Shown here piece after piece: positions 1 to 41,653 of a DNA stretch of 41,653 bases. Numbering within the stretch: position 1 is the stretch's first letter; every line of letters starts with the position of its first letter. The notes under the pieces were generated by a model. The model searched no databases. It was not told where the DNA came from and worked only from the letters and a program-made list of their open reading frames with translations. The translations under genes and the position numbers were made by a program. This stretch comes from an uncultured Lachnospiraceae bacterium. Its GTDB lineage: Bacteria > Bacillota > Clostridia > Lachnospirales > Lachnospiraceae. The DNA lies in NCBI GenBank assembly GCA_946407725.1, contig CAMJPM010000019.1, forward strand, positions 1-41,653. The letters are read 5' to 3'.

Positions 1-1
1 A

Positions 2-151
2 GCAAAAGAGGTCAGGGAAGCACCTGAAGAATTACCCTCAGCAAAAGAGGTCAGGAAAGCGTCTGAAGAATTACCGTCAGCTAAAGAGGACGGGGAAGCA
101 CCTGAGGAATTACCCTCAGCAAAAGAGGTCAGGGAAGCACCTGAAGAATTA
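2..151 (+). repeat. 39-bp tandem repeat inside fliK
   Basis: Four consecutive in-frame copies of a 39-bp unit begin at 2, 41, 80 and 119, encoding AKEVREAPEELPS with small changes (KAS for EAP, DG for VR). The last copy stops after EEL. The array reaches the window edge and probably continues to the left. Copies are close to identical in DNA, so copy number may vary between strains. Confidence 0.95.
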
Positions 152-1000
152 AAGAACACAGTAACAGAAGAAAAGGAGACTATCACTTCAAAGGAAGAAA
201 CGGCAGGGACCCCAGCGGAAACCGTGAAATCTGTTGAAAACGTGCAAAATACGGACAGACAGCCGGAAAGCACGAAAGAAGAAGTGATACCTGAAAAGCA
301 GCCGGAGGTTATAAAAACGGCTGAACCCCCCGCAGAGCATGAGAGGAAAGGGGGAAACACAGATCAGGAAGCCTTTGGGAGCAGGCAGGAAGGATTACCG
401 GCACATGATACGGGATTTGTCCGGTTCGATGAAGCTCCTGCGGATTTCAGGGATAACCTTACTGAGGCCACATCACAGGCCACATCACAAGCTACATCGG
501 AATTAGTAAATTCTTATGAGCGTATCCAGGATATAATGAACCAGGTACGTGATCAGATAAGGATCCAGATCAGCGAAGAGACAACTACAATGGAAATGCA
601 GCTTAACCCCGAGAGTCTCGGAAAGGTGGGACTGCATATAGAATCAAGAGCCGGTAACGTGACGGCAGTGGTATATGCACAGGAAGAAAGCGTGAGGGCG
701 GCCCTGGAAACCCAGATAGTGGATTTAAGACACAGTCTCGAGGAACAGGGAGTGAAGGTTGAAAGCGTTGAAGTAACCCTTGCAAGCCGGGAATTCGAGT
801 CAAACTTCTTAAATAACGGCGGAAACGGAAACGGAGATACAAGAGACAGCGAAGAAGCGGAACGTGCCGGAAGGCTGAGGCGTATAAACCTCGGAGCAAA
901 GGGCAAGGGGGAAATCACGGAGGAAAAGCTTTCCGAAGAGGAGATCTTAAACCGGCGCATAATGAGGGAAAAGGGCAGCAGCCTGGACTTCATGGCATGA
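2..1000 (+). CDS. fliK: FliK, flagellar hook-length control protein (5' partial)
   Basis: The reading frame is open from the left window edge, so the N-terminus is missing; a GTG at 224 lies inside the gene and is not its start. The visible part begins with acidic 13-residue tandem repeats, continues as a Glu/Lys-rich low-complexity linker, and ends in a Flg_hook-type C-terminal domain at about 555-790 (MEMQLNPESLGKVGLHIES and a following LEEQGVKVESVEV). In the family, FliK is exported, measures hook length through an extended N-terminal ruler, and switches FlhB substrate specificity through the C-terminal domain. It precedes flgD and flgE as in Firmicutes fla/che operons. The low-complexity front half is normal for FliK; the C-domain makes the call secure. 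Confidence 0.93.
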   Translation, partial: AKEVREAPEELPSAKEVRKASEELPSAKEDGEAPEELPSAKEVREAPEELKNTVTEEKETITSKEETAGTPAETVKSVENVQNTDRQPESTKEEVIPEKQPEVIKTAEPPAEHERKGGNTDQEAFGSRQEGLPAHDTGFVRFDEAPADFRDNLTEATSQATSQATSELVNSYERIQDIMNQVRDQIRIQISEETTTMEMQLNPESLGKVGLHIESRAGNVTAVVYAQEESVRAALETQIVDLRHSLEEQGVKVESVEVTLASREFESNFLNNGGNGNGDTRDSEEAERAGRLRRINLGAKGKGEITEEKLSEEEILNRRIMREKGSSLDFMA

Positions 1001-1034
1001 CAGACAAAAAAACGCATGATAAGGAGAAAGGCAG

Positions 1035-1700
1035 ATGAGCAGTTCAGCAATAGTAAATGACGGAAATATCACAAACCTTAACTCATCAGCAGCGGATAAA
1101 GCAAATAAGAAAGCGGATTCGGTGGATAAGGAGCAGTTCTTAAACCTGCTGGTCGCTGAAATGAAATACCAGGATCCCCTTGAACCCATGGATAATACCC
1201 AGTATGTATCGCAGCTTGCGACTTTCTCGGAGCTTGAGCAGATGCAGAACGTGGCAAAGAGCACGGAGGTTTCCAGAGCCACATCCATGGTAGGATCCCT
1301 TGTGGCTGTTGAGAGTACCAATGAGACAACCGGTGTTACAAGCGAAGTTACCGGAAAGGTGGATTATGTATCTGTTTCGGGATCAAACGTAAGGGTTTCG
1401 GTAAATGATGTTTTATATGACCTGTCAGACGTAAAACAGGTATTTGACACGGAATATGCCGATGCATCGGCGCTTGCCGAGGAATGGGCAACAGCTTACG
1501 GACAGCTTCCGGGAATGAATAATGTAACAGCTGCTAATGCTGCGCAGTATACCGAAAAGCTGAAGTCATTGTATGATACCTACAACGGAATGTCGGTATA
1601 TCAGAAGACCTTCCTTTCTGCGGATCTGCAGCAGGGAATACAGTCTTACGTGGACATATTTAAGGGATATGGAATAGATGTGACTGCATCAGGAGAATGA
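1035..1700 (+). CDS. flgD: FlgD, flagellar hook scaffolding/capping protein
   Basis: Residues about 30-80 contain the FlgD signature (KEQFLNLLVAEMKYQDPLEP, then DNTQYVSQLATFSELEQMQN). FlgD caps the growing hook and supports addition of FlgE subunits; it is exported before the hook is finished. The start is an ATG preceded by AAGGAGAAAGG. A short tudor-like beta segment ends near LYDLSDVKQVF at about residue 138, where compact Firmicutes FlgD proteins normally stop. Here about 80 more residues follow (EEWATAYGQLPG to DVTASGE), predicted by eye to be alpha-helical, which is unusual. It lies between fliK and flgE as expected. Confidence 0.93.
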   Translation: MSSSAIVNDGNITNLNSSAADKANKKADSVDKEQFLNLLVAEMKYQDPLEPMDNTQYVSQLATFSELEQMQNVAKSTEVSRATSMVGSLVAVESTNETTGVTSEVTGKVDYVSVSGSNVRVSVNDVLYDLSDVKQVFDTEYADASALAEEWATAYGQLPGMNNVTAANAAQYTEKLKSLYDTYNGMSVYQKTFLSADLQQGIQSYVDIFKGYGIDVTASGE

Positions 1701-1701
1701 T

Positions 1702-2106
1702 ATGGCTATGGTTAATATAAATAACGGATCATACCCATCCATAGAAGAGCTGACGGAGCGATATAACCTGAATAACGGCAAGGCTGCCGCACACAGCGCT
1801 CCCGGTGTAAGAAGCTTTGCGGAAGTGCTTACGGATAAGCAGGGTGAGAGTTATGGCCTGAAGTTTTCGAAGCATGCGGCCCAGAGGCTTTCGGACAGAA
1901 ATATATCCTTAAGCGCAAGCCAGCTTAACCGCCTGTCAGACGGCATGGAAAGGGCGGAGAAAAAGGGAATAAATGATTCCCTGGTGATGATAGACAATCT
2001 GGCATTCATTGTGAATACCGGCAGCAGTACGGTAGTGACCGCCATGGATGCGGATGAATCCAAAGAAAAGGTATTCAGTAATATAGACGGTGCGGTAATC
2101 GCATAA
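1702..2106 (+). CDS. Flagellar operon protein, TIGR02530-like
   Basis: This 134-residue protein sits between flgD and flgE, the usual position of the small 'flagellar operon protein' family (TIGR02530) of Firmicutes. The matching core is residues about 50-130: GLKFSKHAAQRLSDRNI, a helical middle with MERAEKKGIND, and SLVMIDNLAFIVNTGSSTVVTAMD. It has no signal peptide or membrane segment and looks soluble. The start ATG is one base after the flgD stop and uses the ribosome binding site AGGAG inside the end of flgD, so translation is probably coupled. Its molecular role is unknown; a function in hook assembly is inferred from position only. Confidence 0.8.
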   Translation: MAMVNINNGSYPSIEELTERYNLNNGKAAAHSAPGVRSFAEVLTDKQGESYGLKFSKHAAQRLSDRNISLSASQLNRLSDGMERAEKKGINDSLVMIDNLAFIVNTGSSTVVTAMDADESKEKVFSNIDGAVIA

Positions 2107-2174
2107 ATAAGTATAAGAGTACAGGCAGCGTTCTTAAAAGGAGAACGTCAAAACAATCGGGAGGTAATTGCCTT

Positions 2175-3767
2175 ATGATGAGATCACTTTTTTCCGGAGT
2201 AGCGGGACTTAAAACACATCAGACAAAGATGGACGTTATCGGTAATAATATAGCAAACGTAAACACGGTGGGATACAAGACCAGCAACGTGACATTCCAG
2301 GATCTGGTATACCAGAACAAATCAAACGCATCCGGACCCAATGACGACAGGGGACGTGCCGGCATAAACGCAAAGCAGATCGGTCTCGGTGTCAGCACTG
2401 CTTCCATTTATTCCAACGTGACAGGAGCAGGAAGCGCGGAGACCACCGGAAATCCCTTTGATATCCGTATAAACGGGGATTCCTTCTTTGTAGTATCCGA
2501 CGGAACACAGCAGTACTACACCAGATCCGGAGCCTTTACGGTTGACGCCAACGGAACACTTTGTATGAGCAGTAACGGATACACTGTTCAGGGATACGGA
2601 ACGGTGACAAATAGTAAAGGAGTACAGGAGATCAGTACTGCTGCCCTGGTTCCCCTTAAGATCATGAGCCCTGAAAATAAGGTTTCAGATCCCATGGCTA
2701 CCAGCAAAGGATATGTAACCGGAATACTTGACGCGAATTCGCCGGCACTCAAACAGGAGGCGGGGCAGGTTGTAGACATGAAGGTCTATGATAAAGAGGG
2801 CTACAGATATACGGTTAAGTATAAATTTCTTCCGGTTGACAATGGCTCCGGAGGGTATGAAAAGGGACAGTATGATGTCAGCGTTACAGACATACTTGAT
2901 TCTAACGGGGTGTCAATATACAGGGAACAGTATGAAGCTGTATATAATACTGACGGATCTTTGAAGACACCTGCGGAAACTGATGATGACTATGCAAAAT
3001 GTAAGGAAGCTTTCTTTACCCTTGCACTCAATGATGCATCAGATCCGAATACGGATTCTACTGCATTCAGAACGGGATGTACTTATTCCAATTCAGGTCC
3101 GGATGCGGATGGAAGATATACAGATACCATAACTTATGCCAAGACCAGGATAGTTTTTGATACAAAGACCGGAGAATATACAGGTCCCTTCTCTGATAAG
3201 GAATCCACAAAAAAAGGATTTATGCTGAACCTTAATACACTGCTTAGTGATGCGACTGTGAATAATTCCCTGAGAAATATTCCCATGGATGCTTTCACAG
3301 AGAATGTGGAAGTGGATTTTTCCACTTTGAAGAATATCGATAACAAGGGTTCATCCACAATAAACGGCGGTAACGGCGGTGTGGACAGCACTGAGGGATC
3401 CGGATGGTCAGTCGGTAACTTAACCTCTGTTTCCATCGGAGTTGACGGAAATATCACAGGCTCCTATACCAACGGACAGACCAAGCTCTTAGGACAGATA
3501 GTATCAGCCGTTTTCTCAAATGCTTCAGGACTTGAGAAGACCGGTGACAACCTTTACAGCGCAACATTGAACTCCGGAGATGCAATTCTGGGGGATGTGG
3601 GAGCTAATGGCGGATCTTACGCTTCCGGAGAGCTGGAGATGAGTAATGTGGACCTTTCCAATGAGTTTACAAGCATGATTACCACCCAGAGAGGCTTCCA
3701 GGCCAACTCCCGTATCATAACGGTTTCAGATACCATGCTTGAAGAGCTTATCAATCTGAAGCGGTAA
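2175..3767 (+). CDS. flgE: FlgE, flagellar hook protein
   Basis: The N-terminus (MMRSLFSGVAGLKTHQTKMD, then VIGNNIANVNTVGYKTSNVTFQD) is the classic flagellar rod/hook signature. The C-terminus (LSNEFTSMITTQRGFQANSR followed by IITVSDTMLEELINLKR) is the matching coiled-coil partner. Between them lies a variable beta-rich region (FlgE D1/D2 domains) of about 400 residues, giving 530 in total. FlgE polymerises outside the cell into the curved hook joining motor and filament. A strong GGGAGG site lies ten bases before the start; a second in-frame ATG directly follows the first, so the start may be either. It closes the hook group and is followed by a structured gap. Confidence 0.95.
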   Translation: MMRSLFSGVAGLKTHQTKMDVIGNNIANVNTVGYKTSNVTFQDLVYQNKSNASGPNDDRGRAGINAKQIGLGVSTASIYSNVTGAGSAETTGNPFDIRINGDSFFVVSDGTQQYYTRSGAFTVDANGTLCMSSNGYTVQGYGTVTNSKGVQEISTAALVPLKIMSPENKVSDPMATSKGYVTGILDANSPALKQEAGQVVDMKVYDKEGYRYTVKYKFLPVDNGSGGYEKGQYDVSVTDILDSNGVSIYREQYEAVYNTDGSLKTPAETDDDYAKCKEAFFTLALNDASDPNTDSTAFRTGCTYSNSGPDADGRYTDTITYAKTRIVFDTKTGEYTGPFSDKESTKKGFMLNLNTLLSDATVNNSLRNIPMDAFTENVEVDFSTLKNIDNKGSSTINGGNGGVDSTEGSGWSVGNLTSVSIGVDGNITGSYTNGQTKLLGQIVSAVFSNASGLEKTGDNLYSATLNSGDAILGDVGANGGSYASGELEMSNVDLSNEFTSMITTQRGFQANSRIITVSDTMLEELINLKR

Positions 3768-3769
3768 GT

Positions 3770-3822
3770 ACATTTTTTCGGTTATTTGACCGGCTGAGCC
3801 GGTCAGTGACCAGAAAAAATGT
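3770..3822 (+). other. Long stem-loop just after flgE
   Basis: Outer arms ACATTTTTTC (3770-3779) and GAAAAAATGT (3813-3822) are perfectly complementary. Inside them GGTTATT can pair with GGTGACC-side bases (3780-3786 with 3805-3811, including G-U pairs), and the apex is a perfect GACCGGC/GCCGGTC stem (3788-3794/3798-3804) with a TGA loop. Only two single-base bulges interrupt the whole 53-base fold. No T-run follows, so it is not a textbook intrinsic terminator; RNA processing or 3'-end protection of the hook mRNA is an alternative. Confidence 0.75.
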
Positions 3823-3863
3823 CTGGTGCCCAGGGACCTTGTAACAGCACAAATAAAAAATTT

Positions 3864-3888
3864 CCCCGAAGGCTTTTTTCCTTCGGGG
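3864..3888 (+). terminator. Terminator-like hairpin between flgE and flbD
   Basis: CCCCGAAGG (3864-3872) and CCTTCGGGG (3880-3888) are perfect inverted arms around a seven-base loop. On the plus strand the tail is ATTTATGAT, only weakly T-rich. On the minus strand the hairpin is followed by AAATTTTTTATT, a better U-tract. It may be bidirectional or a partial terminator reducing read-through from the hook genes. Confidence 0.55.
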
Positions 3889-3893
3889 ATTTA

Positions 3894-3902
3894 TGATATA
3901 AT
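3894..3902 (+). promoter_or_regulatory. Extended -10 promoter before flbD-motAB
   Basis: TGATATAAT is a perfect extended -10 element (TGnTATAAT) for the housekeeping sigma factor. No good -35 hexamer lies 17 bases upstream (that position is a T-run inside the preceding hairpin), which is typical of extended -10 promoters. It sits directly after a terminator-like hairpin and about 50 bases before flbD, so it plausibly starts a new transcript for flbD-motA-motB and downstream genes. Confidence 0.6.
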
Positions 3903-3959
3903 GTCGTGTGGTTTATTCTGTGTGTTTTGCCGGGAGTGATGAAAAGGGGCTTTTAAAGC

Positions 3960-4154
3960 ATGATAGAGCTTACAAAGCTGGATGAAACAAAGATCCTGGT
4001 CAATGAGGATCACATCGAGATAGTTGAGGAAACACCCGACACGGTCATCACCTTTGAAAATGGGAAGAAACTCATTGTTAAAGAAAGCAGGATGGACATA
4101 AAAAAACTCGCTCTCGAATTCAGAAGATCGGGAGTCGATGCTGCAGGAGAGTAA
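3960..4154 (+). CDS. flbD: FlbD/SwrD family flagellar protein
   Basis: A 64-residue protein matching the FlbD family (PF06289-like): MIELTKLDETKILVNEDHIE, a central ITFENGKKLIVKES hairpin and a helical tail MDIKKLALEFRRS. The family member SwrD in Bacillus subtilis supports stator power for swarming. Here the gene sits directly before motA and motB, consistent with that role. It is soluble with no membrane segment. A purine-rich AAAAGGGG lies 10-15 bases before the ATG, and motA starts six bases after its stop. It is the first gene after the flgE-flbD transcription boundary. Confidence 0.9.
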   Translation: MIELTKLDETKILVNEDHIEIVEETPDTVITFENGKKLIVKESRMDIKKLALEFRRSGVDAAGE

Positions 4155-4160
4155 CTTTTT

Positions 4161-4958
4161 ATGGATATTGCTTCCATAGTCGGACTGGTAATGTGTTTCG
4201 GGCTGATGTTCTACGGTATCACCGGATCAAACGGTATGTCGGCTATTTGGTCCTTTTTGGACCGGGACTCGGCGGTTATTACCTTTGGCGGGGCTTTTTT
4301 TGCTATATTTGCAAGCCGTTCAATACCGGATTTCATGAGCGGTTTTAAGTCTGCGTCGCAGATATTCAAGACCTATACCATAAAGCCAGGAGAAATAATA
4401 AAACAAATAATTGACCTTTCCAATGTTGCCAGAAAGGAAGGACTGCTTTCTCTGGAAGAAGCAGCAGGAAATATAGAGGATCCGTTTTTGAAGAAAGGGA
4501 TCATGCTCGTGGTTGACGGAACAGATCCGGAACTGGTCAGAGCCATCATGGAGACTGAAATGGATGCGGTGGAAGGACGTCACAAGGCCAATGCAGCATT
4601 CTGGGAGGATGTAGGCTCCATGGGACCTGCCTGGGGAATGATCGGAACCCTGATCGGACTTATCAACATGCTTAAGAACCTGTCAGATCCTTCTTCTATC
4701 GGACCTTCCATGGCGGTGGCGCTGGTTACCACATATTATGGTTCGCTGCTGGCAAACTGGCTGTGTACACCTATTGCCACAAAACTGAAGGGCAAGAACG
4801 GTGAAGAAATGGCTGTTAAGGGGATACAGGTTGAGGGCCTGCTCTCCATACAGGCCGGGGAAAACCCCCGTGTTATAGAAGAGAAACTGAAGTCTTATCT
4901 GTCGCCCAAGGATTCGGCTGCACTGGGTGAAGGCGGTGACGGCGGCGGCGGTGAATGA
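4161..4958 (+). CDS. motA: MotA, flagellar stator ion-channel subunit
   Basis: The protein has the MotA/PomA layout: two N-terminal membrane segments (starting MDIASIVGLVMCFGLMFYGI), a cytoplasmic loop of about 100 residues, and two more membrane segments beginning near VGSMGPAWGMIGTLIGLINM and including VALVTTYYGSLLANWLCTPI. MotA with MotB forms the ion-driven stator that turns the rotor. The tail is Gly-rich (GEGGDGGGGE). Its length of 265 residues is normal. The ribosome binding site AGGAGAG overlaps the end of flbD. motB follows after 13 bases. The motAB pair is embedded in the fla/che cluster, unlike in B. subtilis, where it is elsewhere. Confidence 0.95.
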   Translation: MDIASIVGLVMCFGLMFYGITGSNGMSAIWSFLDRDSAVITFGGAFFAIFASRSIPDFMSGFKSASQIFKTYTIKPGEIIKQIIDLSNVARKEGLLSLEEAAGNIEDPFLKKGIMLVVDGTDPELVRAIMETEMDAVEGRHKANAAFWEDVGSMGPAWGMIGTLIGLINMLKNLSDPSSIGPSMAVALVTTYYGSLLANWLCTPIATKLKGKNGEEMAVKGIQVEGLLSIQAGENPRVIEEKLKSYLSPKDSAALGEGGDGGGGE

Positions 4959-4971
4959 CAGGGGAGAATAG

Positions 4972-5886
4972 ATGGCTAAAAAGAAAGCAGCAGAAGAAGT
5001 AAAGCCGGGCGCACCGGCGTGGACTGCCACTTTCTCTGACCTGATGAACCTGCTACTATGTTTCTTCGTGCTCCTCTTCTCAATGTCCAGCGTGGATGCA
5101 GCTAAATATGAGGAAGTTGCCAAATCCTTCGCAGAGACGTTCAGTGTGTTCCAGGGTGGCGGAAATGCCATCGGAGACGGCGTCATGGTCTCAAACGGCG
5201 TGAGCCAGCTGAACGAGCTCAGCCAGTATTTTAACTCCATGGGTGTCAGCGCTTCCGGAAAGCAGGACAATGAGGTAGAGAATACATCCGATACCCATGA
5301 GGAATTTGATAATAACGGGGGTATGGAGGGAGAACAGGATTCCACGGAATCCATTGCAAATACCGGAAGCAAAGAGGTTCAGGAGGCAAAGGAAGAACTG
5401 ATAGAAGCACAGCTGAAGGCTTCTGAGGAACTGGCGGAAAAAATCGAGGAGGCTATAGCTGAGAGCAGCCTTGGCAGAGAGATCGATATTGATTATACGA
5501 GTCAGTATGTTCTTCTTACTATGAACGGCTCATTGTTATTTAACTCAGGAAGTGCTACAATAAAAGATGATGCGCTGCCGGTTTTAAATAAACTGGGACA
5601 GATACTTGAGCGTTACGCAAATGACACCATAGAGATAGAGGGACACACGGATAACGTTCCGATCTCCGGCAGAGGTATATTTGCCAGCAATGATGAGCTT
5701 TCGGGAGCAAGAGCCTTGAGCGTGTTCCATTATCTCATTGATACGACGCTCCTTGATCCCTCCAAAATAAAGCACAGCGGACGCGGGGAATACGTTCCTA
5801 TCGCTGACAATTCCACTCCTGAGGGCAGAGCAAAGAACAGAAGAGTGGAGATAAAGATATACAATGAGCTTTCGGATGCGTCCTGA
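4972..5886 (+). CDS. motB: MotB, flagellar stator peptidoglycan-binding subunit
   Basis: A short basic cytoplasmic N-terminus precedes one membrane helix (TFSDLMNLLLCFFVLLFSMS) that carries the conserved ion-binding aspartate, D23. Residues about 75-165 are an acidic, helical linker. The C-terminal OmpA-like domain (about 170-300) has the peptidoglycan-binding motif IEIEGHTDNVPISG and ends with GRAKNRRVEIKIY. MotB anchors the stator to the cell wall and gates ion flow with MotA. At 304 residues it is slightly long because of the linker. The gene follows motA closely with a GGGGAG site before the ATG. Confidence 0.95.
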   Translation: MAKKKAAEEVKPGAPAWTATFSDLMNLLLCFFVLLFSMSSVDAAKYEEVAKSFAETFSVFQGGGNAIGDGVMVSNGVSQLNELSQYFNSMGVSASGKQDNEVENTSDTHEEFDNNGGMEGEQDSTESIANTGSKEVQEAKEELIEAQLKASEELAEKIEEAIAESSLGREIDIDYTSQYVLLTMNGSLLFNSGSATIKDDALPVLNKLGQILERYANDTIEIEGHTDNVPISGRGIFASNDELSGARALSVFHYLIDTTLLDPSKIKHSGRGEYVPIADNSTPEGRAKNRRVEIKIYNELSDAS

Positions 5887-5937
5887 AGGGAAATGTCGCC
5901 GGTCAGGGATCGGGGATAAAAAACGGGAGATCGGTTT

Positions 5938-6474
5938 ATGAAGAAAAACCTTTTGGCAATAATTATCCTTGCCCTTTTGGTGGTAAACACCGTAATGACG
6001 GGCATAATGATGTTTACAATAATACCCACCAACCAGAAAGTCCTGGCTCTTGTGGGGGATATCGGAGGAGCCATTAATCTGGATCTGGGTATAGCTTCCA
6101 GCGGAGACATAGCCAGTGCCGCCAACAATGTTTCCATAGCGGACATCTCTCCCTATGACATTGCGGACCAGCTCACCATACCCCTTAAGGTGGATCCGGA
6201 ATCCGAAGATTCCACCGCACACTATGCAGTTGTAGGAGTGACGCTTTCACTTAATACCAAGGACAGCGATTACGAGACTTACGGGGCCAATATGGATTCC
6301 CAGGTGGGACTTATTAAAGACGAGATAAACAAAGTCATAGGTTCATATACAATGAACGAGATTAATACCATGGGTACTGAGGCCATACAGCAGAGGATAC
6401 TGGAAGGACTTCAGGAGATGTACAATTCAAAGTTCATCACCGGCGTATCCTTCTCCAGCTGGCTGATTTCGTAA
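5938..6474 (+). CDS. fliL: FliL, flagellar basal-body-associated protein
   Basis: The protein starts with a basic MKKN and one membrane helix (LLAIIILALLVVNTVMTGIM), then an extracytoplasmic domain of about 150 residues. Its end contains INKVIGSYTMNEINTMG followed by the amphipathic AIQQRILEGLQEMYNSKFITGVSFSSW region typical of FliL, in which the last helix and strand resemble stomatin-like folds. FliL associates with the stator and supports torque. The position between motB and fliM is the standard one. A GGGAG ribosome binding site lies before the ATG. Sequence is only weakly conserved in this family, so context adds much of the certainty. Confidence 0.88.
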   Translation: MKKNLLAIIILALLVVNTVMTGIMMFTIIPTNQKVLALVGDIGGAINLDLGIASSGDIASAANNVSIADISPYDIADQLTIPLKVDPESEDSTAHYAVVGVTLSLNTKDSDYETYGANMDSQVGLIKDEINKVIGSYTMNEINTMGTEAIQQRILEGLQEMYNSKFITGVSFSSWLIS

Positions 6475-6526
6475 TGAATACGGGATGCCCGGAGCCCTAA
6501 GGACAGATTAGAGAGGATAAGTATCA

Positions 6527-7507
6527 ATGGCAGATGTACTGTCGCAGGATGAAATAGACGCCCTGCTGGCGGGTCTAAGTTCCGGTGAAATAGATGCGGA
6601 CGATATGAAGGAGGCCAATGAACGGCCTGTTAAAGACTATGACTTCAAGCGTCCTGCGAAGTTCTCCAAAGAGCATTTAAGGACTTTGGAGATAATTTTC
6701 GAGCACTATGGAAGACTTTTATCAACTAACCTTCCGGTATACTTAAGAAAAAATGTGCAGGTTACGGTGGTGAACTCTGAGGCACTTACTTTCTCGGAAT
6801 TCTCGAATTCGCTGCCAAATCCTGTTATACTTGGAATAATAAATTTTCTGCCCCTCAACGGAAATGTTATGATAGAGCTTGCAAGCAATCTGGGGTTTGC
6901 TATAATAGACAGGATGCTCGGTGGTCAGGGTGATCCTCTTGAGAAGAGCAGGGAATACTCGGATATAGAGCTTGCCATACTGGAAAAGATTATGGTGGTC
7001 TGTGTCAGATTGCTGAGGGAGCCCTGGAGAAATGTGGTGGAGTTGTCACCGGTCTTAGAGAGGGTTGAGACAAATCCCCAGTTCGCACAGATCATTGCTC
7101 CTACCGAAATGATCTCCATTGTGACCCTGAATGTTAAGATCGGGGATGTAGAAGGACTTATGAATGTCTGTCTTCCGTTTATCACATTGGAAGCCATTAT
7201 GGACAAGCTGAATACCAAGTTCTGGTTCTCTACCATGCAGAATGGTAATGACGAGGATTACCATGAACATCTTGAGGATCTTATAAACCGTGTGTCCATG
7301 CCTGTAAAGGCGGTTCTGGGACACAGTGTCATCTCGGTTCAGGATTTTGTTAATCTCCAGCCCGGGGATATAATAAGACTTGACAGCAAGGTGGCGGAGG
7401 AATTAAATGTTTACGTTGGGAATATCCGGAAATTTACGGCACTTCCCGGAGCTATAAAGAATGATTATGCAGTCAGGGTTACATCAATTATCAGAGAGGA
7501 GGAATAG
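6527..7507 (+). CDS. fliM: FliM, flagellar motor switch protein
   Basis: The N-terminal LSQDEIDALLAGL is the phospho-CheY docking motif. It is followed by the CheC-like middle domain (KRPAKFSKEHLRTLEIIFEH through LNVKIGDVEGLMNVCLPFIT) and a C-terminal SpoA-type domain (VKAVLGHSVISVQDFVNLQP, GDIIRLDSKV). FliM forms the C-ring with FliG and FliY/FliN and receives the chemotaxis signal. Its length of 326 residues is typical. fliY begins four bases after the stop, and the site AGAGAGGAGG inside the end of fliM drives that start, so the two switch proteins are probably made together. Confidence 0.96.
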   Translation: MADVLSQDEIDALLAGLSSGEIDADDMKEANERPVKDYDFKRPAKFSKEHLRTLEIIFEHYGRLLSTNLPVYLRKNVQVTVVNSEALTFSEFSNSLPNPVILGIINFLPLNGNVMIELASNLGFAIIDRMLGGQGDPLEKSREYSDIELAILEKIMVVCVRLLREPWRNVVELSPVLERVETNPQFAQIIAPTEMISIVTLNVKIGDVEGLMNVCLPFITLEAIMDKLNTKFWFSTMQNGNDEDYHEHLEDLINRVSMPVKAVLGHSVISVQDFVNLQPGDIIRLDSKVAEELNVYVGNIRKFTALPGAIKNDYAVRVTSIIREEE

Positions 7508-7511
7508 CTAG

Positions 7512-8813
7512 ATGGACGGAATGCTGTCCCAGGACGAGATAAATTCGCTCCTAAACGGCATGGCTGTTGATGACGGTAATGCATCTTCCTCTGATAGTCC
7601 GGCCGATTCGTCTTCTTCCGGAGGCGGAGGGGAGATACTAAGTGAAATAGAAAAGGATGCAGTGGGAGAGGTCGCCAATATAAGCATGGGCACCTCGGCA
7701 ACAACCCTGTATTCCCTTGTTAACCGAAAGGTAAACATTACGACACCTACCGTAGAGGTATGTACCTGGGATACTCTGGTACAGGACTACGAAAAGCCCT
7801 GTGTGTTCGTTCAGATACACTATAAAGTCGGGCTTGACGGATCAAATATTCTTGTATTAAAAGAAAAGGATGTAAAGGTTATTACCGACCTTATGATGGG
7901 CGGTGACGGAACCAATACGGAAGGTGAACTTGGAGAACTTCATCTGTCGGCCATTTCAGAGGCCATGAACCAGATGATGGGATCAGCTGCCACATCACTT
8001 TCCTCAATGCTGGGGAAGATGATTGACATAAGCCCGCCGGAGGCATCCCTTGTAGATCTGGGAGAATTCGGCGAACCGGGTGACATTGCCCCATTCCTGG
8101 AGGGGGAATTTGTAAAGATTTCCTTCAATCTCCAGATAGGCGATGACCTGGTAGACAGCTCGATAATGCAGCTCTACCCCATACCCTTTGCCAAGGAGCT
8201 TTACAGCTTCTTTATAGGCGGAGGTGATTCGGGAGGAGAGAGCGAAAGTGCAGCACCTGAAAGCCCTCCTGTTATGGAGAGCGCCACTGAAGCAATGCCG
8301 CAGCAGCCAGCGGCACAGCAGCCAATGCAGCAGGGTATGGGTATGCAGATGGATATGTCCGGCCAGATGGGGATGGCACCCCAGATGGGTATGGCTCCGC
8401 AGATGGGTATGGCACCCCAGATGGGCATGGCTCCGCAGATGGGGATGGCACCTCAGATGGGAATGGCTCCGCAGATGGGTATGGGCATGGGAATGCCCAT
8501 GATGCAGCCGGTTCAGCCGGTTAACGTGCAGCAGGCCACTTTCCAGAATTTCTCCGGGGATATTAATCCCATGCAAAGCCAGGAGAATATCGAGCTGATA
8601 AAGGATGTTCCTCTCGAAGTTACTGTAGAACTCGGGCGGACTCATAAATCCATCAATGAAATTCTTGATTTTGCACCGGGAACTATTATAGAATTAGATA
8701 AGATAGCCGGTGAACCCATCGATGTCCTTGTCAACGGGAAATATGTGGCAAAGGGCGAGGTAGTGGTTATAGAAGAGAGTTTCGGCGTCAGGGTTACTGA
8801 GATCATTAAGTAA
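7512..8813 (+). CDS. fliY: FliY, motor switch protein with CheC-type phosphatase domain
   Basis: The order is: N-terminal CheY-binding-like motif MLSQDEINSLLNGM; a Ser/Gly-rich linker; a CheC-like phosphatase domain at about 45-225 with both active-site helices (DAVGEVANISMG and AISEAMNQMMGSA, each with Glu and Asn three apart); a Met/Gln/Pro-rich linker with QMGMAP repeats; and a C-terminal FliN/SpoA domain at about 350-433 (IELIKDVPLEVTVELGRTHK). FliY replaces FliN in Firmicutes, joins the C-ring and dephosphorylates CheY-P at the motor. The 433-residue length is longer than B. subtilis FliY because of the repeat linker. It overlaps functionally with cheC downstream. Confidence 0.95.
   Translation: MDGMLSQDEINSLLNGMAVDDGNASSSDSPADSSSSGGGGEILSEIEKDAVGEVANISMGTSATTLYSLVNRKVNITTPTVEVCTWDTLVQDYEKPCVFVQIHYKVGLDGSNILVLKEKDVKVITDLMMGGDGTNTEGELGELHLSAISEAMNQMMGSAATSLSSMLGKMIDISPPEASLVDLGEFGEPGDIAPFLEGEFVKISFNLQIGDDLVDSSIMQLYPIPFAKELYSFFIGGGDSGGESESAAPESPPVMESATEAMPQQPAAQQPMQQGMGMQMDMSGQMGMAPQMGMAPQMGMAPQMGMAPQMGMAPQMGMAPQMGMGMGMPMMQPVQPVNVQQATFQNFSGDINPMQSQENIELIKDVPLEVTVELGRTHKSINEILDFAPGTIIELDKIAGEPIDVLVNGKYVAKGEVVVIEESFGVRVTEIIK
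8364..8471 (+). repeat. 18-bp repeats in fliY linker
   Basis: Six consecutive 18-bp units encode QMGMAP, followed by a variant QMGMGMGMP and preceded by Met/Gln-rich sequence. Third-codon positions differ among copies (GGT/GGC/GGG, GCA/GCT, CCC/CCG), so the peptide is better conserved than the DNA. The block joins the phosphatase domain to the FliN domain and is probably a flexible tether. Confidence 0.95.
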
Positions 8814-8881
8814 TATTACGGGATTGTTAATTTGGTAAAAATATCCGACAGGATAGAAAAATTACAGGGAGAAGAAAAATT

Positions 8882-9244
8882 ATGGCTAAAAATATTCTGA
8901 TTTGTGATGATGCAGCATTCATGAGAATGATGATCAAAGACATTCTCACTAAGAATGGCTACAATGTTGCAGGTGAGGCAGAGAACGGAGCCAAGGCTGT
9001 TGAAAAATATGCCGAGGTCAAGCCGGATCTGGTGCTGATGGATATCACGATGCCGGAAATGGACGGGATCCAGGCGTTGAAAAAGATCAAATCATCTGAT
9101 CCCGCTGCCATGGTCATAATGTGTTCTGCCATGGGCCAGCAGGCGATGGTTATCGAGGCCATCCAGGCCGGCGCAAAGGACTTCATAGTTAAGCCTTTCC
9201 AGGCGGAGCGTGTGCTGGAAGCAGTTAAGAAAGTTGTAGGATAA
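8882..9244 (+). CDS. cheY: CheY, chemotaxis response regulator
   Basis: A single receiver domain of 120 residues with acidic pocket D9-D10, phospho-acceptor D54 (VLMDITMPEMDG), the Thr/Ser switch position near MCSAMG and the conserved lysine in FIVKPFQAERV. No output domain is present. Phosphorylated by CheA, it binds FliM and FliY to control rotation. It lies directly after fliY as in B. subtilis. A strong AGGGAGAAG site precedes the ATG. The stop codon overlaps the fliO start (TAATG), suggesting coupled translation. At the switch position an Ala-Met follows Ser, which is a common variant. Confidence 0.96.
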   Translation: MAKNILICDDAAFMRMMIKDILTKNGYNVAGEAENGAKAVEKYAEVKPDLVLMDITMPEMDGIQALKKIKSSDPAAMVIMCSAMGQQAMVIEAIQAGAKDFIVKPFQAERVLEAVKKVVG

Positions 9245-9624
9245 TGGATTTCTGCCTTTTGACAGGTGTGGGCGGTGTTGCCGAGCTCGTGTCGGCGATC
9301 TGCATATTTGCGCTTGTTCTTCTGATGACATATCTGACCACAAGATTTGTGGGTTCCTATGAGAAACAGAAGATGACAGGACGCAACCTCACTGTGGTGG
9401 AAACAGTCAGACTCTCCGGAGGAAAGAGCGTAGACCTTATCAGGGCAGGTGACAGATATCTTGTATTGGGTGAATCCAGGGACAATGTATGCTTGCTCTG
9501 TGAATTGCCTTTAGGATCCGTGGTACCCCCCGAGGAGGACAGTGCTTCCGTGATGCAGACACCGGATTTTAAGAAGCTTCTTGAAAAAGCCGGGAATGCG
9601 TTTCATCATAATGACGGGAAATAA
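9244..9624 (+). CDS. fliO: FliO/FliZ, flagellar export-gate assembly protein
   Basis: A 126-residue protein with one membrane helix (VAELVSAICIFALVLLMTYL) at about 10-33 and a small cytoplasmic beta domain with the FliO-type core NLTVVETVRLSGGKSVDLIR and RYLVLGESRDNVCLL. FliO helps assemble FliP in the export gate. The family is poorly conserved, but the fold pattern and the place between cheY and fliP fit well. The start overlaps the cheY stop by one base. There is no separate strong ribosome binding site, so translation likely depends on cheY. Confidence 0.88.
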   Translation: MDFCLLTGVGGVAELVSAICIFALVLLMTYLTTRFVGSYEKQKMTGRNLTVVETVRLSGGKSVDLIRAGDRYLVLGESRDNVCLLCELPLGSVVPPEEDSASVMQTPDFKKLLEKAGNAFHHNDGK

Positions 9625-9626
9625 AT

Positions 9627-10568
9627 ATGAATGCTGGAAGGCTTATTAAGGAAATACGGGTGCTCTTTTGTGCAGCCGTTTTTCTTTTATACATAACAGG
9701 ATTTCTCTCCGTTCCTGTTCTGGCTGGGGAGAATATCACAAATAACACAGGCGCTTCAAGGGGTAATACTGTAACTGTGGAGGGCGAGAGAAGTCCGGCT
9801 TACAATGATCTGGGCCTCACAGATAACCGCTACAATTCCGGTACGGTGATAAGGGAACCCGGTACCACAGAGGATGACAGGGAATTAAGGGAGATTAATG
9901 TAGGGAACAACCTGAATATCACCTACACGGATGAGAGGGGTAACCTCTCCGGGGCTCTGAGGATACTTATCACGCTTACCCTTATATCCCTGGCACCGTT
10001 TCTGCTTGTAATGATGACATCTTTCACAAGGATCATCATTGTTATGCACTTTACAAGGACTGCCATAGGAACCCAGACTGCCCCTCCAAACCAGGTTCTG
10101 ATGGGGCTTACGCTGTTTCTCACCTTTTTTATTATGCAGCCCACAATAAACGAGATAAATACCCAGGCCATAAGACCCTTTGAGGCGGGACAGATCACCC
10201 AGGCTGAATTTCAGGAAAAGGCAATGGCTCCCTTAAGGCAGTTTATGTACGGGCAGACCCAGAAAAAAGATGTACAGTTGTTTCTGGATATTGCGAAAAT
10301 GGGAGAGGTGGAGGAACTGTCGGACATTCCCAACCATGTTCTGATTCCTTCCTTTGTGATATCTGAGCTTCGAACGGCATTTATCATTGGATTCCTGATA
10401 TACATACCCTTTATCGTCATAGACATGGTGGTAGCGTCCACGCTGATGAGTATGGGTATGATGATGCTGCCCCCCACCACTATTTCCATGCCCTTTAAGA
10501 TCCTGCTTTTCGTGCTTGCAGACGGCTGGAATCTGGTGATAGGATCGCTGGTCAAAACCTTTTACTGA
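9627..10568 (+). CDS. fliP: FliP, flagellar type III export gate protein
   Basis: It has an N-terminal signal-like helix (LFCAAVFLLYITGFLSVPVL) and a hydrophilic stretch of about 70 residues, then the FliP membrane domain: ITLTLISLAPFLLVMMTSFT, RIIIVMHFTRTAIGTQTAPP, NQVLMGLTLFLTFFIMQP, then SFVISELRTAFIIGFLIYIP and the Met-rich end MSMGMMMLPPTTISMPFKIL. FliP forms the core of the export gate with FliQ and FliR. At 313 residues it is longer than usual because the segment between the signal peptide and the first core helix is extended (about residues 35-105). Confidence 0.96.
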   Translation: MNAGRLIKEIRVLFCAAVFLLYITGFLSVPVLAGENITNNTGASRGNTVTVEGERSPAYNDLGLTDNRYNSGTVIREPGTTEDDRELREINVGNNLNITYTDERGNLSGALRILITLTLISLAPFLLVMMTSFTRIIIVMHFTRTAIGTQTAPPNQVLMGLTLFLTFFIMQPTINEINTQAIRPFEAGQITQAEFQEKAMAPLRQFMYGQTQKKDVQLFLDIAKMGEVEELSDIPNHVLIPSFVISELRTAFIIGFLIYIPFIVIDMVVASTLMSMGMMMLPPTTISMPFKILLFVLADGWNLVIGSLVKTFY

Positions 10569-10603
10569 GGCAGGGTCAGGAGGCTGTTAAAGGAGGTAAT
10601 AGT

Positions 10604-10873
10604 ATGACAATTGATATGGTCTCGGATCTCACAAGGAGTACATTGTATGTAATAATCACCACTGCCGCGCCGCTTCTTATGATTTCGCTTATTGTGGGAC
10701 TTACGGTCTCCATATTTCAGACAGTGACATCAATACAGGAGCAGACGTTAACCTTTGTACCGAAGGTTATCGCAATTTTTACCGGGATCATGGTAATGGG
10801 GCACTGGATGATGAATAACATGGTCACCTTTACGGAAAGCCTGTGGTCGGATTTTTCGATATATATCAAGTAG
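10604..10873 (+). CDS. fliQ: FliQ, flagellar type III export gate protein
   Basis: The standard 89-residue FliQ with two membrane helices: TLYVIITTAAPLLMISLIVG, continuing into LTVSIFQTVTSIQEQTLTFV, and PKVIAIFTGIMVMGHWMMNN. It forms part of the helical export-gate core with FliP and FliR. An AAAGGAGG ribosome binding site lies nine bases before the ATG. fliR begins four bases after its stop. Confidence 0.96.
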   Translation: MTIDMVSDLTRSTLYVIITTAAPLLMISLIVGLTVSIFQTVTSIQEQTLTFVPKVIAIFTGIMVMGHWMMNNMVTFTESLWSDFSIYIK

Positions 10874-10877
10874 TTGA

Positions 10878-11666
10878 ATGTTTAGCTATAATTTTTCGGT
10901 AAAAGACCTTGAATACTATCTGCTGCTGCTCACGCGCATAATCAGCTTTGTCAGCACGGCGCCGTTTTTCAGCATGAATAATGTTCCGAGGAATGTCAAG
11001 GTGGGTTTTTCGCTGATGCTGTCTTTTCTGGCATATATTGCGGTGGTTCCCCATCAGACACTGGAATATTTTACGGTACTGGGGTTTGGTGCCCTGATTC
11101 TTAAAGAAGCTCTCTGCGGAGTATGCATAGGCTTTGTAGCCAATCTGGCACTGTATGTGCTGCAGTTTGCGGGATCAAATATAGACAGGGATATAGGACT
11201 TGCCATGGTGAGCATTTTCGATCCCATGACAAGACAGCAGACGGGATTTACCGGCTCCCTTTATCAATATGCATTCATGCTGATGCTTTTGATTACGAAT
11301 CTGCACCACTATGTACTGAAAGCCTTCTTTGAGGGACTGACCCTTATACCCATAGGAAAGGTGGAGCTGCCAACGAAAGGCCTGGTCACAGTGATGATCG
11401 GCTATGTCATGGATGCGTTTGTCATAGCCTTCAGGATATACCTGCCCATATATGCCACAATGCTGCTTCTTAATTCCGTGCTGGGGATACTGGCGAAGGT
11501 GGCTCCCCAGATGAATATGTTTTCAGTGGGAGTGCAGTTAAAGATTTTTGTGGGTTTTATAGCCCTTATAGCCACCGCCTCCCTGATACCCCTTATGGGT
11601 GATTACATCGCTTCGGAAATGAAGAGGATGATCACAAATGTGATAGAGGTTATGAGTTCGGTATGA
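10878..11666 (+). CDS. fliR: FliR, flagellar type III export gate protein
   Basis: A 262-residue integral membrane protein with about six helices. It has the FliR features RIISFVSTAPFFSMNNVPRN near the N-terminus, LGFGALILKEALCGVCIGFV, and FAGSNIDRDIGLAMVSIFDP with the following RQQTGFTGSLYQYAF. The end is LIPLMGDYIASEMKRMI. FliR completes the FliPQR core of the secretion channel. It starts four bases after fliQ and overlaps flhB by four bases (ATGA), the usual order fliPQR-flhB-flhA. Confidence 0.95.
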   Translation: MFSYNFSVKDLEYYLLLLTRIISFVSTAPFFSMNNVPRNVKVGFSLMLSFLAYIAVVPHQTLEYFTVLGFGALILKEALCGVCIGFVANLALYVLQFAGSNIDRDIGLAMVSIFDPMTRQQTGFTGSLYQYAFMLMLLITNLHHYVLKAFFEGLTLIPIGKVELPTKGLVTVMIGYVMDAFVIAFRIYLPIYATMLLLNSVLGILAKVAPQMNMFSVGVQLKIFVGFIALIATASLIPLMGDYIASEMKRMITNVIEVMSSV

Positions 11667-12823
11667 AGCGCTGCAGCTGTATAAATGAAGCTGAATATGA
11701 ATTGCGGCTGAAGCTCAACCTGCAGTTTTTCGGTGACGGTGAAGGCGGAGAAAAGACAGAGGAGCCCACCAGTAAAAAGCTGAACGACGCCAGGAAGGAA
11801 GGCCAGGTCGCAAAGAGCCAGGAGCTGAATAATGCCATAAGCCTTATAATGGTCTTTCTGCTGCTCCGTATCATCGGATTTTATATGGGAACCAGATTTC
11901 TGGAACTGTTCTACTGGGTTTATGAGGGTATTCCATCCAGGGTTGTGCTGACAGGCGGAAAAATCAGCGTAAGGGATTTTTGTAATTATGTTAACCAATG
12001 TGCACTGCAGCTTCTGCTGATAATGCTGCCGGTACTTCTTACCGGGTTTGCAGTGTCCGTGATCGTTAATCTCCTGCAGGTCAAGTGGGCACCTACCACG
12101 AAGCCTCTTATGCCGAAGTTTAACAAGCTTTCACCCTTAAGCGGGGTAAAGAGGCTGTTTTCCTTTGAAAAGCTCTTTGAACTCTTAAAGTCAGTTATAA
12201 AGATATTTGTCATAGGATATATGGCATATATCACTTTAAGGGATAAGATCGGGATGATACTGCTCCTTGAGAATATTTCCCTCAAGGAGGGTGTGGGACT
12301 GGTACTGGATACGGTACTGGACATGGGTCTTCGTATAGCAATCCTCTATATCGTGGTGGGAGTGGCGGATTACGCCTACAGGAAGTGGAAATTCCACAAA
12401 GATATGATGATGACCAAGCAGGAGGTCAAGGATGAATACAAGAATTCCGAAGGAGACCCCCAGATCAAGGGAAAGATAAGACAGAAGATGAGGGAAGTGA
12501 GCCAGAGACGTATGATGTCGGCTATTCCCCAGGCGGATGTGGTTATCACAAACCCTACGCATTTTGCGGTAGTACTGAAATATGACATAAAAATAGCCAC
12601 GGCGCCCATTGTGGTGGCAAAGGGGGCGGATCTTCTGGCCAGGAAGATAAAGGATATAGCCAGGGAAAACGATGTGGAGATAGTGGAAAACAAGCCTCTT
12701 GCCCGGATGATCTACCACAACGTGGAGCTGGGGAGCATGATACCCCCGGAACTTTATCAGGCAGTAGCGGAAATCCTCGCTTTTGTGTATAATGTAAAAG
12801 AAAGTAAAGAAGGAAAAGCATAA
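11663..12823 (+). CDS. flhB: FlhB, export-gate substrate-specificity switch protein
   Basis: After a poorly conserved start of about 30 residues comes the family signature EKTEEPTSKKLNDARKEGQV, four membrane helices (about 55-235), and a cytoplasmic domain with the autocleavage motif NPTH at about residues 297-300 (VVITNPTHFAVVLKYD). FlhB recruits export substrates and switches from rod/hook to filament type when FliK signals. The first about 20 residues (MKRCSCINEAEYELRLKL) are longer than in many homologues. The annotated ATG overlaps the fliR stop and has only a distant GAGG, so coupling is likely. Confidence 0.95.
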   Translation: MKRCSCINEAEYELRLKLNLQFFGDGEGGEKTEEPTSKKLNDARKEGQVAKSQELNNAISLIMVFLLLRIIGFYMGTRFLELFYWVYEGIPSRVVLTGGKISVRDFCNYVNQCALQLLLIMLPVLLTGFAVSVIVNLLQVKWAPTTKPLMPKFNKLSPLSGVKRLFSFEKLFELLKSVIKIFVIGYMAYITLRDKIGMILLLENISLKEGVGLVLDTVLDMGLRIAILYIVVGVADYAYRKWKFHKDMMMTKQEVKDEYKNSEGDPQIKGKIRQKMREVSQRRMMSAIPQADVVITNPTHFAVVLKYDIKIATAPIVVAKGADLLARKIKDIARENDVEIVENKPLARMIYHNVELGSMIPPELYQAVAEILAFVYNVKESKEGKA

Positions 12824-12847
12824 AACATAAAAAAAACAGGAGCATTC

Positions 12848-14917
12848 ATGCCTGCAAAGGGAGGAAGTAAAAGCAAGGTCTTTAATGTATTTGATATCGG
12901 GGTCGCACTGTATCTTCTGTCGGCCTTTGTTTTCATGATCATTACGCTGCCTGCCACACTTTTAGACGTATGCCTTGCCTTTAATATGGCAATAGCCTTT
13001 GCGATACTGTTTAACACCCTGTTTGTGAAGGAAGTACTGGATATGTCCTTTTATCCCACCATACTTCTTTTCACCACAATATTCCGTATATCGCTGAACG
13101 TTTCGTCCACAAAGCTTATACTTACCACCGGGGATCCCGGAAATGTGGTGAGGACCTTCGGACAGTTCGTGGGCGGAAATGACCTGATAGTCGGAACCAT
13201 AGTGTATATCATCCTCCTTATAGTCCAGCTGGTGGTCATAAACAAAGGTTCCGAGCGTGTTTCGGAAGTAACGGCGAGATTTACGCTGGACGCCATGCCC
13301 GGTAAACAGATGGCTATAGATGCGGACTTAAACTCCGGAGCCATAGATGATGCCGAGGCAAAGGCCAGACGGGATAAGATACAGGAAGAATCCTCCTTCT
13401 TCGGTTCCATGGACGGTGCCGTGAAATACGTAAAAGGAGATACCAACGCCGGTCTTATCATTACCGGTGTAAACCTTGTGGGCGGCATTGCCATGGCGAT
13501 GCTGCGGCGGGGAATGACCTTTGGTGAAGCCCTTAACACCTATACAATACTTACCATAGGTGACGGCCTTGTGGGAGAGATACCTTCTCTTCTCATCTCT
13601 CTTTCAACCGGTATTCTGGTCACTAAGGGCGCCAAGGAGGCTGATTTCGGGCCGGTACTGGTGCGGCAGATACTATCCACCCCGAAGGTTATGTATATGG
13701 CAGGTGCCATCATCGCTTTTCTGGGTGTGGCAACGCCCTTAAATCCGGTGATCTTTGTCTCTATGGGCGCGATCTTCATAGTCGGGGGCAGGATGATGCA
13801 GAACCAGCTGGAGGTGGAGACCGTGGAGGCAAAGGCGGAGCAGGCCGAGGAAGTCACTGCGGAAGAGATCAGAAAGCCGGAGAATGTGATCTCACTTCTG
13901 AATGTGGATCCAATAGAGCTGGAGTTTGGTTATGGTATCATACCTTTAGCGGATGTGAACCAGGGCGGAGACCTGCTTGACAGAGTTGTAATGATAAGGC
14001 GGCAGATAGCCCTTGAAATGGGTACTGTGGTTCCAATTATCCGTCTGCGTGACAATATACAGCTCAATCCCAACCAGTACATCATTAAGATCAAGGGTGT
14101 ACAGGTGGCGGAAGGAGAGATACTGTTTGACCATTATATGGCCATGAACCCCGGCTACGTGGAGGAAGAGATAACAGGTATCAATACATTTGAACCCTCC
14201 TTCCATCTGCCGGCGATCTGGATAACCGAGAGCCAGAGAGAAAGAGCGGAGTCTGCAGGATATACTGTTGTGGATCCGCCTTCCATAATTGCAACACACC
14301 TAACGGAGGTTATAAGACAGCATATCAGCGAGCTTCTTACCCGTCAGGATACCCAGAACCTTGTCAATAACCTTAAGGAGTCCAATCCTGAGGTTGTGGA
14401 TGAACTCATACCGAAGATCCTGGGTATAGGTGAAGTGCAGAAGGTATTGCAGAACCTGCTTAAGGAAGGCATAAGCATCAGGGATCTGCTCACCATATTT
14501 GAAACCCTGGCTGATTACGGCGCTTCCACAAGGGACACGGATATACTAACGGAATACTGCCGTCAGGCCTTAAAGAGAGCCATAAGTGCAAGGTACTTCC
14601 AGATGGGTGAGAGCACCAGCGTGGTAACCCTGGATCCGGCCATAGAGCAGGAGATAATGGGTTCCGTAAAACAGACGGAACAGGGATCCTATATCACATT
14701 GCCGCCTGACAGGACAAAGGCAATAATGGCATCAGCAGAGGCAGAGACAAGAAAACTTGAGGAAATGGGCAGAAATCCCATTGTTCTCACCTCACCAATT
14801 GTCAGAATTTATTTTAAAAAGCTGTCAGAGGATTATATTAAGGATCTGATAGTGGTATCATATAGTGAGATAGACAGCAACGTGGAGCTGCAGTCAGTTG
14901 GGATTATAACAGCATAA
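12848..14917 (+). CDS. flhA: FlhA, flagellar type III export apparatus protein
   Basis: The 689-residue length is typical. The N-terminal half has about eight membrane helices and the FHIPEP-type signature region (RFTLDAMPGKQMAIDADLNS, with the following AIDDAEAKARRDKIQEESSF). The C-terminal cytoplasmic domain begins at about residue 350 and contains GYGIIPLADVNQGGDLLDRV and the late LLTRQDTQNLVNNLKESNPE. FlhA forms the nonameric ring that receives chaperone-substrate complexes and couples proton flow to export. The start follows an AGGAG site. The gap to flhF holds two GC-rich hairpins. Confidence 0.96.
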   Translation: MPAKGGSKSKVFNVFDIGVALYLLSAFVFMIITLPATLLDVCLAFNMAIAFAILFNTLFVKEVLDMSFYPTILLFTTIFRISLNVSSTKLILTTGDPGNVVRTFGQFVGGNDLIVGTIVYIILLIVQLVVINKGSERVSEVTARFTLDAMPGKQMAIDADLNSGAIDDAEAKARRDKIQEESSFFGSMDGAVKYVKGDTNAGLIITGVNLVGGIAMAMLRRGMTFGEALNTYTILTIGDGLVGEIPSLLISLSTGILVTKGAKEADFGPVLVRQILSTPKVMYMAGAIIAFLGVATPLNPVIFVSMGAIFIVGGRMMQNQLEVETVEAKAEQAEEVTAEEIRKPENVISLLNVDPIELEFGYGIIPLADVNQGGDLLDRVVMIRRQIALEMGTVVPIIRLRDNIQLNPNQYIIKIKGVQVAEGEILFDHYMAMNPGYVEEEITGINTFEPSFHLPAIWITESQRERAESAGYTVVDPPSIIATHLTEVIRQHISELLTRQDTQNLVNNLKESNPEVVDELIPKILGIGEVQKVLQNLLKEGISIRDLLTIFETLADYGASTRDTDILTEYCRQALKRAISARYFQMGESTSVVTLDPAIEQEIMGSVKQTEQGSYITLPPDRTKAIMASAEAETRKLEEMGRNPIVLTSPIVRIYFKKLSEDYIKDLIVVSYSEIDSNVELQSVGIITA

Positions 14918-14919
14918 AA

Positions 14920-14969
14920 AACGCCTTGCGGCGTTCGGCAGTGCGCAGGCAACGCCCCAGGAGGGGCGT
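14920..14969 (+). promoter_or_regulatory. Paired hairpins over the flhF ribosome binding site
   Basis: Hairpin 1 is AACGCC (14920-14925)/GGCGTT (14930-14935) with a TTGC loop. Hairpin 2 is ACGCCCC (14952-14958)/GGGGCGT (14963-14969) with an AGGA loop; its loop and right arm contain the only strong Shine-Dalgarno sequence (AGGAGGGG) before the flhF ATG at 14978. GGCGTT of hairpin 1 can instead pair with AACGCC at 14951-14956, which would break hairpin 2 and free that site. The layout resembles a translational attenuator; the function is inferred. Confidence 0.55.
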
Positions 14970-14977
14970 AACAGGAA

Positions 14978-16282
14978 ATGATAATTAAAAAATTTGTGGC
15001 AAAAACTGAAGAAGAGGCAGTTAAGAACGCCAGGGTCGAGCTGGGCGACGGAATGGTGATCATGAATGTGAGAATCGTTAAACCGGGAGGTTTTTTCGGT
15101 TTCTTTAGGCGTGCCCAGACAGAAGTCACCGCTGCCATAGAAGAGGTAAGTGACAAGGTTCAGACAGGGGTAAAACCGTCTTCACTTCCATCTTACAGAC
15201 CCTCCGACAGTCAGAAGCAGGAGATAGATCTTTCGGCTGTCCGCGACGTAGCAATGAAAATGGAGGACATCGGGAAAAAGGACAGGGAGGCAGATAAGCC
15301 CAAAGCCGCTGAAGTGGGTAAGGATCCGAAGGAGGATACTTCCGGAGAGGATTCCAGTAAGGCCATATCAGAAAAGCTGGACAGCATACATTCCCTTATT
15401 GAGAAGCAGATAAAGGGAGAACAGGGAGAAAGCGCTGAAAGCGGAAAGGAAGAAAAAGGCGGAAATAAGGAAGATGACGAGATAAGCAAGTTCTTATCCC
15501 TTATTGCGGACACCTTAAGGGATAATGAGGTGGAGGAAAAGTATGTAAACAGCATAGTGGAAGAGGCGCGGCATCTGAGAAAGCCGGGCGTTTCCATTGA
15601 TTACATGCTTTCCGGTATCTATCAGCGGCTTATCCTTAAATTCGGTGAAGCATCTACGATAGAGAAAAACTCCCCGGAATCAGAAGCTATATTGTTTTTG
15701 GGACCTACGGGGGTGGGAAAGACTACTACAATAGCAAAAATTGCCTCCCGGCTCGTGGTGCAGGATAAAAAGAGGATAGCCCTTGTCACCACGGATACCT
15801 ACAGGGTCAAGGCAGCGGAGCAGCTCCGCACCTATGCGGACATACTGAATGTCCCTTTCCGTATAGTTTATGTGGAAGATGACATGAAGAGTGCCTTAAA
15901 GGAGTTCAAAAATTTTGACTTTGTGCTGGTGGATACGGCAGGACACTCGCCGAAGAATGACGAACAGATGGGAAATCAGAAACAGTTTATAGATCTCACA
16001 AAGGAAGCCATGAAGATAAATGTCTTTCTTGTATTGTCGGTCACCACAAAATACAGGGATCTTAAAAACATAGCCGATACCTATTCCAGGTTCACTGATT
16101 ACAGACTGATATTCACAAAGCTGGATGAGACTACAACTCTCGGAAATATGCTGAACCTGAAGCTCCATACCGGAGAAGATGTATCCTATGTTACAAACGG
16201 ACAGGATGTACCTGATGACATTGAAGTATTTGATGCCCAGAAGACAGTGAGGGTGCTTCTCGGAGGAAAATCATCCGATTAA
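14978..16282 (+). CDS. flhF: FlhF, SRP-type GTPase for flagellar placement
   Basis: The N-terminal FlhF domain (MIIKKFVAKTEEEAVKNARV) is followed by a long charged linker (about 75-165), a helical N-type bundle and a G domain. The G domain has the P-loop LGPTGVGKTTTIAKIA at about 240-255, TTDTYRVKAAEQLRTYADIL, the DTAG motif and the specificity motif FTKLDE. FlhF marks the site and number of flagella and helps recruit basal-body proteins. Its partner flhG follows. Length (434) fits the family. Its Shine-Dalgarno site lies in a predicted hairpin. Confidence 0.95.
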   Translation: MIIKKFVAKTEEEAVKNARVELGDGMVIMNVRIVKPGGFFGFFRRAQTEVTAAIEEVSDKVQTGVKPSSLPSYRPSDSQKQEIDLSAVRDVAMKMEDIGKKDREADKPKAAEVGKDPKEDTSGEDSSKAISEKLDSIHSLIEKQIKGEQGESAESGKEEKGGNKEDDEISKFLSLIADTLRDNEVEEKYVNSIVEEARHLRKPGVSIDYMLSGIYQRLILKFGEASTIEKNSPESEAILFLGPTGVGKTTTIAKIASRLVVQDKKRIALVTTDTYRVKAAEQLRTYADILNVPFRIVYVEDDMKSALKEFKNFDFVLVDTAGHSPKNDEQMGNQKQFIDLTKEAMKINVFLVLSVTTKYRDLKNIADTYSRFTDYRLIFTKLDETTTLGNMLNLKLHTGEDVSYVTNGQDVPDDIEVFDAQKTVRVLLGGKSSD

Positions 16283-16343
16283 TGCATCTGAAAAATGATC
16301 TGATAACAGGGTATCAGAGTATTATACGAAGGGATTTCGATAA

Positions 16344-17228
16344 TTGGATCAGGCTGAAAAACTAAGAAATATAATTAAAGCGAAACAGGTGGCGTCCGCA
16401 AACAGCGCCAGGGTCATTACCGTTACCAGTGGAAAAGGCGGAGTCGGTAAATCCAATGTTGCCATTAATCTTGCGGTGCAGTTTAAGTCTGCGGGAAAAA
16501 GGGTTATCATCTTTGACGCCGATTTCGGTCTTGCGAATATAGAAGTCATGTTCGGGGCCATACCAAAGCACAGCCTGGCGGATCTCATTTATCAGGGAGC
16601 ATCCATAAGGGATGTGATAACCTGGGGACCCATGGGTATAGGCTTTATTTCAGGAGGATCGGGGATCGCCGGAATGGGAAATTTGGGCCGGGATCATCTG
16701 GATTACCTTATCCGGAATTTAATCGAGCTGGACAACCTGGCGGATGTGATAATAATAGATACTGCAGCGGGAATATCCGAAGCGGTACTGGAGTTTCTGG
16801 TGGCAAGCCGGGAAATACTGCTGGTGACAACGCCGGAGCCCACGTCCATAACGGATTCCTATTCCCTGCTTAAAGCCCTGAATCTCCATTCCAAATTCAA
16901 TAAGGATGAGACAAAGGTCAAGGTTATCACAAATAAGGTGGAGACCACTGAAGAAGGAAAACAGCTTTATTCCAAGCTCAGTACGGTGGTAAACAGATAT
17001 CTGAAGCTCAAGATGGAATTTCTGGGAGTGGTTCCCTATGACAATTCCCTGGTAAAGGCTGTAATGCAGCAGAGTCCGGTGTGCATTTCCAATCCCCAGA
17101 CCAGGGCTGCAAAGGCATTCATGGATATATCCAATACGCTGATGGATATTCCCCATACAGAAACCATTTACAGGAGAGGTATGAGCGAATTTTTTGCAAA
17201 TTTAATCTCAGGGAGGAATTTTGTATAA
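16344..17228 (+). CDS. flhG: FlhG (YlxH), MinD-like ATPase controlling flagellar number
   Basis: A 294-residue MinD/ParA-type ATPase with the deviant Walker A motif VTSGKGGVGKSNVAINLA (about 28-45), IIFDADFGLANIEVMFGA and the IIIDTAAGISEAVLEFL Walker B region. The C-terminus ends in an amphipathic stretch (MSEFFANLISGRNFV) suited to membrane contact. The N-terminal DQAEKLRNIIKAK resembles the DQAxxLR motif by which FlhG activates FlhF. It starts at TTG; no ATG gives a full N-terminus, and GAAGGGA lies 11 bases before. A 7-bp hairpin (16299-16305/16312-16318) lies in the gap after flhF. The TTG may lower translation. Confidence 0.93.
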   Translation: MDQAEKLRNIIKAKQVASANSARVITVTSGKGGVGKSNVAINLAVQFKSAGKRVIIFDADFGLANIEVMFGAIPKHSLADLIYQGASIRDVITWGPMGIGFISGGSGIAGMGNLGRDHLDYLIRNLIELDNLADVIIIDTAAGISEAVLEFLVASREILLVTTPEPTSITDSYSLLKALNLHSKFNKDETKVKVITNKVETTEEGKQLYSKLSTVVNRYLKLKMEFLGVVPYDNSLVKAVMQQSPVCISNPQTRAAKAFMDISNTLMDIPHTETIYRRGMSEFFANLISGRNFV

Positions 17229-17978
17229 ATGCTTAATGATTATTTGGTGCCCGGAGACAGGATAGAAATCAGATCAACAAAAATCAACGATCAGGATATG
17301 GAGGATATTGACGGACAGGGAGGCTCCAGAGGCAAGGTTTTCCATTCAAAGGTCTGTGATATACGTTCTGAAGAGGAAATAGAGATAGAGATGCCCATGG
17401 AGAAAGGAAAACTTATACTTCTTCCGGTGGGTAAGGAGTATGACCTGTGCTTTTATACTTCATCCGGACTCTATCAGTGCTATTCTGTGGTGAGGGACAG
17501 GTACAAGACCAACAACATGTTTATCCTTGTTATGGAGCTGACCAGCGGATTAAGGAAGTTCCAGCGGAGGGAATACTACAGGTTTAACTGTATACTGGAT
17601 ATGAAGTGCAGGGTGCTTTCCGATGAAGAGAAGGAATCCTATGTGTCCAGATCGGTGGAGTTCATGGATACGGATCTTACCCTTGAAGACGGCGTGATAG
17701 TTGATATCAGCGGCGGAGGAGCCCGTTTTGTATCAAGTAAGCAATATGATGCAAATGAAAAGATACTGTTTAAGTTTTCCCTGAAGATCGACGACAGGCC
17801 GCAGCAGTTCAAGATAGTCGGAAGAGTGGTGAAATCCAATCTCAAGGAGGGAACCAGCAAAAAATATGAGAACCGTATCAAATTCTTAAGCATAGACAGC
17901 CGGGAGAGAGAGGATATCATCAGATATATTTTTGAAGAAGAGAGAAAGATCAGGAGAAAGACCAGCGACAACCGGTAA
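17229..17978 (+). CDS. ycgR: PilZ-domain flagellar brake protein, YcgR-like
   Basis: The N-terminal half resembles the YcgR N-terminal beta domain (LVPGDRIEIR, LLPVGKEYDLCFYTSSGLYQ). The C-terminal PilZ domain carries both cyclic-di-GMP binding motifs: RREYYR at about 112-117 and DISGGG at about 159-164 (VIVDISGGGARFVSS). It is soluble and 249 residues long. Family members bind the stator or rotor when cyclic-di-GMP is high and slow the motor. The ATG follows the flhG stop with no gap. Its place between flhG and cheB links motility to the diguanylate cyclase signal; one GGDEF gene lies at 31691. Confidence 0.9.
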   Translation: MLNDYLVPGDRIEIRSTKINDQDMEDIDGQGGSRGKVFHSKVCDIRSEEEIEIEMPMEKGKLILLPVGKEYDLCFYTSSGLYQCYSVVRDRYKTNNMFILVMELTSGLRKFQRREYYRFNCILDMKCRVLSDEEKESYVSRSVEFMDTDLTLEDGVIVDISGGGARFVSSKQYDANEKILFKFSLKIDDRPQQFKIVGRVVKSNLKEGTSKKYENRIKFLSIDSREREDIIRYIFEEERKIRRKTSDNR

Positions 17979-18026
17979 AACAGTATTGCCGGGGAGTTTA
18001 TAGAAAACGTCAAGGGGGTATTCTGT

Positions 18027-18065
18027 ATGATATTTACCCGAAAATACTTGGAGGTAAAGGTTTAA
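18027..18065 (+). CDS. Possible 12-residue leader peptide before cheB
   Basis: A 13-codon frame encoding MIFTRKYLEVKV starts at an ATG preceded by AAGGGGG at good spacing. Its TAA overlaps the cheB ATG (TAATG). It is in a different frame from cheB. cheB also has its own GGAGG inside the mini-ORF, so coupling or initiation control is possible. It is too short to judge by coding bias and could be chance. Confidence 0.3.
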   Translation: MIFTRKYLEVKV

Positions 18066-19225
18066 TGGGTAACGTTGCAAAGAAAATACTTGTTGTGGAT
18101 GACTCTGCACTCATGAGAAGGATAGCCAGTGATATAATAGATGGTGACAGCAGGTATCATGTGGAGGATAAGGCTAAGGACGGCGCAGAAGCCCTGGAGC
18201 TTCTGAAAAAGAAAAGCTATGATGCCGTTGTGCTTGATGTGAACATGCCCCGGATGGGAGGGCTTGAGCTTTTAAGGGAATTGCAGAAACAGAAGATAAG
18301 CGTAAGGGTTCTGATGTTTTCTTCTACTACAGGAGAAGGGACAAAGGAGACCATAGAAGCTCTTGAGCTTGGCGCTGTGGACTTTATTCAGAAACCTTCA
18401 GGTCTGGCTGCCCTGAAGGATGAAGAATTCAAGGAACACTTCTTAAAGTATCTCGCGGTTGTCTCGAAGGCCAGCCTTGTCGGAGGAGTGGGCACGGTTC
18501 AGCCTCAGGCCGCGGCAACGATAAAGCCTCCTGTCCCCCAGATACGTACAGGGAAAGCGGTCACCACGACAACTGCTGACGGGTTTACCCACATTTCACC
18601 TGCAACAGGCGGAATTAAGCTCAGGTCGTCTGTGCCTTCGGTGTCCGGAGAGAAATGCATTGCTATCGCATGCTCTACCGGTGGTCCGAAAGCACTTCAA
18701 AAGGTTATCCCTTATATTCCCGCAGGCATAAATGCGCCCATACTTCTGGTACAGCATATGCCCGCAGGCTTCACCAAATCCCTTGCTGAAAGGCTTGATG
18801 CACTTTCAAAGGTAAAGGTGAAGGAGGCAGAGGACGGAGACCGTCTTGAAAAAGGTATCGTATACCTTGCGGCCGGCGGCAAGCATATGAAGGTGGGAAG
18901 GAGCGGAAATCAGATGAGGATATATTACTCTGATGAACCCGCGAGAGAAGGGGTCAAACCTGCGGCGAATTATATGTACGAGTCATTGGTGGATTCCCCT
19001 TATGCCGAGATCTGCTGTGCAGTACTTACCGGAATGGGTGCTGACGGCACCGTAGGTATACAGAATTTAGAGAAACAGAAAAAAATATATGTGGTTGCAC
19101 AGGACGAGTCTACCAGCGCCGTTTACGGAATGCCCAGGGCCATTGCGCAGACAGGGCTTGTGAGCGAAATAGTTCCGCTGGAGAGGGTAGCTGATGCGAT
19201 CACGAAACACGTGGGGGTAAGGTAA
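18065..19225 (+). CDS. cheB: CheB, chemoreceptor methylesterase/deamidase
   Basis: An N-terminal receiver domain (acidic pair D12-D13, acceptor D58 in VVLDVNMPRMGG, conserved Lys in FIQKPSG) is joined by a linker of about 50 residues to the methylesterase domain. That domain has the catalytic Ser in ACSTGGPKALQKV (about residue 204), the His in LVQHMPAGFTKSLAERL and the Asp in LTGMGADGT. CheB removes methyl groups from receptor glutamates for adaptation. Length (386) is normal. cheA starts one base after its stop. No cheR partner is visible in this window. Confidence 0.96.
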   Translation: MGNVAKKILVVDDSALMRRIASDIIDGDSRYHVEDKAKDGAEALELLKKKSYDAVVLDVNMPRMGGLELLRELQKQKISVRVLMFSSTTGEGTKETIEALELGAVDFIQKPSGLAALKDEEFKEHFLKYLAVVSKASLVGGVGTVQPQAAATIKPPVPQIRTGKAVTTTTADGFTHISPATGGIKLRSSVPSVSGEKCIAIACSTGGPKALQKVIPYIPAGINAPILLVQHMPAGFTKSLAERLDALSKVKVKEAEDGDRLEKGIVYLAAGGKHMKVGRSGNQMRIYYSDEPAREGVKPAANYMYESLVDSPYAEICCAVLTGMGADGTVGIQNLEKQKKIYVVAQDESTSAVYGMPRAIAQTGLVSEIVPLERVADAITKHVGVR

Positions 19226-19226
19226 T

Positions 19227-21383
19227 ATGGATGTAGGCCAGTATTTAGGTATTTTCCTGGATGAGTCCCAGGAACACATTCAGGCGCTTAATGACAACCT
19301 TCTTACTCTGGAGCAGGATCCGGAAAACGAAGATTCCATTAACGAAATATTCCGTGCGGCACATTCCCTTAAGGGAATGGCGGGAACCATGGGATATAAG
19401 CGTCTGCAGAGGCTGACTCACGATACCGAGGATGTGTTCTCGGCTATCAGGAGCGGCCAGATGAAAGTTACTTCCAGTCTTATTGATATCCTTTTCCAGG
19501 CGCTGGATGCAATTCAGGGATATGTGGATACCATCAGGGACACCTCGGATGAGGGTGAAAATGATAACGAATCCATTATCGCCGAACTGAATAAGTTCTT
19601 AAACGACGAAGAAGGCGGAGAAGCTCCTGCAAAGAATAAAAAAGCTTCAGGCAGGGCTTCCGAAGAGGCCGCTTCCGGCGGGGATTACGGAGCTTCAGGC
19701 GAAAAGGCGCTTTACAGAAAGATACCTCTTGAGGAAGCACAGAAGGATGTGATGAAGGACGCTGTGGTAGCCGAGAAAAAGGTCTACGGCTTTACGGTGT
19801 ATATCGCAGAGAGCTGTATGCTTAAAGCCGCAAGGGCATTTCTGGTATTTAAGGCAGTGGAAGAGCTGGGCGAGATCATTGTAAGCAATCCGTCATCACA
19901 GGATATCGAGGATGAGAAATTTGATTTCTCTTTCAGTATTTTCGTTATTACCGGTGAACCCATCGATAAGATCGTAGCTGCTATCAAGACAGTTTCCGAG
20001 ATCGAGGAGGTTGTGGGCGAGGAATTCGACGAAGGCATGATAGACAGCAACGGTGTCGAAGATACGTCCGGGAATGCGCAGGAACAGGTGAATGAGGAGG
20101 CTCATGAGACAGCCGGTGCAGAGGTTTCCGTTGAAACTGCTGCAGTTCCCCAGGCGGACAGAAGCGCATCGGAAGCATCTTCTTCATCAAAGAAGGCAGC
20201 TCCCGCAAAGAAGCCGGTGGCAAGCCAGACAGTCAGGGTGGATATAGAAAAGCTGGATATTCTGATGAACCTGGTTTCCGAGCTTATTATAGCAAAGAAC
20301 GCACTGGTTTCATCTGCGGCACAGATGTCAGGCGGGTCAAATTCAGAGAGCCAGGCCATAACCGAAAATGTGGAATATCTGGAAAGCGTTACCACAAACC
20401 TGCATGAGAGCGTCATGAAGGTCAGAATGGTGCCTATTGAAAGTGCTCTTCAGAGATTCCCGAGAATGATAAGGGATCTGGAAAAGAAACTGGGCAAGCG
20501 GATGCAGCTTACCATTACAGGTGAAGAGACAGAGCTTGACCGTACCGTGGTTGACCAGATAGGAGATCCTCTGATGCATCTCCTTCGTAACAGTGCGGAT
20601 CACGGACTTGAGTCCCCTGAGGTGAGAAGCGGAAGAGGAAAGCCGGAAACCGGTTCCATCTTTTTAAATGCTTATCAGGAAGGCAACAACGTTATTATAG
20701 AGGTCGGTGACGACGGTAACGGAATAGATGTGGAAGCTGTCAGGCAGAAGATCATTGAGAGGAACTTTATTCCTGAGGATCAGGCTCTGCAGATGAATGA
20801 CAAAGAGGTTATTGATGTCCTCTTTGACCCCGGTTTCTCCATGGCAAAACAGGTTACGGATATTTCGGGAAGAGGTGTCGGACTCGATGTTGTTAAGAGT
20901 AATATCGAGCAGCTGGGCGGCGATGTTGAGGTAAAGACAAAGCTTGGTGAAGGCTCCACCTTTATCGTAAGGCTTCCTCTGACACTGGCCATTATACAGG
21001 CCCTTATGGTTCTGGTGGGCGGAGAGAAATATGCTATCGCCCTTGGAAACATTCAGACCATCGAGGATATCCCCCTTTCCGAGATCAGGCTTGTTGAGAA
21101 CAAGGAGGTTATACAGCTCCGCGGTTCCGTAATACCCATCATCAGGCTTTCGGATATGCTGGATGCACCTGTGATCGACAGGGGCAATGAGAATCTGATC
21201 ATAGTCGTTGTTAAGAAGGGAGACAGCCTTGCGGGCCTTGTTGTAGATGAGCTTATGGGCCAGCAGGAAGTTGTTATCAAGTCCCTCGGAAAATATATCA
21301 ATACCAGCAGGATCATCAGCGGCGCTACAATTCTCGGAGACGGCGAGGTAGCACTGATAATTGACTCCAATGCTTTATTCTAA
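19227..21383 (+). CDS. cheA: CheA, chemotaxis histidine kinase
   Basis: Domains in order: HPt (phospho-His H46 in FRAAHSLKGMAGTMGY), linker, P2 CheY/CheB-binding domain (about 165-270), acidic and Ala/Ser-rich linker, dimerisation helices (VRVDIEKLDILMNLVSELII), HATPase with N-box LRNSADHGLE, G1 VGDDGNGID and G2 GRGVGLDVV, and a C-terminal CheW-like regulatory domain. It phosphorylates CheY and CheB under receptor control. At 718 residues it is a full-length five-domain protein. The cheB-cheA-cheW-cheC-cheD order is typical of Firmicutes. Confidence 0.97.
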   Translation: MDVGQYLGIFLDESQEHIQALNDNLLTLEQDPENEDSINEIFRAAHSLKGMAGTMGYKRLQRLTHDTEDVFSAIRSGQMKVTSSLIDILFQALDAIQGYVDTIRDTSDEGENDNESIIAELNKFLNDEEGGEAPAKNKKASGRASEEAASGGDYGASGEKALYRKIPLEEAQKDVMKDAVVAEKKVYGFTVYIAESCMLKAARAFLVFKAVEELGEIIVSNPSSQDIEDEKFDFSFSIFVITGEPIDKIVAAIKTVSEIEEVVGEEFDEGMIDSNGVEDTSGNAQEQVNEEAHETAGAEVSVETAAVPQADRSASEASSSSKKAAPAKKPVASQTVRVDIEKLDILMNLVSELIIAKNALVSSAAQMSGGSNSESQAITENVEYLESVTTNLHESVMKVRMVPIESALQRFPRMIRDLEKKLGKRMQLTITGEETELDRTVVDQIGDPLMHLLRNSADHGLESPEVRSGRGKPETGSIFLNAYQEGNNVIIEVGDDGNGIDVEAVRQKIIERNFIPEDQALQMNDKEVIDVLFDPGFSMAKQVTDISGRGVGLDVVKSNIEQLGGDVEVKTKLGEGSTFIVRLPLTLAIIQALMVLVGGEKYAIALGNIQTIEDIPLSEIRLVENKEVIQLRGSVIPIIRLSDMLDAPVIDRGNENLIIVVVKKGDSLAGLVVDELMGQQEVVIKSLGKYINTSRIISGATILGDGEVALIIDSNALF

Positions 21384-21395
21384 AGGGGGATTAAA

Positions 21396-21857
21396 ATGGC
21401 TGACGAATTAAGAATCATAGACAATGACATTACACAGTATATAGTTGTTGCCCTGGGGAATGAGCAGTACGGCATCGATATCAAATATATCGACAATATA
21501 GTGAGAATGCAGAGAATCACCAGGGTTCCCAAAAGTGCCGAGTATTTCAAGGGCGTTATAAATTTAAGAGGTGAGGTTGTGCCTGTCATGAGCCTCAGGG
21601 TCAAGATGGGGCTTCCCGAGGGCGAAATCACCGGAAAGAGCCGTATAATCATCCTGAAGGTGGATCAGAGCGGCAGCATTGGTGTTCTGGTGGATGAAGT
21701 AAAGAAGGTTTACAACTTAAGAGCCGATGATATTGAAGATAACGTATCCCACGACAGCAAGAGCGGGGTTCAGTCTTTCATCAGCGGAGTGGGAAAGGTC
21801 GAAAACGGCCTGGTGTCCCTTCTGGATCTTTCCACCATAATAGGCGAAGTTGATTAA
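21396..21857 (+). CDS. cheW: CheW, receptor-kinase coupling protein
   Basis: A single CheW domain of 153 residues: IVVALGNEQYGIDIKYIDNI, the conserved RVPKSAEYFKGVINLRGEVV and the matching VPVMSLRVKMGLPE. There is no receiver domain, so it is CheW rather than CheV. It links methyl-accepting receptors to CheA. The ATG has AAAGGGG just upstream, close to the cheA stop. After its stop comes a 108-base gap with a strong hairpin before cheC. Confidence 0.96.
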   Translation: MADELRIIDNDITQYIVVALGNEQYGIDIKYIDNIVRMQRITRVPKSAEYFKGVINLRGEVVPVMSLRVKMGLPEGEITGKSRIIILKVDQSGSIGVLVDEVKKVYNLRADDIEDNVSHDSKSGVQSFISGVGKVENGLVSLLDLSTIIGEVD

Positions 21858-21874
21858 TTGTGTTTTTGTTTTCA

Positions 21875-21900
21875 GGGAAACCGGCAGATGCCGGTTTCCC
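21875..21900 (+). other. 11-bp hairpin between cheW and cheC
   Basis: GGGAAACCGGC (21875-21885) and GCCGGTTTCCC (21890-21900) are perfect arms around AGAT; with one bulged C the stem extends through flanking CAG/CTG. A second small stem, CTGTT/AACAG (21901-21905/21912-21916), follows. No T-run follows on the plus strand, so it is not a canonical terminator. It could mark an mRNA processing or stability boundary between cheBAW and the genes from cheC onward. Confidence 0.7.
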
Positions 21901-21965
21901 CTGTTGCTTTGAACAGCAGGCTTTGTTATGGCTTAAAATAAATGAACTGACGGAGGAAACCTTTT

Positions 21966-22595
21966 ATGGGAGAATTCGATCTTAACCATGTTGATGATAT
22001 TTATTTTGATGTCCTCAAGGAGATCGGAAATATAGGAGCGGGTAATGCTGCATCGAGCCTTGCCCAGCTCCTGCAGGCAAAAGTTGACATGAAGGTACCG
22101 CGGGTTGAACTTCTGGATTTCAGTGAAATAGGGGATGCCATAGGCGGTGACGACCAGATAATGGCCGGGATCTATGTGCTTGTACAGGGTGATATCACAG
22201 GGAGTATCATGTTCCTTCTCGAACAGAAGTCGGCGCAGAAGCTCATCGGAAAAATGATGAGTTCCATGGGCATGGAGCCCGGAGGCGGCGATGTCTTAAA
22301 CGAAATGGAACAGTCGGTGCTTAAGGAGATAGGTAATATAATTACCGGAGCTTATCTTAATTCACTGTCTGCGATGACAAATTTAAAGATCACCGAGAGC
22401 GTTCCTGATCTTACTGTAGACATGGCCGGAGCTATTTTGTCCGTTCCAGCCATAGAATTCGGTATGGTGGGAGACAAAATGCTTATGATCCAGACAGCAT
22501 TTACGGATGATGATGAAATTAACGGATATTTTATCCTGGTTCCGGATCTTCCTTCATACAGCAAGCTTTTAGGAGCACTGGGTATTTCGTTATAG
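21966..22595 (+). CDS. cheC: CheC, CheY-P phosphatase
   Basis: A 209-residue CheC-type protein with both phosphatase helices intact: FDVLKEIGNIGAGNAASSLA near residue 20 and EQSVLKEIGNIITGAYLNSL near residue 120, each with Glu and Asn three apart. The fold matches the FliY middle domain but lacks a FliN domain. CheC dephosphorylates CheY-P and is stimulated by CheD. The start has GGAGGAAA upstream. It is followed after 34 bases by its partner cheD. Confidence 0.95.
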   Translation: MGEFDLNHVDDIYFDVLKEIGNIGAGNAASSLAQLLQAKVDMKVPRVELLDFSEIGDAIGGDDQIMAGIYVLVQGDITGSIMFLLEQKSAQKLIGKMMSSMGMEPGGGDVLNEMEQSVLKEIGNIITGAYLNSLSAMTNLKITESVPDLTVDMAGAILSVPAIEFGMVGDKMLMIQTAFTDDDEINGYFILVPDLPSYSKLLGALGISL

Positions 22596-22629
22596 GAAAA
22601 TGATCCTTTAATCAAGGAAGAAGGCATAT

Positions 22630-23115
22630 ATGAGTGATCTGATAAAAGTGGGCATGGCAGACCTGAAGCTCTGCCCAAGAGGACAAGGCATCACCACTTT
22701 GGGACTGGGATCCTGCGTAGGTGTTGCTATCAGGGATACAAGCACTAAAAACGGTGGTCTGGCGCATGTAATGCTCCCTGACAGTACGGCTATCCGAAGC
22801 AATCAGAATATTGCCAAATTTGCTGATACGGGGGTAAAGGAGCTGGTGCGCCTTATGGAAAAGGCAGGGGGAAATCGTTCGAGATTTACTGCCAAGATTG
22901 CAGGTGGCGCAAAGATGTTTGCGTTTTCCAATAATACTGCCCTTGTAAACGTTGGAGACAGAAATGTGGAGGCGGTAAAGAAGGTACTGGCAGAATTGAA
23001 GATTCCAATCCTTGCCTCGGATACAGGTCTGAATTTCGGACGTACCGTGGAGTTTTTTCCCGAGACCGGGGAATATGTTATTAAGGCGGTGGGAAAACCG
23101 GTGAAGACCATATGA
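22630..23115 (+). CDS. cheD: CheD, receptor glutamine deamidase
   Basis: A 161-residue CheD protein with catalytic Cys29 in LGLGSCVGVAI and His46 in GGLAHVMLPDS, followed by AKIAGGAKMFAF and the end GRTVEFFPETGEYVIKAVGK. It deamidates receptor glutamines and binds CheC to adjust its phosphatase activity. The gene follows cheC and overlaps the next reading frame by four bases (ATGA), implying coupled translation. Confidence 0.96.
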   Translation: MSDLIKVGMADLKLCPRGQGITTLGLGSCVGVAIRDTSTKNGGLAHVMLPDSTAIRSNQNIAKFADTGVKELVRLMEKAGGNRSRFTAKIAGGAKMFAFSNNTALVNVGDRNVEAVKKVLAELKIPILASDTGLNFGRTVEFFPETGEYVIKAVGKPVKTI

Positions 23116-23531
23116 GTGACGCAGCCCTTGAAAAGACCGTAGAAACGGAAGAGAATAAAGGTACAGAGGAAGAAATAAATAAAGAAGGTTCTGAAGATGA
23201 AGAGGAGGAAAGTAAAAAGCCTCTTCATCTTCATACAAGGACTGTACCTGCAATGGTAATGCTATTCGGGGGCGGTGCTGCAGCCATCTTTACTTTTATA
23301 AGGCATGACAGCCTGCTTACCTCTCTGGAGATAATCTTTGTTGCACTTGTGATCTTTCTGGCATTGGGAGATGTTATAAAGATATTTCTGGACAGCATTA
23401 CGATAGAGGAAAAGGAGGAGGAGACCGGCGAAGAGGACAAGGTAATAGAAAGGTCCAGAGGCATGGATGCCGGTGATCAGACCTCCGATGGAAATGAAGG
23501 AGAAAACAGTCCCGAGCAGGTGGAACTATAG
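23112..23531 (+). CDS. Small two-helix membrane protein between cheD and sigD
   Basis: I do not recognise a named family. The 139-residue protein has an acidic N-terminus (about 1-35, Glu/Lys-rich), two adjacent membrane helices (PAMVMLFGGGAAAIFTFI and LEIIFVALVIFLALGDVIKI) joined by a short loop with RHDSLLTS, and an acidic C-terminus. Both tails are probably cytoplasmic. It overlaps the cheD stop by four bases and ends 33 bases before sigD, so it is cotranscribed with chemotaxis genes. A link to motility is inferred from position alone. It is a real gene judging by the overlap and the sensible membrane topology. Confidence 0.7.
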   Translation: MSDAALEKTVETEENKGTEEEINKEGSEDEEEESKKPLHLHTRTVPAMVMLFGGGAAAIFTFIRHDSLLTSLEIIFVALVIFLALGDVIKIFLDSITIEEKEEETGEEDKVIERSRGMDAGDQTSDGNEGENSPEQVEL

Positions 23532-23564
23532 ACAACAGGATGAACCTGTGACAAGGTACAGAAA

Positions 23565-24341
23565 ATGGATGAACAGTCCAGAAAAAAGCTCTGGGAAGAA
23601 TATTTAAAGAGCGGAAGTCCGGAGCTAAGAGAAAAGATCATAGTTGAATATGCTCCTTTAGTTAAGGTCGTTGCCGGAAGACTGAGCATGTACCTGGGAT
23701 ACAACGTGGAATATGATGATCTGGTAGGCTACGGTGTATTCGGGCTTATTGACGCTATAGACAAATTTGATATGGCAAAGGATGTGAAGTTTGAAACTTA
23801 TGCATCCCTCCGTATCAGGGGTTCCATTTTAGATCAGATAAGGAAGATGGACTGGATCCCTCGTACGGTGAGGCAGCGCCAGAAAAAGATAGAGCAGGCC
23901 ATAAAGGATATAGAGGGGGTAACGGGGAAAACAGCAACCGATCAGGAGATCGCCTTAAAGCTGGGTATTACAGAGGACGAGTATGCCGAGTGGCAGGCAC
24001 AGATGGCGGTTACAAATGTTATTTCCCTGAATGAATTCCAGGATTCGGGAGCGGAGATACCCAACAGGGAAGGGGCTTCATCCGAAAGCAGGATTCTGGG
24101 TCCTGAAGAGGTGGTTGAAAAGGACGAGCTGAAGAAGACTCTGGCGGAGTCCCTTGAACTGCTTACAGAGAAGGAACGTAAGGTTATTCTCCTTTATTAT
24201 TATGAAGAACTGACCCTAAAGGAGATAAGCAACGTTCTGGAGGTTTCTGAATCCAGAATATCCCAGCTTCATGTCAGGGCTCTTCAGAAAATGAAGACGA
24301 AGCTTGGAAAATATCTGGGTCTTATTACTGAAAGGGCATAA
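23565..24341 (+). CDS. sigD: Sigma-D/FliA-type flagellar sigma factor
   Basis: A 258-residue sigma-28 family protein: region 2 includes LVKVVAGRLSMYLGYNVEYD, DDLVGYGVFGLIDAIDKFD and KFETYASLRIRGSILDQIRK with the typical MDWIPRTVRQ; region 4 ends with LTLKEISNVLEVSESRISQL. It directs late flagellar and chemotaxis promoters and is normally held by FlgM, which is not in this window. Its position near the end of the fla/che operon matches B. subtilis, where distance from the operon promoter affects its level. The start is an ATG with AAGGTA upstream. Confidence 0.95.
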   Translation: MDEQSRKKLWEEYLKSGSPELREKIIVEYAPLVKVVAGRLSMYLGYNVEYDDLVGYGVFGLIDAIDKFDMAKDVKFETYASLRIRGSILDQIRKMDWIPRTVRQRQKKIEQAIKDIEGVTGKTATDQEIALKLGITEDEYAEWQAQMAVTNVISLNEFQDSGAEIPNREGASSESRILGPEEVVEKDELKKTLAESLELLTEKERKVILLYYYEELTLKEISNVLEVSESRISQLHVRALQKMKTKLGKYLGLITERA

Positions 24342-24345
24342 AGCT

Positions 24346-25944
24346 ATGGCTGAAAAAAACGGATATTTCAAGCTGATGCTGGACGGGGCGGGAACGTATC
24401 TTGCAGTCTATCCCCCTGAGGGAAAAGGAAAAAAAGTGGATCTCCATGAGCTGGAGGCCTATCTAAAAAGGCGGAATGTGGAATACAGCCCTATGATGCT
24501 GCGAAACGCCATAGAAAAGGGAGATGGCAGTAAGGTTCTGCTGCAGAAGTCCAGAATCCCGGAAGTGAATGAGGAAACCTCTGTCAGCGTCAGTGAAGAC
24601 GGAATGAAAGTGATCTTCCGTTTCTATCCTCCCACGGAGGGCGGTTCCCGTGTGGATAAAAAAGAGATACTGGGGGATTTTAAGGCTAACAAAATAAAGG
24701 CTGAGCTGGACGAAGAAGCCTTTAATTCTTTTTTAAACGACAAACAGTATTGCAAAGACTATATATTTGCGAGCGGCACAGATCCGGTAGAGGGAAGTGA
24801 CGGCGTAATAACTTATCTTTTCAACACGGATCCCTCCCTGAAACCCACCGTGAATGCCGACGGTTCTGTGGACTTTTTCCATCTGAATACTGTTACCGTC
24901 TGTGGAAAGGGGCAGGTTCTTGCAGAGATCACTCCCGCAGTACAGGGAAAAGACGGATATGATGTGTTCGGTTCCAGAATCCCTCCCAGACAGGTAAAGG
25001 ACGTGAGATTTAACTACGGACCAAATCTCCATGTGTCCGAGGACGGCAAACAGCTTATTTCTGATATTGACGGTCATATTAGCCTCGTTGGAGGCAAGGT
25101 GTTTGTTTCAGGCGTGCTGGAGCTTGAAAATGTTGACACAAGCACCGGCAACATTGAGAATTACGAGGGGAATCTCCTGATAAAGGGGAATGTTATCACC
25201 GGTTTCAGGGTGAAGGCGTCGGGAGATATAGAGATAAAGGGTGTAGTAGAGGGTGCTTATGTAGAGGCCGGAGGACAGATAACTGTTGTACGCGGTGTTA
25301 ACGGCATGGAAAGAGGTGTTTTGAAAGCCGGAAAAAACGTGGTTGTTAAATACATTGAGAATGCCACAGTGGAAGCGGGTAACAATGTAACCACGGAATG
25401 TATAATAAACAGCAAGGTCATTGCGGGAAACGGTATATATGTGGATGGCAGGAAGGGCTTTATCAGCGGCGGAAATGTGAGGGCGCGCTATGAGGTCGAC
25501 GCGAAGATCATAGGTTCGGACATGGGAGGAGACACCATTCTGGAGGTAGGAGTGGATCCGGCAGTCAAAGAGAGAATGGCAGCTCTTACTAAGGATAATG
25601 AGGTTCTCATGAAAAACGCGAAAAAGATACAGCCTGTCCTCATAGCTATGCAGCAGAAGATAAAAAAGGGAGAGAAGCTCTCCCCGGAACAGGTGTCTCA
25701 GGTAAAGCTCCTGTCCGGGCAGCTCATGAGCTGCCAGTCAGCTTACGCTGAAAATATGAAGGAAATAGAAGCACTTTCTTCAGAACTGGAGGATGGTGCT
25801 GATGCGGTGATCAGGGTTAAGAATGTGGCCTATGCGGGCACCAGGCTTACAGTTTCGGGATCCACCATGCTGCTGAAAACGGCCTACAACTATTGCCGTT
25901 TTATAAAAAAACGCGGCGAGGTCTCGATGATTCCTTACATGTGA
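24346..25944 (+). CDS. FapA/DUF342 family polymer-forming protein
   Basis: The ATG at 24346 is chosen; a TTG at 24304 in the same frame lies within sigD, and GAAAGGG at 24330-24336 serves the ATG. The protein has a charged N-terminal domain, then a DUF342-type core with TVCGKGQVLAEITPAVQGKD, GYDVFGSRIPPRQ and a Gly/Val-rich right-handed beta-helix (about 260-390: NYEGNLLIKGNVITGFRVKA, GVVEGAYVEAGGQITVVRGV). A helical coiled region follows (about 405-485). FapA-like proteins are named from Vibrio flagellar assembly studies, but their biochemical role is not settled. Its place right after sigD supports a motility role. Length: 532 residues. Confidence 0.85.
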   Translation: MAEKNGYFKLMLDGAGTYLAVYPPEGKGKKVDLHELEAYLKRRNVEYSPMMLRNAIEKGDGSKVLLQKSRIPEVNEETSVSVSEDGMKVIFRFYPPTEGGSRVDKKEILGDFKANKIKAELDEEAFNSFLNDKQYCKDYIFASGTDPVEGSDGVITYLFNTDPSLKPTVNADGSVDFFHLNTVTVCGKGQVLAEITPAVQGKDGYDVFGSRIPPRQVKDVRFNYGPNLHVSEDGKQLISDIDGHISLVGGKVFVSGVLELENVDTSTGNIENYEGNLLIKGNVITGFRVKASGDIEIKGVVEGAYVEAGGQITVVRGVNGMERGVLKAGKNVVVKYIENATVEAGNNVTTECIINSKVIAGNGIYVDGRKGFISGGNVRARYEVDAKIIGSDMGGDTILEVGVDPAVKERMAALTKDNEVLMKNAKKIQPVLIAMQQKIKKGEKLSPEQVSQVKLLSGQLMSCQSAYAENMKEIEALSSELEDGADAVIRVKNVAYAGTRLTVSGSTMLLKTAYNYCRFIKKRGEVSMIPYM

Positions 25945-25987
25945 TGTCTGAAAACCCTGGAATTAAGGTAATTACGGAGGATAGCAG

Positions 25988-26299
25988 ATGGCTTTAAGTC
26001 CGATACTATTTAACGGTACGATCAATGCTTCCCAGAATGTGGCCGAAATAAGGGCAAATGAAGAGGGAAGGGTAAATGTCATGCAGGGAGAGGCGGCAAG
26101 ACGCAGCGAGGACGACACCACGGAAAAAATGAGCCGTGTCCGGGAAGCTGATGATGCCAATAACAACGAGCGGAAGTTCGACTCTTCCGAAAAAGGCGAC
26201 AATGAATACACCGGAGACGGTGGACGGAACAGAAAAAGGAAAGATAAGGACGGAACGGTTCTGATAAAAAATAAAGGCGGGTTTAATATAACGATATGA
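25988..26299 (+). CDS. Small hydrophilic protein in flagellar cluster
   Basis: I recognise no named domain. The 103-residue protein begins MALSPILFNGTINASQNVAE and is then almost entirely charged and polar, with a run of Glu/Asp/Arg/Asn and a basic stretch GGRNRKRKDKDG, ending in a short hydrophobic FNITI. It is likely disordered. It has a strong GGAGG site before the ATG and overlaps the next gene by four bases (ATGA), so it is translated. The ordered-looking first 20 residues could be a binding motif for a partner. Function unknown; a motility role is inferred from position. Confidence 0.7.
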   Translation: MALSPILFNGTINASQNVAEIRANEEGRVNVMQGEAARRSEDDTTEKMSRVREADDANNNERKFDSSEKGDNEYTGDGGRNRKRKDKDGTVLIKNKGGFNITI

Positions 26300-27081
26300 C
26301 AGTAATGGGAATAGTGCTCCTTATTCTGGGAGCACTGCTTTTTGTAGCAAGCTTTATGGTAGGAAACAGAGAACAGGACAGCAAAAAATCCTCCCGGGCC
26401 ATGGGTCTGAAACTGGATCGGATGATCGATGAGCGGATCGAGCAGGTGAAGGGCAGGCTCACAGATGTAGCCAGTGTGGCGAGAGAGGAAGAGGAGGAAA
26501 GGGCCAAAAGGGAGCTGGACCGGCTTACCAATGATAAGATAATGGCCATTGACGATTATTCCAAGGTGGTTCTGGAGGAGATCGAAAGGAACCATAAGGA
26601 GGTCATGTTCCTCTATGACATGCTGGAAAACAAGACCACGGATATAAAGAACACCCTTAGAAAGGCGGATGCTGTCAAGAGAGAACAGGAGGATTCCATA
26701 AGGGAGAGTGCCCAGAGAGAAGAGGGACCGGCAACTGTGGAGAACACTGTACAGCCCATAGATGACGGTATGGATTCCATAAGGGAGCTCCTTTATGAGG
26801 ATAAGGATAAAAAATCCGTATCAGGTATGGACCGGCTGAAAAATGCGGTCAATGGTGCCCAAGGGGCGGATCCGGTTCCCACCATGGAAAACGATATTGA
26901 GAATGCAGGTGGATTAACTGAAGAGAAGACTGACACAGAGCTTTCCAGAAATGATCGGGTTCTTGAAATGAAAAGAGCCGGAATGGACAATGTGGACATT
27001 GCAAAAAGCCTGGATATGGGCGTGGGTGAAGTGAACCTGATAACCGATCTCTTCAGTAATGACAACGGGGAGGCAGATTAA
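26296..27081 (+). CDS. SwrB-like/DUF6115-like membrane protein
   Basis: One N-terminal membrane helix (MGIVLLILGALLFVASFMVG) is followed by a long charged coiled coil (about 30-145), an acidic linker, and a small helix-turn-helix-like C-terminus (RVLEMKRAGMDNVDIAKSLD, then GVGEVNLITDLFS). This plan and position just downstream of sigD match B. subtilis SwrB (YlxL), which promotes export-apparatus activation, and proteins labelled DUF6115; the match is from memory of the pattern. It overlaps the preceding gene by four bases. 261 residues. It is probably anchored in the membrane with the bulk in the cytoplasm. Confidence 0.75.
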   Translation: MTVMGIVLLILGALLFVASFMVGNREQDSKKSSRAMGLKLDRMIDERIEQVKGRLTDVASVAREEEEERAKRELDRLTNDKIMAIDDYSKVVLEEIERNHKEVMFLYDMLENKTTDIKNTLRKADAVKREQEDSIRESAQREEGPATVENTVQPIDDGMDSIRELLYEDKDKKSVSGMDRLKNAVNGAQGADPVPTMENDIENAGGLTEEKTDTELSRNDRVLEMKRAGMDNVDIAKSLDMGVGEVNLITDLFSNDNGEAD

Positions 27082-27082
27082 A

Positions 27083-28012
27083 GTGAATCTCAGGTCATAT
27101 TTAAGGGGAGCCGGAATCGGCCTTATAGTGGCAGCTTTAGTCCTTTCCTTTTCAGGAGGGGGAAAGAGCCATGCCATGACGGATAATGAAATAAGGGAGA
27201 GGGCAAAGGCTTTGGGCATGACTGACGGGAACGGGGTGCTGGCTGAGGCCTATATAGCAGTGGATGCTCCGGAGATTCCCTCAAAAGAAACTTTGTCTGA
27301 GGCTGCTAAAGAGGACGTGTCCGGTGAAACTGCCTTTGCGGAGGCAGCTACGGGGGAAGTCTCTACTGAAAAGGCTGACGCAAAAGCCGATGAAAAGACT
27401 GACGTAAAAGCCGATGAAAAGACTGACGTAAAAGCCGATGAAAAGGCTGACGCAAAAGCCGATGAAAAGACTGACGTAAAAGCCGATGAAAAGACTGACG
27501 TAAAAGCCGATGAAAAGGCTGACGCAAAAGCCGATGAAAAGACTGACGTAAAAGCCGATGAAAAGACTGACGTAAAAGCCGATGAAAAGGCTGAAGCTAA
27601 AGCCGATAAAAAGGCTGATGAAAAAACAGATAAAGAGACAATAAAAAGTGTTGACGAGATAATTGAAGAAAGCATTAAGGATGCGCCGAAAGCCGACATT
27701 ACGTCTGATCTGACAGGAGAGGATAAAAAGAAGTCGGAGCTTCTGGCGGATGCCGTGGAAACCGAGGCACAGAGCACTCCCGCAATAGCGGAGACTGCCT
27801 CCGGGTTTGCCGTAATACATGTGAACAGCGGGTTTTCTTCAATGGCGGTGGCAAAAGCTCTTGAAAGGTCGGGAGCCATAAGCAGTGCAGCAGCCTTTGA
27901 CCAGTATCTCTGTGCCAGAGGCTATGACAGAAAACTGGCCGCAGGAGATTTCAGGATACCCGCAGGCTCTTCTGATGAGGACATTGCCCTTATCCTTATG
28001 CGCAGGAAATAA
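27083..28012 (+). CDS. Membrane-anchored repeat protein with MltG-type LysM-like tail
   Basis: I choose the GTG at 27083 because GGGGAGG lies nine bases upstream; the ATG at 27059 lies within the previous gene and lacks a good site. The 309-residue protein has an N-terminal signal/anchor (MNLRSYLRGAGIGLIVAALV), a short domain with MTDNEIRERAKALGM, a highly charged Lys/Asp/Ala/Glu repeat region (about 98-185), and a C-terminal module IHVNSGFSSMAVAKALERSG plus FRIPAGSSDEDIALILMRRK. That module resembles the LysM-like N-terminal part of MltG endolytic transglycosylases, but the catalytic YceG domain is absent. It may bind cell wall outside the membrane near the flagellar machinery. Role unknown. 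Confidence 0.75.
   Translation: MNLRSYLRGAGIGLIVAALVLSFSGGGKSHAMTDNEIRERAKALGMTDGNGVLAEAYIAVDAPEIPSKETLSEAAKEDVSGETAFAEAATGEVSTEKADAKADEKTDVKADEKTDVKADEKADAKADEKTDVKADEKTDVKADEKADAKADEKTDVKADEKTDVKADEKAEAKADKKADEKTDKETIKSVDEIIEESIKDAPKADITSDLTGEDKKKSELLADAVETEAQSTPAIAETASGFAVIHVNSGFSSMAVAKALERSGAISSAAAFDQYLCARGYDRKLAAGDFRIPAGSSDEDIALILMRRK
27374..27589 (+). repeat. Three perfect 72-bp repeats (nine 24-bp units)
   Basis: Units start at 27374, 27446 and 27518 and are identical in DNA sequence. Each 72-bp unit consists of three 24-bp subunits encoding ADAKADEK, TDVKADEK, TDVKADEK. Degenerate copies follow to about 27640. Perfect identity implies recent expansion or ongoing homogenisation, and the length probably varies between strains. 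Confidence 0.97.
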
Positions 28013-28059
28013 AATTTGAAAGTAATGATGGATAGGACAAAAGTCGCAAGGTATATATA

Positions 28060-28803
28060 ATGTTTGATCTGTTTACCAGAGATGACGACAGGACTCCCGG
28101 AAAGATACTGTTTCGGAAAGAGACGGAATACGGGACCTATGTCATAAAAAACGGGAATTACAAAGGTGATGAAGCCAGGCTCTATGAAGTTGACGGAGTA
28201 AGGGAATCCGCCACTTTCTTTGACGATAAAAAATACGATATGGTCTTTGACTATATCAAGGGCTTTTCACATATCACAAATGAAGCACCGGATGCCGGAA
28301 ATATGCTTATGTTCGGAGGAGCGGGATTTCAGTATCCAAAGCATGTGATCAGCCACTATTCCGATATCAGGATGGATGTGATCGAAGTCAATCCCCTGGC
28401 AGTGGATATTGCCAGGAGGTTTTTTTATCTTAATGATCTGGAAAAGGATTTTAAGGCCGAATCCTCGGGACGTCTAAGGATTTTTATTGAAGACGGTATG
28501 GACTACCTGAGAGAGAGCTCTGAAAAATACGACATTATAATCAATGATGCATATCATTCGGATATCCCGGATCAGGGTCTCGCATCGGTCAGGGGGCTTA
28601 GGCTCATTATGGAGCATATGGAGGAAAACGGTGTTTACGGTTTTAATCTCATAACCTCCATAGAGGGTGAGAATTCCATGCCCCTTAAAATGAATAACAG
28701 CATGTTAAACAGCATTTTTACCTCGGTCAAGTGCTTCCGGTGCACACCGGGGGCACAGGACAATGATCTTCAGAATGTGATCTTTGTATGCAGAATGGAT
28801 TAA
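28060..28803 (+). CDS. Spermidine-synthase-like protein (SpeE-type fold)
   Basis: The 247-residue protein has the layout of the spermidine synthase/class I SAM-fold group: an N-terminal beta region (about 10-60), the nucleotide-binding motif MLMFGGAGFQYPKHVI at about 83-98, the acidic strand end MDVIEVNPLAVDIARRFF, then IEDGMDYLRESSEKYDIIIN with DAYHSD. In SpeE the DAYHSD position is occupied by an aspartate-containing motif (DxxDP). Because many such bacterial proteins are methyltransferase-fold relatives without proven aminopropyl transfer, the exact reaction is open. A homospermidine synthase lies 7 kb downstream. AAGG lies before the ATG. It follows the flagellar block after 47 bases. Confidence 0.7.
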   Translation: MFDLFTRDDDRTPGKILFRKETEYGTYVIKNGNYKGDEARLYEVDGVRESATFFDDKKYDMVFDYIKGFSHITNEAPDAGNMLMFGGAGFQYPKHVISHYSDIRMDVIEVNPLAVDIARRFFYLNDLEKDFKAESSGRLRIFIEDGMDYLRESSEKYDIIINDAYHSDIPDQGLASVRGLRLIMEHMEENGVYGFNLITSIEGENSMPLKMNNSMLNSIFTSVKCFRCTPGAQDNDLQNVIFVCRMD

Positions 28804-28884
28804 GAAAATCATTTTTTGCGGTAAAACGTGCCCCGGACGTGCGGTGTGGGGGTTCTGAACAGTTACTTAAAAAAGGAGAAAGAT

Positions 28885-29787
28885 ATGAAAGATATTATAA
28901 TAATCGGAGCAGGACCGGCGGGGATTACCGCTGCGATATACGGACTTAGGGCAGGCTGCAGCGTGCTGTTATTTGAACAGCAGAGCTATGGCGGGCAGAT
29001 AGTGAATACGCCGGATATAGAGAACTATCCGGGGCTAAAGCATGTTTCGGGATTTGAGTATGCCACCACCCTCTATGAACAGGCAGTGGGTTTCGGTGCC
29101 GAAATAGAATATGAAAAGGTCCTTTCCGTTGAGGATAAGGGGGATCACAAGACTGTTACTACCGATGGCGGAAGCTACGAGGCAAAGACTGTGATCATAG
29201 CAACCGGAGCAAAGAACAGGCATATGGGCCTTGACCGGGAAGAAGAGCTTATAGGCAAGGGCATTTCCTACTGTGCCACCTGTGACGGCGCTTTTTTCCG
29301 AAATAAGGATGTGGCGGTTTACGGCGGGGGAAATACGGCCTTATCTGACGCCCTTTTCCTCTCCAACTATTGCAGTACTGTATATATTATCCACAGAAGA
29401 GACAAATTCCGGGGAAGTGATGCGGATACAGCCAAGGTCATGGAAAAGGAAAATATAAAGTTTGTGCTGGATTCCACTGTGGAAAAGCTGAATGGTGACA
29501 ATGTGCTGTCTTCGGTAACTGTAAAGAACAAAAAAACAGGAGAGCTTACGGACATTAACGTAAGTGCCCTCTTTGTGGCCATCGGCCAGGAACCTGACAA
29601 CGGCTCCTTTGAAAATGTTGTTTCTCTTGATGAAAAGGGATATATTGCATCTCCTGAAAGCTGTACTACCAAAACCCCGGGCATCTTTACTGCCGGTGAC
29701 TGCAGGGTCAAGGAAGTGCGTCAGCTTACCACTGCGGTTTCCGACGGTGCAGTGGCAGCTCTCGCCGCTGTAAGCTATATTTCATAA
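28885..29787 (+). CDS. trxB: Thioredoxin-disulfide reductase
   Basis: The start at 28885 is preceded by AAGGAGAA; an in-frame start at 28828 has no support. The 300-residue flavoprotein has the FAD motif IIIGAGPAGITAAIYG, the redox pair in SYCATCDGAFF (Cys130 and Cys133), the NADPH motif VAVYGGGNTALSDALFL with a following HRRDKF, and the C-terminal FAD segment GIFTAGDCRVKEVRQLTTAV. It transfers electrons from NADPH to thioredoxin in the cytoplasm. Length and motifs are complete, so the enzyme should be active. It appears to be a housekeeping gene next to the flagellar cluster by chance. Confidence 0.96.
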   Translation: MKDIIIIGAGPAGITAAIYGLRAGCSVLLFEQQSYGGQIVNTPDIENYPGLKHVSGFEYATTLYEQAVGFGAEIEYEKVLSVEDKGDHKTVTTDGGSYEAKTVIIATGAKNRHMGLDREEELIGKGISYCATCDGAFFRNKDVAVYGGGNTALSDALFLSNYCSTVYIIHRRDKFRGSDADTAKVMEKENIKFVLDSTVEKLNGDNVLSSVTVKNKKTGELTDINVSALFVAIGQEPDNGSFENVVSLDEKGYIASPESCTTKTPGIFTAGDCRVKEVRQLTTAVSDGAVAALAAVSYIS

Positions 29788-29816
29788 TTATTGGTACAGA
29801 AGGGACAGAAGGTACA

Positions 29817-29875
29817 GAAGTTTGAAACAAAATGTTTCAAACTTCCATCGGTGCCGCGCAGGCACGTCACCGATG
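29817..29875 (+). repeat. Two consecutive palindromes before the PAP2 gene
   Basis: First, perfect 13-base arms GAAGTTTGAAACA (29817-29829) and TGTTTCAAACTTC (29833-29845) flank AAA. Second, CATCGGTG (29846-29853) and CACCGATG (29868-29875) flank a GC-rich loop that itself holds GTGCC/GGCAC (29851-29855/29861-29865). Just upstream GGTACAGAAG occurs twice (29794-29803 and 29811-29820). The two palindromes abut without a spacer. No T-run follows, so it is not a clear terminator. Confidence 0.8.
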
Positions 29876-29905
29876 AATACGCTTGCTTGCGGCAAGGTAC
29901 ATGAT

Positions 29906-30805
29906 ATGGTATGGGAAGCAGATCTGATAGAGTGGATACAGACAAATTTCAGCTTATCTGAAGGCTTTGCAAAGGTTCTTGATTTTGTTGGTTCTGAGAA
30001 AGGATTGCTGATCATTCTTCTGATCATAACGTTTTGCTGGAAAAAGGAATTCGGACAGAAGCTCGCGCTGACAGTTTCTTCCATGAATACATGGCTTCCG
30101 ATGATCAAATCAGTTGTGCTCAGACCCAGACCCTATATGGAGTATCCAGACAGGGTGAAGGCATTATCTCTGGTAGATAAAAATGCGGCGGCGCAGGATG
30201 TGGCGGCACAGGGCTATTCCTTCCCCAGTATGCACAGCGCATCTGTCATGGCAGTATTCTTTTCCCTGGCGAAGGAGGCGAAAAAGAACTGGCTTTGGAT
30301 CGTCTCGGTACTCATGATCGTACTGGTGGGGGTTTCAAGGGTTGTGGCCGGTATGCACTATCCTACGGATGTATTGGCAGGCTGGACACTGGGTTTTGCG
30401 GCGGTGGTCATATTTATGCTCCTTGACCGGTATATACATAAGGAATGGCTGTATTATCTGATACTCCTTATATCTGCACTTCCGGGATTATTCTATGTGC
30501 GTACCACCGATTATTTTACTTCTCTCGGATGTCTCATAGGTGCGATAGCGGCGATCTGTTTTGAACGTAAATACGTAAACTATCAGAATACAAGGAGGAT
30601 TTCCGCAATGATCCTTCGGGTGCTGGGTGCAGCAGTTTTATATTTAGTGTTAAATAAATTATTAAAGCTTCCCTTTGACAAACAGTTCCTTGAAGGAACG
30701 AGTCTTGGGGCCTTTTTGATCAGAACCGCCCGGTATGCGGTCATCATGTTCCTTATAATGGGCGTATATCCTATGATATTTCCCCGGTTTGAGCGAAAAT
30801 CTTAA
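29906..30805 (+). CDS. PAP2-family membrane phosphatase
   Basis: A 299-residue integral membrane protein with all three phosphatidic-acid phosphatase motifs: KSVVLRPRPY, SFPSMHSAS and SRVVAGMHYPTDVLAG, including the catalytic His. About seven to eight membrane helices are visible, two or three more than minimal PAP2 enzymes. The ATG at 29906 is chosen (AAGG upstream, and it removes an odd N-terminus translated from the palindromes); the TTG at 29822 lies inside a palindrome. Substrates in this family include undecaprenyl pyrophosphate and phosphatidic acid; which one applies here cannot be told from the sequence. Confidence 0.88.
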   Translation: MVWEADLIEWIQTNFSLSEGFAKVLDFVGSEKGLLIILLIITFCWKKEFGQKLALTVSSMNTWLPMIKSVVLRPRPYMEYPDRVKALSLVDKNAAAQDVAAQGYSFPSMHSASVMAVFFSLAKEAKKNWLWIVSVLMIVLVGVSRVVAGMHYPTDVLAGWTLGFAAVVIFMLLDRYIHKEWLYYLILLISALPGLFYVRTTDYFTSLGCLIGAIAAICFERKYVNYQNTRRISAMILRVLGAAVLYLVLNKLLKLPFDKQFLEGTSLGAFLIRTARYAVIMFLIMGVYPMIFPRFERKS

Positions 30806-30816
30806 TTTCGGGAAGT

Positions 30817-30879
30817 GCCACGCCTTCGCACTATCACACATCTTTGATGCAAGGGCAAGCGAACCTTTAATGGCGTGGC
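30817..30879 (+). other. Nested palindrome in the PAP2-M15 gap
   Basis: Outer arms GCCACGCC (30817-30824) and GGCGTGGC (30872-30879) are perfect. Inside, TTCGC (30825-30829) pairs with GCGAA (30859-30863), and CATCTTTGATG (30839-30849) forms a small apical stem. The element lies 30 bases before the M15 gene start and could fold as a cruciform or RNA structure. Its CATCTTTGATG core recurs on the minus strand at 35170-35220. Confidence 0.7.
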
Positions 30880-30908
30880 TCTCAGAATTATTACTAAAGG
30901 TAAAAGAA

Positions 30909-31670
30909 ATGAATGATAAAGAGTTTTTGAAAAATTACATCGGGATCGGGATACTGCTTGTGCTGTCGGTTTTTCTGACCGGCTGCGGAAAAAAAAACAG
31001 CAATACCGGTTCAGGCAGCAGCTCTAAGGAATACAGGGAAGGCTTTTCTGTCAGTGAAATATCGGATGACCTGTTTCTGAGGATGAAAAGGGGCAATACC
31101 TATAAAGAGGATTGCATTGTTCCCCGGGAGGATCTCCGATACCTGCTGGTTTTGCATAAAGATCTGGAAGGGAATATTCATCAGGGAGAAATGGTCGTAC
31201 ATAAGCTGATCGCAGAAGATGTACTGGAGATCTTTGAAAAGCTTTATGACGCAGGCTACCCCATAGAACGTATGGTGCTTCCGGATAACTATTTGGCTGA
31301 TGACGAGATCATGATGCGTGATAATAACTCCTCCAGCTTTAATTTCAGGTTCATATCACATACCAATAAGATTTCAAAACACGGCCTGGGGATGGCAGTA
31401 GATATTAACACACTGTACAATCCCTACCATAAGATTGTGACGAATGAGGACGGCTCTACGGAAGAGGTGATAGAGCCTGCCACGGGAGAGCCTTATCTGG
31501 ACAGGACACGGGAATTTGATTACAAGATAGAAAAAGATGATCTGTGCTATAATCTCTTTATCGAAAAGGGATTTGAGTGGGGCGGAGACTGGACTGACAG
31601 AAAGGATTACCAGCATTTTGAGCTTCCTACCGATATCACGGAAGAATATTCAGAAAAATACACAAAATAA
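30909..31670 (+). CDS. M15 D-Ala-D-Ala carboxypeptidase-like lipoprotein
   Basis: The ATG at 30909 (AAAGGTAA upstream) gives a lipoprotein signal: MNDKEFLKNYIGIGILLVL followed by the lipobox LTGC near residue 25. The upstream in-frame TTG at 30789 would run through a palindrome and is rejected. The M15-type metallopeptidase domain carries the zinc-binding SKHGLGMAVDIN (His158, Asp165) and the final KDYQHFELP (His236), with FEWGGDWTDR between. Such enzymes trim or cleave peptidoglycan stem peptides outside the membrane. It shows more similarity to the M15_4 type than to VanY. A GGDEF gene follows after 20 bases, so cotranscription is likely. Confidence 0.85.
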   Translation: MNDKEFLKNYIGIGILLVLSVFLTGCGKKNSNTGSGSSSKEYREGFSVSEISDDLFLRMKRGNTYKEDCIVPREDLRYLLVLHKDLEGNIHQGEMVVHKLIAEDVLEIFEKLYDAGYPIERMVLPDNYLADDEIMMRDNNSSSFNFRFISHTNKISKHGLGMAVDINTLYNPYHKIVTNEDGSTEEVIEPATGEPYLDRTREFDYKIEKDDLCYNLFIEKGFEWGGDWTDRKDYQHFELPTDITEEYSEKYTK

Positions 31671-31690
31671 CCCGCGATTATGGAGTAATT

Positions 31691-32836
31691 ATGGGATTCG
31701 ATTATTTTGTTTTCTATACTGAAGCAAGTGTGGTATGCATAATAATTCTGTTGATCATCCTGATAACAGACAGGGTATATAGTACAAAGCAGGAAAAACA
31801 GATCTGGTTTGGCCGGGCCATAACTGCATTCATTCTCTATTTTATTTCCGATGCCTGCTGGGCAACAATGCTGAGCGGAACATTTCCTAAGGTACGGTTT
31901 TTTGTTGTTCTGTTTAACTACACGAATTATATCTTTCTGGCCCTTATGGGATATGGAATGTTCATGTTTATAGCGGTTTCGGAAAAAATGCCCTTCAGGA
32001 AAAGCTTTTATAAAAAGATCCTGTGTTTTCTTCCGGTTCCGGTCTCCATATTGTTTATAACGGCAGCTTATATCATAGACCCGCTGTTCTGGATCAATGA
32101 GAGCAATGAACTCAATGATCTGTACTTTCTGCTGCTGATATCTGTGCCGTCATGCTATTGTATGGCGGGCTTTATCCTTTCCATTAAATATGCGGGAATG
32201 GCGGATACAAAGGAGAAGATGCGGCAATATCTGCTCATAGGGAGTGTTCCCTTAAGCGTAGGGGCTTTTGGCATGCTTCAGGTTGTTGTCCTTAATGCAC
32301 CGACTTTCTGCTTTGGATGTACCATCATGTGGCTGTGTTTTTATATACAGAATATGCAGGCTCTGATCTCCATTGACGATCTGACACATCTCAATAACCG
32401 GGGGCAGATAAACCGCTATATAGAGCAGTTACACTACAGCGAAGATTCGAAGATCTATATCCTGATACTGGATATCAACAGGTTTAAGGGGATCAATGAC
32501 ACATACGGACACGCAGAAGGGGACAGGGCGCTTATCGTTGCTTCGGATGCTTTAAGACAGACCTGTGAAAAGATTAAAGCTCCTGTTTTTCTCGGCAGAT
32601 ATGGAGGCGATGAATTTGTGATCATCCTTCAAAACCCGGGAGAAGATGAGAAACCGGAGCATATTGCCGGTATGATCCGAAGCATGATATCAGAAAAACA
32701 AAAGGAAAATGAGCTGCCCTATGATCTGGAGTTCGGCATAGGGTATGATGAGCTTAAGGATAGTAAGGATACAGTAAATGAATGCCTTAAGCGTGCTGAT
32801 AAAAATCTGTATCTCAATAAAAGATCGATCGTATAA
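31691..32836 (+). CDS. Membrane diguanylate cyclase (GGDEF)
   Basis: About seven N-terminal hydrophobic helices (residues about 5-215) form a membrane sensor module with no named domain that I recognise. A GGDEF domain follows (about 220-381): SIDDLTHLNNRGQINRYIEQ, ILDINRFKGINDTYGHAEGD and the active site RYGGDEFVIIL (about 307-315). The inhibitory RxxD I-site is missing; the equivalent position reads KAPV. It should therefore make cyclic-di-GMP without that product feedback. It follows the M15 lipoprotein gene by 20 bases. A likely effector is the PilZ protein at 17229. Confidence 0.92.
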   Translation: MGFDYFVFYTEASVVCIIILLIILITDRVYSTKQEKQIWFGRAITAFILYFISDACWATMLSGTFPKVRFFVVLFNYTNYIFLALMGYGMFMFIAVSEKMPFRKSFYKKILCFLPVPVSILFITAAYIIDPLFWINESNELNDLYFLLLISVPSCYCMAGFILSIKYAGMADTKEKMRQYLLIGSVPLSVGAFGMLQVVVLNAPTFCFGCTIMWLCFYIQNMQALISIDDLTHLNNRGQINRYIEQLHYSEDSKIYILILDINRFKGINDTYGHAEGDRALIVASDALRQTCEKIKAPVFLGRYGGDEFVIILQNPGEDEKPEHIAGMIRSMISEKQKENELPYDLEFGIGYDELKDSKDTVNECLKRADKNLYLNKRSIV

Positions 32837-32842
32837 CGGTTA

Positions 32843-35092
32843 TTAAGCCTGAATACAGATCTTATTGTTGTTAGATGACATAAGCACATTATAGCTGTGA
32901 CGGTCATCATTGATATCAGGCTTGTTCAGTTCGCCGTTATCTTTTATTATGATCTCAGGAGCTCCTGTAAATCTGAGGACACATTCACCAAGCACAGTAT
33001 TTTTACCGCTTTTTTCCTCTGTATTCTTAAATATTGAAAGGGCAATATCCTTTGCTTCCTCTATCTTTTTCTCTTCAATTCCCTGCTCTTTAAGGTTATC
33101 ATTTATCCAGCTTAATACCCGGTCATATTCTGCGGGAGTGTATTCAAAGGAATTCATTTTAACCTTTTCAAAATCCGGATCATCCAACATATATGGTATG
33201 CTTTCACTTCCCTTAATGATAAGGACGAATCCGAAGAAAATAGCCACTGCGGAAATCTGGGCAAGCAACATTCCCACGCCCATGGAAACTATGCCGCCAT
33301 TCAGGCAGAAGGTTACACAGAAGAGAATTGGAAAGAGGGCTGTACGGAATACAACCATCATACAGGACCACAGCGGTTTTTCCGTATCACCGTAGTAGTC
33401 CCCTAAGAATCCTCCTACAGCAGCCGCAATAAGACCTACTGAACAGTACCTTATACATTTGATCAGTTCTGCTCTTAAAGGGGAGTCTTCAATTCCGTAA
33501 AGCAGCAGTACTAAATTAGGCAGTAAAAGTAAAACAAGAGAAAAGGCTATGCCGACAAAAAGACAGACTGTCAAAGCTTCATCAAACAGAGTCTTTACAC
33601 CTTCACTGTTTTTTTCACCGTAATATGTGGCAAACAGATACTCTCCAGCCTCGGAAGGTCCTTTGATCATCTGGTATATTTCCAGCATGGCGCAAAGTAC
33701 AGTATTGGCTATCAGGTAACCGCTTCCCCAGAACAGAAGTATTGCTTTTGTAAAAGCCGCTGATACTGCTGACATACAAAGTCCTGAAACATTGGATTTA
33801 AGCGAATATTTTGCAAATCTGTAAAGATCCCGGAATGAAAACCACAGGCGTATCCTGTAGGTATTGCTTTTTTTAAGAAAGTGGATGGAAACAACCAGGA
33901 GATAAAAGATATAGCTAAACAGGGTACCAAGGGCAAGGCCTCCCATTCCCATTAAATTCGACAGAAAAATGGATCCGCCCACATTAACGAAAAAGGAGGC
34001 CAGATATCCGGCATAGGAGAGCATATCATCCCCTTCGGAAGAGACCATTTCATCTAAAAATGTGGCCAGTGCCATAAATGGGGGTACCAAAATATAAAAT
34101 TTATAATACTCTCTTGCAAATGTTCCGATCTGCCCTGAAGCCGAATAGTATCTTAAATACAGATCCTCCGTGAAATAGAAAAGAACAGTCTGCAAAACTC
34201 CCAGGAATATGTTTGCAAAAAGACCCAGCGTAAAGAGCCTTCCCGATTTTTCATAATCACCTTCTCCCTTGGCTATGGCACAGAGATTTGAACAGCCGGA
34301 GGTTATAAAAGTGGAAATAAATGTACTTAAGGAAACAAGGGGAAACATAATAGAAGTTGCCGCCAGTGCATCCATCCCCAGAACCTGTCCCGAAACAACG
34401 CCGTCAACCATTGTCAGGGCAACGGCAAAAACAAAACCGATGGAGTATTCAAGGGCACGGGAACGATACTCTCTGTTGATGAAGCTTGGCTTCAGTACGG
34501 ATCTGAAGGCATTGGCCAGATTGCCTTGTTCCTTAAATTCCCTTCTAATAACTGTACAAGCTTTAAGCAAAACCGTGCCTATAAGTGCTACGGAAATACA
34601 AGCCGAAAAAGCATTGTTGCCAAGGTCTGCCATCTCTTCAATAAAATCTTCCTTTGTCCAGTCTCCAATGATAAATCCGAAAAACAGAACGGCAGAAGGA
34701 GGCGTTGAAAGGTATAATACCGCAGTATTAACAAGAATCTGGATAAAATTGAAAACCACTATCTCCCTGGTACCGAATTTATCTTCATCCTTAATAAGGC
34801 TCCGGTATATCACACCTATCAGCGCCATCGAGGATGCCTCAAAGATCGCTACAAAGCTGTATTCCGGATTTCCGTATATCAGGAAGTCTGCAGTTATGCA
34901 GCTTACAAACGTCCCAAAGAACCCCACCAACGGACCGCACATAATCGATGCCACTACCTCGATGGATTCACCAAGCCATATGGAATCGTCATGGGTCAAT
35001 ATGACAATGAGATAATCAATGGAACAAGACAAAAAAGCAACTATAAAGATCTGTAAGATCCGGTTGATTATAGACCGTAAATTGATTTTCAT
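32843..35092 (-). CDS. Fusion: membrane-sensor/ECF-S-like + MATE flippase + ATPase-like tail
   Basis: I choose the ATG at 35092 (AGAGGG nine bases upstream); a frame extension to 35164 starts inside a repeat. The 749-residue protein has three parts. Residues about 1-190 are five or six membrane helices (GESIEVVASIMCGPLVGFFG, FVAIFEASSMALIGVIYRSL) resembling ECF substrate-binding or 5TM sensor modules. Residues about 200-640 are a MATE/MOP-type flippase of about 12 helices (VFAVALTMVDGVVSGQVLGM, MFPLVSLSTFISTFITSG). The last about 100 residues are soluble with GECVLRFTGAPEIIIKDNGE, like a degenerate RsbW/GHKL ATPase domain. It is convergent with the GGDEF gene (six bases apart) and downstream of the homospermidine synthase. 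Substrate unknown. Confidence 0.75.
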   Translation of the reverse strand: MKINLRSIINRILQIFIVAFLSCSIDYLIVILTHDDSIWLGESIEVVASIMCGPLVGFFGTFVSCITADFLIYGNPEYSFVAIFEASSMALIGVIYRSLIKDEDKFGTREIVVFNFIQILVNTAVLYLSTPPSAVLFFGFIIGDWTKEDFIEEMADLGNNAFSACISVALIGTVLLKACTVIRREFKEQGNLANAFRSVLKPSFINREYRSRALEYSIGFVFAVALTMVDGVVSGQVLGMDALAATSIMFPLVSLSTFISTFITSGCSNLCAIAKGEGDYEKSGRLFTLGLFANIFLGVLQTVLFYFTEDLYLRYYSASGQIGTFAREYYKFYILVPPFMALATFLDEMVSSEGDDMLSYAGYLASFFVNVGGSIFLSNLMGMGGLALGTLFSYIFYLLVVSIHFLKKSNTYRIRLWFSFRDLYRFAKYSLKSNVSGLCMSAVSAAFTKAILLFWGSGYLIANTVLCAMLEIYQMIKGPSEAGEYLFATYYGEKNSEGVKTLFDEALTVCLFVGIAFSLVLLLLPNLVLLLYGIEDSPLRAELIKCIRYCSVGLIAAAVGGFLGDYYGDTEKPLWSCMMVVFRTALFPILFCVTFCLNGGIVSMGVGMLLAQISAVAIFFGFVLIIKGSESIPYMLDDPDFEKVKMNSFEYTPAEYDRVLSWINDNLKEQGIEEKKIEEAKDIALSIFKNTEEKSGKNTVLGECVLRFTGAPEIIIKDNGELNKPDINDDRHSYNVLMSSNNNKICIQA

Positions 35093-35147
35093 ATCCATTT
35101 TCCCTCTAAGTATCATTCTGAAAGCCGGGCCATTTATAGTCCGCTTA

Positions 35148-35219
35148 CCCTCGCCGGGAGGCATCCCATATCAAAGATATGGGATAATCCCTCGCCGGGA
35201 GGCATCCCACATCAAAGAT
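35148..35219 (-). repeat. 41-bp tandem palindromic repeat between MATE and hss genes
   Basis: A 31-base block (CCCTCGCCGGGAGGCATCCC, then A-T/C-ATCAAAGAT) occurs at 35148-35178 and 35189-35219 with one mismatch. In the first copy ATCCCATATC/GATATGGGAT (35163-35172/35176-35185) is a perfect 10-bp hairpin around AAA; in the second only ACATC/GATGT remains. The minus-strand reading contains CATCTTTGATG, also present at 30839-30849. There is no clear terminator T-run. Confidence 0.85.
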
Positions 35220-35238
35220 GTTATCGTTCAAGCATTTA

Positions 35239-36549
35239 TCATAGCCGGGTGACCGTTACCGGCATGAATTTTGATACATAGGAAATGATCTCCTCCGGAT
35301 CAGTATATTCCGGAAACAGAATTCCTTCATTGGGATGATTGATGGCATACCGTATCGCGGCAAAAAGAGAGGCCGATACAATAAGGATCGAAGGTGAGTC
35401 TTCTATCTTCCCATCATAGGAAAGCGCCGTTTCAACATGGACCGGACTGAAATTCTTTCCCTCCACACATATTCCGACGGCTTCTCCGCCTGACAGCATC
35501 CTGTCTTTTGTGATCAGTTTCTGTTTTGAGTTTGTATCATGAAATACTGACCTCAGGGCAAGATCACAGGGACGGTATACAAATATAACTGTGGGTGCAT
35601 ACTCTATTTCGCCCTCTTCATTCCTTGAGGTATAATAATCATGTATGGAAAAAACCTCTTCATGGGCATCCACACAGCCTTCAAAGCCTTTGCCCAGAGA
35701 ATAGGCGGGTGTTCTGATATTTTTACCCATTTCATCAAGTACCAGGGTTCCGTCCGGCCGGCTGTAATATAATACCTGGTCTGCAGATAATCCGATCCTT
35801 TTCAACACCTCACTTAAAGGCGTTTCCGTTCCCACCTTTATGATGGCGTGATCGTTCATCTCCTCATTAAAGTCAGATACATTCCAGGTGGAGTAAACCG
35901 TATCGGGATCTTCTTCAATATCAGATTCGGTGTAGTCAAAATCCGATTCGATAAAGGAACTTACCTTAAGCTCCTTTGCGAGAAGAGACCATTTCCCTTC
36001 AGATATCAGTTTTTTCAGATAATCACGCCTGCAGGAAACAAACTCTCCTTCATCCATCTCCACAACATTCTGAAGGGCTGTCTTTGTGAAAACACTTACA
36101 AGGCCGGGATTCATGCCAAACTGGAGTACCCCGGTGGCTTTGCCTTTAGACTCCTTACAGAGCTCCTTATAAGAGAGAAAATGATCTCTGTACATTACAG
36201 GCTTTATTTCATAGAGATCATCAAATTGATCATCAGAAGCAGAAACAAAATGGATTCCCCTGCTTACACATTCTCCCGCTAAGATCAGGCTGTCATTTCT
36301 TTCGGCAAGGCACAGCAGGAAGTCCCCTTCATTAAGGAAATCAAAAATTCTCTTATAGTTGGTGCTGTTCATCTCGAAGTTTATGAAGTTTTCCTCTTTT
36401 CCGCCGGCTGAGACAAAGTAGTCAGACGCATCCTCACTGCAGTCCGTGATCATAATATCTTCCGGAGAAAACAGCTTCTCGCCCAAAAGAAGATTCAAAA
36501 GGGATCTTCCTACGCATCCAAGTCCTAAGATCATTATTTTTGCACTCAT
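35239..36549 (-). CDS. hss: Homospermidine synthase
   Basis: The start at 36549 is set by GGGAGGACAG on the minus strand; an upstream GTG at 36567 is rejected. The 436-residue protein has an N-terminal Rossmann motif (IMILGLGCVGRSLLNLLL), the family-like GVLQFGMNPGLVSVFTKTAL, AYSLGKGFEGCVDAHEEVFS with the following YAPTVIFVYRPCDLALRS, and the end SPSILIVSASLFAAIRYAIN, HPNEGILFPE. These match bacterial homospermidine synthase better than saccharopine dehydrogenase. The enzyme makes homospermidine from putrescine, using NAD. It has a strong promoter and is divergent from the NRPS gene. Confidence 0.85.
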   Translation of the reverse strand: MSAKIMILGLGCVGRSLLNLLLGEKLFSPEDIMITDCSEDASDYFVSAGGKEENFINFEMNSTNYKRIFDFLNEGDFLLCLAERNDSLILAGECVSRGIHFVSASDDQFDDLYEIKPVMYRDHFLSYKELCKESKGKATGVLQFGMNPGLVSVFTKTALQNVVEMDEGEFVSCRRDYLKKLISEGKWSLLAKELKVSSFIESDFDYTESDIEEDPDTVYSTWNVSDFNEEMNDHAIIKVGTETPLSEVLKRIGLSADQVLYYSRPDGTLVLDEMGKNIRTPAYSLGKGFEGCVDAHEEVFSIHDYYTSRNEEGEIEYAPTVIFVYRPCDLALRSVFHDTNSKQKLITKDRMLSGGEAVGICVEGKNFSPVHVETALSYDGKIEDSPSILIVSASLFAAIRYAINHPNEGILFPEYTDPEEIISYVSKFMPVTVTRL

Positions 36550-36591
36550 ATCTGTCCTCCCTAACACTGCCGCTTTAGCAGTTTTCTTAAA

Positions 36592-36620
36592 ATTTTATAT
36601 AGGGAAAAAATGTTTGTCAA
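36592..36620 (-). promoter_or_regulatory. Sigma-A promoter for homospermidine synthase
   Basis: Reading the minus strand: TTGACA (36620-36615), 17 bases, then TAAAAT (36597-36592). The -35 is perfect and the -10 matches five of six. The predicted start lies about 35-40 bases before the ATG. It probably also drives the downstream MATE fusion gene. Confidence 0.8.
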
Positions 36621-36707
36621 GTTGATGGCTTATCCGTTGCAATTCAGGTTCTGTAAGTCTGCTAAGATCGCAGCGTTTTTTCTTTACTACTATTATTGTC
36701 CTGATAG

Positions 36708-36716
36708 TGTTATAAT
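36708..36716 (+). promoter_or_regulatory. Extended -10 promoter for the NRPS gene
   Basis: TGTTATAAT is a perfect extended -10 element about 47 bases before the NRPS start codon. No good -35 hexamer is spaced at 17. It is divergent from the homospermidine synthase promoter, with the two -35/-10 regions about 90 bases apart, so one regulator could affect both. Confidence 0.6.
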
Positions 36717-36762
36717 CGTAAATGGCTCTCAACGATCATAAGGAAGTGAATGGTATATAGGG

Positions 36763-39714
36763 ATGAATACTGATTATTTTGATGCGCTTGATGTTTTCGA
36801 TGAATTTGACAAACTGAAAAAAAATTATCCGGATAAGGTGGTATTAAGTGAGGGATTGAAGGAAACGGATCTGACGGTTACAGAATTAGATGATATTTCA
36901 TCAAGGGTATACCGCTATCTGAAGGAGCAGAATATTGGGAAAGAGGATATGGTAAATATCTTTCTTCCCAGAGGCTGCGCCGTGATAGCCTGTCTTTTCG
37001 GGGTATGGAAGGCCGGTGCTGCCGCTGTCATACTTGAGGATGACTATCCGAAGGAAAGGGTCGATTTCATCAGAAAAGACAGTAACTGTATAATAGTGAT
37101 AGATAAAAGTGCCTGGGAGACCATCCTGAAAACAGACCCCCTTGACGGCCATGAACCCCTTGACCTGAAAGCTGCCGCTTTTGCCGTATACACCTCCGGA
37201 ACCACCGGAAATCCCAAGGGCATCCTTCATGAATACGGGAAGATTGCTGTCTGTTATTTTACAACCCACTGGAAGGGAGAACCGATATTTCAACGAAATG
37301 ATGTGTTTCCCGTATTTTTCCCCATGAATTTTGTGCCTGTGGTGATGATCGCATCCATAATGCTGATCAACGGTGTAAAGATTTTAGTTGTGCCGGATCA
37401 TATCCGGAAAGATCCGAATAAGCTTAAGAATTGTTTTTTGGAACAAAAGGTCAATAATGCCTATATACCTCCATCTCTGTTTCGTTCCATGAAGGATTAC
37501 GGACCATATTTAAAAAGCGTATATATCTGCTCAGAGCCTGCCAACGGGATCTGGCGGGATCCGGATGATATCCGTATACTTAACAGCTATGCCAGCTCCG
37601 AGACGGCAGCAACTGTTACGGCAGCGCTGCTCGACAAGCCATGTGAGATAGCGCCCATCGGAACTCCAACCACAAATTTGCAGGTCTTTATCCTGGACGA
37701 GGAAGGAAAAGAGGCCTCCGCCGGCCAGGCAGGGGAATTATGCTGTGAAATGCCATATACCAGAGGATATATAAATCTGCCCGAACAAAATGAGCGGACA
37801 TTTATAAATGGAATTTACCACACCGGAGATCTGGCAAGAAAGGGTTCGGACGGAAATTATTATCTCATTGGAAGGATCAAGGATACTGTTTCCATAAACG
37901 GCAAGCGGGTAGAGCCTGCAGAGGTTGAGGCAGCTATTAGAAAGGTCACAGGGATCGACCGGGTAGCGGTATGCAGTTTTTCCGGAGAAAACGGATCCTA
38001 TCTCTGTGCATATCATCTCGGAGATACAGACATAGATATCAACGGACTTAAAAAAATGCTGAAGGAGCATATTCCTTACTATATGATCCCTTCCTTCTTC
38101 ATAAAGCTGGACAGATTTCCGGAAAACGCCAACGGAAAGCTGGACAGAAGGGCTCTTCCCCGACCTTCTGCCGTGGATTACCTGACTGATTACATTTCCC
38201 CAACAAATGACATTGAAAAAGCGATCTGTGATTCCATGCAGAAGATCCTCTCCATTCCAAGGATAGGCATAAACGATGACTTTTTCCGGCTTGGAGGTGA
38301 TTCTCTGCTGCTGTTAAAGCTGATAGTGGATCTGAACTTCAAAGGGCTCAGTGTAGAGGATGTTATTCTCGGGAAAACACCCAAGGGAATAGCAGAGATA
38401 TATGGAAAAAAAGAAATAAATGGATCCGGTGATATTGATGAAGAGGATAGGAAATGCAGGGAAATACCATGCAGGATAACCAGAGATCAGCAGGAAATAT
38501 ATAATTATCAGCAGATCTCTCCCCAAAACTGCATGTATAATATTTACTCTTTAATGAGAGTGGAGGACATTGATGCTAATGAGCTTTCACTCGCCCTTAA
38601 AAAAGTGATGGAAAATCACCCGGCTCTTATGACAGTATTGGAAAAAGACGGGGACGGAAACGTCCTGCAGCGTTATGCTCCGGAGCTTATGAAGGAGATC
38701 GAAGTGGAAGAGGTCTCAGAGGAAGAGCTTATGGGGATGAAGGATGACCTGGTGAAGCCCTTTGAAATGCTGGGACACCCCCTTTTCAGATGCAGGGTCT
38801 TTTCAACCCCGGAGGCAAGCTACTTTTTTATGGATTTCCATCACATCATATATGACGGCTTTTCATCGACCATAATATCCAATGATATTACAAGGTCTCT
38901 TGCAGGAAAGGCATTGAAAAAGGATTACTATTACCGCTACATGTCAAAGCGGGTGGAAGAAGAGAAATCGGCAGAAGCAAAGAAATATTTTGAGTCCAAA
39001 TACGGGAATACAGACTGGACAAAGATACTTAAGCATGATTTTGAGCTTCCGGACAATCCTGCGGATATGGTTGAGCTTGAACTGAATATCAGTAAAAAGG
39101 AATATGATGCCTTAAAGGAAAATATGGGACTAGGGAAAAATATCCTGTATATAACCGCAGGCCTGTTTGCCCTTGCCTATGAAAGTTCTGACAGTGATGT
39201 GATGGTCTCATGGGTATATAACGGAAGGAACACCAGAGAGGATATGGACATAGTCGGAGTGCTGTTTCACGATCTTCCCGTTGCATTACATTTAAGGGAT
39301 GATCTTCTCATGGCAGATGCCGTTGAAGATATCAGGGAACAGATTAAAAAGGGTGTAGAGTTTTCAAAATATCCTTATCTCAGATATGAATATTCCAGGG
39401 TGATGGTAGATGATTCCGTATGTATCATGTATCAGGAAAACATTTATGATTTTAATATCACATCAAAATATAATACCAGGCTTATCGAGATAGAAGAGAA
39501 AGACAGGGCTGCCCAGAATTCATTAGATATAGAGGTTATTGATGATAAGGAGGATGGTTACCTTTTAATGGATTATTCAGCCAGGTTCTATAAAAAGGAT
39601 ACCATTGAAAAATACGCATATCTGGTGAGAAAGATCGCTAAGATGATTGCAGGATATCGGGACTTCGGTCACATGACGGTTAAGGAATTTCTGGGTAAGT
39701 TAGAAGGGGGATAA
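36763..39714 (+). CDS. Single-module NRPS: adenylation, carrier, condensation
   Basis: The 983 residues contain an adenylation domain (A3 YTSGTTGNPKG at about 141-151, A5 region SYASSETAA near 275, A7 YHTGDLA, A8 GRIKDTVSINGKRVEP, A10 ENANGKLDRRAL), a carrier domain with phosphopantetheine Ser near 514 (DDFFRLGGDSLLLLKL), and a condensation domain with HHIIYDG near 692. No thioesterase, reductase or second carrier follows. At the position usually holding the substrate-binding Asp (after A3, in FPMNFVPVV) an Asn appears by eye (about residue 189), as in aryl-acid activating domains. The start lacks a well-spaced ribosome binding site (AAGGAAG is about 16 bases upstream). Product unknown. Confidence 0.9.
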   Translation: MNTDYFDALDVFDEFDKLKKNYPDKVVLSEGLKETDLTVTELDDISSRVYRYLKEQNIGKEDMVNIFLPRGCAVIACLFGVWKAGAAAVILEDDYPKERVDFIRKDSNCIIVIDKSAWETILKTDPLDGHEPLDLKAAAFAVYTSGTTGNPKGILHEYGKIAVCYFTTHWKGEPIFQRNDVFPVFFPMNFVPVVMIASIMLINGVKILVVPDHIRKDPNKLKNCFLEQKVNNAYIPPSLFRSMKDYGPYLKSVYICSEPANGIWRDPDDIRILNSYASSETAATVTAALLDKPCEIAPIGTPTTNLQVFILDEEGKEASAGQAGELCCEMPYTRGYINLPEQNERTFINGIYHTGDLARKGSDGNYYLIGRIKDTVSINGKRVEPAEVEAAIRKVTGIDRVAVCSFSGENGSYLCAYHLGDTDIDINGLKKMLKEHIPYYMIPSFFIKLDRFPENANGKLDRRALPRPSAVDYLTDYISPTNDIEKAICDSMQKILSIPRIGINDDFFRLGGDSLLLLKLIVDLNFKGLSVEDVILGKTPKGIAEIYGKKEINGSGDIDEEDRKCREIPCRITRDQQEIYNYQQISPQNCMYNIYSLMRVEDIDANELSLALKKVMENHPALMTVLEKDGDGNVLQRYAPELMKEIEVEEVSEEELMGMKDDLVKPFEMLGHPLFRCRVFSTPEASYFFMDFHHIIYDGFSSTIISNDITRSLAGKALKKDYYYRYMSKRVEEEKSAEAKKYFESKYGNTDWTKILKHDFELPDNPADMVELELNISKKEYDALKENMGLGKNILYITAGLFALAYESSDSDVMVSWVYNGRNTREDMDIVGVLFHDLPVALHLRDDLLMADAVEDIREQIKKGVEFSKYPYLRYEYSRVMVDDSVCIMYQENIYDFNITSKYNTRLIEIEEKDRAAQNSLDIEVIDDKEDGYLLMDYSARFYKKDTIEKYAYLVRKIAKMIAGYRDFGHMTVKEFLGKLEGG

Positions 39715-39772
39715 TTATGAAGGCGGGCGGAATCCTGCTGATCCGGAGGGGGTTCTGAAAAGATAGGTATGA

Positions 39773-39781
39773 TGCTATAAT
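39773..39781 (+). promoter_or_regulatory. Extended -10 promoter before the AAA-ATPase gene
   Basis: TGCTATAAT is a perfect extended -10 element about 74 bases before the ATG at 39855. A weak -35 (TTCTGA, 39753-39758) lies 17 bases upstream. It gives the ATPase gene its own transcript after the NRPS gene. Confidence 0.6.
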
Positions 39782-39794
39782 GGTATCCGTACCT

Positions 39795-39815
39795 GGCAGA
39801 ATAACCCGTTCTGCC
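39795..39815 (+). other. Small hairpin in the 5' leader of the ATPase gene
   Basis: GGCAGAA (39795-39801) and TTCTGCC (39809-39815) are perfect arms around TAACCCG, just downstream of the predicted transcription start and about 40 bases before the ATG. An operator or RNA structure is possible; nothing decides it. Confidence 0.5.
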
Positions 39816-39854
39816 TTCAGCTAACGCCCATGGAAAAAGGAGATAACCCATATT

Positions 39855-41573
39855 ATGGCAAAAACAATAGCAATCGGGATCCAGGATTTTGAAAAGATCC
39901 GTAGAAACAGCTATTTTTATATTGATAAGACTGATTTTATCCGGGAATGGTGGGACGGTGGTGATGATATAACCCTCATTACCCGTCCAAGGCGTTTCGG
40001 AAAAACGCTGAACATGAGTATGGTAAACTGCTTTTTTTCCAATAAATATGAAAAAAGGGGCGACCTTTTTGACGGACTCTCCATTTGGAAGGATGAAAGA
40101 TACCATATGCTTCAGGGAACCTATCCACTGATCTTTTTATCATTTGCAGGGATAAAATATAAAGACTTTGAAACAACCCGGAAAGCCATCAACGGATTGA
40201 TCGCTGATCAGTACAGCATATTCAGGGACATCCTTAAATTTGACGGGATGGATAATAGTGACCTTGAGAAATTCAACTCCGTAAAGAGAGATATGGATGA
40301 CAGCCTTGCGGCAATGTCCATAAATTATCTCTGTTCCCTTCTGGAGCGCTGTTACGGGAGAAAGGCCATAGTACTCCTGGACGAATATGACACACCTATG
40401 CAGGAAGCGTGGCCCGGCGGCTTCTGGGATGAAACCGTGGCATATATCCGGTCGCTTTTCAATAATACCTTCAAAACCAACCCTCATCTTGAGCGTGGAC
40501 TTATGACAGGGATCACCAGAGTCAGCAAGGAATCCATCTTCTCTGATCTGAATAACCTTACTGTTGTCACTACGACATCAAATAAATATGCAACTGTATT
40601 TGGCTTCACGGAAAAAGAGGTCTTTGATGCCATGGAATCCCAGGGCTTTGACCCCGGTCTTAAACAGGAAGTGAAGCAATGGTATGACGGATTTACTTTC
40701 GGTAATGTTACCGATATCTATAACCCCTGGTCCATCACATCATATTTGGATTCTGGTAAGCTTGGCACCTATTGGGCCGACACCAGCGGAAACGGGCTTG
40801 TAAGCAGCATCCTCCGTACGGGGGATATTGAGATAAAGGAAACATTTGAGCAGCTGCTTAAGGGTGAAAGCATTGAAGCTGTGATCGATGAACAGATCGT
40901 GTTTTCCGATCTTAACTGGAATACTGCAGCAGTGTGGAGCCTTCTGCTGGCCTCCGGTTATCTGAAAATCCTGGATGTTGTTAATAATGCTGACGATCCC
41001 GAGTATCCCACCTATACGCTTTCCCTCACAAACTTTGAGGTAAGGCGCATGTTCTTTAAGCTTGTCAAACGGTGGTTTAATAAAGGACGTGACCTGCCGG
41101 ACTTCATCAAATGCATGTTCACAGGCAATGTAGAAGATATGAATAATTATATGGAGCGTATTACCCGGGATACTTTCAGCAGCTTTGACAGCGGAACCCG
41201 GCCTTCCGGTAAAGAACCGGAAAGATTTTATCACGGCTTTGTGCTGGGGCTTCTGGTAGACCAGATTTCGGGTTATATGGTAAAGTCCAACAGGGAAAGC
41301 GGCTTCGGACGGTATGATGTGGTGATGGAGCCAAAGGATGTGAAAGATCCGGCTGTCATTATGGAATTCAAGGTTTTCAATGAAAAGAAGGGTGAGAAAG
41401 ATCTTGAAGACACCGTGGCAAACGCCTTAAAACAGATTGAAGAAAAAAAGTACGACTCAGACCTCCTTGCCCGGGGAATACCGGTGGAAAGAATCTATAA
41501 ATACGGGTTTGGATTTAAGGGAAGCGAGTGCCTTATAGGAGCAGAAACCTCCGGCAGAAGTAAAACGTTGTGA
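39855..41573 (+). CDS. AAA-ATPase-like protein with PD-(D/E)XK nuclease-like tail (DUF1703 type)
   Basis: The 572-residue protein begins MAKTIAIGIQDFEKIRRNSY, the typical start of this family, then the unusual P-loop ITRPRRFGKTLNMSM (about 42-56), the Walker B strand IVLLDEYDTPMQ (about 171-182) and TGITRVSKESIFSDLNN. The C-terminus carries the nuclease-like motif GRYDVVMEP followed by AVIMEFKVFNEKKGEKD (about 484-512), with the Asp and the Glu-x-Lys spaced as in PD-(D/E)XK folds. Members occur in many copies in anaerobic Firmicutes and Bacteroidetes; their role is not established, although mobile-element or defence functions have been suggested. AAAGGAG precedes the ATG. Confidence 0.88.
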   Translation: MAKTIAIGIQDFEKIRRNSYFYIDKTDFIREWWDGGDDITLITRPRRFGKTLNMSMVNCFFSNKYEKRGDLFDGLSIWKDERYHMLQGTYPLIFLSFAGIKYKDFETTRKAINGLIADQYSIFRDILKFDGMDNSDLEKFNSVKRDMDDSLAAMSINYLCSLLERCYGRKAIVLLDEYDTPMQEAWPGGFWDETVAYIRSLFNNTFKTNPHLERGLMTGITRVSKESIFSDLNNLTVVTTTSNKYATVFGFTEKEVFDAMESQGFDPGLKQEVKQWYDGFTFGNVTDIYNPWSITSYLDSGKLGTYWADTSGNGLVSSILRTGDIEIKETFEQLLKGESIEAVIDEQIVFSDLNWNTAAVWSLLLASGYLKILDVVNNADDPEYPTYTLSLTNFEVRRMFFKLVKRWFNKGRDLPDFIKCMFTGNVEDMNNYMERITRDTFSSFDSGTRPSGKEPERFYHGFVLGLLVDQISGYMVKSNRESGFGRYDVVMEPKDVKDPAVIMEFKVFNEKKGEKDLEDTVANALKQIEEKKYDSDLLARGIPVERIYKYGFGFKGSECLIGAETSGRSKTL

Positions 41574-41596
41574 TGCTCCTGTATTAAATATTTATC

Positions 41597-41633
41597 GTAT
41601 CTATTCAGAACCCTCCGGTTTCTGAATAGATAC
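41597..41633 (+). other. Hairpin after the ATPase gene
   Basis: GTATCTATTCAGAA (41597-41610) and TTCTGAATAGATAC (41620-41633) are perfect 14-base arms around CCCTCCGGT, where CC/GG can add pairs. The tail is ACGCATTCGG, with no T-run, so a canonical intrinsic terminator is not supported. It lies 24 bases after the stop codon. Confidence 0.7.
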
Positions 41634-41653
41634 ACGCATTCGGCTCATTAGAG

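Follow-up and report, generated by a model that had tools for sequence, protein, structure and literature searches.

What might a polyamine-making enzyme, a nonribosomal peptide synthetase (NRPS) and a transporter produce together, when their genes are found side by side in an uncultured Lachnospiraceae bacterium? The question is raised by contig CAMJPM010000019.1 (contig C19 of the 3.28-Mb source genome, G000), all of which was analysed, the window being the entire contig of 41,653 nucleotides. Two of the genes lie on the minus strand with 74 bp between them: one encodes a MATE fusion protein of 773 aa, a candidate exporter (32843..35164), and the other a homospermidine-synthase-like enzyme (HSS) of 442 aa (35239..36567), whose true start may be an alternative ATG 18 bases further in. 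The third gene starts 195 bp away on the opposite (plus) strand and encodes an NRPS of 983 aa with a single adenylation-thiolation-condensation (A-T-C) module and no thioesterase (36763..39714). These genes had been pointed out in a sequence-only reading of the window, and all three are real and correctly placed.

A promoter-like site (TTGACA-17-TAAAAT, 11/12 matches) precedes the HSS gene on the minus strand (36592..36620), in a scanned stretch that holds two such sites against 1.3 expected by chance. The HSS gene of a second genome, G668, is likewise preceded by the same kind of box, and another can be seen by eye in the intergenic stretch ahead of a MATE remnant on contig C2 of genome G080.

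Other genes of the window deserve mention in their own right. A lone spermidine-synthase-like protein of 247 aa (28060-28803, plus strand) scores above the cut-off for Pfam Spermine_synth and for the NCBIfam fused MFS/spermidine synthase, the latter match beginning at profile position 255; it may be an extra polyamine gene, situated about 4-8 kb away from the cluster. Upstream of it, a protein is built with repeated KADEKTDVKADEK-type units (27059-28012, plus strand), and directly after the NRPS lies a predicted AAA-ATPase with a PD-(D/E)XK nuclease domain (39855-41573, plus strand).

The identity of the HSS is borne out by its similarity to solved structures and by its catalytic residues. All 14 PDB matches obtained with phmmer are homospermidine synthases, the best of them (2.9e-26) covering residues 9-435 of 442. 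The numbering and active site are those of the Blastochloris enzyme, with the active-site residues of Blastochloris viridis HSS taken from PMC8489232 and PMC4725965; bacterial HSS structures include PDB 6y87 and 2ph5. In this alignment, the window protein keeps five catalytic residues, N162, W229 and the triad E237-H296-E298. Three other positions are changed in all 18 Clostridia HSS proteins, the window's included (Glu210 to Asp, Tyr323 to Phe and Asp361 to Glu), the negative charge at position 210 being retained, and the entrance pair D94/E117 is replaced by R and D in the window enzyme. This combination of E210D, Y323F and D361E with a conserved charge at 210 points to an HSS-type enzyme for which another diamine is possible, so that HSS-type chemistry with room for a shifted substrate is likely from the residues. 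G668 is alone among the 18 proteins in having Lys at position 162; an N162D change inactivates the Blastochloris enzyme, according to the mutant data given in PMC8489232. As for the putrescine source, both decarboxylase families are matched in the source genome, and the surroundings examined show no polyamine pathway.

The NRPS comprises an adenylation domain (residues 19-465; 36817..38157, plus strand), a thiolation domain with Ser514 in a GGDS motif (residues 487-534; 38221..38364, plus strand; PP-binding 1.3e-6) and a C-terminal condensation domain (residues 574-962; 38482..39648, plus strand; Condensation 2.7e-33). The domain search thus upholds the A-T-C order without a thioesterase. The condensation motif, HHIIYDG at residues 693-699, is intact, and the closest PDB relatives of the domain are ordinary NRPS condensation domains. 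The condensation domain ends the chain, neither a carrier nor a thioesterase following it in the protein.

The sequence-only reading had also placed an Asn at the position of Asp235 of the adenylation domain and had taken it as a sign of an acid without an alpha-amine. That position is in fact occupied by Val191 (37333-37335), and the Asn sits two residues upstream. A first adenylation code with Asn at 235 was rejected when anchors from multi-module NRPSs moved the register by two residues; it was discarded for this reason, and no full specificity code is given. The expectation itself fares better than the residue on which it was founded. Within the same bacterial family, 23 A-T-C-type proteins were compared with 34 adenylation domains of multi-module NRPSs, the latter being motif-pattern matches from all but two (L015 and L031) of 20 loci. 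Asp is present at position 235 in 28/28 internal domains of multi-module NRPSs, in 0/6 of their N-terminal domains and in 0/23 A-T-C-type proteins (18 Val, 3 Ile, 1 Thr, 1 Asn), a set that includes the 513-aa protein of G137, in which no condensation domain is seen, the first piece of a broken gene on contig C23 of G080, and the L087 protein, which is cut by a contig end and is near-identical to that of G677. Since Asp235 is lost in all the A-T-C-type proteins and kept in internal domains, an acid without an alpha-amine remains the likely substrate, the loss being consistent with this choice and not specific to it.

The protein encoded at 32843-35164 (minus strand) is a three-part candidate exporter, with ECF-S-like, MATE and RsbW/SpoIIAB-like portions. 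Its MATE portion is borne out by a match to MatE (PF01554; 2e-18) in two stretches. The N-terminal ECF S-component-like domain (residues 23-225; 34490..35098, minus strand) reaches 24.3 bits with Pfam ECF-ribofla_trS, under the cut-off of 26.7, and its AlphaFold2 model (pLDDT 78) retrieves ECF S components at Foldseek ranks 1-14 (E 0.02-0.56). The C-terminal RsbW/SpoIIAB-like domain (residues 655-773; 32846..33202, minus strand) is assigned from its predicted fold in the window protein, its counterpart in genome G642 resting on alignment, and inspection by eye revealed no glycine-rich ATP-lid motif in it.

At loci L093, L097, L098 and L101, further MATE-type proteins (about 580 aa) adjoin proteins that, judged by eye, resemble SpoIIE-type phosphatases. 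Furthermore, amidohydrolase-like genes of similar sequence are found near the MATE fusion in G668 (L077 16403-18067), G080 (L053 10340-11995) and G670 (L118 4103-5896), the call being based on Pfam for L077 and on inspection by eye for L053 and L118.

Taken at about even chances, the locus encodes a compact acyl-polyamine pathway, in which an acid is loaded on the NRPS, transferred by the condensation domain to the polyamine made by HSS and exported by the MATE protein. Known HSS enzymes use putrescine as the diamine. To judge from its residues, the window enzyme would join two diamines into homospermidine or a close analogue. The adenylation domain would activate an acid that has no alpha-amine (a fatty acid, perhaps, or a keto acid) and load it on the thiolation domain. 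As neither a carrier nor a thioesterase follows it, the condensation domain at the C-terminus is expected to hand the acyl group to a free amine, which would be the HSS product, yielding an N-acyl-polyamine. The MATE fusion would then export it, and partners of the STAS type may dock to its RsbW-like end, a role suggested by the STAS-condensation fusion found beside MATE and HSS genes in G642. If this pathway is right, gut-type Lachnospiraceae should make metabolites of the N-acyl-homospermidine type. Such metabolites would be cationic equivalents of the fatty acid amides for which PMC13142362 reports an action on host receptors. Synthesis could, moreover, be tied to export in the way suggested by the STAS-condensation and RsbW-MATE fusions.

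The recurrence of the three genes in relatives provides a first test of this association. In G668, the trio is rearranged, with the order HSS (minus), NRPS (plus, 69% identical) and MATE fusion (plus). In G677, which like G668 belongs to the genus of the source genome, no more than 9 kb contain HSS, the MATE fusion and an NRPS (33% identity), together with pieces that resemble, by eye, a broken ABC transporter. G080 represents a further genus, and on its contig C23 HSS is followed by a broken A-T-C NRPS of 37% identity. Its contig C2 (L053 284-4662) carries a window-type NRPS (85%) beside the last part of the MATE protein (86%), with no HSS in that cluster and the first MATE part missing. The window and G668 are set apart from G677 and G080 in the HSS tree and, in the same way, in the condensation-domain tree. 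This match is broken by G642, whose HSS (its start missing at a contig edge in the alignment and tree) is close to the window's, while its condensation domain falls outside the window's group. Between the window and G668, all three genes are under purifying selection, with omega of 0.136 for HSS, 0.141 for the MATE fusion and 0.175 for the NRPS, the last with a dS of 1.25, near saturation.

The chance of finding HSS at most 10 kb from an NRPS is about 1.4% per genome, an estimate that covers 8 of the 18 HSS loci (G625, L050, L051 and seven ATP-grasp loci were left out) and in which some NRPS counts are lower bounds. The resulting naive probability is 2.5e-6 for at least 4 of 8 genomes; it ignores relatedness among the genomes and is therefore too small. 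For two or more of the 8 genomes the naive value is 0.005.

The sequence-only reading proposed checking whether the three genes occur together across Lachnospiraceae. They do so as a trio in G668 and G677, and as the HSS-NRPS pair in G080, but most A-T-C NRPSs are not accompanied by HSS, and their family is not bound to it overall: with the source genome counted, a standalone-size NRPS relative (at least 800 matched residues, open frame 900-1060 aa long) is present in 20/48 genus genomes versus 6/48 for HSS. The homologue searches scored two or three candidates per genome, so some copy numbers are lower bounds. Full-length relatives of the MATE fusion are found in 9/48 genus genomes, and four of these (G633, G655, G663 and G670) gave no HSS hit and have no NRPS within 10-18 kb around the gene. 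In G135, a G677-type NRPS stands beside MATE-like pieces recognized by eye, with no HSS hit. Nor did the condensation-domain alignment, with six HSS-linked rows, show acidic columns specific to the linked domains. Seven columns are acidic in 6/6 linked rows and in 56-94% of unlinked rows; one linked row (L087, from G675) comes from a contig that ends at the place where HSS is expected, and gave no HSS hit.

The wide occurrence of the NRPS relatives compared with HSS, together with the missing polyamine-specific signature in the condensation domain, speaks for an acyl-amide synthase that uses another small amine and gives a product like a fatty acid amide (FAA), HSS and MATE being neighbours with separate roles. 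The Coprococcus FAA system described in parts of PMC13142362, which uses aminovaleric acid, adds to this case. It is countered by the four genomes in which HSS adjoins an A-T-C NRPS, these NRPSs falling into two separate clades, and by the matching HSS and NRPS subclades, and we consider this alternative rather improbable. Closer to the acyl-polyamine pathway, and less probable again, is an HSS-like enzyme with changed specificity, whose product, made for example from cadaverine or other diamines, would be the acceptor in an otherwise identical scheme. The three substitutions shared by the 18 Clostridia proteins and the altered entrance pair of the window enzyme favour such a shift, against which stand the five conserved catalytic residues and the negative charge kept at position 210.

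Condensation domains with an HHxxxDG motif usually use carrier-bound acceptors. The window's motif is of this type, and contig C8 of the source genome encodes a 2442-aa NRPS near another MATE-type protein; both would suit a split assembly line, in which the acyl group is passed in trans to the carrier of another NRPS to make a lipopeptide. Yet that large NRPS lies on a different contig and has, by eye, a condensation-like stretch of its own at its start, and in G668 and G677 the companions of the A-T-C gene are HSS and MATE, with no other NRPS. A split line thus appears very unlikely. Least credible of all is that the genes are chance or relic neighbours, once separate and partly decaying, with no joint pathway: although the G080 copies are broken or incomplete and a catalytic residue is changed in the G668 HSS, the trio has been rearranged and still kept together in G668 and G677, and omega stays at 0.14-0.18.

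The acyl-polyamine pathway can also be viewed against the places where HSS occurs in other Clostridia. HSS relatives were found in 5/299 family, 3/392 order, 6/48 genus and 6/391 class genomes, in overlapping samples that include the source genome, giving a total of 18 distinct loci with two Butyrivibrio contigs among them. Five of these loci adjoin a condensation-domain enzyme, three a leader-Hint protein, seven an ATP-grasp protein and three an exporter only, so a candidate amide- or thioester-forming partner is present at 15/18.

The HSS locus of G642 carries a MATE gene and a STAS-condensation fusion (STAS 6.5e-14, Condensation 1.4e-36). The STAS-condensation fusion of L079 (3053-4618, minus strand) stands beside MATE and carboxyltransferase genes. 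On contig C8 of the source genome (L094 574-11371), the 2442-aa NRPS is followed by a carboxyltransferase-like gene and the MATE-type protein, an arrangement partly like the G642 set by eye.

At G643, L050 and L051, HSS is found with genes for one or two leader proteins with a terminal Hint domain and for an NHLM-type exporter (leader-Hint proteins at L050 7649-8575, L051 9006-9887 and L076 7290-9183). The three exporter proteins of L050, the locus scanned with NCBIfam, pass the cut-offs, other exporters being judged by eye. Pfam covered three of the four Hint proteins, with Hint_2 above the cut-off in L050 and below it in L051 and in the scanned G643 protein, and one of the seven ATP-grasp proteins, that of G070; the rest were assigned by eye. 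In all four Hint proteins, VAGG is followed after 23-27 residues by the Hint Cys. Splicing inteins end in His-Asn, and this ending is not seen in the four proteins. In the genus sample, a Hint protein is present in 1/48 genomes, only in G643 and at its HSS locus; L050 and L051 were located through HSS and thus do not test the link. A row that runs from an ATP-grasp-type protein (GSP_synth 6.1e-16 in G070) through a protein of about 220 aa to HSS is found in G070, G125, G915, G981, G760, G816 and G878. These three-gene rows, in which the protein of about 220 aa is conserved, correspond to loci L065, L066 and L132-L136. Finally, HSS follows a large MFS fusion in G293 and G625 (MFS_1 by Pfam for G293) and adjoins a MATE-like protein at a contig end in G650. 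Among the matches listed from the open-access literature, by their titles and abstract openings, no paper deals with HSS together with an NRPS or with an NHLP precursor that carries a Hint domain; PMC2887384 contains none of the terms intein, Hint, hedgehog, polyamine and saccharopine.

These neighbourhoods raise a wider question, mainly through the Hint and ATP-grasp loci: could HSS be an amine supplier to specialised amide-forming enzymes? A joint reading across Clostridia, which we put forward tentatively and regard as somewhat unlikely, is a general polyamine-capping strategy in which HSS supplies unrelated carboxyl-activating machines and the products are exported. The activated carboxyl would come from A-T-C NRPSs or from a GSP_synth-type ATP-grasp ligase. 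Leader-Hint precursors may contribute a peptide thioester yielded by the Hint domain, and a STAS-fused condensation domain might dock to the MATE protein through its RsbW-like end. The HSS-made polyamine would be the common nucleophile, and lipid- or peptide-polyamine conjugates would be exported. If true, this strategy would include a new kind of RiPP with a C-terminal polyamine.

How the locus compares with known systems can be considered component by component. The window enzyme resembles the bacterial HSS of Blastochloris viridis and Pseudomonas aeruginosa, as described in parts of PMC8489232 and PMC4725965, in its full-length similarity and in N162, W229, E237, H296 and E298; it differs in E210D, Y323F and D361E, in the loss of D94/E117 and in its likely biosynthetic cluster context. 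The RsbV/RsbW and SpoIIAA/SpoIIAB pairs are paralleled both by the RsbW/SpoIIAB fold at the C-terminus of the MATE protein and by the STAS-condensation fusion of G642, whereas the window's RsbW-like domain, known here from its predicted fold, is fused to a transporter.

In vibriobactin synthesis, the free-standing condensation domain VibH transfers a carrier-bound acyl group to a free polyamine. The glidonin domain C13 condenses putrescine onto a peptide, according to the relevant passages of PMC10587159, and is thus a further case of condensation-domain release onto a free polyamine. In both, a free polyamine takes over the acyl or peptidyl group that the carrier bears, and the same role is proposed for the window's condensation domain. 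However, VibH stands free and C13 closes a long peptide line as C-A*-T-TE, whereas the window domain terminates a one-module A-T-C protein; since C13 is followed by A*-T-TE, the terminal domain of the window fits VibH better.

The FAA synthases of gut Clostridia, OaaA/OaaACP/OaaC, use free amines (PMC13142362; Chang et al. 2021 as cited there). They share with the window's predicted functions an acid-activating adenylation domain, a carrier, a free-amine condensation domain and an origin in gut Clostridia. In contrast to these systems, whose A, ACP and C components are separate proteins, the window has one fused 983-aa A-T-C chain, and this NRPS has a polyamine-forming enzyme and the MATE fusion protein as neighbours. 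The DHxxxDS motif is frequent in the FAA condensation domains, while the window domain has HHIIYDG. A fused A-T-C chain with a canonical condensation motif differs from the FAA proteins described in PMC13142362.
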